From assembly GCF_001552075.1 (NCBI RefSeq), contig NZ_BCQM01000005.1, positions 1 through 64,000 on the forward strand: a DNA stretch of 64,000 bases, read 5' to 3'. Each line of letters starts with the position of its first letter. The first letter of the stretch is position 1. The notes beneath the pieces are model-generated. The model made no database searches. It saw nothing but the letters and a program-made list of their open reading frames with translations, and had not been told where the DNA came from. Below, piece by piece: positions 1 through 64,000 of this stretch. The stretch is from Arthrobacter luteolus NBRC 107841 (GTDB lineage: Bacteria > Actinomycetota > Actinomycetes > Actinomycetales > Micrococcaceae). The position numbers and the translations under genes are program-made.

Positions 1-106
1 GGACATGGTGGCTCCTTTTCTGCCGGCAGTGCCGGGCGCCGTTGACCTGCTCTTTCGTTCCATCCTTGTCGGAATAGTTGAAAAAGTCAACGGTTTAGGA
101 GCGCAT

Positions 107-379
107 CTATCCCTGGCGCAGCGCCTCTGTTCGTTTGCCTTCCTCTTCTACGGAATCTGCTGCCTGCACCAGAACTGTGATCTCCGCAAGCGGCCCCCAC
201 ACCCCTTCCTCGGAGTTGGAAACCAGCGCCAACGTCACATCCGCACCGGGATAATAGCCCAGGAGGGCACTGACCCCCGCGTTGATGCCGTCTTTGTAAA
301 TCAGACCCGCCTGCCCCTCCGCATCCAGCCGGAAGACCAGCCCATAGCCGTAGTGGAGCTCCCCGGCATCGATCTGGAC
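107..379 (-). pseudogene. C-terminal remnant of a beta-lactamase-type serine hydrolase
   Basis: About 90 codons are open here with no credible start codon; an in-frame TAA at 380-382 closes the frame upstream and a TAG ends it at 107-109. The reading resembles the last part of class C beta-lactamase/penicillin-binding-protein-like hydrolases: a HYGYGLVF segment, then GINAGVSALLGYYPG, then LALVSNSEEG. The domain that would carry the SxxK and YxN motifs is absent, and the KTG/HxG-equivalent triad reads KDG. The WYL regulator gene stops only about 20 bp upstream of the break. I read it as a decayed fragment left by deletion. The family assignment rests on these short motifs. Confidence 0.55.
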
Positions 380-402
380 TTACCGGCCCACGCCCTCGAT
401 AG

Positions 403-1356
403 CTACTCCGACCGGTGGCGCTGCGCGATGTCAGACGCGAGCTCATAAAAGCGCCGGCGCGCCTCCGGCGGCGAAAGCACCTCAATATGGTCTCCGAACT
501 GCAGCAGTTGCCGCACCGATTCGGTATCGGGATAGCTGATCTCCACCGAGCACCACCCCCGGCTGGCCGGTCCGGTGTTTATGAGCCGTGATCCCAGGAT
601 CCGCGCCGCCAGATCAAGGCGGTCTGCCCGTAAACGCGCGTGAAGGACAACCGGACCGAGGGTCTCCGTCCGTTGCTTGAGGTCCGCCCAGACCGTGCGC
701 AGGTCTTGGCCCGTACGGGTCTTCGCGGCGTTGGGCAGCACCTCATAATTTTCGAGACGATCGAGATTGAAAAGCCTGGGTTCCTGCTCACAATCGGCCA
801 CCAGGTACCACCGGCCCGCTTTGGACGCCAGGCCATACGGGTCCACCACCATCCCGGCAGCCTGCCGGGTTCCGCTGTGCCGATACCGAACCCGGAGCCG
901 GTTCCCGACGCGCAGGTCGAGTGCCAGGGCAGCCACATCCGTGGCCTGCCCGGCGGCGGAAAGCCAGCTGGCGTTATCAACGATGACAAGGTCTGCCAGC
1001 CCCGGTTTCGAGGCGGCAACTGTGGCCTGACGCGCGGCGATCTTGTGAGTTGCCATTTCGTGGGCGGCTGCCAGACCAAGCTCTTCCCGCTGTGCCCTGT
1101 CCAGGCCAGCTAGGGACAGAGCTTCCATCTCGGGCGGTTCAAGGTGAGAGGCGTTCAACCGGCTGCCCGGGAGCAAAACGATGCCGCCCCGCCTGCCCCG
1201 CTCTGCGTAGACGGGAACCCCAGCGGCTGACAGTGCTTCCACGTCACGGAGAACCGTTCGCTGGGACACTTCCAGCCGTTCGGCCAGTTCGCGGGTGGTC
1301 ATCCGGTTCCGCGTTTGCAGGACCAGAAGCATGGCCAGTAGGCGGGAGGCTCTCAT
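403..1356 (-). CDS. YafY-type HTH/WYL-domain transcriptional regulator
   Basis: The protein has 317 residues. The first ~55 form a DeoR-like winged helix (TTRELAERLEVSQRTVLRDVEAL), and a WYL ligand-sensing domain follows from about residue 140, with the signature DPYGLASKAGRWYLVA. A WCX-type C-terminal region completes the usual single-WYL architecture, and the length is normal for the family. It is divergent from a VOC-family gene with a 95-bp gap that contains a perfect 13-bp inverted repeat. Such regulators often control the divergent neighbour and themselves, so control of the VOC gene is the simplest inference. The ATG at 1354-1356 starts right at the HTH. Confidence 0.9.
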   Translation of the reverse strand: MRASRLLAMLLVLQTRNRMTTRELAERLEVSQRTVLRDVEALSAAGVPVYAERGRRGGIVLLPGSRLNASHLEPPEMEALSLAGLDRAQREELGLAAAHEMATHKIAARQATVAASKPGLADLVIVDNASWLSAAGQATDVAALALDLRVGNRLRVRYRHSGTRQAAGMVVDPYGLASKAGRWYLVADCEQEPRLFNLDRLENYEVLPNAAKTRTGQDLRTVWADLKQRTETLGPVVLHARLRADRLDLAARILGSRLINTGPASRGWCSVEISYPDTESVRQLLQFGDHIEVLSPPEARRRFYELASDIAQRHRSE

Positions 1357-1381
1357 GATTCACCATCATGGCGTAAAACAT

Positions 1382-1394
1382 GACAGGTTCTGTC
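1382..1394. promoter_or_regulatory. Inverted repeat between WYL regulator and VOC gene
   Basis: GACAG-GTT-CTGTC is a perfect palindrome with a 3-bp centre, in the divergent intergenic region. It lies 26 bp upstream of the regulator start and 58 bp upstream of the VOC start. Position and symmetry fit an operator for the WYL regulator; binding is inferred. Confidence 0.45.
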
Positions 1395-1451
1395 GGGATT
1401 CACCGCTTGAGTCAGCCTGAAGTGTTTTCCCCCGTCGTTTGAGGAGACCCC

Positions 1452-1817
1452 ATGACTGCGCCCAACTTGTTCCTGATCTATGTCCGGGAGGCTGAAGCTG
1501 CCACGGCGTTCTATCGTTCGCTGTTCGACATTGAGCCTGTGTTCACCAGCCCCCGGTACGTCGCTTTCGAGGCTGCGCCGGGAGTGCTCTTCGCTTTGTG
1601 GACCGGACGCAGCGACCACGCGGAGCCCGCCATGCCGCGGACCTCCGAAATCGGCCTGATGATTCCAGGGGCCGCATCTGCGGTAGACGAGGTCTTTGCG
1701 GAGTGGGAAGCCAAGGGGGTCACGGTGCTGGAGCGACCCCACAATGATGTCTTCGGCCGCACTTTCGTGGTCGCCGATCCGGATGGGAACCTCATCCGGG
1801 TCTCACCCATGGACTGA
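1452..1817 (+). CDS. VOC (glyoxalase/bleomycin-resistance) family protein
   Basis: This 121-residue protein has two beta-alpha-beta-beta-beta modules typical of the vicinal oxygen chelate fold. The N-terminal half begins LFLIYVREAEAATAFYRSLF and the C-terminal half ends DVFGRTFVVADPDGNLIRV, the usual last strand with the DPDGN turn. The substrate cannot be told from sequence. The gene is preceded by GAGGAG about 5 bp before the ATG. Divergence from a WYL regulator suggests inducible expression. Confidence 0.85.
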   Translation: MTAPNLFLIYVREAEAATAFYRSLFDIEPVFTSPRYVAFEAAPGVLFALWTGRSDHAEPAMPRTSEIGLMIPGAASAVDEVFAEWEAKGVTVLERPHNDVFGRTFVVADPDGNLIRVSPMD

Positions 1818-1865
1818 TGTTCAGGAGCGAACTGACGCGGCGGGATCAGCGCGGCCTTTGGGCAC

Positions 1866-2411
1866 CTATCCCGGCGTTAACACCCGGAACCGCAGGTGGA
1901 TCCCACCGGCAAAGGCCTCGGTCTCCAACCGTTCCAGCTTTACCGGGTGCTCCAGTCCGCTGAACAGGGAGATGCCCTGGCCCAGCAGGATCGGCACTAC
2001 ATGCAGCTGGATTTCATCCACGAGCCCCAGCTCGAGGCACTGCCGGGAAATGCTGCCGCCGAGGAGGGCTACGGACTTGTCTCCTGCCGCGGCCTGCGCC
2101 AGGTCGACGGCCTGCCGGATGTCATCAACGAACGTGTACGTTGTGCCGTCCTTGTCGACCGGGCCGCGGAGCGAATGCGTCATCAGGAACACCGGAACCT
2201 TCAGCATGCCGCCGTAGGGTTCCTCCCCCTCTTCGATGGTCTGGGTTTTGTTGGCGCCGCCCACCACCGCGCCAATTTCCTGGACAACGCGGTTCACCAG
2301 CGCCGTATCCGCCTCCACCGACTCGACGTCGAACATCCAGTCGACGCCGCCCTCGCGGTCCGCCATAAAACCGTCCACGGTCACCGTTGCGTGAATCAGG
2401 ACTTTTCCCAT
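1866..2411 (-). CDS. RibD C-terminal/dihydrofolate-reductase-like protein
   Basis: The 181 residues match the stand-alone RibD_C/DHFR-like family: an N-terminal strand reading VLIHATVTVDGFMAD, a central VGGANKT loop, and a C-terminal DEIQLHVVPILLGQGISLF segment that is characteristic of the group. Members bind NADPH, but most actinobacterial paralogues have no proven substrate. No riboflavin or folate genes are nearby, so a biosynthetic role is not supported. It is convergent with the VOC gene and appears to be transcribed alone. Confidence 0.85.
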   Translation of the reverse strand: MGKVLIHATVTVDGFMADREGGVDWMFDVESVEADTALVNRVVQEIGAVVGGANKTQTIEEGEEPYGGMLKVPVFLMTHSLRGPVDKDGTTYTFVDDIRQAVDLAQAAAGDKSVALLGGSISRQCLELGLVDEIQLHVVPILLGQGISLFSGLEHPVKLERLETEAFAGGIHLRFRVLTPG

Positions 2412-2531
2412 GTTTCCGCCCGCCTGCTCGCTGTTGGTCCCGGCGTTGGCCCGGTGAAGTTCCAGGCGGTCCGCGGGGTTCAGGCTATTTCTAGCGTGCG
2501 GGCGGCAGCCGCACCAGAGGTCGAATCCCGG

Positions 2532-4055
2532 TCAGCCGCCCAACTCTCCGGAAAGCCGGTCCTGCAGGGAGAGCGAGGAGTCGTTCAGCCCCGTGATCCG
2601 CACCGTCTTACCCCGGCTGCGGTACTTCTCGGTGATCGCGTCCAGCGCGGCAACCGTAGACGCGTCCCAGACATGCGAAGCGCTCATGTCGATGACTATC
2701 TCCTCCGGATCCAGGGCGTACTCGAACTGGGTATACAGGTCATTGGAGGAGGCGAAGAACAACTCGCCCTGCACCGCGTAGGTGACCGTTCCGCCGTCGT
2801 CCGCCAGGGTCCGCTGAACCGTGACGAAGTGCGCGACCCGCCGGGCGAACAGCACCATGGCCGCCAGCACACCGGCCCCGACGCCGATCGCGAGGTTGTG
2901 CGTTATGACGGTGGCCAGCACGGTGATCAGCATGACCGCTGTTTCCGACTTGGGCATGCGCCGCAGGGTGGAGGGGCGGACGCTGTGCCAGTCGAACGCG
3001 GCCCAGGCCACGAAAATCATGACCGCGACCAGCGCGGCCATGGGAATCAACGCCACGATGTCGCCCAGCACCACCACCAGGATCAGCAGGAAAACTCCGG
3101 CCAGGAACGTGGAAATCCGGGTCCGGGCGCCGGAGGCCTTCACGTTCATCATGGTCTGCCCGACGACGGCACAGCCGCCCATCCCACCGAAGAACCCCGT
3201 GACAATATTGGCGATGCCCTGCCCGGCGGCCTCGCGGGGCTTGGAGGACCGGGTGTCGGTGATGTCGTCAACCAGCTTGGCGGTCAGCAGCGATTCGAGC
3301 AGGCCCACGAACGCCATGGCCACGGCGAAGGGGGCAATGATCTGCAGGGTTTCCAGGGTCAGCGGAACATCGGGGAAGAGCAGGGCGGGCAGGCTGTCGG
3401 GCAGCTCGCCCTTGTCCCCCACGGTCGGAACGTTCCAGCCGGCAGCAGCGGCGGCAACCGTCAGCAGGACGATCGCGACCAGCGGCGCGGGCACCGCCGT
3501 CGTCAGCCGGGGCAGGCCGAAAACGATCAGCAGCCCGACGGCGACAATCGGGTAAACCAGCCACGGCACGCCGATGAGCTCGGGCAGCTGGGAGGAAAAC
3601 ACCAGGATGGCCAGGGCGTTCACGAACCCCACCATCACCGACCGCGGAATAAAGCGCATCAGCTTGGCGACGCCTGCGAGCGCGAGCAGGATCTGGATAA
3701 CCCCGGCCAGGATCACGGTGGGCACCAGATACTCGACGCCGTGGTTCGCCACGACCGGGGCAATGACCAGGGCGACGGCGCCGGTGGCAGCGGAGATCAT
3801 CGCCGGCCGGCCGCCCACAAAAGCAATGGTCACGGCCATGGTGAAGGAGGCGAACAGGCCCATCCGCGGGTCGACGCCGGCGATGACCGAGAAGGCAATG
3901 GCCTCCGGGATCAGGGCCAGGGCCACCACCAGGCCGGCCAGCACCTCGGTCTTCAGCAGCCGCGGCGAGCGCAGCGTGGAGAGCACGGTCTGCCTTGCGG
4001 CGGGGGCAGCGTTCGGGGCAGGCGTTGGAGCGGGGAGCGGGACAGGACGGGACAA
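2532..4055 (-). CDS. SulP/SLC26-family anion transporter with STAS domain
   Basis: The 507-residue membrane protein opens with the SulP signature around residues 40-60 (GLVVALALIPEAIAFSVIAG) and has about 10-12 hydrophobic segments. It ends in a cytoplasmic STAS domain containing IVIDMSASHVWDASTVAALD. Family members move sulfate, bicarbonate or other anions across the inner membrane; the substrate is unclear, and no sulfate-assimilation or carbonic-anhydrase gene adjoins. The start chosen is TTG at 4053-4055. It lies downstream of kup in the same direction with a 117-bp gap, so it may have its own promoter. Confidence 0.9.
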   Translation of the reverse strand: MSRPVPLPAPTPAPNAAPAARQTVLSTLRSPRLLKTEVLAGLVVALALIPEAIAFSVIAGVDPRMGLFASFTMAVTIAFVGGRPAMISAATGAVALVIAPVVANHGVEYLVPTVILAGVIQILLALAGVAKLMRFIPRSVMVGFVNALAILVFSSQLPELIGVPWLVYPIVAVGLLIVFGLPRLTTAVPAPLVAIVLLTVAAAAAGWNVPTVGDKGELPDSLPALLFPDVPLTLETLQIIAPFAVAMAFVGLLESLLTAKLVDDITDTRSSKPREAAGQGIANIVTGFFGGMGGCAVVGQTMMNVKASGARTRISTFLAGVFLLILVVVLGDIVALIPMAALVAVMIFVAWAAFDWHSVRPSTLRRMPKSETAVMLITVLATVITHNLAIGVGAGVLAAMVLFARRVAHFVTVQRTLADDGGTVTYAVQGELFFASSNDLYTQFEYALDPEEIVIDMSASHVWDASTVAALDAITEKYRSRGKTVRITGLNDSSLSLQDRLSGELGG

Positions 4056-4172
4056 GGCGGTTCCATTCGGGTGTGCGGGATATTCGGCGGCCGGGACGGA
4101 GTGCCGGGGCCGTGCGTCGAATCCGGTTCCAGAATACCGCCGCCGGTCCGGGTGCCTGACCTGGGGTCCGCG

Positions 4173-6041
4173 CTACCGGAGTAGGACTTCCCGTCCGATG
4201 ATCATTGTCTGGCCGGGTGGCAGCTGGGTATGCGCTGCCCAGGGCAGCGAGGTGCGCTGCAGGATGATGAAAAGCCGTTGCTGCCATTGCGGCAGCGCCG
4301 ATGCGCGGTTTGCCACCGCGGTTTCCGCTGAGACCACGAACGTGGCGGACTCCGTGTGCGCAGTCTCGAAATCCGCCTCGGGGAGGCGGGCAGCTGCCAG
4401 CAGGGCATCGAAGATCCGCAAGGGCTCCCGATAGCCGAATTCCACGTCCACCGCTGTTACCCCGACGGTGACTTCGTGTGCGGTGATGGTGCGTCCATAC
4501 GGTGTGGTGGTGGTGCGGGTCGACATCAGGATCACGTGCCGCGAGAGGACGGTGTAGCGGTCGAGGATGGTCGTGAGGGAGCTCGGCGCCGAACCGGGAT
4601 GCGCCGTGAGGTACACGGTTGTTCCCGGGACCCGGGGGGCAGCGGAGAGCCGGTCCACAATGCCGGCTACCGCAGGCTCCGTCTCCCGCCGGGAGTCGGC
4701 GATTCTCCGGGCACCCTGCCACCAGGTGATCATCAGCAGCACCAGGGCAGACCCCACCCCAAGCGGTATCCAGCCTCCACTGGAGACCTTCGCAAGGTTG
4801 GCAAGGAAGAACCCGGACATCACAAGAAGCATGGCTGCCACAGTCAGCCCGGACAAACGCCGGAGCTGCCCGCGCAGCAGCAGGAGCAGTAAAAGAAGGG
4901 TAATGGTCATACTGATGGTCAGGGTGACCGCAATTCCGTAGGCAGATGCAAGTGCCGCAGAGCTCTGGAAAATCACGACGAGCGCAATCACCGCCAGCGC
5001 CAGCAGCAGGTTGACCCCGGGAAGGTAAATCTGGCCGCGTTCCAAGGCCGAGGTATGGATCACCCGGAACCGCGGCAGCAGATCGAGCCGGGCAGCCTGC
5101 TGAACCACGCTGTACGCCCCTGCGATCACAGCCTGTGAAGCAATGACCGTTGCCGCTGTGGCGAGAATGACCATCGGCGCAGCGGCCCATCCGGGTACGG
5201 ATGCGTAGAAGGTGTTGGCCGCGGCGGAGGGATCCCGCAGTACCGCCGATGCCTGACCGAGGTAGGTGATCACCAGGCTCGGGGAGACGACGGCGAGCCA
5301 CGCCATGGTGATGGAGCGCCGCCCGAAGTGGCCCATGTCGGCGAACAACGCTTCGGCACCCGTGACCGCGAGCACGACCCCGCCGAGGGCGAGGAATGCC
5401 GCCCACGGGTAGGCCGCCACCAGCAGGAGAATCCAGTGCGGAGAAAGTGCGGCTAATGCGTCCGGTGTCTGGACCAGGGACATCAGCCCGAAGACGGCGG
5501 CGGCGATGAACCAGAGCAGCATCACGGGACCAAAGACACCACCGATCCGGGCCGTACCGAGGCGCTGCACGAGGAAGAGGACGGCTAACACGGCAACGGT
5601 GATCGGGACCACCAGGGAAGCGAGTCCCGGCGTTACCGTCTCCAGCCCCTCGACCGCCGACAAAACCGAGATCGCCGGAGTGATCATGCTGTCGCCGAGG
5701 AACATTGCTGCCCCGATGATCGCCAGGACCGTGGCTGCTGCGCCTAGACGAGGGGCGGGCCGCGACCGCCGCAGGAGAGCGAGCAGCGACAGCAATCCAC
5801 CTTCTCCCTCGTTATCAAACCGGAGGAGGATGCCCACGTACAGCACCGTGACCACGAGCGTGATCGACCAGATCACCATCGATGTCACACCGAAGATGAT
5901 GACCCGGTCCGTACCTCCGCCGGCGAGTCCCAGCGTCGTGCCGAGGGCGTACAGCGGGCTCGTGCCAATGTCACCAAAAACGACGCCGAGCGCGGCGAGG
6001 GAGGCCAGGGGTGCCGCAGATTTCGTTGCCCTTGCCACCAT
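4173..6041 (-). CDS. kup: Kup-family potassium uptake protein
   Basis: This is a KUP/HAK/KT potassium-proton symporter of the cytoplasmic membrane. The family motif [14 protein letters not shown] sits about 20 residues after the proposed start, and ~12 membrane segments are followed by a soluble C-terminal domain. The frame is open up to 6203, but the ATG at 6039-6041, preceded by GAGGAG, yields 622 residues, the length of the E. coli protein, and removes a charged extension that would overlap acdS. It is divergent from acdS with a 151-bp gap. No KdpFABC or Trk genes are present, but a KimA-type importer is encoded at 38.6 kb. Confidence 0.92.
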
Positions 6042-6192
6042 CGGCTCCTCGGCATTGTCCTTCGCTCCCTGCTCGATTCGCTTGACCGTAGCACCGGTGC
6101 TGGGCGCCGAGGAACGTAGCCGGCCAAGGGGCGGCTTACCGTCCTCAAGTCGGTCAGCGCCGTGCCCTTCCCCGTGGGGCATACTCGTCCCC

Positions 6193-7206
6193 ATGGCCAT
6201 CACAGACTTTGAGCGCTATCCGCTGACCTTCGGGCCGAGCCCGGTTCACCCGCTCCCCCGCCTGAGCCAGCATCTGGGCGGCGGCGTCGAGATCTGGGCG
6301 AAGCGGGAGGACGTCAACAGCGGCCTGGCCTTCGGCGGCAACAAGACCCGCAAGCTGGAGTACCTGGTGCCGGACGCGCTGGCGCAGGGTGCGGACACGC
6401 TGGTCTCCATCGGCGGCTACCAGTCCAACCACACCCGGCAGGTGGCCGCCGTTGCGGCGAAGCTGGGCCTGAAAGCGCGGCTGGTGCAGGAGAACTGGGT
6501 GGACTGGCCGGACCCGCTCTCGGACCGCGTGGGCAACATCCAGCTCTCCCGGCTCATGGGAGCCGACGTCCGGCTGGACAGCGCGGGCTTCGACATCGGC
6601 ATCCGCAGCAGCTGGGAGGCCGCGATCGACGAGGTTAAGGCCGACGGCGGCACCCCCTACGCGATTCCGGCCGGCGCCTCGGACCACCCGCTGGGCGGCC
6701 TGGGGTTCGCCAACTGGGCGTACGAAGTGGAGCAGCAGGAGCGTGAGCTCGGCATCTTCTTCGACACCATCATTGTCTGCACCGTCACCGGCTCCACCCA
6801 CGCCGGCATGATCGCCGGTTTCGCAGGCCAGGAGCGGCCGCGCCGGGTGATCGGCATCGATGCCTCCGCCACTTTGCAGAAGACCCGCAGCCAGGTGGAG
6901 CGCATCGCGCGGAACACGGCGGAGCTGATCGGCCTGGGCCGGGACCTGCGCGAGGATGAGATCACCGTCTTGGAGGGCTGGGCCGGGGATCTCTACGGCA
7001 TTCCGGTCGAGTCCACGCTGGAAGCGATCCGGCTCGGAGCATCGCTCGAGGCCATGATCACCGACCCGGTTTATGAGGGGAAGTCCCTGGCCGGCCTGAT
7101 CGACCTGGTGACCAGCGGCGGCATCCCGGCCGGCAGCAGGGTGCTGTATGCGCATCTCGGCGGACAGCTGGCACTCAACGCGTACAGCGGACTGTTCCGC
7201 TCGTAA
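6193..7206 (+). CDS. acdS: 1-Aminocyclopropane-1-carboxylate (ACC) deaminase
   Basis: A fold-II PLP enzyme of 337 residues that converts ACC, the ethylene precursor of plants, to 2-oxobutyrate and ammonia. The PLP lysine is K51 (GNKTRK), with S78 in GGYQSN. The residues that separate ACC deaminase from D-cysteine desulfhydrase are present at canonical numbering: Y294-E295 (DPVYEGKS) and L322 (AHLGG). Length and N-terminus match characterised pseudomonad enzymes. A DapA-like gene follows 41 bp downstream and is probably co-transcribed. No AcdR/Lrp-type regulator adjoins, unlike many proteobacterial acdS loci. Confidence 0.95.
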
Positions 7207-7247
7207 TACTTGCCGGGCCCGCCGGGGTGCGGGGTTAAAGTCAGCTC

Positions 7248-8147
7248 ATGTTCACCGGCCTCAGCGCATTTCCCTTGACCCCGCTTAAAGACGATGCCGT
7301 TGATGAGGTCTCCTTCACTGGCCTCATCAAGCGGCTCACAGCTGCCGGCGTCGACTCCATTACCGCCCTCGGGTCCACCGGATCCTACGCGTACCTCACT
7401 GCCGGCGAACGTGCCCGGGTGGCCCGGCTGGCGGTGGAACACGCGGGTGGAACACCTGTGTTCGTGGGCGTCGGAGCCCTGCGGACCTCCTACGTCCTGG
7501 CCAATGTGCGGTCCGCGGAGGCGGCGGGCGCAGCAGGAATCCTGCTGGCGCCCATGAGCTACCAGCCCCTGACCGACGACGACGTGTTCGGCCTTTTCCA
7601 GACCATCACGGCCGGCACGGAGTTGCCGGTGATCGTCTATGACAACCCCGCCACCACGCATTTCAGCTTCAGCACCGGACTGTACGCACGGATCGCGGAG
7701 CTGCCCGGGATCGCGTCCGTCAAGATCCCCGGCGTTCCGGCCGACCCGGCACAGGCGCGCGAACGGGTTGAGGGGATCCGGGCGGTCCTGCCGGAGCACG
7801 TCACCATCGGCGTCTCGGGGGATGCGACGGCGGCAGACGGCCTGGCCGCGGGCTGCGACACCTGGTACTCGGTCATTGCCGGCATCCTCCCGGCGCCCGC
7901 CCTGCGGATTCTGCATGCCGCCCAGGCCGGCCGGCTGGCCGGCGCCGCAGCTGAATCCGCGCGGCTGGCTCCGCTCTGGCAGCTCTTCGCCGAGTTCGGC
8001 AGCCTCCGCGTCACTGCCGCTATCGCCGAGCAGTTGGGCCTGGTGCCCGAGGGCTGCCTGCCGCTGCCGATCCGCGGGCTGGACGGCGCGCAGCGCCGGC
8101 GGGTTGCCGCGGTGGTCAGTGAGATTGGGCCCGCCGCTGCCGGTTGA
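7248..8147 (+). CDS. DapA/N-acetylneuraminate-lyase family aldolase
   Basis: A class I aldolase of 299 residues with a TIM-barrel layout. The Schiff-base lysine is K159 in ASVKIPG and the catalytic tyrosine is Y131 in YDNPATT. The pyruvate-binding GTTGE-type loop is altered to GSTGSYAYLT at residues 42-51; the missing glutamate argues against housekeeping dihydrodipicolinate synthase. It follows acdS by 41 bp on the same strand. The family condenses or cleaves 2-oxo acids, and acdS makes 2-oxobutyrate, so a shared pathway is plausible but unproven. Its 3' end nearly abuts the convergent decarboxylase gene. Confidence 0.85.
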   Translation: MFTGLSAFPLTPLKDDAVDEVSFTGLIKRLTAAGVDSITALGSTGSYAYLTAGERARVARLAVEHAGGTPVFVGVGALRTSYVLANVRSAEAAGAAGILLAPMSYQPLTDDDVFGLFQTITAGTELPVIVYDNPATTHFSFSTGLYARIAELPGIASVKIPGVPADPAQARERVEGIRAVLPEHVTIGVSGDATAADGLAAGCDTWYSVIAGILPAPALRILHAAQAGRLAGAAAESARLAPLWQLFAEFGSLRVTAAIAEQLGLVPEGCLPLPIRGLDGAQRRRVAAVVSEIGPAAAG

Positions 8148-8150
8148 GGT

Positions 8151-9500
8151 TCAGCCCACCCGCTGCGAACCAGCCCGGGACCAGGGAACCCGGTCCGCGC
8201 CGTGCAGCCCGCTGCCGCTGGCCGCCAGTAGGCCGTCCATGGACTGCTGCTCACGCAGCAGCGTGAAACTGACGGTGCCGCTGCCATCGACAGCTGCCCC
8301 GTAGACCGGCGGCTGCTGGATCGAGTTGTAGGTGAACGGGGTGCTGGCGTAGTAGGCGCCGGTGTCGAGCAGGGCCACCAGATCCCCCGGTTCCAGCAGG
8401 GGCAGGTCCCGGTTACGGGCAACGACGTCACCGGCGAAGCAGCAGGGACCGGCCACATCCTGGCCAACCTCCGCGCCGGTTTTCCGGCTGCCGTCCGCGG
8501 TGTGGGCGGAGACCCGGAGCGGCCAGGCTTCCGGCATAAACACCGTGCGTGTGGCAACCTGCGCACCGGCATGGGTGATGGCGATGTGCTGGCCGCCGGA
8601 TACCTTGGTGTACTCCACGAAGGCCGCAGTGAACCCCGCCTTGGCCAGGATGCTGCGGCCGAACTCGGTCACCACGGAGTAGCCGCCGCTGAAGAGGGCG
8701 GGAGCGCTTTCCTGAAGCTGGGCAACGTACGCATCGAAGGCAGCCACCGGCTCATCGGACTCAAAGTCGACCGGCAGGCCGCCGCCAATGTCGATCGTCC
8801 TGATCTGCTGGAAACCGGCCCGCCGGTTTACTTCCTCCGCCAGGTCCACCACCTTGGCAATGCCCGCACCGATGAGCGGCAGGGGGCAGCCCTGCGATCC
8901 CACGTGGGTATGGATCCGGTTCATCGCGGGGTCCGCCGCATACGCAGCCAGGATCTGCTCCCGCAGCCCCGGGTCCTGGAGCGGCACACCGAACTTGGAG
9001 GACGCGCCGGCCGTACTCATCGCGGCAATGCCGCCCAGGCCGATCTGCGGATTAATCCGCAGGCCCAGGGAAGATCCGCTGGGGTTCTGCGCCCGGAGCG
9101 CCTTGATCCGCTCCAGTTCCTGGAAGTTGTCAATGTTCAGGGCGATGCCGGCGGCGAGCGCCTGGCGCAGTTCCCTGGCGGTCTTAGCGGGGGAATCGAA
9201 AACGATTTCCTGCGGGGAGAACCCGGCGGCCAGCGCCTGGGCCAATTCCCCCTCACTGGCCACCTCACAGCCCATGCCGAGGTCACGCAGCCCGGCCAGG
9301 ACCGGAACAATGGAGTTCGCTTTCGCGGCAAACGCGTGCAGCACCGGAACCCCGCCGGGGAAGGCGCTCATCAGGGCAGCGACGTTCTCAGCGGCCAGGT
9401 CAAGGTCCAGGAACGCAGCCAGCGGAATTTCCTCCGGCTCAAGCAGCCCCCCGGCCACCGCTGCCTGCAGGATTTTTTCCCGCCGTGCAGGCCCACTCAT
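8151..9500 (-). CDS. Fold-III PLP decarboxylase (LysA/ornithine-decarboxylase-like)
   Basis: An alanine-racemase-fold PLP decarboxylase of about 449 residues. The PLP lysine is K60 in FAAKANS, the phosphate-binding glycines are in TIDIGGGLP, HVGSQG lies mid-barrel, and the C-terminal domain carries GPCCFAGDVV (where DAP decarboxylases read GxxCESxD) and LLDTGAYY. The altered specificity region and the location downstream of a D-aminoacylase argue against lysine biosynthesis. Fold-III decarboxylases act on the D centre of meso-DAP, and a D-lysine/D-ornithine decarboxylase is known in Salmonella, so a D-amino-acid substrate is my inference. An upstream GTG (9561-9563) just after the D-aminoacylase stop is an alternative start. 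Confidence 0.82.
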   Translation of the reverse strand: MSGPARREKILQAAVAGGLLEPEEIPLAAFLDLDLAAENVAALMSAFPGGVPVLHAFAAKANSIVPVLAGLRDLGMGCEVASEGELAQALAAGFSPQEIVFDSPAKTARELRQALAAGIALNIDNFQELERIKALRAQNPSGSSLGLRINPQIGLGGIAAMSTAGASSKFGVPLQDPGLREQILAAYAADPAMNRIHTHVGSQGCPLPLIGAGIAKVVDLAEEVNRRAGFQQIRTIDIGGGLPVDFESDEPVAAFDAYVAQLQESAPALFSGGYSVVTEFGRSILAKAGFTAAFVEYTKVSGGQHIAITHAGAQVATRTVFMPEAWPLRVSAHTADGSRKTGAEVGQDVAGPCCFAGDVVARNRDLPLLEPGDLVALLDTGAYYASTPFTYNSIQQPPVYGAAVDGSGTVSFTLLREQQSMDGLLAASGSGLHGADRVPWSRAGSQRVG

Positions 9501-9568
9501 TGTTTCCAAAATCCCGATCCCAACTCTCGTTTCGTGTACTGTTCCAGGCCCGTGCACTGTCACGGCCC

Positions 9569-11137
9569 CTAAAGGACGTGTCCGGCCCGGACGCCCGTCG
9601 CCGCGCCGTCGGCCCAGACGGTTTCCCCGCCCACAACAACGTGCGTGATGCCGGTGGACAGCTGCCAGGGCTCGCTGTAGGTGGAGTGGTCCGCGACCGA
9701 TTCCGGGTCAAAGACCGTCAGGTCCGCCACCTTTCCGACGCCGATGGTTCCGCGGTCCGTCAGGCCTGCGCGGCCGGCGGGCAGCGAGGTCATCTTGCGC
9801 ACTGCCTCCTCCGGGGAAATGGTCCCGAGTTCCCGGACGTAACGGCCCAGCACCCGGGTAAAGGTTCCGAAGCTGCGCGGGTGCGGGGTTCCCGCACCGG
9901 ACTCCGTCATGATCCAGCCGTCGCTGGCGACTGAGACGAACGGATCGCGCAGCGCGGCCTCTACATCGGCGTCGGCCATTGCGTGGTTAACGATCGCCAC
10001 GGTTGCCCGGTGCTCTGCGAGGACATCCAGGGCCGCGTCTGCCGGGGAGAGTCCGGCTGCGGACGCGACGTCCGTCAGCGGGTGACCGATCCACGGCGAG
10101 TATTTCCCCTGCGGCATGCTGGCCAGGACGATTCCTGCCGGGTCGATTTCGCCTTCGAAGCGCTGTGCGAGCGCGGCGCTGATCCGCCGGCGTTCGTCCG
10201 GATCGGCGAGCCGGGCCAGCAGCGCCGGCCCGCCGCCGTCGAGGCTCCAGTCCGGAAGCCGTGAGTTGAGCGTGGTGCTGGAGGCGGTGTAGGGATACAC
10301 GTCTGCCGTGACGTCCAGGCCTTCAGCCCGGGCATCTGCCATCAGCTGCAGGGCTTCAGCGACTTTGCCGTGGTTCCGCGGACCCATGGCCTTGATGTGG
10401 GAGATTTCCAGCCGCACGCCGGTGGCCCGGGCGACGGCGATGGCTTCCGCCACGGCTTCGAGCAGGTGGTCCGTCTCATTGCGCATGTGGGTGGAGTAGA
10501 GCATCCCGCAGTCGGCGGCTGTCTGCGCCAGCGCGGTGACCTCCTCGGTGCTGGCATAGGAACACGGTGCGTAGATCAGTCCGGTGGAATAACCCCTCAC
10601 CCCCTGGGCAGCAGCCTCGCGGAGCAGGTCCTGCATCTGCTCCAGTTCGCCCGGCGCCGGTGCCCGCTGTTCGTCACCGATCACTGCCAGCCGGAGGGCG
10701 CTGTGACCCACCTGCAGCGCGGTGTTGACGGCAGGCCGGGCAGCGGCCAGGCTGCCGGCAAAACCGGAGGCGTCCTGCCAGTCCCAGGGCAGCACGGGTT
10801 CCAGGAACGACGCCGCGCTCTTCAGTGCGTCTACATCCTTCAATGGAAACGGTGAGCTCCCGCAGTTGCCGGTCAGCAGGGTGGTGACGCCCTGGCTGAT
10901 CTGGGTGAGTGCCTGCGGGTCGGTTCCCAGCGTGAAGTCCGCGTGCGAGTGCAGGTCAATGAAGCCGGGGGCCAGCACCTGTCCGCCGGCGTTGAGGACG
11001 GCGGCAGCCTGCAGGTCCGTATCGGAGACGGCGGCGATCCTGCCGCCGCGGATCCCGACGGCGCCGCGCCGGGCCGGGGCTCCGGTGCCGTCGATGATGC
11101 GTGCGTTGTTGATGGCCAGGTCAAATGTGGTGGTCAT
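9569..11137 (-). CDS. N-acyl-D-amino-acid deacylase (D-aminoacylase)
   Basis: An amidohydrolase-superfamily enzyme of 522 residues that hydrolyses N-acyl-D-amino acids to D-amino acid and carboxylate. Metal-ligand residues are visible at family positions: H63 and H65 (DLHSHAD), C92 (TGNCGSS), H217 (STHMRNE), H247 (ISHIK) and D406 (VASDGW). The Cys ligand is typical of D-aminoacylases rather than dihydropyrimidinases. The gene lies 7 bp after the permease gene and directly before the PLP decarboxylase, giving an operon that would import, deacylate and decarboxylate. Acyl-group preference is unknown. Confidence 0.9.
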   Translation of the reverse strand: MTTTFDLAINNARIIDGTGAPARRGAVGIRGGRIAAVSDTDLQAAAVLNAGGQVLAPGFIDLHSHADFTLGTDPQALTQISQGVTTLLTGNCGSSPFPLKDVDALKSAASFLEPVLPWDWQDASGFAGSLAAARPAVNTALQVGHSALRLAVIGDEQRAPAPGELEQMQDLLREAAAQGVRGYSTGLIYAPCSYASTEEVTALAQTAADCGMLYSTHMRNETDHLLEAVAEAIAVARATGVRLEISHIKAMGPRNHGKVAEALQLMADARAEGLDVTADVYPYTASSTTLNSRLPDWSLDGGGPALLARLADPDERRRISAALAQRFEGEIDPAGIVLASMPQGKYSPWIGHPLTDVASAAGLSPADAALDVLAEHRATVAIVNHAMADADVEAALRDPFVSVASDGWIMTESGAGTPHPRSFGTFTRVLGRYVRELGTISPEEAVRKMTSLPAGRAGLTDRGTIGVGKVADLTVFDPESVADHSTYSEPWQLSTGITHVVVGGETVWADGAATGVRAGHVL

Positions 11138-11144
11138 GGGGTCC

Positions 11145-12632
11145 CTATCGAGTCTGGATGAAGAGCATGATGCCGTACATCAGGCAGGCTGGGATCAGCA
11201 GCATCCAGCCGGTGATCATCATGTTCTTCAGGTTTTGGGAGCGGGCCAGTCCCATCACGCCCACCATGTTGGCGTTGGGGAACGGACCGTAGGTGTCCGC
11301 CTTCGAGGCGAAGAGCAGGATGATGATCCAGCTCGCCGGGGTGATGCCGAGGCTGGTGCCCAGGGCGCCGAAGACCTTGTGCAGCAGGACCACCTGCGCG
11401 GCGGTGGCTCCCGGCACCCCTACCCAGCCGAGCAGGGCGATCAGCACCGCGAAGACGAAGGCGGAGCTGCCGGCCAGTCCCACCTCGAAGTATCCGAGGA
11501 CGACGTCGAACGGGGCCAGCCTGTCGATGATGATGAACAGTGCCGCCAACAGCCAGAACAGGATGAACATGCTGACCATCGACGCTGCGCCCTTGTACAT
11601 CAGGGCCATGGTCTGGGTAATGCCCAGCCGTCCGGCGAGTCCGGTGGCGATGCCGATGAGGGGCAGGGCCAGCAGCGGAAAGGCGGTGCCCGCTGCCGTG
11701 ACAATGGCATAGGCAACGCTGGCAGCCAGCACCAGGGCAAACACGATGGTGGTGAAGCCGGCCCGGGCCGGCACGGCGGCGTCTTCCACTCCGGCCTCGT
11801 CTGCCTGATAGTGGTCGCCCGTGTTTTCGGTGCGCCGCTGCATCCACTGGACGATGAACGGTCCCAGTGCCAGGGACAGCAGGGCCAGCGGTCCGGCACC
11901 GTAAAGCAGGTAGTCAAGGTAGCCGACGCCGGCCGCGGACATGATGGCGACGTTTGAGCCGGCGAACGGAGCCACGGCCAGGCCGGCGCAGCCGCCAATG
12001 AACATCATCGACGCTGTGGCGGAGCGGGTGAAGCCCAGCCTGGCGGCGATCGGCAGCAGGATCGGCGCCGCAATGGCGAGTGCCCCGGCAAGGGTGCCCA
12101 GGCTGGCCACCAGCAGGCCGGTGGAGATCATCACCCCGAAGATCACGGCCACCGGGTTGTTCTCCCCGACCGCCCGCATGACTCCCCGGACGATCATGGT
12201 GGCCACACCGGTCTTTTTCAGCACCTCGCCAACGCCGGCGCCCAGCATGATGATCAGACCGATCATGGTGACCAGGTCCGCCAGGGAATCCCCCAGCAGG
12301 ACACTGAATTCCACCGGGGTGGGGTGCAGGACCAGGACGCCGGAGAGGAGCGCCACGAGCGTGGCAACCACAATGTCCATGCCGAGCAGGCAGAGAACGG
12401 CGTACAGGGCAATGGGAAGCAGGCCCCACAGCGTGGGGGCTCCCGCAGTCAGGCCGCCCACCAGGGAAGCGAGCAGTCCCGCGGCCGCCAGTGACCAGAG
12501 GAGCCGCGTCCGTGCCGGTGTATTGCCGGTACCGGCGGAGGAGGCTGCGGCAGCGCGGGAGGTCTCCGGCCCGCTGCCGTCCTGCCCCGGTGTCTGCCCC
12601 GGCGGCGGTTCAACGTGTGTCTGCGTGTTCAT
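11145..12632 (-). CDS. GntP/IT-superfamily permease
   Basis: A polytopic membrane protein of 495 residues with about 12 hydrophobic segments after a ~45-residue polar N-terminus. Features typical of GntP/CitMHS-like carriers are the early VVATLVALLSGVLVL helix, the re-entrant MLGAGVGEVLKKTG loop and a late GVPGATAAQV segment. Such carriers import organic acids with protons or sodium. As first gene of the operon with D-aminoacylase and a PLP decarboxylase, it may import the N-acyl amino acid; this is contextual. A GAAGGG ribosome-binding site precedes the ATG. It is divergent from the NarL-type regulator. Confidence 0.8.
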   Translation of the reverse strand: MNTQTHVEPPPGQTPGQDGSGPETSRAAAASSAGTGNTPARTRLLWSLAAAGLLASLVGGLTAGAPTLWGLLPIALYAVLCLLGMDIVVATLVALLSGVLVLHPTPVEFSVLLGDSLADLVTMIGLIIMLGAGVGEVLKKTGVATMIVRGVMRAVGENNPVAVIFGVMISTGLLVASLGTLAGALAIAAPILLPIAARLGFTRSATASMMFIGGCAGLAVAPFAGSNVAIMSAAGVGYLDYLLYGAGPLALLSLALGPFIVQWMQRRTENTGDHYQADEAGVEDAAVPARAGFTTIVFALVLAASVAYAIVTAAGTAFPLLALPLIGIATGLAGRLGITQTMALMYKGAASMVSMFILFWLLAALFIIIDRLAPFDVVLGYFEVGLAGSSAFVFAVLIALLGWVGVPGATAAQVVLLHKVFGALGTSLGITPASWIIILLFASKADTYGPFPNANMVGVMGLARSQNLKNMMITGWMLLIPACLMYGIMLFIQTR

Positions 12633-12883
12633 CTGAACCCTTCGTCTTTGAACCGGACCGCGGGAAGTCTGTCCGCCGGGTCCGGTATTCCTGTTACGAC
12701 GCTAAGTGGGATGCCCGGGGAAAAGATCAGTCTTAGGGGATGAGATTCCGCGTAAAAACTGCGTGCCGATTAGTGCAGGGGCGGGTCTGGGCGGAAACTT
12801 ATCCGGTGACACGTTCCACGCTCCAGACATCCGCACCGGCTCCCGGCGGTCCGCAGCGCCCCGGAATCCCGCCAGGGGAAACG

Positions 12884-13483
12884 GTGACAAAAATCCTGCT
12901 GGTGGAAGACCACCCCATTGTCCGGCTCGGTCTGCGGACCGTCCTGGAAGCGCAGCCGGACATGCAGATTACCGGCGAAACGTCGTCGGAATCCCAGGCC
13001 CTGGCAGCCGTGAAGGCGGCCCGGCCCGACGTCGTTATTCTTCCCCTGCGGTTGGGCGGGGAGCTGCGCGGCGTGGAACTCTGCCGGGAGATCAAGAACG
13101 CCCCGGATGCTCCCCATGTCCTGATCTACACGTCCTACAATTCCCGGGAAGACGCCTCTTCCGCGTACCTCTCCGGTGCCGACAGTTTCCTGCACAAGGG
13201 CGAAAAGGCGAGCCGGCTGCTGGACACCGTGCGGGCGATTGCCGCCGGACGGCGGGTCTGGATCCTGGGCACAGAGAGCTCCGAGCAGCTCGAAAGCCTG
13301 GAACAGCGGGTGCAGAAATCCCGGATCACTTCCCGCGAACGCGAAATCCTCGGCTTCATGCTGCAGCGTTTCACGAATGCGGAAATCGCCAACGAATTGT
13401 TCATTGAAATTCCCACGGTGAAGTCACATGTGAGCAGCATCCTGCAAAAACTTGGGCTCCGCAGCCGTCAGGACCTCTTCTAG
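12884..13483 (+). CDS. NarL/FixJ-type response regulator with degenerate receiver
   Basis: The ~199-residue protein has an N-terminal receiver (KILLVEDHPIVRLG) and a C-terminal LuxR-type HTH (SREREILGFMLQRFTNAEIA, then VKSHVSSILQKLGLRSR). The acidic pair E8-D9 and a conserved lysine (LHKGEKA) remain, but the phospho-acceptor position reads Pro54 (VVILPLRLGG instead of VVLLDLRMPG). No histidine kinase gene adjoins. It should therefore act without Asp phosphorylation, as known atypical regulators do. The GTG start is chosen because AGGGGA lies 5-6 bp upstream and because it opens exactly at the receiver. It is divergent from the permease/D-aminoacylase operon, its most likely target. Confidence 0.88.
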   Translation: MTKILLVEDHPIVRLGLRTVLEAQPDMQITGETSSESQALAAVKAARPDVVILPLRLGGELRGVELCREIKNAPDAPHVLIYTSYNSREDASSAYLSGADSFLHKGEKASRLLDTVRAIAAGRRVWILGTESSEQLESLEQRVQKSRITSREREILGFMLQRFTNAEIANELFIEIPTVKSHVSSILQKLGLRSRQDLF

Positions 13484-13502
13484 GGAACGCAGCGGCGTTC
13501 CC
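13483..13502. terminator. Stem-loop between convergent regulator and ABC genes
   Basis: GGGAACGC and GCGTTCCC form a perfect 8-bp stem around a 4-nt loop. It starts at the last base of the regulator stop codon and ends 4 bp before the stop of the convergent ABC ATPase gene. There is no T tract, so termination efficiency is uncertain; it could serve both strands. Confidence 0.5.
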
Positions 13503-13506
13503 TGGA

Positions 13507-14346
13507 TCAGCCCTGCGACGCTGCCTCGAACACGCGGCGCCGTTCAATCACCGTGTGCGGATCCCATCCGGGACCGGGCACCGAAGACACCAGGAGCTGG
13601 GTGTAGGCATGCTGCGGCCGGTCCAGGACAGCCTGGGTTGGCCCCTCTTCCAGGACGGATCCGCGGTACATCACCAGGACGTCATCCGTAACCCGCCGGA
13701 CCACGGCCAGGTCATGGCTGACGAACAGCAGCGCAATACCCGAGTCCTGCCGAATCTGGTTCAGCAGGTCCAGGATCTGGGCCTGAACTGAAACGTCCAG
13801 GGCCGACACTGCTTCGTCGAGTACCAGGACGGCCGGCTCCACTGCCAGTGCCCGGGCGATCGCCACCCGCTGGCGCTGGCCGCCGCTGAGCTGGTGCGGC
13901 TTCGATGCCGCGTGGCCGCTGCTCAGCCCCACCTGCTCCAGCAGGCCCTTGACCCGGCCCGGGAATTCAGCGGAGGTGCCCAGACCGTGCAGCGCCATGG
14001 CCTGGCGGAGGCACTGCTCCACTGTCAGCCGGCGGTCCAGGGAACCATAGGGGTCCTGGAACACCATCTGAACGGCCCTCGCACGGGCCAGGCGTTCGCG
14101 CCGTCCACGCGGTTTGCCGGACAGATCCTGCCCCTGGATCGTCATCGTTCCCGCATCCGGCCGTTCCAGGCCCACAAGCATGCGGGCTACCGTGGTTTTT
14201 CCGGAGCCAGACTCCCCCACCAGCCCCAGGGATTGTCCCGCGGCGAGGACAAAACTCACGTTCTCCGCAGCGACAACCGGCGGCTCATGACTGCCCATGC
14301 CAAAGCTCTTGTGCAGCCCCTGGGCCGCAAGCACCTGCTGGTTCAT
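13507..14346 (-). CDS. OppF/DppF-like oligopeptide ABC transporter ATPase
   Basis: A 279-residue ABC ATPase with Walker A GESGSGKTT, signature LSGGQRQR, Walker B VLVLDEAVSALD and switch histidine VSHDL. It is last in a six-gene operon and overlaps the preceding ATPase gene by 4 bp. The Walker B region reads DEAVS where most homologues have DEPTS, a common variation in the OppF group. Together with its partner it would power import by the two permeases upstream. A short oligopeptide-type C-terminal extension follows the nucleotide-binding domain. Confidence 0.9.
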   Translation of the reverse strand: MNQQVLAAQGLHKSFGMGSHEPPVVAAENVSFVLAAGQSLGLVGESGSGKTTVARMLVGLERPDAGTMTIQGQDLSGKPRGRRERLARARAVQMVFQDPYGSLDRRLTVEQCLRQAMALHGLGTSAEFPGRVKGLLEQVGLSSGHAASKPHQLSGGQRQRVAIARALAVEPAVLVLDEAVSALDVSVQAQILDLLNQIRQDSGIALLFVSHDLAVVRRVTDDVLVMYRGSVLEEGPTQAVLDRPQHAYTQLLVSSVPGPGWDPHTVIERRRVFEAASQG

Positions 14347-15140
14347 ACCGAGTCCTCCTTCAGGGACGTGGGTTCGCTGAGCGAGGGGACCGCGGCCAGG
14401 AGCCGGCGGGTGTACTCGTGCCCCGCGGCACCGAACAAGTCGCTGCCGGCCAGTTCCTCGACAACGGATCCCTGGTACATCACGTAAACCCGGTCGCAGT
14501 AGGCAGCGGCCAGGTGCAGGTCGTGGGTGATGAACAGGACCCCCAGTCCGCGCTTTTCCTGCAGGTCCCGCAGGATCGCCAGGACCTCGGCCTGGGTCGT
14601 TACGTCCAGGGCCGAGGTGGGTTCATCCGCAAGCAGCAGCTCCGGCTCAGTGGTCAGGGCGGCTGCGATCATCACCCGCTGCAGCATGCCGCCGGAGAGT
14701 TCATGCGGGTACTGCCGCATCCGTTTTTCCGGCTGCCGGATTCCGACGGCGTCCAGCAGGCCCAGCGCCTGCGCCGCCGCGGCCCTGCGGTCCCGGCCAT
14801 GGACGTGCACCAGCCGTTCGGTCAGGGAGTCACCGATCCGCCGGACCGGGTTCAGGGCAGCGCGGGGATCCTGATGGATCATCGCGGCAGCAGCGGTCCG
14901 GACCCTGCGGATGTCCTCGGGTGAGCCGGGCAGCACCTGCGTTCCGGCCACCGAAATACAGCCGGCCACGCTGGCGGTGCCCGGGTACAGGCGCAGCACG
15001 GCCCGGGCTGTCGTGGACTTGCCCGAACCGGATTCACCCACCAGTCCCACGACCTCCCCCGCCTTAACGCTCAGGCTGACCTGGTTTAAAATGCGTTTGC
15101 TGCCGATGGACAGATCGAGGTTCTCAATTTCCAGTAGCAT
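14343..15140 (-). CDS. OppD/DppD-like oligopeptide ABC transporter ATPase
   Basis: A 265-residue ABC ATPase: Walker A GESGSGKST, signature LSGGMLQRV, Walker B LLADEPTSALD, switch histidine ITHDLH. It is shorter than typical OppD, with only a brief C-terminal region after the nucleotide-binding domain and no clear iron-sulfur cysteine cluster. It starts 2 bp after the DppC-like permease gene and overlaps the next ATPase by 4 bp, so translational coupling is likely. It forms the heterodimeric motor with the 13.5-14.3 kb ATPase. Confidence 0.9.
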   Translation of the reverse strand: MLLEIENLDLSIGSKRILNQVSLSVKAGEVVGLVGESGSGKSTTARAVLRLYPGTASVAGCISVAGTQVLPGSPEDIRRVRTAAAAMIHQDPRAALNPVRRIGDSLTERLVHVHGRDRRAAAAQALGLLDAVGIRQPEKRMRQYPHELSGGMLQRVMIAAALTTEPELLLADEPTSALDVTTQAEVLAILRDLQEKRGLGVLFITHDLHLAAAYCDRVYVMYQGSVVEELAGSDLFGAAGHEYTRRLLAAVPSLSEPTSLKEDSV

Positions 15141-15142
15141 TT

Positions 15143-15997
15143 CTATCCCTCAAACCTGGAGTTCAGGCGGTCGGCCAAACGCACGCCGACCACGTTGACA
15201 GCAACCACCACGGCAGCGATGGCCGCGCCCGGGACCAGCGTGGGCCAGAACTGGCCCTGGATAATTCCGGCCTGTCCCTGCTGGACCATCAGGCCCCACT
15301 CCGAGCTTGGCGGCTGTGCCCCAAAGCCCAGGAAGCTGAGTGTCGCCAGGCTCATAAGCCCCTCGCCGAAGAGCACCACCAGGTAACCCAGCAGCGGTGG
15401 TGCCAGGTTCGGCACGATGTACCGGACGCAGAGCATCAAACCGCCCACACCCTGCACGCGGTAGGCATCAACATAGGGTTTGGCCATTTCCGCCAGGGCC
15501 AGGGAGCGGGTGAACTTGGCGATGACCGGTGCGTACGCCAGTGCCAGCGCGGCGATCGCCGTCAGCGGCCCCTTGCCGAACACGGCGATGACCAGCACCA
15601 CGAACAACAGCCCCGGGAAGGCGAACATCACGTCGGTGATCCGGGCCAGCAGGACGTCGATCCAGCCCCCGTTCCACGCCGCGATGGTCCCGATCGCGAC
15701 TCCGAGGATGGTGGCCAGCGTCAGAAGAACCAGCGGCCCGAGCAGGGATTCCCGTGCACCGTGGACCACCCGGGACAGCAGGTCCTGCCCCACCTGGTCG
15801 GTCCCCAGCAGATGGGCGCTGCCGGGTGCCTGCCAGATCGCAGTGAAGTCCACGGCGCCCGGCGGATAGGGTGCGATCCACGGAGCCAGCACTGCCGCCA
15901 GCACCATCAGGGCGAGGAAACCGAGGCTGACCAAGTAGGGAAGGTCGGACTTCCGGGGCAGCGCCGGGGCAGGGGCGGTCGCTTGAACGGTGCTCAT
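15143..15997 (-). CDS. DppC-like ABC transporter permease
   Basis: An inner-membrane permease of 284 residues with about six helices. It has the DppC-type N-terminal segment ending HLLGTDQVGQDLLSRVVHGA and an EAA-like coupling loop around DAYRVQGVGG. It overlaps the DppB-like gene by 4 bp and pairs with it in the translocation channel of a peptide/nickel-type importer. The stretch PPSSEWGLMVQQGQ near the C-terminus is characteristic of OppC/DppC proteins. Confidence 0.9.
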   Translation of the reverse strand: MSTVQATAPAPALPRKSDLPYLVSLGFLALMVLAAVLAPWIAPYPPGAVDFTAIWQAPGSAHLLGTDQVGQDLLSRVVHGARESLLGPLVLLTLATILGVAIGTIAAWNGGWIDVLLARITDVMFAFPGLLFVVLVIAVFGKGPLTAIAALALAYAPVIAKFTRSLALAEMAKPYVDAYRVQGVGGLMLCVRYIVPNLAPPLLGYLVVLFGEGLMSLATLSFLGFGAQPPSSEWGLMVQQGQAGIIQGQFWPTLVPGAAIAAVVVAVNVVGVRLADRLNSRFEG

Positions 15998-16944
15998 GCT
16001 TTTTTGTCCTTTGCCTTCAGCCGCGGATCGAGCAGGGGGTGGACCAGATCAACCAGTGTGGTCACCACCATGTAGGTGATGACCATGTACAGCAGCACCG
16101 CCTGCACCACCGGGAAGTCGTGTGTGTTGATCGCATCCACGAGCAGCTTGCCGACGCCGCTGATGCCGAACACGCTTTCGACGACGACGGTTCCGGCCAG
16201 CATGCTGGCCACGACCAGCGCGATCATGGTGAGGATGGGACCCCACGAGTTGCGCAGGACATGCCGGACAACGACTTTGCTTCCGGACAGGCCGAAGCTG
16301 CGGGCAGCTTCGACATGGTCCAGCGAAAACTGCTCAACCATCGATTGGCGGGTAACGCGGCTGACGATTGCCACGGCTCCCACCGCGAGTGCGCTGGCGG
16401 GAAGGATCAGGTGGTGCAGGCGGTCCGCCAGCCCCTCCCCTGCTCCCGACACCGGGAACATCCCCAGCTGGACTGCGAAAACGGAGACCAGCACCAGCCC
16501 GATGACGAAGGAGGGCACGGATGAGGCGAACGTGGTCACGGCGGTGATGGCCGAATCGGTCCGGCGTCCCTGCCGCAGGGCCGAGAGGATTCCCAGTCCA
16601 ATGCCGGCCACAATGAAGAACACCGAGGAAAGGGCCACCAGGCCCAGCGTGGCCGGCAGCCGGCTGGCCATCAGCGCAGCCACCGGCTGGTGGTACTGGA
16701 AGGAGACCCCCAGATTCCCGGTGACTGCACTGGATGCCCAGAGCCAGTACTGCACCAGCAGCGGCTGGTCCAGGTTGTACTGGGCGCGTACTTCGGCGAC
16801 CCGCTCCGGAGTGATGTTCTCCGGGTTGCCGATCAGGAAGGTCACGGGATCACCGGGGGCCGCGTACATGGCCGCGAAGATGATGAAGGAGCTCACCACC
16901 AGGGTCACGGCCATGCCCGCCAATCGATAGGCTGTGCGTTTCAT
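15994..16944 (-). CDS. DppB-like ABC transporter permease
   Basis: An inner-membrane permease of 316 residues with the DppB hallmark region AAPGDPVTFLIGNPENIT after the first helix, and about six membrane segments. The C-terminal EAA region (HVEAARSFGLSGSKVV) contacts the ATPases. It follows the solute-binding-protein gene by only 3 bp and overlaps the next permease gene by 4 bp. This order (binding protein, B, C, D, F) is that of standard peptide transporters. Confidence 0.92.
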   Translation of the reverse strand: MKRTAYRLAGMAVTLVVSSFIIFAAMYAAPGDPVTFLIGNPENITPERVAEVRAQYNLDQPLLVQYWLWASSAVTGNLGVSFQYHQPVAALMASRLPATLGLVALSSVFFIVAGIGLGILSALRQGRRTDSAITAVTTFASSVPSFVIGLVLVSVFAVQLGMFPVSGAGEGLADRLHHLILPASALAVGAVAIVSRVTRQSMVEQFSLDHVEAARSFGLSGSKVVVRHVLRNSWGPILTMIALVVASMLAGTVVVESVFGISGVGKLLVDAINTHDFPVVQAVLLYMVITYMVVTTLVDLVHPLLDPRLKAKDKKA

Positions 16945-16947
16945 GGC

Positions 16948-18603
16948 CTACTTCTTGGTGCTGCCGATGTCGGCCGCCCACGGGTAGTACAGGAACGCAG
17001 CCGACGACGGTGCTCCCGTGACTGTGTCGGCGAGCGCGAGGGTGGTGGGTGTCTGGACAACCGGGACCCATACGGCTGCTTCGACCCACTGCTCCTGGAG
17101 TCCGATCGCCAGCGCGGCGCGCGCGGCGTCATCGGTGGTGGCCTGTGCTTCCTTGACGGCCTCGTCGTACCCCTCACCGGAGAACTGCACAAAGTTCACC
17201 TTGGCGGTTGAAGCACCGTTTTTGTAGAAGCCAACGGGGTCATTCTTGGAGATGTAGTACTCATCGGAGAACAGGTCGGCCTGGGCCCGCAGTTCGGCAT
17301 CCGAGTAGAAGTCCCCGTACTGCTGGCGGGGGATGGTGATGATTTCAGCCTTCAGGCCAATCGATTCCGCTGCTGCCACCACGGCGCTGGAGACCACGTT
17401 CCGGATCGAGTCGCCGCTGTTGGCAACGATGAGTGGTTCCGCCGGTGAGCCGGCCTCTTCCACGAGCTTCCGGGCCTGCGCCAGGTCATCCTCGGAAGGG
17501 CTGGCCGGAGCGCCTGCCAGGGCGTCGTAGGCATCAGAGAAGGTTTCACGCTCATATCCCCAGGCACCGGATCCAACCGGTGTCTTCCATGGCTGGGCCA
17601 GGCCGCCGAAAGCTGCGTCAGCGATTCCCTGCCGGTTCATCGCCAGGGAAAGTGCCTGCCGGATCTTTTCGTCCTTGAGCAAACCACGCTCCGTTGCCAT
17701 CAGCGACCACACATTGGTGGCAGGACCCTGGGCAACCGTCACGTTTCCGCTCTTCTGCAGCGGAACGGCCGAGGCCGGGCTGTCCAGGTAGGCGCCCTGT
17801 GCGTCTCCGCTGGTCAGCGAATTAACGATCGCGTTTTCGTCGGCCCATTTGAAGGTGACGGAACCGGCCAGGGAGGCGTTTTCAGCGTCCCAGTAGTCCG
17901 CCGTCTTGGCCAGGGTCACACTGGAACCGGAGGTCCAGCTTTCCAACTGAAGCGGTCCTGAGCAGGCATCGGGGCTGGACGGCGTCCCGTAGGCCGCACC
18001 CTGGGCCTCCACGACCTTACGGTTCAGCACGATTCCGCCGTTGCCGGCCATCGCCTGCAGGAAGATCGCATCCCGCTGTTTGAGCGTCACGGTGATCTCG
18101 TTCTCACCGGTCATGGCCATGTCCGTGACGTTCGCGTACTCGTCGGACTCGTCAGCGCCCTCGGCCGCGTGGCGCTGCATGCTCCAAAGCACGTCCTCCG
18201 CCGTCATGGCTGTTCCGTCGTGGAAGGTGACGTCCGGGCGGAGGGTGAACACCACGGTGGTGTCGCTGGTCCACTCCGCGGCCTCGGCCAGATGCGGCAC
18301 GGTGGTCAGGTCAGGCTGCACCTGCATCAGGCGTTCGCAGACGTTGGAGAGGATGGTGTTCTCCGCCGTTCCGCTGTCGACGTCCAGGTCGAAGGTTGCC
18401 GGTTCCTGCGGCAGCATCCAGGTAACGGACTCTGTTCCGGTGGCTGCCGCCGCGGTGGTCGGGCCGAAGGGAACGCCGGTTCCGGCGGGTTCCTCCGAGG
18501 CTGGCGCCCCGGCACAGCCGGAAAGTCCCAGGGCTAGAAGGACGGTGGCGCTGAGGACGGCTTGGCGCGGGCGGATCCGGGACGGTGAAACAAACGCATT
18601 CAT
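16948..18603 (-). CDS. Oligopeptide-type ABC solute-binding lipoprotein
   Basis: A family 5 extracellular solute-binding protein of 551 residues. The signal peptide ends in a lipobox, LSGC, with Cys30 as the lipidated residue. The mature protein has the family motif ERLMQVQPDLTTVPHLAEA followed by TFHDGTAMTAEDVLWS. Ligands of this family range from peptides to nickel and glycosides, so specificity is open. Its start overlaps the stop of the C45 gene (ATGA), so intake and hydrolysis are probably co-expressed. Import of N-acylated peptides or amides is inferred from that neighbour. Confidence 0.92.
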   Translation of the reverse strand: MNAFVSPSRIRPRQAVLSATVLLALGLSGCAGAPASEEPAGTGVPFGPTTAAAATGTESVTWMLPQEPATFDLDVDSGTAENTILSNVCERLMQVQPDLTTVPHLAEAAEWTSDTTVVFTLRPDVTFHDGTAMTAEDVLWSMQRHAAEGADESDEYANVTDMAMTGENEITVTLKQRDAIFLQAMAGNGGIVLNRKVVEAQGAAYGTPSSPDACSGPLQLESWTSGSSVTLAKTADYWDAENASLAGSVTFKWADENAIVNSLTSGDAQGAYLDSPASAVPLQKSGNVTVAQGPATNVWSLMATERGLLKDEKIRQALSLAMNRQGIADAAFGGLAQPWKTPVGSGAWGYERETFSDAYDALAGAPASPSEDDLAQARKLVEEAGSPAEPLIVANSGDSIRNVVSSAVVAAAESIGLKAEIITIPRQQYGDFYSDAELRAQADLFSDEYYISKNDPVGFYKNGASTAKVNFVQFSGEGYDEAVKEAQATTDDAARAALAIGLQEQWVEAAVWVPVVQTPTTLALADTVTGAPSSAAFLYYPWAADIGSTKK

Positions 18604-19790
18604 TCGGTGATCTCCATCAGGGAAGGGGCGGTCATGGATTCGTGTGCGGACCCCGGGCCGTCAAAGACGTTCCAGGGCATCAGTTCGTAGCTGTGGTCAC
18701 AGGGCGTCCCGTTGGTAACGAGGTACTCCCCGGTGGTGAGGTCCACACAGCTGGAGAGGATCGTGGACCACTGGCGGCTGGCCGGCCGCCGGGTATCGGG
18801 GTGGGTGCAGACCGACTCGGGGAATCCGAGGTGATCGGACATCGCCGTGCGGATGAGTTTCCTGGCTTCCTCGGTGGAGGCGGCGCTGCGGACTTTTTCC
18901 AGGCCACGCTGGGCCTGGGGAACGCGGAAAAGGGAGTCGACCGAGACCGGCCGGTAGCTCTCGGCGAGCTGCGGAGGGATAAAGGCCTGGTAGTGGTTCC
19001 CGTGTACCAGCAGCCCGTCCTGGGGGTACATCCATCCGTTTCGGCTGGGGGTTGTTTCCACGTCGATGGCGAACCCGGATGAGTGGGAGAGCACGGCGTT
19101 GCTCGCAATGTGAGGTTTGGTGCGGAACAGCACGTTGAGCGCATCGGGAAGCTCCGCCTGGTTCAGCACCAGCCGGCGGATGAACGTCTGGGGCAGCCCG
19201 AGCCCTCCGCCGAAGCGCCCGCCAAGGCCGTTGGCGTTCAACGCAATGCCCGCTGAGTTGGCTCCCTGGCGGCCGATCTGGCCTGCCTCCGCCTGCATGA
19301 TGACAGTTGGCAGCGGGTCCTGGACCACGCGCAGGATGACGGCGGTTTCCTGGGTGCCGTAGCGCCAGTCCCAGTTCTGTCCGACGTACATATGGCCGTC
19401 GCCTGCGGCGCCGTCGGTGAGGACGAACGTGGTGCACCCGTCGACGTCGTCGCGTTCCTCGGGCACAGGGGCCGGCGGTGTCGCACCGGCGTCGTAAATG
19501 ATCTCGCCGCGGACATTGAGCACCATGATGTCCAGGACATCCCTGCCGCTGCCTGCCGCGAGGCCTTCCACCTCCTCCATCAGGTCCGGGGCGGTGGAGG
19601 TGCACAGCTCAAGCCAGCCCCGGGCCTTGGCGCGCAGCTGGTCCCAGGTGAGTCCCGTCTGGGCTGCGAGGGCTTCGCTGTAATAGCCGATCGAGCGGGT
19701 AATCAGGTCTTCCGCAGCGGCGCCGTACTGCCTGCCCCGTTCGAAGGGACTGCCCGAGACTTCAATAACCCGCAGTGCGGAGCGACTCAT
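18600..19790 (-). CDS. C45-family self-processing amidase/acyltransferase
   Basis: An Ntn-hydrolase-like protein of 396 residues related to acyl-CoA:6-aminopenicillanate acyltransferase. Cys119 in DVDGCTTF would be the autocatalytic cleavage site and N-terminal nucleophile. Family motifs FERGRQYG, LNVRGEI and GQNWDWR are present. There is no signal peptide, so it should act in the cytoplasm on imported substrate. It is first in the operon with a peptide-type ABC importer and divergent from an RpiR regulator. Relatives hydrolyse penicillin V, N-acyl homoserine lactones or peptide conjugates; which applies here is unknown. The ATG at 19788-19790 is preferred over an in-frame codon 33 bp upstream. 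Confidence 0.87.
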   Translation of the reverse strand: MSRSALRVIEVSGSPFERGRQYGAAAEDLITRSIGYYSEALAAQTGLTWDQLRAKARGWLELCTSTAPDLMEEVEGLAAGSGRDVLDIMVLNVRGEIIYDAGATPPAPVPEERDDVDGCTTFVLTDGAAGDGHMYVGQNWDWRYGTQETAVILRVVQDPLPTVIMQAEAGQIGRQGANSAGIALNANGLGGRFGGGLGLPQTFIRRLVLNQAELPDALNVLFRTKPHIASNAVLSHSSGFAIDVETTPSRNGWMYPQDGLLVHGNHYQAFIPPQLAESYRPVSVDSLFRVPQAQRGLEKVRSAASTEEARKLIRTAMSDHLGFPESVCTHPDTRRPASRQWSTILSSCVDLTTGEYLVTNGTPCDHSYELMPWNVFDGPGSAHESMTAPSLMEITE

Positions 19791-19826
19791 GTGTACTGCC
19801 TGCCTTCCGAACGGCACCTGCAAGCC

Positions 19827-19843
19827 GTTACAATGTGTTACAA
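19827..19843. repeat. Two helically phased GTTACAA repeats in divergent promoter
   Basis: GTTACAA occurs at 19827-19833 and again at 19837-19843, exactly 10 bp apart, that is on the same face of the helix. A third copy is at 19927-19933. The site is in the 100-bp gap between the C45 gene and the RpiR regulator gene, where both promoters must lie. A regulator-binding role is inferred. Confidence 0.5.
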
Positions 19844-19890
19844 AAATTGGACGATACGGGATGGACCGTTACGTGGATTCACATCTTGGA

Positions 19891-20793
19891 ATGAATGATA
19901 CACAGACCGTGACGGAAGTAACAGAAGTTACAACCAACTCGGGGCTGACCCAGCTGCGCATGCGGGTCCGCAATCTCTGGGCGGATCTGTCGCGGGCCGA
20001 GCGCACTGTCGGCACTTTCCTGGCCAACTGCAGCCCCGAGCGGCTGCTGTACGCCAGCGCGCAGGAGCTGGGTGCGGACAGCGGCACCAGCAGCGCCACG
20101 GTGGTGCGGACGGTTCAGTCCCTGGGTTACGCGGGCCTGCAGGAACTCAAACGGGACATCGCCACAGTGTTCGGCTCCAGCGTGGCGCCCGAGGTCCGGC
20201 TTCAGCAGCGCATCGACCACATGGGTGCGGGGCTGGCCGACATCTCAGACCGCGTCTGGGCTGAGGCGTCAGACCGCATCGCCCTCGGGGCGCAGACGGC
20301 CCAGCTGGACAACCTCGCCGCCGCCGTGGAGCTTCTTATGCGCGGGGAGCTCATCCTGACCTACGGGATCGGTACGTCCGGAATCGCGGCCTCCAATCTG
20401 GCCCTTCGGCTCAACCGCATTGGACGCAGCGCGCGGGCCGTCGCCAATGACGGATTCCGGCTGGCGGACGATCTCCTGCAGCTGCGCGGCAAGGACGTGG
20501 TGGTGGTCTTCGCCCCCGGCCGGGTGACGCGGGACGCGGAAGTGCTGATGCAGCGTGCTGCCACCGTCGGCGCGGCCGCCATCCTGGTGACCGACGAGCC
20601 GGACTCCCGCCTGGGTGCCCGCGCGAGCGTGCTTCTGCTGGCACCCCACACGCCCACCGGCATGACCAGCGAGGCGCTGCTTTCCATCATTGTCAGCGAC
20701 ATTCTGGTGCAGGCACTGGCCTCCGTGGACCGGGAACTCGCCGTGGAATCCTCCCACCAGCTCACGAACCTGCGCGAGGAACTTGGCTATTAG
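19891..20793 (+). CDS. MurR/RpiR-family transcriptional regulator
   Basis: About 300 residues with an N-terminal RpiR-type HTH (LSRAERTVGTFLANC, then SGTSSATVVRTVQSLGYAG) and a C-terminal SIS phosphosugar-binding-like domain (LILTYGIGTSGIAASNLALR, then GKDVVVVFAPGRVTRDAEVL). RpiR proteins usually repress the adjacent catabolic operon until a ligand binds. It is divergent from the C45/ABC-importer operon. The start is uncertain: ATG 19891 is chosen, but ATG 19861 and GTG 19909 are in frame. A palindrome at 19918-19931 lies just inside the proposed coding start. Confidence 0.85.
   Translation: MNDTQTVTEVTEVTTNSGLTQLRMRVRNLWADLSRAERTVGTFLANCSPERLLYASAQELGADSGTSSATVVRTVQSLGYAGLQELKRDIATVFGSSVAPEVRLQQRIDHMGAGLADISDRVWAEASDRIALGAQTAQLDNLAAAVELLMRGELILTYGIGTSGIAASNLALRLNRIGRSARAVANDGFRLADDLLQLRGKDVVVVFAPGRVTRDAEVLMQRAATVGAAAILVTDEPDSRLGARASVLLLAPHTPTGMTSEALLSIIVSDILVQALASVDRELAVESSHQLTNLREELGY
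19918..19931. promoter_or_regulatory. GTAAC-N4-GTTAC palindrome, candidate RpiR operator
   Basis: A perfect inverted repeat, GTAAC-AGAA-GTTAC, near the 5' end of the regulator gene. It shares the GTTAC core with the phased repeats at 19827-19843. Symmetry and clustering fit an autoregulatory operator. Its place inside the proposed frame may mean that translation starts further downstream. Confidence 0.4.
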
Positions 20794-20907
20794 GGACGCT
20801 CCGGGCACCGTCTTCAATCCGGCTGCGGGCGTTCACATCCGTCCGCAGGCTGTGTAACCTCGGGTGCACCGCAGCCAAAGCTGGCCCCTGATCAAAGGAG
20901 ATCACCC

Positions 20908-22485
20908 GTGCCCAACCTCGCCGGAATCCTGACCGACACCGCTGCCCGCGCACCCGGAAACACCGCCCTGAAACTCGATGACACAGTGATCAGCTATTCG
21001 ATGCTGAACGCGATGAGCGCCAAGGTGGCCGGCCTCCTGCGCGCCCGCGGCGTGCAGCGCGGGGACCGGGTGGCACTCATGATGCCCAACATCCCCCCGA
21101 TGGCATCGGTCTATTACGGAGTGCTGCGCTACGGAGCCGTCGTCGTACCGATGAATCCCCTGCTCAAGGCCCGCGAGGTGGCCTACACGCTGCAGGATTC
21201 CGGTGCGGCCCTGCTGTTTGCCTTTGAACTGATGCTTCCGGAAGCCTCTGCAGGGGCCGAGGAAGCCGGCGGGGTGGACGTGATCCCGGTTAACGCGGGC
21301 AGCTTCCGGCAGCTGCTGGCGGACACCGACGCGGACGACGCGGTGACGGAGGTCGACGGCGGGGACGTCGCCGTCGTGCTCTACACCTCCGGCACCACCG
21401 GCCGGCCCAAGGGTGCGGCACTGACGCACAATAACCTGCGCAGCAACGCCGAGGTGGCCCGGGATCTGGTGGGCATCAAGGAATCGGACGTGATCTTCGG
21501 CGGCCTGCCCTTCTTCCACGTCTTCGGGCAGACCGCCGCCCTGAACGCAGCCGTGCTGGCCGGTGCCGCCATCAGCCTGCTCCCCCGGTTCGACGCCGGG
21601 CAGGCACTGGACATCATCGAGCGTGACGCGGTGACGCTCTTTGAGGGGGTGCCCACCATGTATATCGGCATGCTGCGCCACCCGGCCGTGGCAACCAGGA
21701 ACCTCACCTCCCTGCGCCAGGCCATTACCGGCGGGGCAGCGATGCCACTGGAGGTCCTCCGGGAGTTTGAGGACGTGTTTGGCGCGGAGCTGCTGGAAGG
21801 CTACGGCCTGTCCGAAACCTCTCCGATCGTGTCCTTCAACCTTCCCGGCGGCGAGCGCCGTCCCGGCTCCATTGGCAGGCCCGTCTACGGGATGGAGGTG
21901 CGGATGCTCGACGACGCCGGCCACGACGTGCCGGTCGGCAGCATCGGTGAGCTCTCGGTCCGCGGACTCGGCGTGATGAAGGAGTACTGGAACAATCCCG
22001 AGGCCACGGCTGCTGCCATTCCGGATGGCTGGTTCCGCACCGGTGACCTCGCCCGGTTCGATGAGGAAGGCAACATCTACATCGTCGACCGGAAGAAGGA
22101 CATGATCCTGCGCGGCGGCTACAACGTGTATCCGCGCGAGGTGGAGGAGATCCTGTACGAACATCCCGCGGTTGCGGAGGCCGCCGTCGTCGGGGTGCCG
22201 GATGAGCTCAACGGCGAGGAAGTTGCAGCCGTCATCGGACTCAAGGAGGAGGCGGTTCCGCAGGACGACACCGGCCGGGAGGCGCTGGCTGCCGAAATCC
22301 TTGAGTTCGCCAAGGACCGCCTGGCAGCGTACAAATACCCCCGCCGGATTGTGTTCACCGGCGAGCTGCCCAAGGGCCCGACCGGCAAGATCCTCAAACG
22401 CGAAATCCAGGTAGAGCCGACACGACCGGCGCAGCCAGCCCGGCAGGGAGCCGGTGAAGCGCAGGCGGACGCCCTGGACGCCTAG
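20908..22485 (+). CDS. Long-chain fatty-acid-CoA ligase-like AMP-forming enzyme
   Basis: An ANL-superfamily acyl-CoA synthetase of 525 residues. Motifs in order: the P-loop-like YTSGTTGRPKGA, GYGLSETSP, GWFRTGDL, the hinge region DRKKDMILRGGYNVYPREVE and the catalytic lysine region PKGPTGKILKR. It activates a carboxylate, probably a fatty acid, to acyl-CoA with ATP and CoA. The GTG start follows AAAGGAG at good spacing. A proline/alanine-rich tail of about 25 residues follows the lysine motif. It is downstream of the RpiR gene but separated by 114 bp, so membership in that regulon is not established. Confidence 0.92.
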   Translation: MPNLAGILTDTAARAPGNTALKLDDTVISYSMLNAMSAKVAGLLRARGVQRGDRVALMMPNIPPMASVYYGVLRYGAVVVPMNPLLKAREVAYTLQDSGAALLFAFELMLPEASAGAEEAGGVDVIPVNAGSFRQLLADTDADDAVTEVDGGDVAVVLYTSGTTGRPKGAALTHNNLRSNAEVARDLVGIKESDVIFGGLPFFHVFGQTAALNAAVLAGAAISLLPRFDAGQALDIIERDAVTLFEGVPTMYIGMLRHPAVATRNLTSLRQAITGGAAMPLEVLREFEDVFGAELLEGYGLSETSPIVSFNLPGGERRPGSIGRPVYGMEVRMLDDAGHDVPVGSIGELSVRGLGVMKEYWNNPEATAAAIPDGWFRTGDLARFDEEGNIYIVDRKKDMILRGGYNVYPREVEEILYEHPAVAEAAVVGVPDELNGEEVAAVIGLKEEAVPQDDTGREALAAEILEFAKDRLAAYKYPRRIVFTGELPKGPTGKILKREIQVEPTRPAQPARQGAGEAQADALDA

Positions 22486-22510
22486 GCTCCTTTCGGACGC
22501 ATCCGGGACC

Positions 22511-23437
22511 CTAGCGGCCGACCTTCCCCATCAGCCCGGCGACTGGACGGAGGAACACCGGCCGGGCAGCAACCCAGGCCACCACCATCAGCACCACCGA
22601 GGCCGCGAAGAACCAGAAACCGGTCCAGCCGGTCCCGTCTGAGGCCGCGTACATGTGGTTCAGGTTCCGCAGCGCGCCTGTGGTGAGCACCAGCGTGACG
22701 TGGACGATGATGAACAGCACAAAAAAGAGCATCACGGGGAAGTGCACTGCCCGCGCGGTTTCGATGCGGAAGTAGCGGTTGATCCGGGATTTGGCCGGCC
22801 AGGACGGAGACATCCGCAGTCCGGAGATGATGGCCAGCGGGGCGGCAATAAACACGACCGCGAAGTAGGAGAGCAGCTGCAGGCTGTTGTAGTTCACCCA
22901 GCCGTTTTCCGTCGGCCACTCCAGCGACGCGTACTGCAGTGCGGTGGAGGCGGCGTTGGGGAACACATCCCAGCTTGTGGGCACCAGCCGCATCCAGTGG
23001 CCGGTGGCGAAGATCAGGACGTAGAAGATCAGACCGTTCAGGACCCAGAGGACGTCCAGGCTGAGGTGGAACCACAGATCCAGGCTCATCTTCTTCGGCT
23101 GGTTCCGGGTGCGGATCAGTCCCTTGTTGTTCCGGGTCCAGGACCCCACCGGCCGCTGTCGGGTCCGGATCAGCCAGCCGGAGCGCACAATCAGCAGGAT
23201 GAGCAGCGAATTGAGGAAATGCTGCCACCCGACCCATGCCGGTATCCCCACCGGAGCACCGCCCGGCAGAGCGGTGGACCCCGGGTACTGGGCGAGGAAA
23301 TCCTGCAGTGCGGGGGTGTCCCGGAGCCAGCGGGCAGCCAGGACGACGCCGGCAAGGACCAGGAGCGCTGCGGGCACCATCCACACCAGCTTCAACCACC
23401 GGGACCGCGGCGCGGTTTTAGCTGCGCTGCGGCTCAT
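22511..23437 (-). CDS. Cytochrome b/b6-domain membrane protein
   Basis: A 308-residue integral membrane protein with five to six hydrophobic helices and histidines at helix ends (GWQHFLNSL, LWFHLSLDVL, ARAVHFPVMLFF, FIIVHVTLV) suited to bind two b-type hemes, as in cytochrome b561 and formate-dehydrogenase gamma subunits. No molybdopterin or iron-sulfur partner gene adjoins in this window. It probably passes electrons between quinol and an unidentified partner. It is convergent with the acyl-CoA ligase gene (25-bp gap). Confidence 0.82.
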   Translation of the reverse strand: MSRSAAKTAPRSRWLKLVWMVPAALLVLAGVVLAARWLRDTPALQDFLAQYPGSTALPGGAPVGIPAWVGWQHFLNSLLILLIVRSGWLIRTRQRPVGSWTRNNKGLIRTRNQPKKMSLDLWFHLSLDVLWVLNGLIFYVLIFATGHWMRLVPTSWDVFPNAASTALQYASLEWPTENGWVNYNSLQLLSYFAVVFIAAPLAIISGLRMSPSWPAKSRINRYFRIETARAVHFPVMLFFVLFIIVHVTLVLTTGALRNLNHMYAASDGTGWTGFWFFAASVVLMVVAWVAARPVFLRPVAGLMGKVGR

Positions 23438-23497
23438 GCGGTGCCTGCCGGCGTCGTCCGGTGCGTGGCTGCGCCGTTGCCGGCGGTTCCCCGCCGG

Positions 23498-23542
23498 ATC
23501 CCAGCCATCCCAGCCATCCCAGCCATCCCAGCCATCCCAGCA
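23498..23542. repeat. Tandem 9-bp repeat upstream of cytochrome b gene
   Basis: ATCCCAGCC is repeated five times; the last unit differs at its final base. It lies about 60 bp upstream of the cytochrome b start codon, in the gap after the EamA gene, that is in the likely promoter or leader. Such simple repeats can change copy number by slippage. Confidence 0.85.
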
Positions 23543-23615
23543 TGGTCAGTCTTCACGGTTCCCCCGTTGGTCTTTGAGCCGCTTTCGTTGCCGGTGAGCC
23601 TACCGGAAACGGAAC

Positions 23616-24632
23616 CTAGGATCGCCGCCGGACGGATATTTGATCCGGCGCTGCGCCTGGCCCGGCTTCCGCTCCGACATCCGGCAGGTCCGTGTGCTTG
23701 TCCGACCGGACCAGGACCAGCCCGGTGACGATCAGGGCGCCGCCGAGCAGCTGGATGGTGCGGGGCAGTTCAGAGAGGAGCAGCCACGCCCACAGCACGG
23801 CAAAAAGCACCTCGGTGAGGGAGACGAAAGAGGCAATCCGCGGCCCGAGCGCGCGGGCGGCGATGATGCCGGTGACGTAGGCCAGCACGGTGGAAAGCAG
23901 CACCAGGCCTATCAGCGGAACCCACCAGCGGGTCACCCAGCCGGCCAGTTCCACATCCGCCGTGCTGAAGCCGGTGGGCAGGAGCCCCGTCAGGCCGAGC
24001 AGCAGCATGGTTCCGGCACCAACCAGCAGCCCGCCGGTGGTCAGCACCAGTGGCGGAAGCGTGTCGTTCTGCTTGGCGGTAATAAAGAAGTACATCGCCA
24101 GGCAGACGGCGGCTGCCAGGCCCCACGCGACGCCGAGGGGATCAACCCGCAGGTCACCACCCAGGTCAAGCACCAGGACCAGCCCGACGACGGCGGCCGC
24201 GGCACCGAGGATGGTGGCGGTCCCGGGGCGGCGGCGGCTGCGGAACCACATCCACAGCACCATCAGCACCGGCGCCAGGAATTCCAGCAGCAGGGCCACG
24301 CCGACGGAGAGGCGTTCCACGGCATTGAAGTAGAAAAACTGGCAACCGGCAACGCCCACCAAGCCGAACAGCCCAATGGTCTTCCAGTTCTGCCGGACCT
24401 GGTACCAGCGGCCGTGAAGGGCGATGAGGGCCGGGACCAGCAGTACCAGGGCGGCTCCGCCCATGCGGAAGGCGACGGCGGTGGCGGGCGTCCAGCCGGC
24501 CTCCATCAGCGACTTGGCGAACGATCCGGAGAGGCCAAAGACGGCGGAGGAAAGGAGGGCGATCAGGATCCCGGAGGCTCCGGCGGCCGCAGCGGGCGGG
24601 AGCGGACGTGCCGCGGATGTGGACTTTTCCAT
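23616..24632 (-). CDS. EamA/DMT-family transporter
   Basis: A drug/metabolite exporter of 338 residues with ten predicted helices in two EamA halves (first half from AVFGLSGSFAKSLMEAGW, second from LGVAWGLAAAVCLAMYFF). The substrate is unknown; relatives export amino acids or metabolites. It is divergent from a CGNR-type regulator, and the shared intergenic region is full of TGTCAC elements, suggesting direct control. A polar tail of about 25 residues follows the last helix. Confidence 0.9.
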   Translation of the reverse strand: MEKSTSAARPLPPAAAAGASGILIALLSSAVFGLSGSFAKSLMEAGWTPATAVAFRMGGAALVLLVPALIALHGRWYQVRQNWKTIGLFGLVGVAGCQFFYFNAVERLSVGVALLLEFLAPVLMVLWMWFRSRRRPGTATILGAAAAVVGLVLVLDLGGDLRVDPLGVAWGLAAAVCLAMYFFITAKQNDTLPPLVLTTGGLLVGAGTMLLLGLTGLLPTGFSTADVELAGWVTRWWVPLIGLVLLSTVLAYVTGIIAARALGPRIASFVSLTEVLFAVLWAWLLLSELPRTIQLLGGALIVTGLVLVRSDKHTDLPDVGAEAGPGAAPDQISVRRRS

Positions 24633-24670
24633 GACGGACCTTTCGAGGAAGACGGCCCGCCCCCATGGAC

Positions 24671-24753
24671 AGTGTCACGAGCAGTGTCACGAGCAGTGTC
24701 ACGAGCAGATCAAAAGCTTGTCACGAGCTAAATGGGCCTATGCTTGTGACACT
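24671..24753. promoter_or_regulatory. TGTCAC repeat array between EamA and CGNR genes
   Basis: Three perfect 12-bp units AGTGTCACGAGC run head to tail from 24671 to 24706. A fourth copy (TTGTCACGAGC) is at 24719-24729 and an inverted GTGACA lies at 24746-24751. The array fills the divergent promoter. I infer cooperative operator sites for the CGNR regulator. Confidence 0.6.
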
Positions 24754-24778
24754 AAGGTGGTCTATGTCAGGAGTCAAG

Positions 24779-25336
24779 ATGGTTTTCACTTATGACACTG
24801 AAGTGGCACTGGCCAGTGCTGCGGCTCTTGTGAACACTGCTTCCGAGGACCCCGATCCGCTCTCCGGTGACGCCGGCCTTACCCGGTTCCTGGACCAGGA
24901 GGGCTTCTCCGGGTCCCGGACCCACACCGCCGCGGAGCTGAAGGCGGTGCTCCGGCTCCGCGAAACCCTGCGGGACCTTTGGGCTGCCGGCGAAGAAGCC
25001 CTGGTTGAAGGCATCAACCGGCTCCTGCGCACCTCCCGCGCGCTGCCCCAGCTGGTCCGGCATGACGGCTGGGACTGGCACCTGCACTGCACTCCCCCGG
25101 AGGCTGCCCTGGCTGACCGGATGGCGACGGAGGCAGCCATGGCGCTTGCCGACGTCGTCCGCGCACGGGAACTGGAACGGCTTCGGGTGTGTGCGGCTTC
25201 CGACTGCAGCGATGTGCTCATTGACCTCTCCCGCAACCGCTCCCGCAGATACTGCGGAACAGGAAACTGCGGCAACCGCGAAAACGTCCGGGCGTACCGT
25301 CTGCGGCAGTCCTCTTCCCTGATGGACACAAAGTAA
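24779..25336 (+). CDS. ABATE/CGNR zinc-finger regulator
   Basis: The 185-residue protein has an N-terminal ABATE-like domain and a C-terminal zinc finger: CAASDCSDVLIDLSRNRSRR, then YCGTGNCGNRENVRAYR, with the CGNR tetrad that names the family. Cysteines of both pairs are present. Proteins of this type are thought to be transcription regulators. The ATG at 24779, preceded by AGGAG, is preferred over an in-frame ATG at 24665, which would run through the operator-like repeats. It is divergent from an EamA transporter gene, the probable target. Confidence 0.87.
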   Translation: MVFTYDTEVALASAAALVNTASEDPDPLSGDAGLTRFLDQEGFSGSRTHTAAELKAVLRLRETLRDLWAAGEEALVEGINRLLRTSRALPQLVRHDGWDWHLHCTPPEAALADRMATEAAMALADVVRARELERLRVCAASDCSDVLIDLSRNRSRRYCGTGNCGNRENVRAYRLRQSSSLMDTK

Positions 25337-25500
25337 CCTTACGAATTGCCAGAAGCGCATTTACCCGCTAAGCTCCGGGCAGTTCCGGGACCCTTCTATG
25401 TCTCCGGAATGCCAACTAAGTCTCGGATTCCCGGCGCTGGTCCAGCAAGACGCACGCCCCGGGCAGCATGAGCGTGGCTCACGTCTGATGGGGGTATTCA

Positions 25501-28044
25501 ATGAGGAGAACGTCACTAGTACGGTCCGGTCCGGCACGCGCCGTGGCCGTCACCGCCGCCCTGGTGGTCGGAGGCGCCTTGATCGGTGTGCCGGCCCAGG
25601 CTGCACCCGGCGCCGGCGATCAAAAGGAGCCGGCTGCATCCCGGCTGGCCACAGCCCCGGAGACTGCAGGAACCGCGGAAACCGCCGGGGCCCTGCCCCC
25701 CGGTCTCGCCGAAGCACTGCAGCGGGACCTCGGCCTCACCGAGGAACAGTTCCGCGAATCCGGTGAACTCGGCCAGCGTGCCGCCGCCGCACTGCCGCGG
25801 CTCCAAACCACCGAGGGCTTCACCGGACTGGCCCTGGAAGACGGGGAAATCGTCGTCTACGGATCCGGTACGGCACTGGAAGCACTGGCCAAGGAGCTGG
25901 GCGCCCGGCTCGAGGCACCGGCAGCCACGGAAAAGCCAGCCGAAGAAAAACCTGACGCCGAGCAGGCTGTGGATGGCAGCAGCACTCCTGCCTCCCCCGC
26001 TCCCACCGGGACCCCGGCCCCTTCAACCGAGCCCGCACCTAAGCCTTCCAATGAAGCGTCAGCCACAGCAACCACTGAAGCGACCCGCACCGCAACCGAC
26101 CTGACTGCCCTGGCTCGCGACTACATTGCCAGCGTGGGTGTGGAAGGACTCCAGTACATCGCTCTCGACCAGGACGGCTTTACGATTAGCGTCGAAAACC
26201 CGGGTGAACCCAGCACGGTATCAGCGCCGGGCCCGCAGAAAGACTCTTCGGCACCCACGCCGAAAGACTTCGCTGATGAGTACACGAACGTCAAGACTGA
26301 GATTACCAAGGGTGGCGGTCCCGGAACACCCCTTGAAAACGTCTACGGCGGCCAGGGATACCTCGGCGACACCGGTCGGGGATATAGTGTCTGCTCTGTC
26401 GGTTTCAACGGCTGGAACCCAACAGGCGAGCCTGCGGTGATCTCGGCTGGGCATTGCACCGGTGACGGCACCGTCAAGGACACGTACCTGTATCCGACGG
26501 ACGGCACCACTAATATCACCACTGAGCTGGGCACCGTCGGCACCTCCACCTTCGGTGGACCTGGCAACGTCCCGGATGTTCCCGGCACTGACGTTGCTGT
26601 CATTGACGGCATCAACAAGGACCTGGATCTACTGCCGGAAGTAACCCAGTGGACTGACGGTACGCTCTCGGAGACCACTACGCGGATCACCGGCACCGGA
26701 ACGGCCATCGCCGGCCTGCCGATCTGCCGCTCCGGCGTAACCAGCGGCTGGGAGTGCGGAACCGTACTCAAGGCTAATACGGTCTTCGCGGTTGCAGGCC
26801 AGAACAGCACCCCCGAAAACGAGGATGGGCGTATTGTCCAAGGATTTGTCTCCACCGTTAAAGCCAAGCAAGGAGACTCCGGTGGATCCGTCATCTCTGG
26901 CAGCACGGCCTTGGGACTGGTCAGCAGCGGGTTCAATCAACCGGATGAAGATGGCTTCTACAACTTGGTAGGCGCCGCGGATCTGACGTCCGCCCTCTCC
27001 GTCACCGGCGGCTACAGCGTGGCCCTGTATCTCGCGGCACCGGAACTCAACATCAAAAATGGCCAGACGGTGGAAACCGATCAGGTGCTGACCGGCACCG
27101 CGCCGGCCGGCTCAACCGTCAAGGTCACCGTGAACGGCGGCACCAGCGACATACCGGCAGCTGCAGACGGCACCTGGTCCATGAAGGTTCCCCGCACCGT
27201 CGCCGACGGAGCTACCGCCAAAATCACTGCCACTGCAGTGGTCGGCTTCAACAAGTCGGAGACCACCACGTACTCAGTGACGGTCAAGCACTCTGCGCTG
27301 GCCGGTCCGGTCCTGACCAACCCCGCTGACGGGGCGTCCGTGGTGAACGAGCTGCGGACGATCGAAGGGCTCGCCGATCCTGAGGCGACCGTAACCCTGG
27401 AGGTCGCTCCCGCGGCTGCCGGGGAGGGCGCAGCCGAAGCACGGGCACTGGCAGCCACCGACCCGCAGGTTGTGACGGCTAAGGCTGACGCAAAGGGAGC
27501 CTTCTCGGTTCAGTTGGATGAGGCGCTGTCCCAAGGTGCGTACTCGGTGTCAGCCAGTCAGGACGGCGTCACAGGGAAGGCCGCTTCTCCGGTGGTCACC
27601 ACGTCCTTCAGCGTAATCTACCCGGCTCCGGCCATCACGTCTCTGCGCAACGGTGAAGTGTTCACGGAAGCCACCGCTCCGGAGACCATCTCCGGCACCG
27701 GTGTTCCGGGTGCAACGCTTACGTTGACCGTAGGTGACGCTTATCCCGTGGCCGTAGTGGACGCAGACGGCAACTGGACCGTGGAACTGGGAACCTGGGC
27801 CGCCGGTGAGTACGTTGTCACCGCCACCCAGGAACTCGACGGCATCGGATCAGCAGAGGCGGCTGTGACCATCAGCGTCACGGCACTCCAGGTTGCCGGC
27901 GTGGCCAACCCGAATCCGGCCGGCAAGCTTCCCAGCACGGGAGCAGGCGGCACCACCGCACTGCTTTCCGCCGCAGGAATCCTGCTTCTGGGCGGAGCAG
28001 CAGGCGTAGGCATCAGCCGCCGACGCCGCAGCAGCACCCGCTAG
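25501..28044 (+). CDS. Secreted S1-family serine protease with LPSTG wall anchor
   Basis: An 847-residue surface protein. The signal peptide ends near APAQAAP (VPAQAAP), and a long pro-region with an Ala/Pro/Thr-rich linker runs to about residue 270. The chymotrypsin-like domain has catalytic His318 (ISAGHC), Asp364 (GTDVAVID) and Ser460 (GDSGGS). Three Ig-like repeats follow, each opening near an NGxxV or DGAxV turn. The C-terminus has LPSTG at residue 810, a hydrophobic helix and a basic tail, the sorting signal for sortase attachment. The domain order resembles streptogrisin-type proteases with added wall anchoring. It is transcribed alone and followed by a strong terminator. Confidence 0.92.
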   Translation: MRRTSLVRSGPARAVAVTAALVVGGALIGVPAQAAPGAGDQKEPAASRLATAPETAGTAETAGALPPGLAEALQRDLGLTEEQFRESGELGQRAAAALPRLQTTEGFTGLALEDGEIVVYGSGTALEALAKELGARLEAPAATEKPAEEKPDAEQAVDGSSTPASPAPTGTPAPSTEPAPKPSNEASATATTEATRTATDLTALARDYIASVGVEGLQYIALDQDGFTISVENPGEPSTVSAPGPQKDSSAPTPKDFADEYTNVKTEITKGGGPGTPLENVYGGQGYLGDTGRGYSVCSVGFNGWNPTGEPAVISAGHCTGDGTVKDTYLYPTDGTTNITTELGTVGTSTFGGPGNVPDVPGTDVAVIDGINKDLDLLPEVTQWTDGTLSETTTRITGTGTAIAGLPICRSGVTSGWECGTVLKANTVFAVAGQNSTPENEDGRIVQGFVSTVKAKQGDSGGSVISGSTALGLVSSGFNQPDEDGFYNLVGAADLTSALSVTGGYSVALYLAAPELNIKNGQTVETDQVLTGTAPAGSTVKVTVNGGTSDIPAAADGTWSMKVPRTVADGATAKITATAVVGFNKSETTTYSVTVKHSALAGPVLTNPADGASVVNELRTIEGLADPEATVTLEVAPAAAGEGAAEARALAATDPQVVTAKADAKGAFSVQLDEALSQGAYSVSASQDGVTGKAASPVVTTSFSVIYPAPAITSLRNGEVFTEATAPETISGTGVPGATLTLTVGDAYPVAVVDADGNWTVELGTWAAGEYVVTATQELDGIGSAEAAVTISVTALQVAGVANPNPAGKLPSTGAGGTTALLSAAGILLLGGAAGVGISRRRRSSTR

Positions 28045-28108
28045 CCCGCTAGCCCGCTGGCCCGCTAGCCCGCTAGCCCGCTGGCCCGCTAGCCCGCTGG
28101 CCCGCTGG
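28037..28108. repeat. Tandem 8-bp repeat spanning protease stop codon
   Basis: Nine head-to-tail units of CCCGCTAG or CCCGCTGG begin at the last codons of the protease gene; the first unit supplies the TAG stop. The G/A variation at one position alternates without simple order. The array ends 4 bp before the terminator stem. Confidence 0.9.
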
Positions 28109-28111
28109 CAG

Positions 28112-28153
28112 AACGGTCCGGGATCCGCCCTGATGCGGAACCCGGACCGTTTT
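28112..28153 (+). terminator. Rho-independent terminator after the protease gene
   Basis: AACGGTCCGGG at 28112-28122 pairs perfectly with CCCGGACCGTT at 28141-28151 and is followed by TT. The 11-bp GC-rich stem and short T run are typical for high-GC actinobacteria. Confidence 0.85.
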
Positions 28154-28247
28154 CCGTCTGGCACGATCACCAGCGCAGGCAAATACTGGCACGGGGCCGC
28201 TGCAGGCAAGCCCCTGCGGGGTTGGAGAATCACACACGGAGGACGGT

Positions 28248-28610
28248 ATGCCGGACCTGGTAGAGACCAACGAGATCCTCAAGGCGCTCCTCGGCGCTGC
28301 GTATACCGATGCCTGGGTCGCTGACGGCCGTCTGCACGTGGCGGTTACGGACACGTCCTTCTTTGAGGCCATCCGCGCCGCCGGAGCCATCCCGGTGGAG
28401 GCAGCCTTCTCCGCGGCGGACCTGCAGGCAGCACTGCGCTTTGTCCACCAAACCGGAGCCGCGGCGGGCACGGAGTTCCATAGCCTCAGTTCCAGCGGAC
28501 AAACCGGCATCACTGCCCGCGTACCCGCGGATCAGGTCGAGCGGCTCCGTTCAGCGCTGGCCACTGCGACTCCCCTGGCCACTGGGGGCCGCCCGGCAAG
28601 GTGCCCATAA
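28248..28610 (+). CDS. Stand-alone S1-protease prodomain-like protein
   Basis: A 120-residue protein without signal peptide or membrane segment. The part TDAWVADGRLHVAVTD, followed by AIRAAGAIPVEAAFSAADLQAAL, resembles the repeat of alpha-lytic-protease/streptogrisin pro-regions, which fold as compact modules and act as foldases and inhibitors of their protease. It is encoded 200 bp after the wall-anchored S1 protease but lies behind a terminator. It might be a remnant, or an intracellular inhibitor. The similarity is by motif only, so I am moderately sure. A good AGGACGGT leader precedes the ATG. Confidence 0.6.
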   Translation: MPDLVETNEILKALLGAAYTDAWVADGRLHVAVTDTSFFEAIRAAGAIPVEAAFSAADLQAALRFVHQTGAAAGTEFHSLSSSGQTGITARVPADQVERLRSALATATPLATGGRPARCP

Positions 28611-28763
28611 CGGTTGCCGTATCCACGGGAGTGGGGACACCGCTGGACCCAAACAGCGCCTGACTGCCCCGATTCGGCCAGCCCGGGGCGCGGCAGCGGA
28701 GCCTCCGCTCTTAGACTGATGGGGTCGAGCAGTACGGCATTCCGCCTGCCTCCAGGAGAGCGT

Positions 28764-29192
28764 ATGGAGCAGAAACTGCGTTCCGCCCTGTCCCCCCGCA
28801 CCGCCTGGATCCTGATCGGGGTGTGCATCGTCTTCTGGACAGTCTCGGCGTTCGGGCTGCTTCAACTGCCCGCAGATGCCCCGTCGCTGCTGATGTTCTT
28901 CTGGTTGTATCTGAATGCCCTCGCGGCCCTGGCCAGCGCCGTGACCGTAGCGGCAGCGGTTGCGGCGTTGGTGCTGCACCGCCGGGTTTCGCTGCGCCTG
29001 GAACCGGAAAGCGCTGGCGGGACACCGCCGTCGGCTCTGGACTCCGCGGAGGAAACGGACCTGTTCCGGCTCCTCAGTGAGAAGCCGCCAGAGGCACCCG
29101 GCGCACTCTCTCCAGGACCGGCCGGGCAGGAACCGCCGATGCGGGAAGAGACCACCAGCAGGCCGTCTCGAAAGAAGCGCAGAAGGCGCTAG
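28764..29192 (+). CDS. Small two-helix membrane protein of unknown function
   Basis: I do not recognise the family. The 142 residues have two hydrophobic helices (about 13-35 and 43-69), then a polar Pro/Glu-rich tail ending in a basic cluster (RKKRRRR). The ATG at 28764 is chosen because AGGAGAG precedes it; the longer frame upstream lacks coding character. It is convergent with the next small membrane-protein gene. Confidence 0.7.
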   Translation: MEQKLRSALSPRTAWILIGVCIVFWTVSAFGLLQLPADAPSLLMFFWLYLNALAALASAVTVAAAVAALVLHRRVSLRLEPESAGGTPPSALDSAEETDLFRLLSEKPPEAPGALSPGPAGQEPPMREETTSRPSRKKRRRR

Positions 29193-29226
29193 CTGGGCTG
29201 GCCGGTCCCGTTAGCCCCGGCAGATC

Positions 29227-29646
29227 CTATGACTTGTCGGCGGGAGGGTCTGCGGGACCCCCGGCAGCATCGGACCCGGGGGATGGTGCTGCGGGCGGCG
29301 TGTTGGCGGCCTGGGCATCGGTGGCAGCAGTCTTCGCACCGGGTGCTCCAACACTGCCGGCGCCGCCGGGGATTTTGGCGGAGGCGCGGTGAATGCCGGA
29401 CCCCTCGCTGAGGTGGTCCGGGTTCGGCTTCTCCGTCATCAGCAGCAGCGAGGAAATCAGCAGCGAGGCAATAAACGCGATGCCTGCTGCGGTGAGGCCC
29501 AGATCGAGCCGCAGTTCCTTGGTTGCTCCGCCGGTGGCGAAGATCATGGTGGCGATGCCGGCAATGATGGCCAGGACTGCGGAGAAAACCAGCGGGGCTT
29601 TCACGGAATTCCGTTTCTGCGGCCCACCGGGCTGGCTCTTCGCCAC
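29227..29646 (-). CDS. Small two-helix membrane protein with Ala/Pro-rich tail
   Basis: Family not recognised. The 139 residues have two helices near residues 17-38 and 50-70, flanked by a basic N-terminus (MAKSQPGGPQKRNSVK), and a disordered Ala/Pro/Gly tail of ~60 residues. Topology predicts both termini in the cytoplasm. Proteins of this layout are common in Micrococcaceae. There is a 63-bp gap to the next gene upstream on the same strand. Confidence 0.75.
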   Translation of the reverse strand: MAKSQPGGPQKRNSVKAPLVFSAVLAIIAGIATMIFATGGATKELRLDLGLTAAGIAFIASLLISSLLLMTEKPNPDHLSEGSGIHRASAKIPGGAGSVGAPGAKTAATDAQAANTPPAAPSPGSDAAGGPADPPADKS

Positions 29647-29709
29647 TATCTGTCCTCCTGCGTTGTCGATTGGGCGGACTTCTACCTCAGGTAGAAGCCG
29701 CGGTCAGTT

Positions 29710-30300
29710 CTAGTTTACGGCCTTCGAGGCTTCCTCGCTGTCCCGGGCCAGGCTGGCGTCATGGCGCAGCCCCAGGCCGGAGATCGCGAGAATAACCGCG
29801 GTGATGATGGCTGCTCCGCCACTGACACCGATCAGGGCCTGAACGTGGCCGGCTTCGGGCAGGCCCAGGAAGACCGGCATCAGCACGCCGGCCCCGATGC
29901 CCACCACCCCGGTGATCAGCCAGTCACGGGCCGGGACGAACAGTTTCCGGGCGCGGAACCAGAGCACGAGCTCGATGGCCCCGCCAATGAGCAGGGCGGC
30001 GCCGGCAGTGAAGGCAAAGACCTCCGCTGACTGGATAACCGCCACCAGGACGCCGGCCACGGCATAGACGGCGGCGGCGGCCAGCAGTGCGGCCGGGACC
30101 ATGGCAGCCCCGGAGGCCTTGGCCAGAGCGGACATCCGCCAGACGCTGACTCCGGTCAGCACCAGGTAGACGCCACCGGCGAGGGCGAGGACCGCCACTG
30201 TTGGTTCCTGCCAGAAAATGCTCACCGCTCCGTACACCGCCGCAATGACGGAACGCAGCAGAATAGGGACCCAAGGTGCCTTGGGGTGGGATACGCCCAC
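29710..30300 (-). CDS. HdeD-like/DUF308 integral membrane protein
   Basis: A 196-residue protein with six predicted helices arranged as three pairs, beginning VPILLRSVIAAVYGAVSIFW and with the second pair at GGVYLVLTGVSVWRMS. This matches the HdeD/DUF308 layout, known in E. coli for acid resistance but without an assigned mechanism. The functional transfer is weak. A gap of 52 bp separates it from the MATE gene upstream on the same strand. Confidence 0.75.
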   Translation of the reverse strand: MGVSHPKAPWVPILLRSVIAAVYGAVSIFWQEPTVAVLALAGGVYLVLTGVSVWRMSALAKASGAAMVPAALLAAAAVYAVAGVLVAVIQSAEVFAFTAGAALLIGGAIELVLWFRARKLFVPARDWLITGVVGIGAGVLMPVFLGLPEAGHVQALIGVSGGAAIITAVILAISGLGLRHDASLARDSEEASKAVN

Positions 30301-30352
30301 GGTTGGCCTCCGCTTTCAGGTTGCTTGGCGGCCGGTCCGGCCGATCCTTAGC

Positions 30353-31711
30353 TTAGTCCTTCCGGTTCCCGGGTGCCGCACCGGTGCGCATCCAGGCGTC
30401 GCCGCGGGCCCGCCAGGCGAGGGTGATGGCCCGCGCTGACATGTAGCCGAGCCCAAAAGCGGCCCACAGCCACGCGATTCCGGTGCCGCCTTCGAGTCCG
30501 GAAATGTGGACCCACCACAGCAGCGGCAGATAGGCCAGCAGGTTCACGACACCGGTGAGCGCCAGGTACTTCGCATCGCCGGCACCGATCAGCACACCGT
30601 CCAGCACAAACACCAGGCCACAGACCGGCTGCGCAGCGGCCAGAACCCACAGGCCAGCCGTCAGTGCCTGCTGCACACCTGTGTCGGGCGTGAAGATCCA
30701 GCCCACAAACGGCGCCGCCGCAGCCAGCAGCACGCCGGTGATCACACCAAAACCGATGCCCCACCGGGACATCGTCCGGGTCAGGTCACGGACGGTCCGC
30801 CGGTTCCCGGCGCCCAGCTCCTTGCCGATCATGGCCTGCGCGGCGATGGCGAGCGCATCGAGCGCGAAGGCCAGGAACGTAAAGAACGTCATAACCAGCT
30901 GATGGGCAGCCAGGGACACCGGCCCCTGGGACGTGGCGACGAAAACGGCGGCAAGCACCGCGATCCGCAGGCTCAGGGTGCGCAGCATCAGCCAGGACCC
31001 GACATGGAGGCTGGCGAGGATGCCGGAGACCGCAGGACGCAGCGGCACCCGTTCCCGCCGGGCCATCCGCGCAACCATGATCAGATAGACCGCAGCCATG
31101 CCCCACTGGCTGATGCTGGTTCCCAATGCCGCGCCGGCGACCGAGAGGTCCAGTCCGTAGACGAGCAGGAAGTTCAGGCCGATGTTGACGCTGAACCCGG
31201 CAACTGCGACGGCCAGCGGGGTTTTGGTGTCCTGGAGGCCCCGCAGCACGCCGGTGGCGGCCAGCACCACCAGCATCGCGGTCAGACCGGGTGCAGACCA
31301 GCGCAGGTAGTCCACGGCATAGCGCTGCACGTCTCCCTCGGCGCCCATCACTCCGGTCAGCCAGGGGGCCAGGAGGATGGCTGCGGCGGAGAGCACGATG
31401 CCCAGCAGGACTGCCAGGGCAATGCCGTCGCGTCCGGCGGCAACGGCGTCGCGGTGGCGGTTCCCGCCCAGGTACCGCGCCACGGTGCCGGTGGTCGAAT
31501 AGGCAAGGAAGACCATCAGTCCGACGGCGGTCTGCAGGACCGTGGACGCCAGGCCCACACCGGCCAGCTGGTTCACGCCCAGATGCCCCACGATCGCGGC
31601 GTCGGCCAGCAGGAACAGCGGTTCGGCGATCAGCGCCCCAAGGGCAGGGAGGGCGAGGGCAAGGATCTGCCGGCCGAGGCCGCGGTTCGCAGCGGGAGTC
31701 CTGGTTTTCAC
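30353..31711 (-). CDS. MATE-family (DinF-like) efflux transporter
   Basis: A 452-residue multidrug/toxic-compound exporter with 12 predicted helices in two MatE halves. The first half contains LADAAIVGHLGVNQLAGVGL, a DinF-clade signature; the second contains AIAAQAMIGKELGAG. Such carriers use sodium or proton gradients. The GTG start at 31709-31711 sits immediately after AGAGGA, too close for optimal initiation, so the true start may be slightly different. The MFS gene upstream ends 24 bp away on the same strand, so the two exporters may share a transcript. Confidence 0.9.
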   Translation of the reverse strand: MKTRTPAANRGLGRQILALALPALGALIAEPLFLLADAAIVGHLGVNQLAGVGLASTVLQTAVGLMVFLAYSTTGTVARYLGGNRHRDAVAAGRDGIALAVLLGIVLSAAAILLAPWLTGVMGAEGDVQRYAVDYLRWSAPGLTAMLVVLAATGVLRGLQDTKTPLAVAVAGFSVNIGLNFLLVYGLDLSVAGAALGTSISQWGMAAVYLIMVARMARRERVPLRPAVSGILASLHVGSWLMLRTLSLRIAVLAAVFVATSQGPVSLAAHQLVMTFFTFLAFALDALAIAAQAMIGKELGAGNRRTVRDLTRTMSRWGIGFGVITGVLLAAAAPFVGWIFTPDTGVQQALTAGLWVLAAAQPVCGLVFVLDGVLIGAGDAKYLALTGVVNLLAYLPLLWWVHISGLEGGTGIAWLWAAFGLGYMSARAITLAWRARGDAWMRTGAAPGNRKD

Positions 31712-31735
31712 TCCTCTAGCGTACGGCTGGCCGGG

Positions 31736-33004
31736 TCACGGCCCGGTTCCTCCGCCAAGGCGTGGCCGGCCCCCTGGCAGGGCAGTGGCGAGGAGGGCAG
31801 CCAGCGCCATCAGGACGCCGACAAATCCGGCCAGCCCCGCCCAGCCGGAGCCCTGGAAGAAGAATCCGCCGGCCCAGCCAAGCAGGCTGGATCCGCTGTA
31901 GTAAGCCAGGTTGTACAGCGACGAGGCCTGCGCCCGGCCCGTTTCGGCCAGCACCGGCACCCACCCCGAGGCAACGGCATGCGCGCCGAAGAACCCGGCG
32001 GTGAACACCACCAGTCCGGTGATCACTGCCGGCAGGGTCTGCAGCAGAGTGACGGCCAGGCCAGCAGCCATCACAGCGGTACTGGCCAGCAGGACGGTCC
32101 TGCGGCCGCCGGCCAGTGTGCCGGCGGCCTTCCCGGCCGCCCGTGAGGACCAGGTGCCGGCGAGGTAGGCGAGGAACAGGGAACTGGCCAGCGCCTGCGG
32201 CAGATTGAAGGGCGCCATCCCGAGGCGGAAGCCAAGGTAGTTGTACACGGCGACAAAACCGCCCATCAGCAGGAAGGCCTGGGCGTAGAGCACCAGCTGC
32301 CGCGGGGACCGCAGGTTCACGGCCAGCCGGGCGCCCAGGCCGGGCCCGCCGTCGCTCCGCCGGCGGGGTTCGTACCCGCGCTGCCGAGGGGCTGCGAGCA
32401 TAAAAACGACGGCGGCTGCCGCGGCCAGCAGGCTGACCACCGCCACACCGATGCGCCAGTTGGCATATTCGCCGACGGGCGCCGCCACGATCCTGCCAGC
32501 CAGCCCGCCGATCGTGGTTCCGGACACGTAGGTTCCCGCCGCGACGGCAGCGTGCACCGGACTCACCTCCTCGCTGAGGTAGGCCAGGGCGACGGCCGGT
32601 ATCCCGCCCAGGGCCGCGCCCTCGGCGAAGCGGAGGAGCAGGAGCGCCGGAAAGTCCGGCGCCAGCGGCACCAGCAGTCCCAGAACGACGGCGGCCACGA
32701 TGGCCGTCCGCATCACCGGCAGCCTGCCGAACCGGTCAGCGGCCGCAGACCACGGGATGACGGCGGCAGCCAGGCCCAGGGTGGCGGCGGAGACACTGAG
32801 CGCAGCGGTGGCGGCGGTGATGCCGAAATCCGCGGCCAGCTCGGGCAGCAGGCCCTGCACGGAGTAGAGCTGGGCGAAGGTCGCCAGTCCAGCAGCGGCC
32901 AGTCCCACCAGCACTCCCCGGTAGCCGGCGCTTCCGCGTTCGTGGCCCGGGAATCCGTCCCTGCCCTCAGCCACGGGGCGGTTCGGCTTCCCGGCGCGGG
33001 GCAC
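31736..33004 (-). CDS. MFS transporter (YnfM/arabinose-efflux-like)
   Basis: About 422 residues with 12 helices. The A-loop motif AADRFGRLPVMR follows helix 2 and the second half begins after the loop AAPRQRGYEPRRRS. Content such as AQLYSVQGLLPELAADFGI is typical of the YnfM subgroup. The chosen GTG at 33002-33004 has GGGGGA 5 bp upstream and overlaps the 3' end of the HD-domain gene by 38 bp; GTG at 32972-32974 is the alternative. A longer frame to 33274 is only a shadow of the HD gene. Confidence 0.87.
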   Translation of the reverse strand: MPRAGKPNRPVAEGRDGFPGHERGSAGYRGVLVGLAAAGLATFAQLYSVQGLLPELAADFGITAATAALSVSAATLGLAAAVIPWSAAADRFGRLPVMRTAIVAAVVLGLLVPLAPDFPALLLLRFAEGAALGGIPAVALAYLSEEVSPVHAAVAAGTYVSGTTIGGLAGRIVAAPVGEYANWRIGVAVVSLLAAAAAVVFMLAAPRQRGYEPRRRSDGGPGLGARLAVNLRSPRQLVLYAQAFLLMGGFVAVYNYLGFRLGMAPFNLPQALASSLFLAYLAGTWSSRAAGKAAGTLAGGRRTVLLASTAVMAAGLAVTLLQTLPAVITGLVVFTAGFFGAHAVASGWVPVLAETGRAQASSLYNLAYYSGSSLLGWAGGFFFQGSGWAGLAGFVGVLMALAALLATALPGGRPRLGGGTGP

Positions 33005-33896
33005 GGAATCCCCCGGTTCCGTCCGTGGCACCGGAGAGCGCAGCAAGTTCGCGGCGCAGGTTTGCGCGGGCCGCGGCTCCCCACAGTTCCTCGCCCCGGC
33101 CGGTGCGGAAGAGCCGGCTCCGGCCCAGCAGCGCGTCAAGGACGGCACGGCGGCCGGCACGGAATGCGGCATCGTCGAGGTGCCGGTATTCAAGCCGGAT
33201 GTCAGCGGCATACCGGTCATACCCCTGCGCATCCCGGCCCAGCACAGCCAGGTCGGCGTCGCTGAGCAGCGCACCGCTGATATCCCCGGGATCCGGATCG
33301 TGGCCGGCCGTCACCCTGACCAGCCGGGCCGTCTCGGCCGTCTCGGGACGGCTGACACCGGCAGCCGGAAGCAGCTGCTGCGCCAGGACCGCGGAGGCCT
33401 CTTCGTCCGTGCCCGGCACGCCGTCGTACACCGCATCATGGAACCAGGCTGCCAGCAGCACCGGACGGTCACTGCAGCCCAGCCGGTGCAGGGCTTCCAG
33501 GGTTTGGAGCAGGTGGCGGCGGTCGTGATAGCGGCGGTGCGGCTCGCCCCACCGGTTCAGCAGCTCGGCACCCAGCTCCGGGGTGCCGGGGAGCAGCGCC
33601 TCCCAGCGGCGGCGCAGCGGATGCACCAGCGAGGCGGCGCGTTCTCGCGCCGGTATCCGCAGCCCGCCGGCGATCAGCGCCCGGACCAGGGTGGCGCCGT
33701 CGACCGCTGCGGCACCGGCCTCCACCAGATCGCGGTACCGGTGCGCCGGAACGTCATAGTGGTCCTGATCAAAGGCCCGGCGGGAAATCCCGGCGGCGGC
33801 GGCAAAGTCATGCAGCTCTTCCAGCGAGGTGTCTGACACCAGGTGGGAGAACTGGGTGTTGTGGGCAGGCCACAGGGGCGGGTCGATGTAAATCAA
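32967..33896 (-). CDS. DUF4031-HD-domain fusion protein
   Basis: A 309-residue protein. The first ~85 residues are a DUF4031 domain (MIYIDPPLWPAHNTQFSHLV). The remainder is an HD-like metal phosphohydrolase domain with RRYHDRRHLLQTLEAL, then WFHDAVYDG and LSDADLAVLG, giving the H...HD...D metal ligands. The two modules are also known as separate proteins. The substrate is unknown. The start is TTG at 33894-33896. It is the first gene of a likely HD-MFS-MATE transcript. Confidence 0.85.
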   Translation of the reverse strand: MIYIDPPLWPAHNTQFSHLVSDTSLEELHDFAAAAGISRRAFDQDHYDVPAHRYRDLVEAGAAAVDGATLVRALIAGGLRIPARERAASLVHPLRRRWEALLPGTPELGAELLNRWGEPHRRYHDRRHLLQTLEALHRLGCSDRPVLLAAWFHDAVYDGVPGTDEEASAVLAQQLLPAAGVSRPETAETARLVRVTAGHDPDPGDISGALLSDADLAVLGRDAQGYDRYAADIRLEYRHLDDAAFRAGRRAVLDALLGRSRLFRTGRGEELWGAAARANLRRELAALSGATDGTGGFRAPRREAEPPRG

Positions 33897-33988
33897 GCGG
33901 ACTCGGAGGGCCGGGGTGCAGGAACCATTCCTCCATCCTTAGCCCACCGGGTCCGCAATTTCCATCTGGCCGGCTGCGCGCCCGCCTT

Positions 33989-34023
33989 CCACCCGCGGTA
34001 CGGCGGCGCCGTCCCGCGGGTGG
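33989..34023 (-). terminator. Stem-loop downstream of flavin monooxygenase gene
   Basis: CCACCCGCGG (33989-33998) pairs perfectly with CCGCGGGTGG (34014-34023), and the loop itself contains a GGCGGCGCCGTC inner pairing. It sits 14 bp after the monooxygenase stop. No T run follows, so it is a probable rather than certain terminator. Confidence 0.5.
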
Positions 34024-34036
34024 TTCCGCTGACCGG

Positions 34037-35434
34037 TTATTGTCCGGCAGGCTCCGCGGCGGTGTTTCCACGGACAATCCGGGCGATCTCGTCCTCGGCC
34101 GGCTCTGACAGGTAGCGTTCCAGCGAGTCGTCCAGCTCGCTCAGCCAGGGCGTGTGGTGGACCACCGACTCGGTGCCGGTCAGGACGGAGGTGTGCACGC
34201 CGTCGCGGTAGGTGAGGATGTTCTCCTTCTTGTCCTGTTTCCAGGCGAGGAACACCTCCACGACGCGGTCGAGGTCGAATTCCGGATAGTCCGTCGCTCC
34301 TACCAGGTCGCTGATGTAGTCAGCCTGGAACCGCAACTCGTCAGCAGCGGTGCCGATGGCCCGGAAACGGCCCATCCACTCGGCCTGGTGCTGCAGGCGG
34401 GCCTCCTCGCCCGGCAGTTCCGCGGTGCCGAGGATCAGGTCCCGCACGTACCAGGCCTGCGCATCGAACATGTTAAAGGTGAACCACTGGTCCTGGGCGC
34501 CCAAGTAGTAAAGGTGCGGGTTCCCCTCCCACACCACACCCCGGTACAGGCGTTCGGGGTAGACGTTGTTCGGCGAATCCAGCGCGAGTTCGGCGGGAAG
34601 GAACGGATACTTGTGGAGGTATCCGGTGCACAGGATCACTGCGTCGAAACGGCGCGTCTCGCCGTTGGAGAAGCGCACGGTCTCACCCTCGAAGCGTTCG
34701 AGCAGCGGCAGTTCCTCCATGCTGTCCGGCCAGGCCAGCCCCATGGGCGCCGTCCGGTAGCTCATCGTGACCGACTTCGCTCCCATCTTGAAGGCCTGCA
34801 CGCCGATGTCCTCGGCGGAGTAGCTGGCGCCAACCAGCAGGACGTCCTTGCCGGCGAGCGCCTCTGCACCACGGAAATCGTGGGCATGGCGCAGCGAGCC
34901 GGGGAAAGTCTCAATGCCGTCAAAGTCGGGAACGTTCGGAACGGAGAAGTGTCCGGTGGCCACCACCACGCGGTCGAAGCGTTCCGTCGTTGTTGTTTTA
35001 GCCCGCAGGTCCTCGACGGTGACCTCGAAGCCGCCGTCGACCTCCTTCACCCAGCGGACGGCGTGGGCAAAGCGCACCCACTTCCGGACGTCCGTTTTGC
35101 TGACCCGGCCGTTGATGTAGTCCCAGAGGACCGCCCGCGGCGGATAGGAGGAGATGGGCCGGCCGAAGTGCTCGTCGAAGGTGTAGTCGGCGAACTCGAG
35201 GGCCTCCTTCGGCCCGTTGGACCAGAGATTGCGGTACATGCTGGAGTGGACGGGTTCCCCGTACCCGTCGATCCCGGTGCGCCAGGTGTAGTTCCATTGG
35301 CCTCCCCAGTCGTCCTGCTTCTCAAAGCAGACAATCTCGGGGATTTCCAGGCCCTCCCGGGCCGCTGACTCAAACGCTCTGAGCTGGGCCATGCCGCTGG
35401 GGCCGGCTCCGATAATGGCAATTCGTGCAGTCAA
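34037..35434 (-). CDS. tmm: Trimethylamine-monooxygenase-like flavin monooxygenase
   Basis: A class B flavin monooxygenase of about 465 residues. The FAD motif GAGPSG is at the N-terminus, the NADPH motif GASYSAEDIG is central, and LCTGYLHKYPF gives the ATGY region. Blocks such as KQDDWGGQWNYTWRTG and HSSMYRNLWSNGPKE are nearly those of bacterial Tmm, which oxidises trimethylamine to its N-oxide using NADPH. Many relatives also oxidise other amines, sulfides or indole. No trimethylamine N-oxide demethylase gene adjoins. The start is TTG at 35432-35434 after GGAAAGG; the open frame reaches 35581 but the extension lacks homology. Confidence 0.88.
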   Translation of the reverse strand: MTARIAIIGAGPSGMAQLRAFESAAREGLEIPEIVCFEKQDDWGGQWNYTWRTGIDGYGEPVHSSMYRNLWSNGPKEALEFADYTFDEHFGRPISSYPPRAVLWDYINGRVSKTDVRKWVRFAHAVRWVKEVDGGFEVTVEDLRAKTTTTERFDRVVVATGHFSVPNVPDFDGIETFPGSLRHAHDFRGAEALAGKDVLLVGASYSAEDIGVQAFKMGAKSVTMSYRTAPMGLAWPDSMEELPLLERFEGETVRFSNGETRRFDAVILCTGYLHKYPFLPAELALDSPNNVYPERLYRGVVWEGNPHLYYLGAQDQWFTFNMFDAQAWYVRDLILGTAELPGEEARLQHQAEWMGRFRAIGTAADELRFQADYISDLVGATDYPEFDLDRVVEVFLAWKQDKKENILTYRDGVHTSVLTGTESVVHHTPWLSELDDSLERYLSEPAEDEIARIVRGNTAAEPAGQ

Positions 35435-35711
35435 GGCTGCCTTTCCGGCTTTTCGGCCTCGTGTCACACAGCGCGGAGGCGGCCCGTGGGCCGCCTCGAC
35501 ACGCCGCTTCGTATAACCGGGAGCAGCCATCACGTGGCGGGTGCTCCCGGAGGCGCCGAAGGGGGCGCCCATGCGGCTCATCCTATCGGTTGGGTTTTCT
35601 CAACCTCTTTTCCGCGGGCGGATCCGGCGCCGCCGGCGCCTTCCCTGTTGGCTGGATGACTGCGGTTAGGCAGCCGGATACCCCTTGCCCAGCCCGGGGC
35701 CGAATGGTCCA

Positions 35712-36824
35712 ATGTCTGCCATGACGCACACGGAGGATACTGTCCTGGCCATCGGCACGCGCAAGGGGCTCTGGCTGGCGAGCAGCCCGGACCGCAGGGA
35801 CTGGACGCTCAGCGGGCCGTACTTTCTGATGAATGAAGTTGCCAGTGTTGCCCTGGACACCCGCACCTCCCCGCCGCGGATCCTGGCCGGCCTGCTCTCC
35901 TCCCACTGGGGGCCGACAGTGGTGATCTCCGACGATCTTGGTGCCACCTGGTCGGAGCCGGAAGAGGGGGCCATTGCCTTCCCCGCCGCGGCCGGGGAGT
36001 CGCTGGGACGGATCTGGCAGCTCCAGCCGGATACTGCGGACCGACCGGGAGTCGTCTGGGCCGGGTGCGAACCGATTTCGGTGTGGAAATCGACCGACGG
36101 CGGAAGCCGCTTCGAGCTGAACCAGGGCCTGTGGGACCACCCGCACCGTGCCGAATGGGGTGCGGGCTACGGCGGGGCCGCCGCGCACACTGTCCTTCCA
36201 AGTCCCACGGATGACACGGTGCATGTGGCCATCAGTTCCGGCGGCGTCTACCGGTCCGACGACGGCGGGAACAGCTGGCAGGCACGCAATCAGGGCATTT
36301 CCGCCTACTTCCTGCCGGACCCTCATCCGGAGTTCGGCCAGTGCGTGCACAAGGTGGCGCGGGACGCCGAAACGCCCGGGCGGCTCTACGCGCAGAACCA
36401 CCACGGTGTGTACCGCTCCGATGATTCAGGCGAAACCTGGATTTCGATTGCCGGCGGCCTTCCTGCGGACTTCGGGTTCGTGATGCTCTCGCATCCGCGC
36501 AGCGGCGGGACCATCTGGACCATTCCGCTGGTGGCAGACGGTGAACGGATACCGCCGGACGGGCGCCTGGCCGTCTACCGCAGCACGGACGCCGGGGACT
36601 CCTGGACCCGGCAGGACACCGGACTCCCGGAGGCGGAGTACAACGCAATCCTGCGTGACGCGGCCGGGGTGGATACCGGTGATCCGGTAGGGGTCTACTT
36701 CGGCACCCGGGCGGGGGACGTCTACGCCAGCGCTGACGAAGGGGGCACTTTTAGCCTGGTCGCTTCCAATCTTCCCGATGTCCTGTGCGTCCGCGCTGCC
36801 ACACTCGGGACAACCGGACCATGA
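35712..36824 (+). CDS. BNR/WD40-like repeat beta-propeller protein
   Basis: A 370-residue cytoplasmic protein built of BNR-type repeats: VVISDDLGATW, WKSTDGGSRF, VYRSDDGGNSW, VYRSDDSGETW, VYRSTDAGDSW and VYASADEGGTF. These Asp-box hairpins indicate a six- to seven-bladed beta-propeller. There is no sialidase catalytic set and no signal peptide, so hydrolase annotation would be wrong. Its stop codon overlaps the start of a MoaD/ThiS-like gene (ATGA), implying coupled translation. The start could be ATG 35712 or 35721. Confidence 0.85.
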   Translation: MSAMTHTEDTVLAIGTRKGLWLASSPDRRDWTLSGPYFLMNEVASVALDTRTSPPRILAGLLSSHWGPTVVISDDLGATWSEPEEGAIAFPAAAGESLGRIWQLQPDTADRPGVVWAGCEPISVWKSTDGGSRFELNQGLWDHPHRAEWGAGYGGAAAHTVLPSPTDDTVHVAISSGGVYRSDDGGNSWQARNQGISAYFLPDPHPEFGQCVHKVARDAETPGRLYAQNHHGVYRSDDSGETWISIAGGLPADFGFVMLSHPRSGGTIWTIPLVADGERIPPDGRLAVYRSTDAGDSWTRQDTGLPEAEYNAILRDAAGVDTGDPVGVYFGTRAGDVYASADEGGTFSLVASNLPDVLCVRAATLGTTGP

Positions 36825-37114
36825 CTGCAGGCGAGGTCCGGGTCCTGCTGCCGGAAGTCCTGGCCGCCACGGCGGAAGGTCAGCGGGAGCTCACGCTCCC
36901 TGGTTCCGATGGACTGACGCTCGGATCCCTGCTTGACGCCATCGGGCGCCGCTATCCCGTGCTGGAACGGCGGATCCGGGACGAGACAGGAACTGTCCGG
37001 CGGTATGTGAACATCTACATCGACGGCCAGGACATCCGCGGCCTGGACCGGCAGGACAGTATTCTCGGTGCAGGCTCGGAGGTGATGGTCCTGCAGTCCA
37101 TCGCCGGTGGATAG
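36821..37114 (+). CDS. MoaD/ThiS-family ubiquitin-like protein
   Basis: A 97-residue beta-grasp protein ending in the diglycine tail SIAGG, which in MoaD and ThiS is adenylated and thiocarboxylated for sulfur transfer. The segment LPGSDGLTLGSLLDAIGRRYP matches the family. No molybdopterin or thiamine genes adjoin. It is coupled to the beta-propeller gene by a 4-bp overlap, so the two probably work together in an unassigned role. It could be a sulfur carrier or a protein modifier. Confidence 0.85.
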   Translation: MTAGEVRVLLPEVLAATAEGQRELTLPGSDGLTLGSLLDAIGRRYPVLERRIRDETGTVRRYVNIYIDGQDIRGLDRQDSILGAGSEVMVLQSIAGG

Positions 37115-37129
37115 CAGTGGTTAAAAAGG

Positions 37130-37163
37130 GAATGGCTGGACTCCCGAAGGAATCCAGCCATTC
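37130..37163 (-). terminator. Rho-independent terminator of the rpf gene
   Basis: On the minus strand GAATGGCTGGA pairs with TCCAGCCATTC (11 bp, arms at 37153-37163 and 37130-37140) and is followed by CCTTTTTAA. It lies 16 bp after the rpf stop codon and could also slow transcripts coming from the MoaD-like gene. Confidence 0.88.
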
Positions 37164-37178
37164 TCAGGCAGCGCCGTC

Positions 37179-37931
37179 TTATGCGGGGAGCTGCAGGACC
37201 TCGCCGGTGAAGATGAGGTCCGGGTGGACGATCGTGCCGGCGTTGGCAGCGTACAGGGCCTGCCAGCCGCCTGCGATGCCGAGCTTGTCGGCGATGGAGG
37301 ACAGGGTGTCGCCAGCCTGGATGGTGTAGGTGTCACCGCTCACGGCCGGAGCCTGCACGGGTGCAGCCGGGGCCAGCGAGGATGCGGGAACCTCGACAGG
37401 TGCGGCAGCGACCGGGGCCGGCTCAGTGTAGGTCGGTGCCGGAGCAACTTCCTGCACCGGGGTTTCCGGAACGTAGGTCTCAACCGGGGTGTAGGTCTCA
37501 ACCGGAGCGGCCGGAACGGTCTGCTCCGGAGCCACGTACTGGCTCTGGGTGGTTACCTCGGGGGCTGCGGAGGTAACCCCGGTAGCGCCGCCGGAAAGAC
37601 CCAGCTTGGCGGAGCATGCAGGCCATGCGCCCCAGCCCTGGCCTGCCAGGACCTTTTCAGCAACAGCGATCTGCTGCTCGCGGGAAGCGTTTTCGGGGCT
37701 GCCGGTTCCACCGTAGGCTGCCCAGGTGGAAGGCGTGAACTGCAGGCCGCCGGAGAAACCGTTGCCGGTGTTCGTGTTCCAGTTGCCGCCGCTCTCGCAC
37801 TGCGCCAGGGCATCCCAAGTACTCGCATCGGCCGCCTGGGCACCGGGCCCAGCAAAGGTGAGGCCTGCGCCAGCCACAACAGCGGCAGCAAGTCCACGGC
37901 GAACGTAACGGGTAATCTTAGAGTTCTTCAT
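37179..37931 (-). CDS. rpfA: Resuscitation-promoting factor with LysM domain
   Basis: A secreted muralytic transglycosylase-like protein of 250 residues. A signal peptide cleaves near GAQA-ADAS (about residue 33). The Rpf domain (about 35-110) has STWDALAQCESGGNW with catalytic Glu46, and GLQFTPSTWAAYGG. A Val/Pro/Thr-rich linker follows, then a LysM domain from about residue 198 (DTYTIQAGDTLSSIADKLGI). Rpf proteins cleave peptidoglycan to wake dormant cells. The open frame extends to 38084, but that part is leader: the ATG at 37929-37931 opens the signal peptide, and the leader resembles a c-di-AMP riboswitch. Confidence 0.92.
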   Translation of the reverse strand: MKNSKITRYVRRGLAAAVVAGAGLTFAGPGAQAADASTWDALAQCESGGNWNTNTGNGFSGGLQFTPSTWAAYGGTGSPENASREQQIAVAEKVLAGQGWGAWPACSAKLGLSGGATGVTSAAPEVTTQSQYVAPEQTVPAAPVETYTPVETYVPETPVQEVAPAPTYTEPAPVAAAPVEVPASSLAPAAPVQAPAVSGDTYTIQAGDTLSSIADKLGIAGGWQALYAANAGTIVHPDLIFTGEVLQLPA

Positions 37932-37974
37932 CAGCTGTATCTGCTCCTGAGGGCCCACCATGCGTTCCGCCCGT

Positions 37975-38110
37975 CCCCGGGCTTCATAACGCCGTCGCCT
38001 ACCCCGACTACTAGAGTTCAGGTTTAGGTGCTCCCACCGCGGCGACGTCTGGTGGCGCGGGGCACCTTGCAATTTGTCGGCCACACCATCTCATGTGGGG
38101 TGCTGGCCGG
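37975..38110 (-). ncRNA. Probable ydaO-type c-di-AMP riboswitch in rpf leader
   Basis: Read on the minus strand, the leader contains AAGGTGCCCCGCGCCACCAG, then GGTGGGAGCACC, then CTGAACTCTAGTAGTCGGGG and GTAGGCGACGGCG. The order of a GGGxGxAxCC element, a CCxGAAxxC element and a GTAGGCG element resembles the ydaO/yuaA consensus. Actinobacterial rpf genes are a known class of ydaO-riboswitch targets, where c-di-AMP lowers expression. The assignment is from motifs and position; covariance was not computed, and exact ends are approximate. Confidence 0.55.
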
Positions 38111-38577
38111 CCGGATCAGCCTCAGCGGACTCTCTTGGATCCGACGTAGTCCCGTATTGGGTACATATCCAAGCTAAGACGAGTTCGAATCGATACCAAA
38201 TCGAGACCTTCGGAAATCAACCGTTACCACACTCCACTTCCGCTTATTCATGCCGATCCAGGGGCCAATTGTGCACTTTGCCACAGGGCCGTTTTAACGC
38301 TATTCAGGGTTGTTCGAACGGAATGTTTTTGTGCGCGCGCTCACGGTCCCGGCCGCCCCTGAGTGGGATTCGCGGGCACCATCCCATCGGAATTTTCACA
38401 TCCGGGTTCATGATTTCTTCAGCTCAGCGGCCCTGACACAATCGACGTGGATGTGCAGCGGCTGCCAGAGCCGAACTGTGCGGCCTGAGCGCCGTTTGAG
38501 ACCTGGATGCTGGCCCGGATAGGCCCGGTTCGTGACCGTCTGGACTTGGTTCTGTAACGGGTCTAGGGTTTGTCCTC
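38111..38577. promoter_or_regulatory. Divergent promoter region between rpf and kimA
   Basis: About 470 bp without a credible gene on either strand, with lower GC near 38155-38320. The rpf promoter must lie on the minus strand upstream of the leader (a TATGTA-like element occurs near 38160). On the plus strand TAGGGT at 38562-38567 lies about 10 bp before the kimA GTG, which would give a leaderless or nearly leaderless transcript. I saw no second ydaO-like aptamer on the kimA side. Confidence 0.45.
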
Positions 38578-40554
38578 GTGCTCACATTCTTCAATGCGCT
38601 CAAGCGCATTCTGGTGGGGCGTCCGTACGGCAATGAGCGGCTATCGCATACCCTGCTGCGAAAGCGGGTCGCCTTGCCGGTTTATGCCTCGGACGCGCTT
38701 TCCTCGGCAGCCTATGCGCCGGACGAAATCCTCCTCACCCTGGCCCTGGCAGGGGTAGCAGCCGTTACAGTCTCCCCCTGGGTTGGGCTCGCCGTCATCG
38801 TGGTCCTGCTGACGGTGGTGGCCTCCTACCGGCAGAACGTCCACGCCTATCCCTCCGGGGGCGGCGACTATGAAATCGCCAGCGAAAACCTGGGTCGGCG
38901 TGCAGGACTGACCGTCGGGTCGGCACTGCTTGTGGACTATGTCCTCACCGTTGCCGTCTCCATGTCCTCTGCCTCGCAGTACCTGGTAACCGTTATTCCA
39001 GCGCTTCACGGCCGGCAGGGACTGCTCGCCGCAGCCGGCGTCGTCATCCTGATGCTGGTGAACCTCCGCGGGGTCAAGGAAGCGGGGAAGATTTTTGCCT
39101 TTCCCACCTACCTGTTCCTGGCCTCCGTTCTGGGCATGTGCGCCGCCGGCCTCTTCCAAGCCGCTACGGGCACCCTTGCCCAAGCTCCTTCGGCAGCCTT
39201 CGATCTGGTTCCCGAGGCGGGGCTCGACGCCGGCCTGACCGGACTCGCCGGCGCTTTCCTGCTGCTTCGGGCGTTCTCCTCCGGCGCCGCTGCACTGACC
39301 GGCGTGGAAGCCATCAGCAACGGGGTTCCCACCTTCCGGAAACCGAAGAGCACCAACGCTGCCACCACCCTGCTTCTCCTGGGTGGGCTGGCGGCGCTGA
39401 TGCTGGCCGGGATCCTCACCCTGGCTACCCTGACCAAGGTCCATTTCGTCCAGAACCCCGCCACGCAGCTGCTCCTGAACGGTGCGCCCGTGCAGGACTA
39501 CCTCCAGCACCCGGTCATCAGCCAACTCGCGGAGACCGTTTTTGGGGACGGCTCCCTGCTCTTCTACATTGTGGTGGTCGCTACCGGATTGATCCTGGTG
39601 TTTGCGTCCAACACCGCGTTCAACGGATTCCCCATCCTGGCCTCGGTACTGGCCCGCGACGGCTACCTGCCCCGGCAGATGCGCACCCGCGGCGACCGCC
39701 TGGCCTTCAGCAACGGCATCATCGCCCTGGGCCTGGCCGCTCTGGTGCTCATCCTGGCGTTCAACGCGGACGTCACCCGCCTGATCCAGCTCTACATCGT
39801 GGGCGTTTTTGTCTCCTTCACGGCCAGCCAGCTCGGCATGATCCGGCACTGGACCAGGAAGCTGCGGACCGAACGGAACAAGGAGGCGCGCCGCCGGATG
39901 CGGCGTTCGCGGGTGATCAACGCCTGCGGTTTCGGCATGACGTCGGTGGTGCTGGTGATCGTGGTGATCACCAAGTTCGAGCACGGGGCGTGGATCGCCC
40001 TGTTGGCCATGGCATTCCTCTACGCCGTGATGAACAGCATCCGGATCCACTACCAGTCCGTGGCGGAGGAGCTGCGGGTGGAGGACGATCCCGAGGTTCT
40101 GGCCCTGCCCAGCCGGGTCAACGCCGTCATTCTGGTGTCCAAGGTCCACAAGCCGGTCCTCCGCGCCCTCGCCTACGCCCGTGCGTCCCGCCCCTCCAGC
40201 CTGAACGCGATCATCGTGGACCTGGATCCCGAGGAAACGCAGAAGACCGTGGATGACTGGGAGCGGCTGCGCATCCCCGTTCCACTGACGGTCCTCTCCT
40301 CCCCCTACCGCGAAACCGTGTCCCCCGTCCTGGCCTACCTGCGTGAGGCCCGCCGCAGTTCACCGCGGGAACTTTTTGTGGTGTACATCCCCGAATACGT
40401 GGTCGGCCGCTGGTGGGAACAGCTGGTGCACAACCAGACCGCGCTGCGGATCAAGACCCGGCTGCACTTCGAGCCGGGAATCATGGTGGCCAGTGTCCCC
40501 TGGCAGCTGGCGTCCAGCCGGGACAAGACCGCGGCCCCGGGGCCCGGGGACTAA
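38578..40554 (+). CDS. kimA: KimA-type potassium importer (APC superfamily)
   Basis: A 658-residue membrane protein with 12 helices and a C-terminal cytoplasmic domain of about 150 residues. It parallels Bacillus KimA (formerly YdaO) throughout: ASDALSSAAY near residue 38, AYPSGGGDYEIASENLG, LLVDYVLTVAVS and AFSSGAAALTGVEAISNG, including the aspartates implicated in potassium binding and proton coupling. KimA is a high-affinity K+ importer inhibited by c-di-AMP. The GTG start has no clear ribosome-binding site. It is divergent from rpf and convergent with an ABC-F gene, overlapping its end by 4 bp. Confidence 0.88.
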   Translation: MLTFFNALKRILVGRPYGNERLSHTLLRKRVALPVYASDALSSAAYAPDEILLTLALAGVAAVTVSPWVGLAVIVVLLTVVASYRQNVHAYPSGGGDYEIASENLGRRAGLTVGSALLVDYVLTVAVSMSSASQYLVTVIPALHGRQGLLAAAGVVILMLVNLRGVKEAGKIFAFPTYLFLASVLGMCAAGLFQAATGTLAQAPSAAFDLVPEAGLDAGLTGLAGAFLLLRAFSSGAAALTGVEAISNGVPTFRKPKSTNAATTLLLLGGLAALMLAGILTLATLTKVHFVQNPATQLLLNGAPVQDYLQHPVISQLAETVFGDGSLLFYIVVVATGLILVFASNTAFNGFPILASVLARDGYLPRQMRTRGDRLAFSNGIIALGLAALVLILAFNADVTRLIQLYIVGVFVSFTASQLGMIRHWTRKLRTERNKEARRRMRRSRVINACGFGMTSVVLVIVVITKFEHGAWIALLAMAFLYAVMNSIRIHYQSVAEELRVEDDPEVLALPSRVNAVILVSKVHKPVLRALAYARASRPSSLNAIIVDLDPEETQKTVDDWERLRIPVPLTVLSSPYRETVSPVLAYLREARRSSPRELFVVYIPEYVVGRWWEQLVHNQTALRIKTRLHFEPGIMVASVPWQLASSRDKTAAPGPGD

Positions 40555-42326
40555 GCTGCCTGCGGGTCCGGAGCCGCCAGGCTGAGCCGGGAGCCGGTCC
40601 AGCGCTGCCGCAGCCAGTGGTCATGGCTGGCCAGGATCACCGTTCCCGGATACGCGGTAATGGCCTCTTCCAGTTCCTCCGCGAGGGCGAGCGAGAGATG
40701 ATTGGTCGGCTCGTCCAGCAGCAGCAGCTGCGGTGGTTCGGCCACCAGCGCCGCCAGCGCCACCCGCCGGCGCTGGCCCGGCGAGAGATCAGCCAGCCGC
40801 AGCCCGTCCACCCCCGGATGGAGCAGGCCAAGCTCATCCAGCGACGGCGCCTGGCCGGGTTCCGCCAGCCGTGACCGGTACGCGTCACCGGCGGTGACGT
40901 CCAGGTCCGGCCAGCGGTCTTCCTGGCTCAGCAGGCCCACCGTCAGTCCGCCGGCGCGGACCACCCGGCCGGCGGCGGGGGCCAGAGTCCCGGCGAGCAG
41001 CCCCAGCAGCGTCGATTTCCCTGCCCCGTTGGGGCCTTCCACCAGCAGGCGGTCACCGGCCCGGAGCACCAGGGTCTGTGGAGGCAGCCGACCCGGCACC
41101 CCTGCTTGGGCGAGGAGGACAATCTCCTCCGCTGCCGTCTCCAACGACGGGCTCCCGGGTGATCCGCTCACGTTCGGCATGCCGCTCACACCGAAGGTTC
41201 CGGGTGTTCCGGGTGTTCCGGGTATTCCACGGAAACGCAGCGGCGGCTGCGGAGCGGGAACCGCGGAGCGTTCCAGTTCGGCCAGGCCCCGCCGGGCGGC
41301 CTGGACCCTGCCGCCCACGGTCTTGGCCGCCTTGTCGCTGTAGAATTTCCGGGCTCCGCGGACTTCAGTCTTCGGCGCCGTGGTGTGGAAGACGTTGCGC
41401 CCGTCCACATCGGCTATCTGCTGCAGGCGCTGCCGCTCCGCCTCCTGTGCCCGCCAGGCTTCCTCCCAGCGGCTGCGCACCCCGGCCCTGGCCCGCAGGT
41501 AGCCGGAGTACCCGCCGGTATAGCGGATGCCCTGCACGGTCGGCCCGCCGTAACCTTCGGGCCCCGACCCGGGGTCCAGGTCCACCAGGTCCGTGGCAAC
41601 GGTGTCCAGGAACCAGCGGTCGTGGCTGGCCATCAGGACCGGTCCCGGCCAGCCGGCGAGTTCGGCGGACAGGAAGTCCAGGGCGCCGTCGTCGAGGTGG
41701 TTGGTGGGCTCATCAAGGAGGAGGGCGAAGGGGCGTTCCAGCAGGAGCGCGGCGAGGGACAGCCGCCGCCGCTGGCCGCCGGATAGGGCGTCCAGGGGGC
41801 GGCTGCGCGGCACTGCTCCCAGTCCCAGCCCGTTCATCACGGCGGCGATCCGGGCGTCCAGCGACCATAGGCCGGAGCTGTCCGCCTCCTGCAGGACACG
41901 GTCATAGGCGTCAGCAACGGCCGGATCGCCGGCTTCCGATCCGAGGCGTTCCGCCAGACCGGTCAGCTGCGGTCCAAGGGAACGGACCGGTGCGACGGCG
42001 GCCTCCAGCACCTGGTCCACGGACAGTGCGGGGGTGGATGCCATCTCTTGCCGCAGGAAACCGGTGGATTCCGGGCGGTGCACCGACCCGCTGTCCGGGG
42101 TAATCAGGCCGGCGGCTATCCGGAGAAGCGTGGATTTACCGGCTCCGTTTTCGCCGATCAGACCGGTGCGCTGGCCGGGTGAGACGGTCACTGACACATC
42201 CCTCAGCAGCCGCCTGTCCGGATAGCTGAGGGATACGGCGGCCAACCGGAGGTGGCGGATGTTTCCGGCGGTGACCGGTCCGGCAACTGGTCCGGGAGAT
42301 GCTATGGGAAGGTGCTGATCAGCCAA
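40551..42326 (-). CDS. ABC-F family ATPase with collagen-like interdomain linker
   Basis: A duplicated soluble ABC protein of about 591 residues with no membrane domain. The first cassette has GENGAGKST, LSGGQRRRL and LLLDEPTNHLD; the second has GPNGAGKST, LSPGQRRRV and LLLDEPTNHLS. ABC-F proteins act on ribosomes, in translation control or antibiotic resistance. Before the second cassette lies an unusual Gly-X-Y stretch, GIPGTPGTPGTFGVSGMP, coded partly by a 9-bp tandem repeat at 41197-41223. Start TTG at 42324-42326 with AGGA upstream; the open frame extends to 42506 without homology. Confidence 0.87.
   Translation of the reverse strand: MADQHLPIASPGPVAGPVTAGNIRHLRLAAVSLSYPDRRLLRDVSVTVSPGQRTGLIGENGAGKSTLLRIAAGLITPDSGSVHRPESTGFLRQEMASTPALSVDQVLEAAVAPVRSLGPQLTGLAERLGSEAGDPAVADAYDRVLQEADSSGLWSLDARIAAVMNGLGLGAVPRSRPLDALSGGQRRRLSLAALLLERPFALLLDEPTNHLDDGALDFLSAELAGWPGPVLMASHDRWFLDTVATDLVDLDPGSGPEGYGGPTVQGIRYTGGYSGYLRARAGVRSRWEEAWRAQEAERQRLQQIADVDGRNVFHTTAPKTEVRGARKFYSDKAAKTVGGRVQAARRGLAELERSAVPAPQPPLRFRGIPGTPGTPGTFGVSGMPNVSGSPGSPSLETAAEEIVLLAQAGVPGRLPPQTLVLRAGDRLLVEGPNGAGKSTLLGLLAGTLAPAAGRVVRAGGLTVGLLSQEDRWPDLDVTAGDAYRSRLAEPGQAPSLDELGLLHPGVDGLRLADLSPGQRRRVALAALVAEPPQLLLLDEPTNHLSLALAEELEEAITAYPGTVILASHDHWLRQRWTGSRLSLAAPDPQAA
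41197..41223. repeat. Tandem 9-bp repeat inside the ABC-F gene
   Basis: GTTCCGGGT is repeated three times without error, followed by a degenerate fourth unit. In frame it codes for the Gly-Thr-Pro repeats of the interdomain linker. Unit length divisible by three means copy-number changes would lengthen or shorten the linker without a frameshift. Confidence 0.88.
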
Positions 42327-42535
42327 CGAAGGTCCTGACGTCCAAATACGGAAGCCCGCCGGGCAGGATCCACAGGTTGGCCAGGCGGGCGGATCCGACA
42401 GGTGCGGATTCCGCCAAGGCTGGCAGTGGGGCCTCGGGCGCGGGCAGTTGGTGTCAGGAAAGCAGCATGCGTCGATACTAATTCCGGGCCGGGCTGGGTG
42501 CAACACGGGTCGGCCCCCGCTCGTCCCGTGCCCGC

Positions 42536-42579
42536 GCTCAGGGCCACCGGCTCGGGGCCCGGCTCAGGGCCACCGGCTC
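42536..42579. repeat. 18-bp direct repeat downstream of DUF gene
   Basis: GCTCAGGGCCACCGGCTC occurs at 42536-42553 and again at 42562-42579, 26 bp apart. It lies in the roughly 280-bp gene-free gap between the ABC-F start and the conserved hypothetical gene. The gap otherwise holds GC-rich sequence with no promoter I can name. Confidence 0.8.
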
Positions 42580-42610
42580 AGGCTCCGCGGGAAAGGCAGG
42601 CCAGGCAGGC

Positions 42611-43234
42611 CTACGGCAGAGTGGCTGCTCCGCGGCCCGCCAGGACGGATTGGTAGGCGTAGCCGGTGAGACGGCCTTCCCGGGCAGCGCTGGCCACGGC
42701 CTCGAAGGAACGTTCCCCGCTGTCGCTGTACGGAAAATGGATCAGCTCGGCAATGAGTTCCCATTCCTCAGCGATGGTGTCAATGAGTTCTCCGGGCGTT
42801 TCATCCGGGCCGGGGCCTCCGCCCAGAACCGTCCACGCACCGTCGGGCACCCGGTAGGACTCAAGGCGTTCCAAGTCCGCCGCCAGCTCCTCCAGCGAGC
42901 CATACTCCCGCTGCGCCTCGGGCGGAACGGAGCCGTCCGGAGTGGCGAGCTGACTGATAAATCCGGTCTGAGCCGGGAACACGGAAGTGGGCACCGGCTC
43001 CCCCTCTTCGAGGTAGGCGGGAAGCTGGGAAGGCATCCAGTACCAGGCGTCCCCCTGGTCCGCCCCGCCGGGCTGGTTACGCTCGCTGATCCAGCCGCGG
43101 GAGCTCAGCAGTTCCTCGCCCTCGTCGCTGACGAAGGTTTCCGCATCACCCAGGATCCTGTTGGTTTCGTGGGCGCTGCGGCGGGCCTGGCTCTTCTTGG
43201 CGGCGGCCTTCTTGCGCGGTTTGGACTTGGGCAC
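42611..43234 (-). CDS. Conserved actinobacterial hypothetical protein
   Basis: I do not recognise a characterised family. The 207 residues start with a lysine/arginine-rich, probably nucleic-acid-binding tail (MPKSKPRKKAAAKKSQARR). An acidic globular region follows, with GWISERNQPGGADQGDAWYW, and the C-terminal part carries EEWELIAELIHFPYSDSG. There is no signal peptide or membrane segment. It is 60 bp downstream of dnaB on the same strand and may be co-transcribed with it. Confidence 0.7.
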   Translation of the reverse strand: MPKSKPRKKAAAKKSQARRSAHETNRILGDAETFVSDEGEELLSSRGWISERNQPGGADQGDAWYWMPSQLPAYLEEGEPVPTSVFPAQTGFISQLATPDGSVPPEAQREYGSLEELAADLERLESYRVPDGAWTVLGGGPGPDETPGELIDTIAEEWELIAELIHFPYSDSGERSFEAVASAAREGRLTGYAYQSVLAGRGAATLP

Positions 43235-43294
43235 GGTGTTGCTCCTGAAAGACGGCGGGTTGAGGAAGATCGGGGGTTCGGCGGGAAGAAACGG

Positions 43295-44677
43295 CTAGAA
43301 GCCGGAGCCGCCCTCGACCGCCATGTTGGAGAACCGGGAGTAATGGCCCTGGAAGCCCACCACGATGGTCTTGGTGGGGCCGTTACGGTGCTTGGCCACG
43401 ATCACGTCGGCTTCGCCGGCGCGCGGAGACTCCTTGTCGTAAATGTCTTCACGGTGCAGCAGGATGACCATGTCCGCGTCCTGCTCGATCGAGCCCGATT
43501 CGCGGAGGTCGGAGACCATGGGCTTTTTATCCGTACGCTGTTCCGAACCACGGTTCAGCTGGGACAGGGCGATGACCGGGACATCGAGTTCCTTGGCCAG
43601 CAGCTTCAGGGCTCGGGAGAACTCGGAGACTTCCTGCTGGCGCGATTCCACCTTCTTGCCGGAGGACATCAGCTGCAGGTAGTCCAGGACCACCAGTTTG
43701 AGGTCGTGCCGCTGCTTCAAACGGCGGCATTTGGCCCGGATTTCCATCAGGGACATGTTGGGGCTGTCATCGATGAACAGCGGGGCATCATTCATCCTGC
43801 CCATGGTGGTGGCGATCTTGCCCCACTGTTCGTCCTTGATCGTTCCCTTGCGGAGGTCCTGCAGCCCGATCGTTGCCTCGGCGGAAAGCAGGCGCATGGC
43901 AATCTCGTTCCGGCCCATTTCCAAGGAGAAGAACACGGTGGTCATGTTGTTCTTGATTGCCGCGGACCGGGCAAAGTCGAGGGCAAACGTGGATTTACCC
44001 ACGGCCGGGCGGGCAGCTATAACGATCATCTGGCCGCCGTGCAGGCCCTGGGTCAGTTCGTCGAGCTCGTAGAACCCGGTAGGGACACCGATCATGCCCT
44101 CACCGCGGTGCCCGGCGGATTCGATCTCGTCCACCGTGCCCTCGATGATGTCCTTCAGCGGAACATAGTCCTCCGCCGTGCGGCGCTCAGCCACGGCATA
44201 CACCTCGGCCTGCGCCGCGTTGACGATGTCGTCGACTTCCATGCCGTCGCTTGAGTAGCCCAGCTGGACAATCTTGGTTCCTGCGTCCACCAGCCGGCGC
44301 AGCACCGCACGTTCCCGGACGATCTCCGCATAGAACCCGGCGTTTGCCGCGGTCGGCACGGACTGGATGAGCGTGTGCAGGTAGGCGGGACCACCGATCC
44401 GGCCAATTTCACCGCGCTTCGTCAACTCATCCGAGATCGTCACCGCATCGGCAGGCTCGCCGCGGCCATAGAGGTCGATGATGGCCTCGTAGATGGACTC
44501 ATGGGCGGGACGGTAGAAGTCCACGCCGCGCAGCACCTCAACGCAGTCGGCAATAGCGTCCTTGGAGAGCATCATGCCGCCGAGAACAGACTGCTCGGCC
44601 ACCAGGTCCTGCGGCGGGGTCCGGCCGAAATCCGAATTGCGGGTTGATTCAGCGGCATCCGCGTGAGCAAGCGACAC
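43295..44677 (-). CDS. dnaB: Replicative DNA helicase DnaB
   Basis: The hexameric 5'-3' helicase of the replisome, about 460 residues. The N-terminal primase-interaction domain begins PPQDLVAEQSVLGGMMLS. The RecA-like ATPase domain has Walker A ARPAVGKST, FSLEMGRNEI and Walker B LVVLDYLQLM. No intein interrupts it, unlike in several mycobacteria. GTG at 44675-44677 with GGGTGG upstream is preferred over the longer frame to 44710. It lies downstream of rplI on the same strand but is separated by a terminator and a 617-bp gap. Confidence 0.95.
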   Translation of the reverse strand: MSLAHADAAESTRNSDFGRTPPQDLVAEQSVLGGMMLSKDAIADCVEVLRGVDFYRPAHESIYEAIIDLYGRGEPADAVTISDELTKRGEIGRIGGPAYLHTLIQSVPTAANAGFYAEIVRERAVLRRLVDAGTKIVQLGYSSDGMEVDDIVNAAQAEVYAVAERRTAEDYVPLKDIIEGTVDEIESAGHRGEGMIGVPTGFYELDELTQGLHGGQMIVIAARPAVGKSTFALDFARSAAIKNNMTTVFFSLEMGRNEIAMRLLSAEATIGLQDLRKGTIKDEQWGKIATTMGRMNDAPLFIDDSPNMSLMEIRAKCRRLKQRHDLKLVVLDYLQLMSSGKKVESRQQEVSEFSRALKLLAKELDVPVIALSQLNRGSEQRTDKKPMVSDLRESGSIEQDADMVILLHREDIYDKESPRAGEADVIVAKHRNGPTKTIVVGFQGHYSRFSNMAVEGGSGF

Positions 44678-44873
44678 TATGGCCACCCTTTCCAAAAACG
44701 TTAGATCCATGGGCCCCGTCGGGCGGGCGGCATGAGGTTGTGGCTGTCTATCTGTCTACCCGACGGCACTGACACCGGCTGGGCCGCCAGTGCCTTCGCC
44801 GTAACCTCTGCAGGTGCCCCGATGAAGGAGTCCACCGCAACCGTAGCCCCGTAAGGCCCCCTCAACAAACGAG

Positions 44874-45109
44874 TTATCCACAGGCACTGTGGATACCTTG
44901 TTCATAACTGGGCGTGTCTTGTGCACAGGTTGGGCATAAGGTTGTGGATAACAATTTATTTTCTGCCCAAATATGGCTCTGACTTGGGAAAACACTCGTC
45001 CACACCTGTGCACAGAGAAGTATTTTCCTCAACATTCATCCTCTACCTTCAGGTTGACAGATCACTTTAGGGGGCGTAGCAGCGCCATTATCCACAGTCG
45101 ATATCCACA
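44874..45109. other. Cluster of DnaA boxes in the dnaB-rplI gap
   Basis: Three perfect TTATCCACA boxes lie at 44874-44882, 44943-44951 (reverse) and 45088-45096. Near matches are GTATCCACA (44888-44896, reverse), TTGTGCACA (44919-44927), TCGTCCACA (44996-45004) and ATATCCACA (45101-45109). An AT-rich stretch with AACAATTTATTTT follows the second perfect box. DnaA should bind here. The locus is not next to dnaA or rpmH within the window, so it may regulate dnaB or titrate DnaA rather than be the origin. Confidence 0.75.
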
Positions 45110-45233
45110 TACCTGTGGGCTTCCGAAAACTACTTGGAATAATCAGCCTGCGTAGCTTCCATCACCGGCAATGGATGTGCTTGACGGCACAGGAAAACCG
45201 GGGTCCAGGCCCGGCAGGCTCACGCCTACACGC

Positions 45234-45268
45234 AAAAGCGCCCCCCGCCGAAGGCGGAGGGCGCTTTT
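45234..45268 (-). terminator. Terminator of the rpsF-ssb-rpsR-rplI operon
   Basis: AAAAGCGCCC...CCGCC pairs with GGCGG...GGGCGCTTTT around GAA, a stem of ~16 bp with one mismatch, flanked by A and T runs on both sides. It lies 26 bp after the rplI stop and may work in both directions. Confidence 0.9.
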
Positions 45269-45294
45269 AGTCACGCAGTGCGCAACGGGCGGTG

Positions 45295-45744
45295 CTAGCT
45301 GGCAACGACCTCAAGGTCGATGACGGCAGCAACGTCGTCGTGCAGGCGGACGTTGGCCTGGAAGGAACCAACCGACTTGATGTGCGTCGGCAGTTCAACC
45401 TTGCGCTTGTCGATGCTGCCGAGGCCGGCAGCTTCAACGGCAGCGGCAACGTCAGCGGGCTTGACCGTGCCGAAGAGGCGTCCGGACTCGCCGGCCTTGA
45501 CGGTCAGCTTGACCGGCTTGGCGGAGAGAGCAGCAGCCTGCTTCTGGGCATCTTCCAGCGAAGCGTGCTCGCGGGCAGCGCGGGCAGCCTTGATGGACTC
45601 AACCTGCTTCTCGCCACCTTTGGTCCAGGTCAGGGCGAAGCCGCGGGGGATCAGGTAGTTACGTGCGTAACCGTCCTTTACCTCAACAACGTCGCCTGCA
45701 GCACCGAGACCGGTTACTTCGTGGGTCAGAATGAGCTTTGCCAT
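45295..45744 (-). CDS. rplI: 50S ribosomal protein L9
   Basis: A 149-residue L9 with the N-terminal rRNA-binding signature [30 protein letters not shown] in pieces: [16 protein letters not shown], then [14 protein letters not shown] long connecting helix ([18 protein letters not shown]) and the C-terminal domain ([20 protein letters not shown]) follow. Length is standard. It is last in the rpsF operon, 18 bp after rpsR. Confidence 0.97.
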
Positions 45745-45762
45745 GAGTTAGGTTCCTTTCCT

Positions 45763-46002
45763 TTAGCCGCGGCCAGCGCCGGAGTAAGGCAGGAGTGCAA
45801 CTTCACGGGCGTTCTTGATTGCCTGTGCGATCTTGCGCTGTTCCTGCACGGTGACGCCAGTTACGCGGCGAGCGCGGATCTTTCCGCGGTCGGAAATGAA
45901 CTTGCGCAGCAATGCTACGTCCTTGTAGTCGATGACAGTGATGTCAGCGGCCTTCAAGGGATTGGACTTTGGTTTGGGCTTGCGAAGTTCAGCCTTAGCC
46001 AT
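45763..46002 (-). CDS. rpsR: 30S ribosomal protein S18
   Basis: 79 residues with the S18 core [17 protein letters not shown], then [19 protein letters not shown] and the end [10 protein letters not shown]. It binds 16S rRNA as a dimer with S6. There are no zinc-binding cysteines, so this is the Cys-minus form. It is third in the operon, with a ~100-bp gap after ssb. Confidence 0.96.
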
Positions 46003-46106
46003 CGTGGAGCTCCTTATGTCTAGTGGAGCCCGTGGATTGATTCCACGGGATGGGCTCGACGGCGGTTGCCGTCAGAGGTTGTGCCTTGCGGCACTTAGGG
46101 TGTTGC

Positions 46107-46661
46107 TTAGAAGGGCGGGTCGTTGGAATCCGGACCGGCTCCCCAGCCGCCTGAGTTGCCGCCCGCAGGCGCACCCCAGGGATCTTCCGCAGGTGCGGAC
46201 TGCTGCTGCTGGCCGCCCCAACCGGAGTTGGAGTTGCCGCCGAAGCCGCCGGAGTTTCCAGCATTGCCGCCAAAGCCGCCGCCGCCACCGCCGGAGCGCT
46301 GGGTGCGGGTGACCTTTGCGGATGCGTACCGCAGCGAGGGGCCGATTTCGTCGACCTCAAGCTCCATCACGGTGCGCTTTTCGCCTTCTTTGGTCTCGTA
46401 CGAACGCGACTTGAGTCGGCCCTGGCAGACGACGCGGGTGCCCTTTGTCAGGGATTCGGCGACGTTTTCCGCAGCTTCACGCCAGACCGATGCACGGAGG
46501 AACAGCGTTTCGCCGTCTTTCCATTCATTGGACTGCCGGTCGAAGGTACGCGGCGTCGAGGCAATGGTGAAGTTCGCCACTGCCGAACCGGACGGGGTGA
46601 ACCGGAGTTCCGGATCATTCGTCAGGTTGCCGACCACGGTGATCGTTGTCTCGCCTGCCAT
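46107..46661 (-). CDS. ssb: Single-stranded DNA-binding protein
   Basis: A 184-residue SSB. The OB fold covers about 1-110 ([20 protein letters not shown], then [20 protein letters not shown]). A Gly/Asn/Gln-rich flexible region follows, and the acidic tip ends DSNDPPF, the partner-binding tail. This is the principal replication SSB as judged by its place between rpsF and rpsR. Confidence 0.97.
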
Positions 46662-46727
46662 TTATGCCTCCTGGTGTCTCGGCCCGGAATGCGGGCCTTT
46701 CATTGACGAGTAAAGGATGGGCCGAAA

Positions 46728-47033
46728 TTACTCGGCAACAACCTTCTGGTCTTCGGGGCGGATGATCTTGGTGCGCAGGATGGTCTCATTGAGGCCAAGC
46801 TGGCGGTCAAGTTCAGCAGCCGCTGCAGGGCTGGCGGTGAAGTTAACCACCGCGTAGATGCCTTCGGCCTTCTTTTTGATTTCGTAGGCCAGGCGGCGAC
46901 GGCCCCAGATGTCCACCTTGTCGACGGTTCCACCATCGTTGCGGACAACGTTGAGGAACTTGTCGAGCGAAGGCTCCACGGTACGCTCTTCGACCTCGGG
47001 GTCGATGATTACCATCAGTTCATAAGCACGCAT
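46728..47033 (-). CDS. rpsF: 30S ribosomal protein S6
   Basis: 101 residues beginning [19 protein letters not shown], with [16 protein letters not shown] in the middle; the S6 fold is complete. The ATG at 47031-47033 matches the universal S6 start and is preceded by AAAGGAGGTG at slightly long spacing; an in-frame GTG 12 bp upstream would sit inside the ribosome-binding site. First gene of the rpsF-ssb-rpsR-rplI operon. Confidence 0.97.
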
Positions 47034-47190
47034 TTGTGAACCCACCTCCTTTGGGCTATACGGTCACGGTATTTCCGTAACAGGAGGTTCTTTAGCGTTG
47101 TCTTTGCTCCGGGAACCCGGCGGATAGCTCCGCCGCGCACCAAAAGCCTGCCAGCCAAGGCCGACAGCACAGACTCCACTATCCTATCGG
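47034..47190 (-). promoter_or_regulatory. Leader and promoter region of the rpsF operon
   Basis: A TAGGAT -10-like element (47181-47186 on the minus strand) precedes a ~140-nt leader with a GGCGG-AGCTAT-CCGCC hairpin around 47110-47132 and a strong AAAGGAGGTG site. Autoregulatory S6:S18 leaders are known in many bacteria; whether this hairpin is one was not tested. Confidence 0.4.
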
Positions 47191-47260
47191 ACTTTCACGC
47201 CGGTTTTTGACGCCTGCGGGCACCTGTGGACAGCTGCCGAAGACCGGGCGGCCCCCGGAT

Positions 47261-48535
47261 TCAGCGGTTGAAGAACAGTTCCGCCGCACGGGAGAGCAGG
47301 TAGGGATCCTGCACACCCGCCATTTCGCGGGCCGAGTGCATGGAGAGCAGTGGAATCCCGACGTCGATGGTGCGGATTCCCAGCCGGGTCGCGGTGAGCG
47401 GGCCGATGGTGGAGCCGCAGGGAATCGAGTTGTTGGAAACGAACTCCTGGTACGGGACTTCAGCCTCACGGCACAGGGCCGCCCAGTAAGCAGCACCCGG
47501 CGCATCGGTGGTGTAGCGCTGGTTGGCGTTGATCTTCAGCAGCGGCCCCCCGTTGAGGACCGGCTTGTTAGCCGGATCATGGCGATCGGCATAGTTCGGG
47601 TGGACCGCATGCCCGGCATCCGCGGAGATACAGAACGACGCCGCGAAGGCGCGCTGGGTTTCCACGGCACCGGCGCCCAGCCCGGCACTGATCCGGGCCA
47701 GCACGTCTTCGAGGAACGGCCCGGCGGCACCGGAACGGCTGCCGCTGCCCACCTCCTCGTGGTCGAAGGCCGCCAGCACGGCAATTGAACCACCGGATTT
47801 GGCCGCGGCGGCGGCCTCCAACGCGCGGAGTCCGGCGTGCACCGAGGAAAGATTGTCCAGCCGTCCCGAGGCGAAGAACTCACCTTCAGCACCGAAGGTC
47901 CGGGCCGGCTGCGTGTCCGCGGCAACGACGTCGTAGCCGCCGATCTCCGCCCGGTCCACGCCGGCCTTCGCAGCCAGCACTCCCAGCAGGTCGGCAGCGG
48001 ACGGATCGCCCAGGCCCCAGACCGGGTTCAGATGCTGCTGCTTGTCCAGCTTCAGGCCTTCGTTCACGGCCCGGTCCAGGTGGATGGCGAGCTGCGGGAA
48101 GCGCAGCAGCGGGCCTGTGGAGACCAGGTGCTCCTGTCCGTCCAAGGTGACCAGCCGGCCGGCCAGTTCCAGTTCGCGGTCCAGCCAGGAGTTCAGCAGC
48201 GGCCCGCCGTACACCTCCACGCCGGCCTGCAGCCACCCGAACCGGCCCGTGGTGGGCGAAGGCTTGAGCTTGAAGGTGGGGGAATCGGTATGGGTGCCAA
48301 AGATATTGAAGCCGGTGGCCGCTCCCGCGTCTTCCGGAACGATCCAGGCGATAAACGCTCCGTCGCGGACCACCACGTAGCGCCCGGGCGCTGCCGGCCA
48401 GTCCTGGTCTTCGGCGAGTTCGGTGAAGCCTCCGGCGAGAAGCCTCTCCGCGGCGGTGCGGGCGGCGTGGAAGCTCGAAGGTGAGGCGCTGACATACGCG
48501 CCGAGGTCTTTTACGTGAGCCAATGCGTCAGACAT
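47261..48535 (-). CDS. M18-family aspartyl aminopeptidase
   Basis: A 424-residue metallo-aminopeptidase that removes N-terminal acidic residues. Metal and catalytic motifs are clear: GTHTDSP, SGRLDNLSSVHAGL, AAFDHEEVGSGS, ISADAGHAVHPNY and the final SMHSAREMAGVQD. Length fits the family. The ATG at 48533-48535 is chosen since the longer frame has no homology. It is transcribed alone, between the rpsF operon and a bidirectional terminator. Confidence 0.94.
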   Translation of the reverse strand: MSDALAHVKDLGAYVSASPSSFHAARTAAERLLAGGFTELAEDQDWPAAPGRYVVVRDGAFIAWIVPEDAGAATGFNIFGTHTDSPTFKLKPSPTTGRFGWLQAGVEVYGGPLLNSWLDRELELAGRLVTLDGQEHLVSTGPLLRFPQLAIHLDRAVNEGLKLDKQQHLNPVWGLGDPSAADLLGVLAAKAGVDRAEIGGYDVVAADTQPARTFGAEGEFFASGRLDNLSSVHAGLRALEAAAAAKSGGSIAVLAAFDHEEVGSGSRSGAAGPFLEDVLARISAGLGAGAVETQRAFAASFCISADAGHAVHPNYADRHDPANKPVLNGGPLLKINANQRYTTDAPGAAYWAALCREAEVPYQEFVSNNSIPCGSTIGPLTATRLGIRTIDVGIPLLSMHSAREMAGVQDPYLLSRAAELFFNR

Positions 48536-48591
48536 GCTCCGATTCAACCAGAGCCCGGTGCGCCGGCATAACCTGCCGCCGTTTCCACGGC

Positions 48592-48627
48592 AAAGAACCC
48601 CCGGCAACGGTTTGCCGGGGGTTCTTT
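48592..48627. terminator. Bidirectional terminator between M18 and ABC genes
   Basis: AAAGAACCCCCGGCAA pairs with TTGCCGGGGGTTCTTT, a perfect stem of about 16 bp with a 4-nt loop, flanked by A and T runs. It lies 60 bp after the ABC-2 permease stop and upstream of the M18 gene, so it mainly ends the exporter transcript. Confidence 0.9.
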
Positions 48628-48687
48628 AGGAGATATCGGTGAGGGCAGCGGCCGTTCTTCCGCCGCCCTCACCGAAGCTTGTGTTAC

Positions 48688-49554
48688 TTAGACGTCGCGC
48701 TTCTTGGTGATAATTAGCGCCACGAGGAGCAGCACCGCGGCCCAGGCCGCCATGACGAGTCCGCCCTGCCACTGGTTCAGTGCGCCTTCGGCAATGTCCA
48801 GGGCTACCAGCTGGTTGCCCGCGTTGCTCGGCAGGAACCGCGAAGCATCCGTGACCCATTCGACGTTGAAGATCGACGCGATGATCGGCAGGATCATCAG
48901 CAGGCCGATCGTGGTTACGACGCCGCCCGCCGTGCTGCGCAGCAGGGTCCCGAGTGCGGTGCCGATGATGGCCACCAGCGCAAGGAACGTGCCGGTGTTG
49001 ATGATGCTGGCGACCATGCCGTCAATGTCCAGGCCGAAGCCGAGGTCCGAGCTGTTCAGGATGGGCTGGCCTACGAGGTAGCTCAGGAAACCGGAGATGG
49101 CACCGACCACGAACGCGATCACGGCGATAACCAGGGCCTTGGCCAGCAGGGCCGGGATCCGCTTCGGAACGGCGACCATGGTGGAGCGGATCATTCCGGT
49201 GCTGTATTCGGAGGCAATCAGCACCACCGCGAGGGAGGCGATGAGCAGCTGCCCGAACATCAGGCCGGAGGTCGGCACACTGTAGGCCATCGCCTGCAGG
49301 TCCACGGCCCCGCCCATTTGGGCCATCATTTCGGGGCCGGCTTCAGCCAGGAGTTCTTCGGTCAGGATGACGTTCCAGGCGAAGAACGCGCCGAGGCCCA
49401 CCATCACCACCAGAGTGGTTGCCAGCAGGATCACCGTGGAAGGCACGGTGGTGACCTTGATCCACTCCGAGCGCAGGATCCGGGCAAAGTTGACGCCGCT
49501 GCCGTCGGGCCGAGCGGCCCGGCGCGAGGGAGCCGGTGCAGATGTGGTGCTCAT
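48688..49554 (-). CDS. ABC-2 type exporter permease, copy A
   Basis: A 288-residue membrane protein with about six helices. The N-terminal RILRSEWIKVTTVPSTVIL is shared with the permease at 50.7 kb (RVMRSEWIKTATVPSTVIL), as are EYSTGMIRSTMVAVP versus EYTTGMIRSTMVAVP, GTLLRSTAGGVVT and the final KKRDV. It follows its ATPase gene by 2 bp. The SEWIK-type permeases partner with BcrA-like ATPases for export of peptides or lantibiotics. Substrate unknown. Confidence 0.87.
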   Translation of the reverse strand: MSTTSAPAPSRRAARPDGSGVNFARILRSEWIKVTTVPSTVILLATTLVVMVGLGAFFAWNVILTEELLAEAGPEMMAQMGGAVDLQAMAYSVPTSGLMFGQLLIASLAVVLIASEYSTGMIRSTMVAVPKRIPALLAKALVIAVIAFVVGAISGFLSYLVGQPILNSSDLGFGLDIDGMVASIINTGTFLALVAIIGTALGTLLRSTAGGVVTTIGLLMILPIIASIFNVEWVTDASRFLPSNAGNQLVALDIAEGALNQWQGGLVMAAWAAVLLLVALIITKKRDV

Positions 49555-49556
49555 TC

Positions 49557-50507
49557 TCAGTTTCCTTCCCCGGTGACACCGGCGCGCGCCGGTTCCTGCG
49601 AGAATCCGTGGGATTTGTACTCGACGTCGTCCCGGGTCAGTTCCATGTACGCGTCCTCAAGCGAGACCTGGAGCGGGGTCAGCTCGGTCAGCAGGATGCG
49701 GCGGTCGAGGGCGATTTCGGCGATGGTGCGTGAGTCGGCGCCGCTGACCTCAAAGAGGCCGTCTTCGACGTGCTGGACCGTGGCACCCTGTGTCTCCAGG
49801 ACGGGCAGCAGTTCCTGCGCGTTGTCCGTCCGCACGCGGGTCCGCTGGCGTCCGCCGCCGTCGATAATGTCCTGGATCGGAGCATTGGCGATGATCCGGC
49901 CGCGGCCGATCACAATGAGGTGGTCGGCCGTGACAGCCATTTCGCTCATCAGGTGCGAGGACAGGAAAACGGTGCGTCCTTCCGCAGCGAGGCCGCGGGC
50001 GAGGTTGCGGACCCAGAGCACACCCTCGGGATCCAGTCCGTTGACGGGCTCGTCGAGGATCAGGGTCTGCGGATCGCCCAGCATGGCTACGGCGATGCCC
50101 AGCCGCTGGCCCATGCCCAGTGAGAAGCCGCCAACGCGCTTCCTGGCGACCGAATCCAGGCCGGTCAGTTCAATGACTTCGTTGACCCGCTTGTTGGAAA
50201 TGCCGTGGGTCGCCGCCATGGCGCGCAGGTGGTTGTAGGCCGAGCGGCGGGTGTGCACGGCCTTGGCGTCCAGCAGGGCGCCAACCTCGTGCAGCGGTGC
50301 CTTGTGGCGGGAGTAGGGGGCACCGTTGACGGTGACGGTCCCGGCGGTGGGCCGGTCAAGTCCGACGATCATCCGCATGGTCGTGGACTTTCCTGCGCCG
50401 TTCGGGCCGAGGAATCCGGTCACCTTGCCGGGCTGAACAGTGAAGGAAACATTATCGACGGCGGTCTTGCTGCCGTAGCGCTTGGAGAGGCCGGTTGCCT
50501 CAATCAT
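49557..50507 (-). CDS. ABC exporter ATPase (BcrA-like), copy A
   Basis: A 316-residue ATPase: Walker A GPNGAGKST, signature FSLGMGQRLG (replacing LSGGQ), Walker B LILDEPVNGLDPEGV and the switch HLMSEM. The FSLGMxQR signature is typical of lantibiotic-immunity-type ATPases (BcrA/NatA group). A C-terminal region of ~90 residues follows. The ATG at 50505-50507 with GAGGA upstream is preferred over in-frame codons upstream. It is paralogous over its whole length to the ATPase at 51.6 kb. Confidence 0.9.
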   Translation of the reverse strand: MIEATGLSKRYGSKTAVDNVSFTVQPGKVTGFLGPNGAGKSTTMRMIVGLDRPTAGTVTVNGAPYSRHKAPLHEVGALLDAKAVHTRRSAYNHLRAMAATHGISNKRVNEVIELTGLDSVARKRVGGFSLGMGQRLGIAVAMLGDPQTLILDEPVNGLDPEGVLWVRNLARGLAAEGRTVFLSSHLMSEMAVTADHLIVIGRGRIIANAPIQDIIDGGGRQRTRVRTDNAQELLPVLETQGATVQHVEDGLFEVSGADSRTIAEIALDRRILLTELTPLQVSLEDAYMELTRDDVEYKSHGFSQEPARAGVTGEGN

Positions 50508-50596
50508 AGTGATCCTCATGTTGGAGCGGACAGATTTTTTGGGGGCTGCCCCCACCCTATGCGAGTACAGGCGCGGCCGGACCGTTCCAAGGGATG

Positions 50597-50616
50597 ATTC
50601 AGGAGTATTCAGGAGT
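50597..50616. repeat. Tandem 10-bp repeat upstream of exporter pair A
   Basis: ATTCAGGAGT occurs twice in direct succession. It lies about 90 bp upstream of the ATPase start of pair A, in the gap between the two exporter pairs, with a CCCTTAGGGATGACTCAGGG segment alongside. It may be a regulator-binding site. Confidence 0.6.
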
Positions 50617-50724
50617 CACCCTTAGGGATGACTCAGGGTCCACCCTGATCCCGCCCGCACCCGGCGGACTTCCTGTCCTGCCGATGTGATGCTGCAGCGG
50701 CCGGGGCCGGGTTTACGCCAAGAC

Positions 50725-51579
50725 CTAGACGTCCCGCTTTTTGAGGACGACGGCGGCGGCGGCCAGCAGCACCGCAGCCCACCCGGCAAGGATCAAGCCG
50801 CCTTCCACTTGATTGAACGCCTCCGGCTGGATTCGCGTGGCAACCAGCTGGGCGGCAGCATTGCTGGGCAGGAACCGCGCGGCGTCTTCCACCCAGTCGG
50901 CCAGGCCGGTCAGCAGCCCGGCGATAATCGGCAGGACAAAGAGCGCACCGACCAGGGTGACGACGCCTCCGGCGGTACTGCGCAGCAGCGCGCCGATGGC
51001 CACCCCCATAACGGCGATGAGCGCCAGCACGGTGCCGGTGTTGATGATGGAAGGCAACACCCACTCTGCGTCCAGGCCGAAGTCCAGACCGGGACCGGAG
51101 AGTATTGGCTGGGCCACCAGATAGGTGGTGAAAGCCGCCGCGACGCCGAGGAGGAAGGAGATGACTGCGATCACCAGGGTTTTGGCCAGCAGTGCGGGGG
51201 TGCGCGTGGGTACGGCTACCATCGTGCTGCGGATCATGCCGGTGGTGTATTCCGATCCGATGAGCACCACGGCCAGGGCGGCGATCAGCAGCTGGCCAAA
51301 GGGCAGGCCGGAAGAGGGAACATCGTACGCCAGGCTCTGCAGGGAAGAGTCGAGTCCCTGCGGAGGGCCCGCGGCCGGGTCATTGGCCAGCTCCGTTGTG
51401 CCCCAGGCGACCAGGGCGCCCAGACCAACCATCACCGCGAAACTCACCGCCAGAAGGATGACGGTCGAGGGCACAGTGGCGGTCTTGATCCATTCGGAGC
51501 GCATGACGCGTCCAAACGTGACCGGGCCAGCTTCCCAGGTTCGCGGCTGCCGTGGTGCCGGAACTGCTGCTGTACTCAT
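50725..51579 (-). CDS. ABC-2 type exporter permease, copy B
   Basis: A 284-residue membrane permease with about six helices, paralogous to the copy at 48.7 kb along its length, but with a diverged extracellular loop after helix 1 (ELANDPAAGPPQGLDSSLQ versus LTEELLAEAGPEMMAQMGG). Its start overlaps the stop of its ATPase gene by 4 bp. The loop difference suggests the two exporters have split substrate range. Confidence 0.87.
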   Translation of the reverse strand: MSTAAVPAPRQPRTWEAGPVTFGRVMRSEWIKTATVPSTVILLAVSFAVMVGLGALVAWGTTELANDPAAGPPQGLDSSLQSLAYDVPSSGLPFGQLLIAALAVVLIGSEYTTGMIRSTMVAVPTRTPALLAKTLVIAVISFLLGVAAAFTTYLVAQPILSGPGLDFGLDAEWVLPSIINTGTVLALIAVMGVAIGALLRSTAGGVVTLVGALFVLPIIAGLLTGLADWVEDAARFLPSNAAAQLVATRIQPEAFNQVEGGLILAGWAAVLLAAAAVVLKKRDV

Positions 51580-52529
51580 TTCTGCTGCCCTTCCGTGGCC
51601 GGCAGGGCATCGGCACCGGGGCTGATCCGCTGCGAGCGGTATTCGACCTCACCGCCGGTCAGCTCCATGTAGGCGTCTTCCAGGGACACCTGCTGCGGGA
51701 TGAGTCCGGTGATGAGGATCCCCCGGGCAAACGCAGCTTCAGCAATGCTGCGGGCGCTGAGTCCGAGGATCTCCAACTCATCCGCTGCCTGCCGGCGCAC
51801 TTCCACGCCCGCCGAGCCGACGGCGGTTGTCAGGGCATCGGCGTCGTCCGTGCGCACCAGGATGCGTTCCTGCTTGCTGCCGGTAAGGACCTCAGCTATC
51901 GGGGCGTCGGCCAGTATGCGGCCGCGGCCAATCACTATCAGGTGGTCGGCCGTAACAGCCATTTCGCTCATGAGGTGGGAGGAGATAAAGACGGTGCGGC
52001 CCTCAGCGGCCAGGCCGCGTACCAGGTAGCGCACCCATTTCACTCCTTCGGGGTCCAGGCCGTTGACCGGTTCATCCAGGATCAGGGTCTGCGGGTCCCC
52101 CAGCAGAGCCGACGCAATGCCGAGCCGCTGGCCCATGCCCAGCGAGAAGCCGCCCACCCGCTTCCTTGCCGCCGGCCCCAGGCCGGTGAGTTCAATGACC
52201 TCCTTGACGCGGGTGGCAGGAATACCCTCGGTGGCGGCCATCGCCCGCAGATGGTTATAGGCAGAGCGCCTGGGGTGGGCTGCCTTGGCCTCCAGGAGGG
52301 AACCCACCTCATGCAGCGGAATCCGGTGCCTGGCATACGGTTTCCCGTTGACCCTCACGCTCCCGGCGGTGGGATGGTCCAGTCCGACGATCAGCCTCAT
52401 GGTGGTCGATTTCCCTGCACCGTTGGGTCCAAGAAACCCGGTCACCTGTCCTGGCTGGACCGAAAAGGTGATGCCGTCGACGGCGGTCTTGCCGCCAAAG
52501 CGCTTGGTGAGTTCGGCTGCCTCGATCAT
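51576..52529 (-). CDS. ABC exporter ATPase (BcrA-like), copy B
   Basis: A 317-residue ATPase with GPNGAGKST, FSLGMGQRLG, LILDEPVNGLDPEGV and HLMSEM, the same set as the copy at 49.6 kb. The N-terminus MIEAAELTKRFGGKTAVDG aligns without gap to MIEATGLSKRYGSKTAVDN. It lies 28 bp downstream of the DrrB-like gene, so genes from 54.4 kb down to 50.7 kb may form one transcript. Confidence 0.9.
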   Translation of the reverse strand: MIEAAELTKRFGGKTAVDGITFSVQPGQVTGFLGPNGAGKSTTMRLIVGLDHPTAGSVRVNGKPYARHRIPLHEVGSLLEAKAAHPRRSAYNHLRAMAATEGIPATRVKEVIELTGLGPAARKRVGGFSLGMGQRLGIASALLGDPQTLILDEPVNGLDPEGVKWVRYLVRGLAAEGRTVFISSHLMSEMAVTADHLIVIGRGRILADAPIAEVLTGSKQERILVRTDDADALTTAVGSAGVEVRRQAADELEILGLSARSIAEAAFARGILITGLIPQQVSLEDAYMELTGGEVEYRSQRISPGADALPATEGQQK

Positions 52530-52557
52530 GCTGTGTCCTTCCGTCCGGGGTCGGGTC

Positions 52558-53400
52558 CTAGCGGGAGCTCACGGCCTCAAACTTCCGCACGGCAAGCGGC
52601 ACGAACGCCACGAGCATGATCGCAGAGCCGATGAGCACCGTGGTGATCGGATTCTGCATGGGCCAGGTATCCGGAACCGGCGTGGATCCGAGGTTGCCGA
52701 AGAGCTGCCGCACGGCCTGGACCAGGGCCGAGACGGGATTCCAGTCGGCGATGGTCCGCAGCGGTTCCGGCAGGGTGGAGCTCTGCACAAAGGCATTCGA
52801 AATGAAGGTGATCGGGAACAGGATGATGAAGGACGCGTTGTTGATCGCTTCCGGAGACCGCACGGACATTCCCAGCAGTGCCATCACCCAGCTGAACGAG
52901 TAGGAGAAAAGCAGCAGCAGTCCAACGCCGCCGAGGAAACTCCAAAAATCGGTGTTGACGCGCCAGCCGACCAGCAGGCCCGTCCCCATCATGATCACCA
53001 TCGAGATGCTGTTCAGCACCAGGTCCGAATTCGTCCGGCCGATCAGCACGGCCGAGGGACTCATCGGGAGCGTGCGGAAGCGGTCGATGATCCCTTCCTT
53101 CAGGTCCTGAGCCATGGCCGAGCCGGAGAAGGTGGAGCCGAACACCACGGTCTGCGCGAAGATTCCGGCCATCAGGTACTGCGTGTAGTCGGTCCCCGCC
53201 ACTTGGATGGAACCGCCGTAAACCTGGCTGAACAGCAGCACGAACATGATCGGCTGCAGGACGGCGAACACCACCATGTCCGGCGTCCGGCGGATCTTGA
53301 TCAGATTCCGTTTGGTCACCGTCCAGCCGTCGGAGGCCCAGCTGCCGGCGGTGGCGCCCTGGCTCGGCTGGAACGTGAGTGTCTGCGCTGCGGTGCTCAT
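52558..53400 (-). CDS. DrrB-like ABC-2 exporter permease
   Basis: A 280-residue permease of the daunorubicin-resistance DrrB group: N-terminal TVTKRNLIKIRRTPDMVVFA, then LQPIMFVLLFSQVYGG, and the conserved DLKEGIIDRFRTLPMSPSAVL loop. Six helices are predicted. It overlaps the DrrA-like ATPase by 4 bp. Such pairs export hydrophobic drugs or lipids; many serve non-antibiotic roles. Confidence 0.9.
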   Translation of the reverse strand: MSTAAQTLTFQPSQGATAGSWASDGWTVTKRNLIKIRRTPDMVVFAVLQPIMFVLLFSQVYGGSIQVAGTDYTQYLMAGIFAQTVVFGSTFSGSAMAQDLKEGIIDRFRTLPMSPSAVLIGRTNSDLVLNSISMVIMMGTGLLVGWRVNTDFWSFLGGVGLLLLFSYSFSWVMALLGMSVRSPEAINNASFIILFPITFISNAFVQSSTLPEPLRTIADWNPVSALVQAVRQLFGNLGSTPVPDTWPMQNPITTVLIGSAIMLVAFVPLAVRKFEAVSSR

Positions 53401-54443
53401 CGTGAGGCCTTCGCTTTCCCGGCGTCGTCCTTCTCCTCTTCGGCCACATGCCCGGTGAGCTTGAGGAAAACGTCATCCAAGGTGGGGCGCCGGATCCCGG
53501 CGTCGTGCAGTTCGATTCCCGCGGACTCAAGGTCGCGCAGGACCTGCTGGAGCGCCGACGGACCCTCGGTGACCGCTACTTCGAGGGTCCGGCCGTCGGT
53601 GGCGGTCTGCACTTCGCCGTTCCCGTACCGGGCCAGGACTTCCCTGGCCACACCGGCGTCGAATCCTTCCACCAGCGCCACGGCCACCCGGTGCCCGCCG
53701 ATCCGGGCCTTGAGCTGGTCGGAGGTGCCTTCCGCGATGACCTTGCCGCCGTCGATGACGGCCACGGTGTCCGCGAGCTGGTCAGCTTCCTCCAGGTACT
53801 GGGTGGTGAGCAGGAGCGTGGTCCCCCCGGCGACCAGGGATTTGATGACATCCCAGAGCGCCAGCCGGCTGCGCGGATCAAGGCCGGTGGTCGGTTCGTC
53901 CAGGAACAGGACGCGGGGCTCGTTCACCAGGGCGCCAGCCAGGTCCAGCCGGCGGCGCATACCTCCGGAATATCCTTTGACGGGCCGGTTGCCGGCGTCG
54001 GAGAGTTCGAACTGGTCAATGAGCTCGGCTGCCCGGGCCCGAGCCTTCTGGGTCGGCAGGTGGTAGAGCTTGCCCACCATCCGCAGGTTCTCGATGCCGG
54101 TGAGGTTCTCGTCCACGGCAGCGTACTGGCCGGAGACACCGATGATCCTGCGGACCTCCTTGGGACGCGATGCGACGTCGATCCCGTCAATGGAGGCGGT
54201 TCCGGCGTTGGGCTGGATCAGGGTTGTCAGCACCTTGACCGCTGTTGTCTTGCCGGCGCCGTTGGGGCCCAGGAGGGCGGTGACGGTGCCTTGGGGAACT
54301 CCGATATCGAGTCCGTCGAGGGCGTGCACCGGCCCCGACTTGGATTTATAGATCTTGGTCAGCCCGCGGGCCTGGATCAGCGGATCCCGCCGGCCCTCGG
54401 AAACCGGGCGTTCCGGACGTGGGGGGTTTTGGGGAAAAGACAT
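53397..54443 (-). CDS. DrrA-like ABC exporter ATPase
   Basis: A 348-residue ATPase: Walker A GPNGAGKTT, signature YSGGMRRRLDLAGALV, Walker B VLFLDEPTTGLDPRSR and LTTQYLEEADQLAD, the DrrA hallmark. The C-terminal extension contains PTLDDVFLKLTG, also DrrA-typical and important for assembly with DrrB. First gene of the exporter cluster that runs to 48.7 kb. Confidence 0.92.
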   Translation of the reverse strand: MSFPQNPPRPERPVSEGRRDPLIQARGLTKIYKSKSGPVHALDGLDIGVPQGTVTALLGPNGAGKTTAVKVLTTLIQPNAGTASIDGIDVASRPKEVRRIIGVSGQYAAVDENLTGIENLRMVGKLYHLPTQKARARAAELIDQFELSDAGNRPVKGYSGGMRRRLDLAGALVNEPRVLFLDEPTTGLDPRSRLALWDVIKSLVAGGTTLLLTTQYLEEADQLADTVAVIDGGKVIAEGTSDQLKARIGGHRVAVALVEGFDAGVAREVLARYGNGEVQTATDGRTLEVAVTEGPSALQQVLRDLESAGIELHDAGIRRPTLDDVFLKLTGHVAEEEKDDAGKAKASR

Positions 54444-54544
54444 GCGAACAGGGTAGGACTGCGCCGCAACAGCTGAAAAGGCCCATTCCGGACAGGTTTG
54501 GTCCGCAAGTACCCATTCCCCGGGAAGTTGTCCGAATTTGCCCG

Positions 54545-55744
54545 TTACGCGGCAGGATCCTGGGCGGTCTGCGTGCTCTTGCGGCGCTCGGCAGCGGCGG
54601 GGGCGAAGATGATCGAGAGCAGGATCGCGGCACCGACCACCAGCAGGGCATTGCGCAGGCCCCAGAGTTCGCCGAGGAAACCCAGCACCGGCGGACCGAC
54701 GAAGAAGGCGGTATAGCCCAGGGTGGAGACCACCGAGACCCGTCCGGCGGCAAGCGCGGGGTCATCCCCGGCCGCCGACATACCCATGGGGAAGCCCAGG
54801 GCGGCTCCGATCCCCCAGAGGATGACGCCGATGCCCGCCAGCCACAGGTTGGGCGCGGCCACGAACAGGACCAGTCCCACCAGTGAGGCGCTCATGCACA
54901 GGCGCAGCGCCCGTACCCGGCCCATCCGGTCGATCAGACGGGCGCCAAACCAGCGGGTGGCAGTCATGGCGGCAACGAAAACACCGAACATCACCGCGCC
55001 CGCGGTTTCCGAGGCGTGCAGCCCATCCACCGTGGCCTTGGCCACCCAGTCGTTGGCGGCGCCTTCCGTCAGTGCGGCCCCCAGGACGACGACGCCGATC
55101 AGCAGCGTGCGCCCTTCCTTCCACGCAGCGAAGCCGGACGGTCTGGCCACAGGTTCACCGTGTTCCGGCACCGGTGCGTCCGGCAGGAAGGCCCGGGGAA
55201 CCAGGATCACCAGGACGACGGCGATCACCACGATTCCGATCAGGTGCAGGGACAGGCTCACGCCGGCGGCGGACAGCACCGCACCAATCATCGCCCCAAC
55301 AAACGCGCCGCCGCTGAACGCCGCATGGAACTGCGGCATGACCGTCCGGTTCAGCCGGTGCTCAACCTCGGTCCCCTCGAGGTTCATGGCGACATCCCAG
55401 AGGCCGATCCCGGCTCCGAAGATCAGCAGCCCGCCGGCGGTCAGCGGGATGGAGGTCCAGGCCAGGCCAGCGGCAATCACCAGGGCGGCGAAAGACGCCA
55501 GCAGTCCTCCCAGCCGAACGGCGTTGGCCGTGCCGACCCGCTGGGCCACTGCCCCGGACAGGGGCAGGGAGGAGACCGATCCGACAGCAGAGAAGAGCAG
55601 CAGCACGCCGACGCCCGCGGAGCCGATCCCCAGCGATTCAGCGGCAGCGGGAATCCGCGCTGCCCAGCTGGCGAAAATCATGCCGTTCAGTCCGAAGATG
55701 GCGAAAACGGCCAGTAGTGCCCGATCCAGTGATTTGGTTTGCAC
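54545..55744 (-). CDS. MFS transporter (YbjJ/fucose-permease-like)
   Basis: About 399 residues with 12 helices. FAIFGLNGMIFASWAARIPAAAE is typical of the YbjJ-like MFS branch; GAGIGLWDVAMNLEGTEVE and MPQFHAAFSGGAFVGAMIG are further family blocks. Substrate unknown. The GTG at 55742-55744 is chosen because codons further upstream in the frame lack homology. It is flanked by genes of the same direction with gaps over 50 bp. Confidence 0.87.
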   Translation of the reverse strand: MQTKSLDRALLAVFAIFGLNGMIFASWAARIPAAAESLGIGSAGVGVLLLFSAVGSVSSLPLSGAVAQRVGTANAVRLGGLLASFAALVIAAGLAWTSIPLTAGGLLIFGAGIGLWDVAMNLEGTEVEHRLNRTVMPQFHAAFSGGAFVGAMIGAVLSAAGVSLSLHLIGIVVIAVVLVILVPRAFLPDAPVPEHGEPVARPSGFAAWKEGRTLLIGVVVLGAALTEGAANDWVAKATVDGLHASETAGAVMFGVFVAAMTATRWFGARLIDRMGRVRALRLCMSASLVGLVLFVAAPNLWLAGIGVILWGIGAALGFPMGMSAAGDDPALAAGRVSVVSTLGYTAFFVGPPVLGFLGELWGLRNALLVVGAAILLSIIFAPAAAERRKSTQTAQDPAA

Positions 55745-55799
55745 GTGCCCATTCTCGGACACGGGTGCCACCCATGGGAAATTCCTGTGGCGGCAGGGC

Positions 55800-57482
55800 T
55801 TACCGGGCCCGCTGGACCCGCTTCTCATCCCAGACCGGCTCATCGGATTCGTAGACCCTGCCGTCGGATCCGAAGACCAGGAACCGGTCGAAACTGCGGG
55901 CAAACCAGCGGTCGTGCGTTACCGCCAGGACCGTTCCTTCAAAGGCGTCAATGGCTTTCTCAAGCGCCTCGGCAGAGTGCAGGTCCAGGTTGTCGGTGGG
56001 CTCATCCAGCAGCAGCAGCGTAGCTCCGGAGAGTTCCAGCAGCAGGATCTGCAGCCGCGCCTGCTGCCCTCCGGAGAGTGAGTCGTACTTCTGCTCGCCC
56101 TGCGAAGCCAGGCCGTAGCGGTCCAGGGCGCCGGCCGCGGCTTCCCGTCCCAGCCCGGACCGGTGGTCGTCACCGCGGTGCAGGATGTCCAGAAGGGTTT
56201 TACCCAGCAGGTCCTGGCGCATCATGGTCTGGGCAAAGAACCCGGGCCGGATCCGCGCGCCGAGCTTTACCGATCCCTCATGCGGGACGGGCGCGATTTC
56301 CACCTCGGAGACAGGTTCGTGTTCCTTATCCGGGTCGCTGCCGCCCAGGGCCAGCAGCCGCAGGAAGTGTGACTTTCCGGAACCGTTGGAGCCCAGGACT
56401 CCCACCCGGTCGCCGAACCAGATCTCGGTGCTGAACGGTTTCATCAGACCGGTGAGCTCAAGCTTCTGCGCCACCACCGCCCGTTTGGCGGTCCGGCCGC
56501 CGCGCAGCCGCATCTGCACATTCTGTTCAATCGGAAGCGCTTCGGGCGGACCGGCCTCCAAGAACTTCGCCAGCCGGGTCTGGGCCGCGTGGTACCGGTT
56601 GGCCATGTCGGAGCGGAAGGCCGCTTTGTTCTTGTACATGTTGACGAGTTCCTTGAGCTTGACGTGCTCCTCGTCCCAGCGCCGGCGCAGCTCCTCGAAC
56701 CGGGCGTTCCGGTCCTCACGGGCCTGGACGTAGCTTTCGAACCCGCCGCCGTGAATCCAGGCCGAGGCTCCGTTGATCCCCGGCTCCAGGGTGACGATCC
56801 GGGTAGCGGCATTGGCCAGCAGTTCCCGGTCGTGGCTGACGAACAATACCGATTTCTTCGATTCGGCCAGTTTCGCTTCGAGCCAGCGCTTGCCCGGGAC
56901 GTCCAGGTAGTTGTCCGGTTCGTCCAGCAGCAGCAGCTGGTCCGGGCCGGAGAACAGCGCTTCCAGGACCAGCCGTTTCTGCTCGCCGCCGGAGAGCGTG
57001 CTGGCCTTGCGGTACTGCGCCCGGTCAAACGGCATCCCCAGGGATGCCATGGTCACCTCGTCCCACACGGTTTCCTGCTCGTACCCGCCCACGTCTCCCC
57101 AGTCCGCGACCGCCTGCGCATAACGCATCTGGGTGGGTTCGTCGTCGTTCTCCATCATGGCCAGTTCCGCGTCGTCCACCGCCCGGGCAGCCGCAGCCAG
57201 CACCGGCGGGGCAGCAGACACAAGCAGGTCCCGGACGGTGCTGCCGTCACGGACCTGGCCGACGAACTGGCGCATGATGCCCATGTTCCCGGAGCGTGAG
57301 ACGGTGCCTTCGTCGGGCTTGACCTCGTCCGAGATGATCCGCAGCAGGGTCGTTTTGCCGGTGCCGTTCGGACCGATCAATGCCGTCTTATGGCCGTCAC
57401 CGACCTTGAAGCTGACACCACTGAGCAGCTGCCGTCCGTCGGAGAGGAAGTAGTCAATGTTGGATACGTCGAGATGAGCCAC
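55800..57482 (-). CDS. ABC-F family ATPase (Uup-like)
   Basis: A soluble double ABC protein of 560 residues. First cassette: GPNGTGKTT, LSGGEQKRLVLEALF and LLLDEPDNYLDVPG. Second cassette: GSNGSGKSHF, LSGGQQARLQILLLEL and LLLDEPTDNLDLHS. The linker region (RNARFEELRRRWDEEHVKLKE) is helical and charged, as the tRNA-facing P-site motif of ABC-F factors. Walker B contexts deviate from the usual DEPTNHLD in both halves. It likely acts on the ribosome; an exporter role is excluded by the lack of membrane segments. Confidence 0.9.
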   Translation of the reverse strand: MAHLDVSNIDYFLSDGRQLLSGVSFKVGDGHKTALIGPNGTGKTTLLRIISDEVKPDEGTVSRSGNMGIMRQFVGQVRDGSTVRDLLVSAAPPVLAAAARAVDDAELAMMENDDEPTQMRYAQAVADWGDVGGYEQETVWDEVTMASLGMPFDRAQYRKASTLSGGEQKRLVLEALFSGPDQLLLLDEPDNYLDVPGKRWLEAKLAESKKSVLFVSHDRELLANAATRIVTLEPGINGASAWIHGGGFESYVQAREDRNARFEELRRRWDEEHVKLKELVNMYKNKAAFRSDMANRYHAAQTRLAKFLEAGPPEALPIEQNVQMRLRGGRTAKRAVVAQKLELTGLMKPFSTEIWFGDRVGVLGSNGSGKSHFLRLLALGGSDPDKEHEPVSEVEIAPVPHEGSVKLGARIRPGFFAQTMMRQDLLGKTLLDILHRGDDHRSGLGREAAAGALDRYGLASQGEQKYDSLSGGQQARLQILLLELSGATLLLLDEPTDNLDLHSAEALEKAIDAFEGTVLAVTHDRWFARSFDRFLVFGSDGRVYESDEPVWDEKRVQRAR

Positions 57483-57583
57483 GCATCCATCCTCCCATCC
57501 GGCGGGCTGGCTCCGGCCAGCGTGACGGCGGCGCCGGGCGGGGCATAGGATTGCTGTCCCGTTCCCAACCGAAAGCAGGAGAG

Positions 57584-57904
57584 ATGATCTTCATTGTCGT
57601 TAAGTTCAAGGTCAAGCCGGAGTGGAATGACCGGTGGCCGGAACTCACCGCCAATTTCACTGCTGCCACCCGGTCCGAACCCGGGAACCTGTGGTTCGAC
57701 TGGTCCCGCAGCCTGGAGGATCCGAACGAGTATGTCCTGGTGGAGGCGTTTAAGGACGACGCCGCAGCAGCCCACGTGAACAGCAGCCACTTCCAGCAGG
57801 CCATGAAGGATATGGTCCAGGCCCTGGAGGAAACCCCGCAGATCATCAACACGGTCATCGAGGGCGAGGACTGGTCCCGGATGGGCGAACTCACCGTCGA
57901 TTAG
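57584..57904 (+). CDS. ABM-domain putative quinol monooxygenase
   Basis: A 106-residue ferredoxin-like protein of the antibiotic-biosynthesis-monooxygenase family: IFIVVKFKVKPEWNDRW, then EPGNLWFDWSRSLEDPNEYVLVEAFKDDAAAAHVNSSHF. The family acts on quinones or polycyclic aromatics without cofactor, though many members are of unknown role. AGGAG precedes the ATG closely. It is divergent from the ABC-F gene. Confidence 0.85.
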   Translation: MIFIVVKFKVKPEWNDRWPELTANFTAATRSEPGNLWFDWSRSLEDPNEYVLVEAFKDDAAAAHVNSSHFQQAMKDMVQALEETPQIINTVIEGEDWSRMGELTVD

Positions 57905-57991
57905 GGCTCTCGGGCAAGGCACCAGCCCGCCTGGGCGGCCAGCGGAAAACTCTCAGCCGGCTGCCCCGGCGGGTGGGAACATCCGGAGGGT

Positions 57992-58267
57992 TTACTCCTC
58001 CGGCGTGTATCCCGCCCGCTCCAGCATTTCCCGCAGGTCCACCACGGTCTGTTCATCGATGTCCTTGCCCCGCGGCGGGGTGAGGACATCGGTGCGGCCC
58101 GCCAGGGTGACCTCGTACTTGCCGTTATGTTCCCGGGTGGTGTCAGCGACCGCCTCAAGCAGGGAACGCACCCGTTTCCACTCGATGTTGTGGGATACGG
58201 GGTGGCGCAGGATCTGGTTCAGCGTGTCCCGGTGATGGTTGTTCAGATGCTCCGGTGTTTCCGTCAT
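57992..58267 (-). CDS. Small conserved protein, HicA-like in outline
   Basis: 91 residues without a characterised family that I can name with certainty. The segment LRHPVSHNIEWKRVRSLLEA, followed by GKYEVTLAGRTDVLTPP, recalls the dsRBD-like fold and conserved histidine of HicA toxins, and this protein type is widespread in actinobacteria. No antitoxin gene adjoins, so a toxin role is not supported. The ATG at 58265-58267 has GGAGG upstream and is preferred to the codon 27 bp upstream. Confidence 0.7.
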   Translation of the reverse strand: MTETPEHLNNHHRDTLNQILRHPVSHNIEWKRVRSLLEAVADTTREHNGKYEVTLAGRTDVLTPPRGKDIDEQTVVDLREMLERAGYTPEE

Positions 58268-58317
58268 GGCAACCTCCTTCCTCAAGTTCGCCACGCGCCG
58301 GGCGGCAGTGCAAGGGG

Positions 58318-59400
58318 CTAAGGCCGGAAGTCGAGCTTCACCGAGTCCCCGGCCAGCTCGAGCTCCGAGCTGAAGGGAATATTCACCAGGTCGGACCGGG
58401 TCTCCCAGCGCCCGTCTCCGGCGGCGTCCTCCTGGTACGTCACCCGGGCTTTACCGCCGGTGGCGTAGACGGACAGGCCGGATGCCGGTGAGCCCATGAT
58501 CCGGTAAACGGGGGCCTTCTCCGCCGTCCACTCCACGGCACGGTGGCCTGCGGTGCCGCCGCCGGACGTGTAGGCCGAATTCGGGCAGGCCGCCGGAGCT
58601 GTCTCGGCCCGGTGCAGGCAGTCCTGAAGGTAGGCGTCTGCCTGGGCCTGCACCTCGGCAGCAAGTTCCGGCGTCACGGCCGCAACCAGGCGGACCGGCC
58701 CGGGATCCCCGGCCATACCGGGTTCCACCAGGACAGTATGCGGGCTTCCGTAGGTGAGAAAGCGGCTGTCGGGGCCCTGGAGCCGGTAGCGTCCCGGGAG
58801 CAGCCTCACCTCGACCGTGCCGGCGCCGGGCTGCGGCAGCTGGACGTCCCGCCCGTTGATCCTGACCGCCCCGGCTCCCTCCGGGACCGTTACCGCCACC
58901 GTCCGCGCTGCAGTGTGCTGCAGCTGCCAGCCGGTGAAGACCAGCAACCGCTGTCCGTCGTCACTGAGCTCAAAATCCACCGTGGAGCGGCCGCCGTTCT
59001 GCTCAATCTCAGCGCGGACCACCGCTTCGCTGCCGTTGATTTCTTCGCCGAACACTTCATACCCGGTAATCCGGTTCTCCGCCGCGGCGTAGATGCCCTC
59101 GTCCGCCGGAGTCAGGGCTTCCGACGGCGGCAGCAGCTCGATGGCCGCAGCCTGGTCGCCCGAGGCCAGGGCAGCCAGATACGCCTTCACCTGGGCCTGC
59201 GGGCTGAAAACATCGTGGCTGAGGAAACGGAACCCGATGATCCCAGCAGCTGCCAGCAGCACCACCCCCGCAGCGGTCAGCACGACGGCGGCATTCCGGC
59301 CAGCGCGGCGGGCCCGCCGGCGGCTGCGCGGCCGAAGGCCGGTGGCGGGTGTTCCATCACCGGGGCGGCTCCGCGGGCGCTCTGGTGTTGAAACGGTCAT
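58318..59400 (-). CDS. Membrane-anchored extracytoplasmic protein of unknown function
   Basis: A 360-residue protein with a basic cytoplasmic N-terminus (RSRRRARRAGR), a single helix at about 38-60 and a long extracytoplasmic domain. The latter starts with a DUF4878-like turn, VKAYLAALASGDQAAAIELL, and contains a two-cysteine pair (CLHRAETAPAAC). Pro/Gly-rich beta strands follow. Function unknown. It may be a wall- or envelope-associated factor, as judged by the neighbouring glycosyltransferase and FemX genes. Confidence 0.7.
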   Translation of the reverse strand: MTVSTPERPRSRPGDGTPATGLRPRSRRRARRAGRNAAVVLTAAGVVLLAAAGIIGFRFLSHDVFSPQAQVKAYLAALASGDQAAAIELLPPSEALTPADEGIYAAAENRITGYEVFGEEINGSEAVVRAEIEQNGGRSTVDFELSDDGQRLLVFTGWQLQHTAARTVAVTVPEGAGAVRINGRDVQLPQPGAGTVEVRLLPGRYRLQGPDSRFLTYGSPHTVLVEPGMAGDPGPVRLVAAVTPELAAEVQAQADAYLQDCLHRAETAPAACPNSAYTSGGGTAGHRAVEWTAEKAPVYRIMGSPASGLSVYATGGKARVTYQEDAAGDGRWETRSDLVNIPFSSELELAGDSVKLDFRP

Positions 59401-59525
59401 CGGCTGGTCCCCCGGTCAAGCTCTGGCTGCCGTCCCAGGCAGCGGCGGCACCTTTCAAGATACAGCCTGTGGACACCGGAATCCCCGCAGGCCCGTCCCC
59501 GGCGCTTCGCCGTGCCGGAGTGTGC

Positions 59526-59558
59526 GCCGGCCTGACGGCAGGCCCCGTCAGGGCCGGC
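59526..59558 (-). terminator. Stem-loop after the desaturase-like gene
   Basis: GCCGGCCTGACGG pairs with CCGTCAGGGCCGGC (one bulged G), directly after the stop codon of the desaturase-like gene at 59561. No T tract. It probably ends the three-gene transcript from 63.5 kb. Confidence 0.6.
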
Positions 59559-59560
59559 CG

Positions 59561-61006
59561 TCAACGGGCAGGAGCAAGGTCCGGAACGGGCAGGTCAAAA
59601 ACCTGCCGCAGGGCCAGCGCGGCCGCATGGTAACCGCCCATTCCGTGGACGCCGGGTCCCGGCGGAGTGGACGCGGAGCACAGATACACCCCGGGCACCG
59701 GCGTGCCCCAGGGTGCCCGGGACGCCACGGGCCGCCGGATCATCTGCGGCAGCGTCACCGCGCCAGCCCCGAAGTCCCCGCCCACATAGTTCTCGTTATA
59801 CGCGGCGAGTCCGGCCGCCGTCGTCGCCTGCGAGTCCACGATGAGGTCCCGGAATCCCGGTGCGAACCGCTCGATCTGGGCAGTAACCGCCGCGGTCATG
59901 TCCCGCTCGGAACCCGCCGGCACATGGCAGTAGGACCAGAGGACATGCCGGCCCTCCGGTGCGCGCGAGGCGTCGAAGCTGCTGGGCTGGGAAAGCAGTA
60001 CGTACGGGCGTTCCGGATGCCGGCCGGCGGCTACCTCCGCCTCGGACACCGCCGTCTCGGCGCGGGTTCCGCCCAGGTGCACGGTTCCGGCGGCGGCCAC
60101 TTCCGGATTGGACCAGGGCACCGGTCCGGAGAGGATGTAATCGACTTTGCAGGCGGCGTTGCCGTAGCGGAAGTTCTCCAGCCGGTGCGCATACCGGGGC
60201 GGCAGCCGGTCCCCGGCGAGGCGCAGCAGCCCCGCCGGTGAGGTGTCCAGGATGACTGCGCGGGATCCGGCAACCTCGGCAAGCGAGTTCACCCGGTGCC
60301 CGGTTTCCAGGTCTCCCCCGTGCTCCCGCAGGTCCGCCACCAGGGCGTCGGAGATCGCCTGCGATCCGCCTTCCGGGATGGGCCAGCCCACGGTGTGGGC
60401 CAGCAGTGCCAGGAGCAGGCCGCCTCCGGCGGACGGAAGGGACGGAAGCCGGCCCACGGGATGGGCCATCACGCCGGTCAGCAGTGCCGGGGCAGCGTCG
60501 CCGGAAAAGCGGCGGTTCCAGGCCGGGCTTCCCTGTTCCAGGGCTGCCAGGCCGAACCGCAGGGCAGCGGCAGGATTCCGCGGCAGGCTCAGCAGCGGAT
60601 TCATCAACAGTGCGGTGATGTCTTCCGAATGCCGGACCAGGGGGCGCATCAGTTCACCAAATGCCTGCCCGTCCGGTCCCAGGCCCAGGATGGTGCGCTC
60701 CAGGCTGCGGTAGGCGACGGCGGCGCGGCCGCCGTCGAGCGGCTGCGCGTAGGACGCCTCCGGAATGGTGAGCCGGATCCGCTCCGCCAGGCCGAAAGCG
60801 CGGAAGAACGGTGCCGCCAGCGCCATGGGGTGGACGGCCGAGCAGACGTCGTGGAAGTGTCCGGGGCGGATCAGTTCCTGGGTGCGGGTGCCCCCGCCCG
60901 CGGTGGGCGCCGTGTCCAGGACCTGCACGGAAAGTCCGGCGCGGGCCATGGTCACAGCTGCGGCCAGGCCGTTCGGCCCGGATCCCACCACTGTCACATC
61001 AGTCAC
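59561..61006 (-). CDS. Phytoene-desaturase-like FAD oxidoreductase
   Basis: A 481-residue FAD amine-oxidase-type protein. The N-terminal dinucleotide motif is VVGSGPNGLAAAVTMARAG. The C-terminal flavin motif reads GVYLCSASTPPGPGVHGMGGYHAA, cited here in pieces: CSASTPPGPGVHG and MGGYHAA. This layout is that of CrtI-related oxidoreductases (NAD(P)/FAD-dependent), of which most bacterial members are uncharacterised; there are no carotenoid genes nearby. It overlaps the FemX-like gene by 8 bp and is last in the operon. Confidence 0.87.
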   Translation of the reverse strand: MTDVTVVGSGPNGLAAAVTMARAGLSVQVLDTAPTAGGGTRTQELIRPGHFHDVCSAVHPMALAAPFFRAFGLAERIRLTIPEASYAQPLDGGRAAVAYRSLERTILGLGPDGQAFGELMRPLVRHSEDITALLMNPLLSLPRNPAAALRFGLAALEQGSPAWNRRFSGDAAPALLTGVMAHPVGRLPSLPSAGGGLLLALLAHTVGWPIPEGGSQAISDALVADLREHGGDLETGHRVNSLAEVAGSRAVILDTSPAGLLRLAGDRLPPRYAHRLENFRYGNAACKVDYILSGPVPWSNPEVAAAGTVHLGGTRAETAVSEAEVAAGRHPERPYVLLSQPSSFDASRAPEGRHVLWSYCHVPAGSERDMTAAVTAQIERFAPGFRDLIVDSQATTAAGLAAYNENYVGGDFGAGAVTLPQMIRRPVASRAPWGTPVPGVYLCSASTPPGPGVHGMGGYHAAALALRQVFDLPVPDLAPAR

Positions 61007-62078
61007 GGCGGGCCTTTGCTGCGGCCGGCAGCTGCTTCAGCCGCCCCAGGGCTGCCTTGACGGCGGACGGAGCTTCCCGCCGAATGCGCAGGGCACTGGC
61101 GAGGATCCGGTAGCGGGCCGGTTTCAGCGGAATGTCGTAGGTGGTGGGCACGGTGACAATGGTCTTGGAGAAGTTCCGCTTGAAGGTGGTGACGTTCGCC
61201 AGCGAAGGGTAATTTTCGCTCTCGATGCCGGTCAGGCCGCAGGCAGTGTTCCCGGCTTCCTTGAGTACCTTAAAGGCTTCCCAGAGCAGCAGATACGGCG
61301 CATTGGTCTTGCGGGCATCCCGGGAACTGGCGGCGAAATAGTAGACGGCGTAGCCGCGGTACTCGGTGGTGATCAGCCAGGACACCGGTTTGCCGTCGAC
61401 GTAGGCGACCATCAGGCGCAGGTAGTCACCGAGCTCGTCCAGCAGCGTTTCGTAAAACGCGGAGTCGAAGCTGGAGAAACCGTCGCGCGCCGCGGTTTCC
61501 TGCATGATCGGGAACAGCTCGGTGCGGAAGACCGTGGTCCACTGCTCCCGCTCCACCGTGCGCACATCCACGCCCAGCTTCTCGGCCTTGCGGATCAGGT
61601 TGCGGGCATTCGGGCGGAACGCGGCGAAGATTTTCTCGGTCTCAGGTGACAGGTCGACGACGATCTCGCGCTCGTACCAGCCGTGTTCCAGCGGTCCGGT
61701 GACCGGCGGCTGCTGGTGCTCCACCTGCATACGGACGTACAGCGGATCCACCGCCGGGTCCGCCCGGAACTGGTCCTGCACGGTCTGCACCAGCCTGGCT
61801 TCGGCCTCCGGCGTCCGTTCGCTGAACCAGGTGGGGCCGTTCACGGCAACCAGGGACGGGCGGAAACGGCGGGAGGAACGCAGGAAACTTGCGGTGGCGA
61901 CCAGCTTGCCGCCGTCGTAGTAGGCCCAGATCCCGTAGGGATCGCGGCCGAGCCGGGTCTCGAAATCCGCCCAGTACGGGGTCTGCTCCAGCGGTATTAC
62001 AACGTCGGGATGCCGTTCTGCCAGGGCATCGAAGTCCTCACGGGACAACTGCTGGAAACGGTAGGGAGCGGGTGTCAC
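60999..62078 (-). CDS. FemX/FemAB-like peptidoglycan-bridge aminoacyltransferase
   Basis: A 359-residue protein of the FemABX/GNAT fold. It has PFAM-like blocks QTPYWADFETRLGRDPYG, FRPNARNLIRKAEKLGV, AYVDGKPVSWLITTEYRG and the closing NAPYLLLWEAFKVLKEAG. FemX-type enzymes add the first amino acid of the interpeptide bridge to lipid II from aminoacyl-tRNA. The GTG start at 62076-62078 overlaps the glycosyltransferase stop by 4 bp (GTGA), so translation is coupled. Arthrobacter-type walls carry such bridges, which fits. Confidence 0.85.
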   Translation of the reverse strand: MTPAPYRFQQLSREDFDALAERHPDVVIPLEQTPYWADFETRLGRDPYGIWAYYDGGKLVATASFLRSSRRFRPSLVAVNGPTWFSERTPEAEARLVQTVQDQFRADPAVDPLYVRMQVEHQQPPVTGPLEHGWYEREIVVDLSPETEKIFAAFRPNARNLIRKAEKLGVDVRTVEREQWTTVFRTELFPIMQETAARDGFSSFDSAFYETLLDELGDYLRLMVAYVDGKPVSWLITTEYRGYAVYYFAASSRDARKTNAPYLLLWEAFKVLKEAGNTACGLTGIESENYPSLANVTTFKRNFSKTIVTVPTTYDIPLKPARYRILASALRIRREAPSAVKAALGRLKQLPAAAKARRD

Positions 62079-63520
62079 AGTGCTTCTTTCGCCGGGGCTT
62101 CGTCCGTTTCCAAGGGTACCCGAGGGCGGCGCCGGAGCCTGATCCGCCAGCGGTCCGCTGCATGGTCGAAAGGCCCGCCCTGCGGGTCGTCGATGTCCAG
62201 CCGGCGGACCGGATCTGTCCGCGGATCCAGGATGTCCGCCACGACGCGGCCCATCAGGTACAGGGTGGCGCCCATGTGTCCGATGACGGACAGGACGAAC
62301 CACCCCGAGTCCAGGTTGTTCTCCGGCGGGCCGCCGCCGATCACTGCGGCCAGGTAGAGCCAGATGGCCCACCAGTGCATCACCTCGAAGAACTGCCAGA
62401 TGAGGAAGTCGCGCCAGCGCGGCCGCGCCAGGGCCAGCAGGGGAACAAGCCACAGCACAAACTGTGGGGAATAGACCTTGTTGGTGAGGATGAACGCCGC
62501 GACGATCAGGAAGGCGAGCTGGGCCAGCCGGGGCCTGCGCGGGGCGGCCAGGGCCAGGACGGCGATCCCCGCGCAGGCCAGGGCGAACAGGAAGTAGGCC
62601 CAGAAGGTGATGAACTCCGGGCTGACGGCCCGCTCGGGAAAGGTGATGTCCCAGGCCTGCCAGACGCTGGAGTTCCCTGAGCCGCGGTCCCGGGAGAACT
62701 CATAGAAATGTTTCCAGCCCGGATAGTCCCGCAGCATAAAGGGCACGTTCACCACCAGCCAGGTCACAGCGGTGGCAGTAAAGGCCAGGAGGGCGGCCCG
62801 GAACTTGAGCGTCCGCAGCGCCAGCACCAGCACGGCTCCCAGGATCAGCACCGGATAGAGCTTCAAAGCCGTTCCCAGGCCCAGGAAGATCCCCGCTGCC
62901 ACCGGCTTGTTCCGCGCGAACGCCAGCATTCCAAGGGCAGCGAGCATCACCGCCCAGATATCCCAGTTAATGAAGACAGACAGGATCACGGCCGGGGCCA
63001 CGGCCACCATGGCCGCGTCCCAGGGGCGCCGGTTGGCCATCCGCATGGTCGCCACGACCGTCACGATCCAGGCGATGGTGGCAAAAACGGCGTTCAGGTC
63101 GAAGTACAGCAGGCCACGGGATTCGGCGCCGGCCGGAACCAGCCAGGCCACGAAACCGGCCAGGAGACCAAGCAGCACCGGATACTCGAATTCGGAGCCG
63201 GCGCTGATGAACGGGTAGATCCCCTCCCCCAGGCCGCGTGCGCTGAACAGAGCAGGCCAGTCCGAATAACAGGCCATGTAGAACTGGTTGGACCAGCCGC
63301 TGAGCCGGCAGGGGGTTTTGGCCAGCAGGGCAACCAGGGCTGCCCCGGTGGTCAGGAGGATGAGCACCCGCTCCACGGTGAAGAAGCCCGGGGAAACGAC
63401 GCCCGGGGCGGTAAAGCGGCCCAGCGGCCCGCCGATACCTTCGGTGAAGCGGCGCAGCAGCCGGTCATTTCGGCTGGGGACGACGATGCGCAGCGGCCGC
63501 CGGCGGAGCTTGGGATCCAT
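62075..63520 (-). CDS. GT87-like integral membrane glycosyltransferase
   Basis: A 481-residue polytopic protein with about 11 helices, of the DUF2029/GT87 (polyprenyl-phosphomannose-dependent mannosyltransferase) type: WSNQFYMACYSDWPALF, GLGTALKLYPVLILG and the conserved NKVYSPQFVLWLVPLLAL. Such enzymes transfer mannose to lipid-linked envelope glycans on the outer face. The ATG at 63518-63520 is preferred to a longer frame. First gene of the operon with the FemX-like and desaturase-like genes, which suggests an envelope function. Confidence 0.85.
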   Translation of the reverse strand: MDPKLRRRPLRIVVPSRNDRLLRRFTEGIGGPLGRFTAPGVVSPGFFTVERVLILLTTGAALVALLAKTPCRLSGWSNQFYMACYSDWPALFSARGLGEGIYPFISAGSEFEYPVLLGLLAGFVAWLVPAGAESRGLLYFDLNAVFATIAWIVTVVATMRMANRRPWDAAMVAVAPAVILSVFINWDIWAVMLAALGMLAFARNKPVAAGIFLGLGTALKLYPVLILGAVLVLALRTLKFRAALLAFTATAVTWLVVNVPFMLRDYPGWKHFYEFSRDRGSGNSSVWQAWDITFPERAVSPEFITFWAYFLFALACAGIAVLALAAPRRPRLAQLAFLIVAAFILTNKVYSPQFVLWLVPLLALARPRWRDFLIWQFFEVMHWWAIWLYLAAVIGGGPPENNLDSGWFVLSVIGHMGATLYLMGRVVADILDPRTDPVRRLDIDDPQGGPFDHAADRWRIRLRRRPRVPLETDEAPAKEAL

Positions 63521-63545
63521 GCCTACCAGTATGCAGGCGTGCCGT

Positions 63546-63965
63546 TCAGCGCAGGGCCAGCCGGGTTTGGGTCTGAATGGCCCCGGAACCCGCCTTGAGC
63601 CGGTGCAGCAGCTCATCCAAGGCCTTCATGGTGGGCACCCCGACCCGCAGGAGGTAGTCATAGGGACCTGTCACATGCACTGCCTCCTGGACCGCCGGGT
63701 CATTCCGGGACCACTCCAGGAAGGAGCGTGAATCCGTCTCCGGCTTGAGCCGCACGTCGATGAAGGCCTGCAGTCCCGGGCCCGCGTCCGGGGCCTCCGA
63801 GCCGAGGATGGCCCGGTAGCCGAGAATGATGCCGCTGGCTTCCAACCGGCGGACGCGTGCTGCGGCCGCGTTGGTGCTCAGGCCGATCCGGCGCCCCAGC
63901 TCGCTGTACGTGATCCGCGCTTCGCTCTGCAGGATGCTGAGTATTTTGCTGTCTGTATCGTCCAC
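63546..63965 (-). CDS. Lrp/AsnC-family transcriptional regulator
   Basis: A 139-residue regulator: N-terminal HTH (DSKILSILQSEARITYSELGRRIGLS) and C-terminal RAM ligand domain (LQAFIDVRLKPETD, then VTGPYDYLLRVGVP). Lrp-type proteins sense amino acids. It is 25 bp upstream of the glycosyltransferase operon on the same strand and could be co-transcribed with it. Nothing further is seen in the last 35 bp of the window. Confidence 0.92.
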   Translation of the reverse strand: MDDTDSKILSILQSEARITYSELGRRIGLSTNAAAARVRRLEASGIILGYRAILGSEAPDAGPGLQAFIDVRLKPETDSRSFLEWSRNDPAVQEAVHVTGPYDYLLRVGVPTMKALDELLHRLKAGSGAIQTQTRLALR

Positions 63966-64000
63966 GCCGCGATTCTAACCACCCGACCGCTCAAAGTGAG

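Follow-up and report, generated by a model that had tools for sequence, protein, structure and literature searches.

The closest described counterpart of the locus studied here comes from mycobacteria, for which Hicks et al. 2020 report five DnaA regions, one of them upstream of dnaB (PMC7738170). DnaA occupies this upstream region in M. tuberculosis, as determined by IDAP-seq in vitro, and in M. smegmatis, as determined by ChIP-seq, and dnaB is under-expressed in M. tuberculosis carrying a DnaA mutant that binds the region less (PMC7738170). Since 113 genes are changed in the I282T DnaA mutant, the effect on dnaB could be indirect (PMC7738170). In a literature search for DnaA together with "upstream of dnaB", the study by Hicks et al. 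was the only report found, and class-wide conservation of the dnaB array was found in none of the matches listed, a search that covered titles and the beginnings of abstracts, mostly from the open rather than the subscription literature.

Streptomyces coelicolor clusters of DnaA boxes are few and lie near oriC, which is also true of the clusters in this genome. The oriC-proximal clusters of S. coelicolor are reportedly those named H69, H24 and D78 by Smulczyk-Krawczyszyn et al. in 2006. The dnaB gene of Bacillus subtilis encodes a helicase loader and not, as here, the replicative helicase. The initiation-restraining clusters of B. subtilis are likewise close to oriC (Okumura et al. 2012, as cited in PMC4585315 and PMC5742627), and these reviews describe box clusters that repress untimely initiation in both S. 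coelicolor and B. subtilis (PMC4585315, PMC5742627). For Escherichia coli, DnaA prefers paired boxes separated by 2-3 bp, which corresponds to a step of 11-12 bp (PMC11317965).

We analyzed a 64,000-nucleotide stretch of DNA (hereafter the window; contig C5:1-64000) from a genome of 3.92 Mb, in which a cluster of DnaA boxes is located directly upstream of dnaB. The locus resembles the mycobacterial dnaB region in place, being upstream of dnaB and near oriC, and in being one among a handful of DnaA regions, and counterparts of the mycobacterial oriC, dnaA-promoter and crgA-side regions are also present in this genome. Binding has been demonstrated in mycobacteria, whereas here it is predicted from the boxes. 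The minus-strand genes around the array include rpsF, ssb, rplI and dnaB, as identified by Pfam, with rpsR presumably situated between ssb and rplI (Table 1). The encoded DnaB is 97% identical to that of Arthrobacter koreensis, and its start is most likely the GTG at 44677 on the minus strand because a sequence resembling a ribosome-binding site, GGAAAGGG, is found upstream. A sigma-70 promoter scan of the rplI-dnaB gap found none. A consensus scan detected four terminator-like hairpins in 801 bp, versus 0.9 in shuffled sequences, two of the four being the box pair S7/S8. A small open reading frame at 44756-45013 is crossed by indels in an alignment of the gap from 31 loci.

Table 1. Features of the dnaB upstream region (window positions; negative distances are in bp from the dnaB start).
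Feature	Position	Strand	Remarks
dnaB, replicative DNA helicase, 460 aa	43295..44677	-	Pfam DnaB_C E 1.9e-107; N-terminal domain E 6.8e-34
rplI-dnaB gap, 617 bp, with DnaA-box array	44678..45294		7 sites with at most 1 mismatch to TTRTCCACA
Best-conserved array core, sites S4-S8	44868..44960 (about)	-	Genus conservation profile
S8, perfect box TTATCCACA	44874..44882	+	-205
S7, near box GTATCCACA	44888..44896	-	-219; inverted pair with S8, 14-bp step
S5, near box TTGTGCACA	44919..44927	+	-250; within stretch CTGTGCACAAGACACGCC
AT-rich stretch, 50 bp, 66% AT	44936..44985		Inside box cluster; centre little conserved in alignment
S4, perfect box TTATCCACA	44943..44951	-	-274
S3, near box TCGTCCACA	44996..45004	+	-327
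S2, perfect box TTATCCACA	45088..45096	+	-419
S1, near box ATATCCACA	45101..45109	+	-432; 13 bp from S2
Terminator-like hairpin 3' of rplI	45239..45256	-	Consensus scan
rplI, ribosomal protein L9	45295..45744	-	Pfam L9 C domain E 1.9e-24; N domain E 2.5e-20

An earlier note on this DNA had counted three perfect and at least four near-perfect boxes on both strands, and this count holds: the gap carries three perfect copies of TTATCCACA and four sites that are one mismatch away from TTRTCCACA, with S6 represented in the window by a two-mismatch site only. Half of the 14 sites in the whole 64-kb window that have at most one mismatch to TTRTCCACA fall within the rplI-dnaB gap. In 3,000 first-order Markov simulations of the gap sequence, there were 0.29 sites on average and 4 at most, such that none had seven, and three perfect boxes were never reached. 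The box cluster in the gap is thus real and far above chance. The same note had pointed to an AT-rich stretch, which exists but is modest, since AT content is 44% over the whole gap and 66% in the richest 50-bp segment, which begins at 44936, compared with 68% in oriC.

Conservation in relatives, the absence of which the earlier note had named, together with a lack of DnaA binding in vivo, as grounds for abandoning the idea, was found in full within the genus: at least three boxes within 600 bp upstream of dnaB are kept in 28/28 genomes, which is the entire genus set, and the backward-motif control attains this number in 1/28. The same measure gives 7/9 for the family (eight same-family genomes and one more), 23/28 for the order (20 matched genomes of the order and further matches, with genome G040 counted twice), 63/86 for the class (44 automatic best-match loci and 42 loci hand-picked for family spread before boxes were counted, one search spanning 148 genomes) and 70/80 for named loci (the top 80 from a pool of at least 591 candidates, with many from Streptomyces). 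Outside the class but within the phylum, the count is 2/31, obtained from loci hand-picked among the matches listed, one per family, in a sample that stops short of the most distant lineages. These 600-bp intervals include coding DNA where rplI was unmapped and, in the other classes, where gaps are short. The backward control with three or more copies is 0 in the family, order, class, named and other-class sets alike, and perfect copies of the backward motif occur upstream of dnaB at one family, four class and three named loci.

With each of 44 actinomycete families represented by its first locus, we found at least three boxes within 500 bp in 29/44 and at least one in 41/44, with no control locus having three or more; random picks per family gave 27-32 of 44 with at least three boxes, and the family-averaged fraction is 0.69. 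These figures supersede those from hand-picked sets of 69 and 44 loci, which were chosen after box counts had been listed and of which the 44-locus set yielded 31/44 with at least three boxes and 42/44 with at least one. Judged by motif matches, a box array is found in most of the sampled actinomycete families.

Several lineages have no such array near dnaB. No box is present within 600 bp in two Nesterenkonia loci (L079 and L085), in Rothia (L076), in Sediminivirga (L073) or in a Brachybacterium (L089), and none is present within 500 bp at the first loci of families f6, f11 and f100; therefore, the class as a whole does not depend on the array. Together with Kocuria (L044), the genera named here are Micrococcales in which boxes are few or absent over the 600 bp before dnaB. 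Genome G033 (family f1) has no box in the 700 bp upstream of dnaB, and because that genome still has tightly spaced pairs of perfect boxes at other places, loss at dnaB is suggested rather than an altered box sequence.

At finer scale, the alignment of the gap from 31 loci, this one included, shows a majority agreement of 93% in box columns versus 68% elsewhere. Across 29 genus loci (this genome included), S8, the anchor of the comparison, is found in 29/29, and the sites in register with it include S4 in 29/29 (at most one mismatch) and S5 and S7 in 28/29 each. With a tolerance of 40 bp on either side, which lets a single site satisfy both S1 and S2, S3 is present in 26/29; the S6 site occurs in 17/29. 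The spacing of the core in the genus is nearly fixed. Outside the genus set, the core pattern around S5 was seen only in L023, L034, L036, L045 and L144.

Some conserved sequence in the gap extends beyond the boxes. The stretch CTGTGCACAAGACACGCC (about 44910-44928), of which a weak DnaA box forms only part, is nearly invariant in the genus and is also found in L023, L036, L045 and L144. Other conserved non-box elements of the genus are CTGTCAACC, at about 45050-45058 and containing TTGACA on the plus strand, and CCTAGTCAGAG at 44975-44990, with no promoter called.

The arrangement of the boxes also has a regularity that extends over the class. Among 115 non-redundant family, order and class loci, this one included, same-strand spacings peak at 11-12, 21-24, 32-33, 43-45, 53-56, 64-67 and 76 bp, and pairs that point toward and then away from dnaB peak at 14-15, 24, 35 and 80 bp, with the 14/15-bp inverted pair (as in S7/S8) recurring in other families. 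For 93 same-strand distances from 44 families, the Rayleigh statistic peaks at a period of 10.8 bp with nR2 of 42.6, as against a maximum of 10.6 in 2,000 uniform sets. Random family picks gave a mean nR2 of 43 and a minimum of 30, although shared ancestry inflates this statistic and the per-family and random picks reduce that inflation rather than remove it. In the hand-picked sets, nR2 was 82 (184 distances, 69 loci) and 42.3 (85 distances, 44 loci; position-jitter maximum 7.9), and opposite-strand distances are more weakly periodic (nR2 13.8). A spacing of about 10.8 bp is what a DnaA filament confined to a single face of the helix would need.

The core in the window fits this period, having same-strand steps of 55, 77 and 45 bp, whereas S1/S2, the outer pair, does not share its helical phase, the distance from S2 to S3 being 92 bp. 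The closest same-strand step in actinomycetes, 11-12 bp, leaves 2-3 bp between boxes and is thus like the pairs of the E. coli DnaA regulon (PMC11317965); unlike those pairs, the closest in the window are 13 and 14 bp apart. Class-wide, 301 boxes upstream of dnaB are oriented toward the gene and 110 away from it, versus 2 toward and 5 away in this window.

It is also possible to ask which neighboring gene the array accompanies. At 35 named loci in which rplI is at least 1.4 kb away (mostly Streptomyces, the interval between rplI and dnaB being split at its longest open frame), there are 121 boxes in 16.9 kb on the dnaB side, 0 in 3.9 kb on the rplI side and 42 in 51 kb inside the frame. Boxes therefore keep to the dnaB side when rplI is distant, and the array goes with dnaB. 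Distance to the origin is less informative. The array is 52 kb from the dnaA-dnaN gap and is thus a non-oriC cluster close to oriC, and dnaB is no more than 100 kb from dnaA in 80/85 class genomes, with a median of 42 kb over 83 of the 85, the other two being G037 (35 kb) and G378 (47 kb); these distances were taken on the same contig without wrapping, excluding genomes in which the interval is split between contigs or spans a contig end. With the two genes close together in almost every genome measured, position cannot separate control of the gene from a reservoir function.

The genome contains few other clusters of this kind. In its 3.92 Mb there are 27 copies of TTATCCACA, three of which are in the rplI-dnaB gap, compared with four copies of the backward-letter control, and 52 copies of TTRTCCACA compared with 22 for its backward control. 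Two or more perfect TTRTCCACA per 600 bp are found at three sites only, namely the rplI-dnaB gap (3), the dnaA-dnaN gap (3) and the rhomboid-crgA gap (5), with dnaA, dnaN, crgA and the rhomboid gene assigned by Pfam, and all three groups are within about 53 kb of oriC. When one mismatch is allowed, the first 120 kb of the contig hold 51 sites, and three or more per 600 bp occur in the same three gaps (7, 7 and 11 sites, respectively) and at the upstream region and start of dnaA (5 sites). The last of these, at contig C5:95634-95798 (L002) and outside the window, consists of five box-like sites, one of them perfect, and is consistent with autoregulation of dnaA. Over the same 120 kb, the cumulative GC skew is lowest where the 110-115 kb bin ends, beyond the crgA cluster and not exactly at the dnaA-dnaN gap (contig C5:110001-119999).

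In five genus members with single-contig genomes, TTATCCACA reaches a density of two or more per 500 bp only near 2 kb, near 15-16 kb and at dnaB toward the contig end, distances that are approximate because genome sizes were rounded; the first two groups are taken, by position, as oriC and the crgA side. In one of these genomes, G001, there are four further, looser sites around 2.66 Mb. A third non-oriC TTATCCACA group was not found at the 500-bp scale in any of the five, unlike in a single-contig genome of family f21, which has groups of perfect boxes at dnaB, 22 kb to the opposite side of dnaA (presumably the crgA side) and 85 kb away from dnaA, as well as further pairs at 1.71 Mb and at distances of 36 kb and 5 kb from dnaA. 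The f21 dnaB arrays match those of named Streptomyces loci. The group 85 kb from dnaA (G454:C1:3714693-3714999) comprises three perfect boxes and is possibly the D78 cluster of Streptomyces. Of the Streptomyces clusters, H24 might be equivalent to the dnaB cluster.

The larger array near crgA is of particular relevance to the mycobacterial comparison. It is found 3' of crgA, toward the rhomboid gene (L003 11653-12125, contig C5:111652-112124), outside the window, and has 11 sites, five of them perfect. We take the mycobacterial gene Rv0011c to be crgA. On this basis, four of the five regions described by Hicks et al., whose set also includes Rv3843c-RVnc0040, are matched here by gene neighborhood (PMC7738170). 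For the DnaA site between Rv0010c and Rv0011c of M. tuberculosis, that study saw no obvious counterpart in other species (PMC7738170). We examined the best 30 crgA loci from 117 genomes with a match, a sample in which families f21 and f22 are over-represented and from which one truncated locus (L294) was dropped. At least two boxes within 600 bp on the 3' side are present in 24/29 loci, this genome included, versus 0/29 on the 5' side and 0/29 for the backward control. Because 3' clusters are this frequent, we propose that the crgA-side cluster is probably the conserved counterpart of the "cryptic" mycobacterial site, as these counts suggest. The orientation of its boxes is mixed (53:42), in contrast to the trend at dnaB, and in this genome it occupies the 3' ends of two convergent genes.

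Our preferred explanation, to which we assign a probability of roughly 0.6, is that the gap carries a DnaA-binding array acting as the upstream control region of dnaB, which ties helicase supply to the initiator and may also buffer DnaA. This was one of three roles proposed in the earlier note and is the best supported of them, being favored by the array's attachment to the dnaB side and, by analogy, by the mycobacterial dnaB data described above (PMC7738170). An alternative is that the cluster mainly holds free DnaA near oriC and thereby restrains re-initiation, with any control of dnaB being incidental. The confinement of the three perfect TTRTCCACA groups to about 53 kb around oriC, the restriction of TTATCCACA groups in the five closed genomes of the genus to three places (near 2 kb, near 16 kb and dnaB), the location of dnaB within 100 kb of dnaA in 80/85 class genomes, and the repression of untimely initiation reported in reviews for S. 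coelicolor and B. subtilis (PMC4585315, PMC5742627) would all agree with such a reservoir. However, the array follows dnaB rather than rplI, the crgA cluster, with its 11 sites at convergent 3' ends, looks better suited to this purpose, and the distance to oriC hardly varies, so position does not discriminate. We regard titration as an unlikely primary function, albeit one to be taken seriously, and as a possible second role, given that box clusters are found within about 53 kb of oriC. It is much less likely that the array acts beyond mere binding, as a datA-like or DARS-like element working on the DnaA-bound nucleotide through hydrolysis or ADP/ATP exchange, even though its tightly spaced inverted and direct boxes of conserved geometry are a point in favor of this.

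Conservation in the gap could also mainly reflect binding of a different regulator, or an RNA, with the boxes being incidental. Conserved non-box stretches such as CCTGTGCACAAGACACGCC and CTGTCAACC do exist, but box columns outscore the rest of the gap in conservation, the boxes recur across families while the S5 core pattern extends beyond the genus set to five loci only, and no Rfam family reached threshold, which makes this explanation improbable. As an RNA element the gap was rejected, the sole Rfam match having an E value of 0.16, far below the gathering score, and covering the rplI terminator. A single-strand hairpin in the array core (z -2.3) is expected from the inverted box pair S7/S8. 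The remaining role raised in the earlier note, an ancillary replication origin element, found some encouragement in the combination of boxes with a stretch whose AT content, 66%, approaches that of oriC (68%). Nevertheless, the standard oriC context, a dnaA-dnaN gap with seven sites, is 52 kb away, and the GC-skew analysis that the note had called for, run over 120 kb, gave no clear minimum at dnaB. Moreover, the AT-rich stretch is inside the cluster, whereas unwinding regions, according to a review, flank box clusters and are never amid them (PMC4285127). The dnaB array thus has neither a flanking unwinding element nor a clear skew minimum nor a dnaA/dnaN context, and on the strength of skew, AT-stretch position and a standard oriC context elsewhere we rejected the origin proposal, which we consider exceedingly unlikely.

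If the array does control dnaB, DnaA would be predicted to assemble on the boxes that are 205-432 bp upstream of the dnaB start, with the core boxes along the same helical face. How much DnaA is present, or in which state, would then set dnaB transcription, most likely through activation, such that helicase supply would track the initiator. Because dnaB is 52 kb from oriC, each copy of the array would hold several DnaA molecules soon after initiation and may add a small buffering effect. We infer DnaA binding in this organism, activation over repression, the position of the promoter and buffering, and the step from boxes to control of dnaB would follow from the mycobacterial data by analogy. 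The array is a well-supported further case of the known association between DnaA and dnaB; what is new is the phased geometry that extends across the class and the link to the crgA side.

A more speculative proposal, which we hold only tentatively and would not expect to be correct in full, is that Actinomycetes share a DnaA circuit of four oriC-linked arrays, located at the dnaA promoter, at oriC, in the 3' flank of crgA and upstream of dnaB. In such a circuit, the dnaB array would be a helically phased platform for a DnaA filament, sensing how much DnaA there is or which nucleotide it carries and setting helicase supply accordingly, and the crgA array would be a conserved DnaA sink or exchange site, a counterpart of datA or DARS. 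If this is true, the "cryptic" mycobacterial Rv0010c-Rv0011c site would be an ancient control element and not an oddity of one lineage. How DnaA is limited in actinobacteria, including mycobacteria, streptomycetes and soil Arthrobacter, is poorly understood, and the phased dnaB array together with the conserved crgA array would provide two small DNA targets with which this could be tested.
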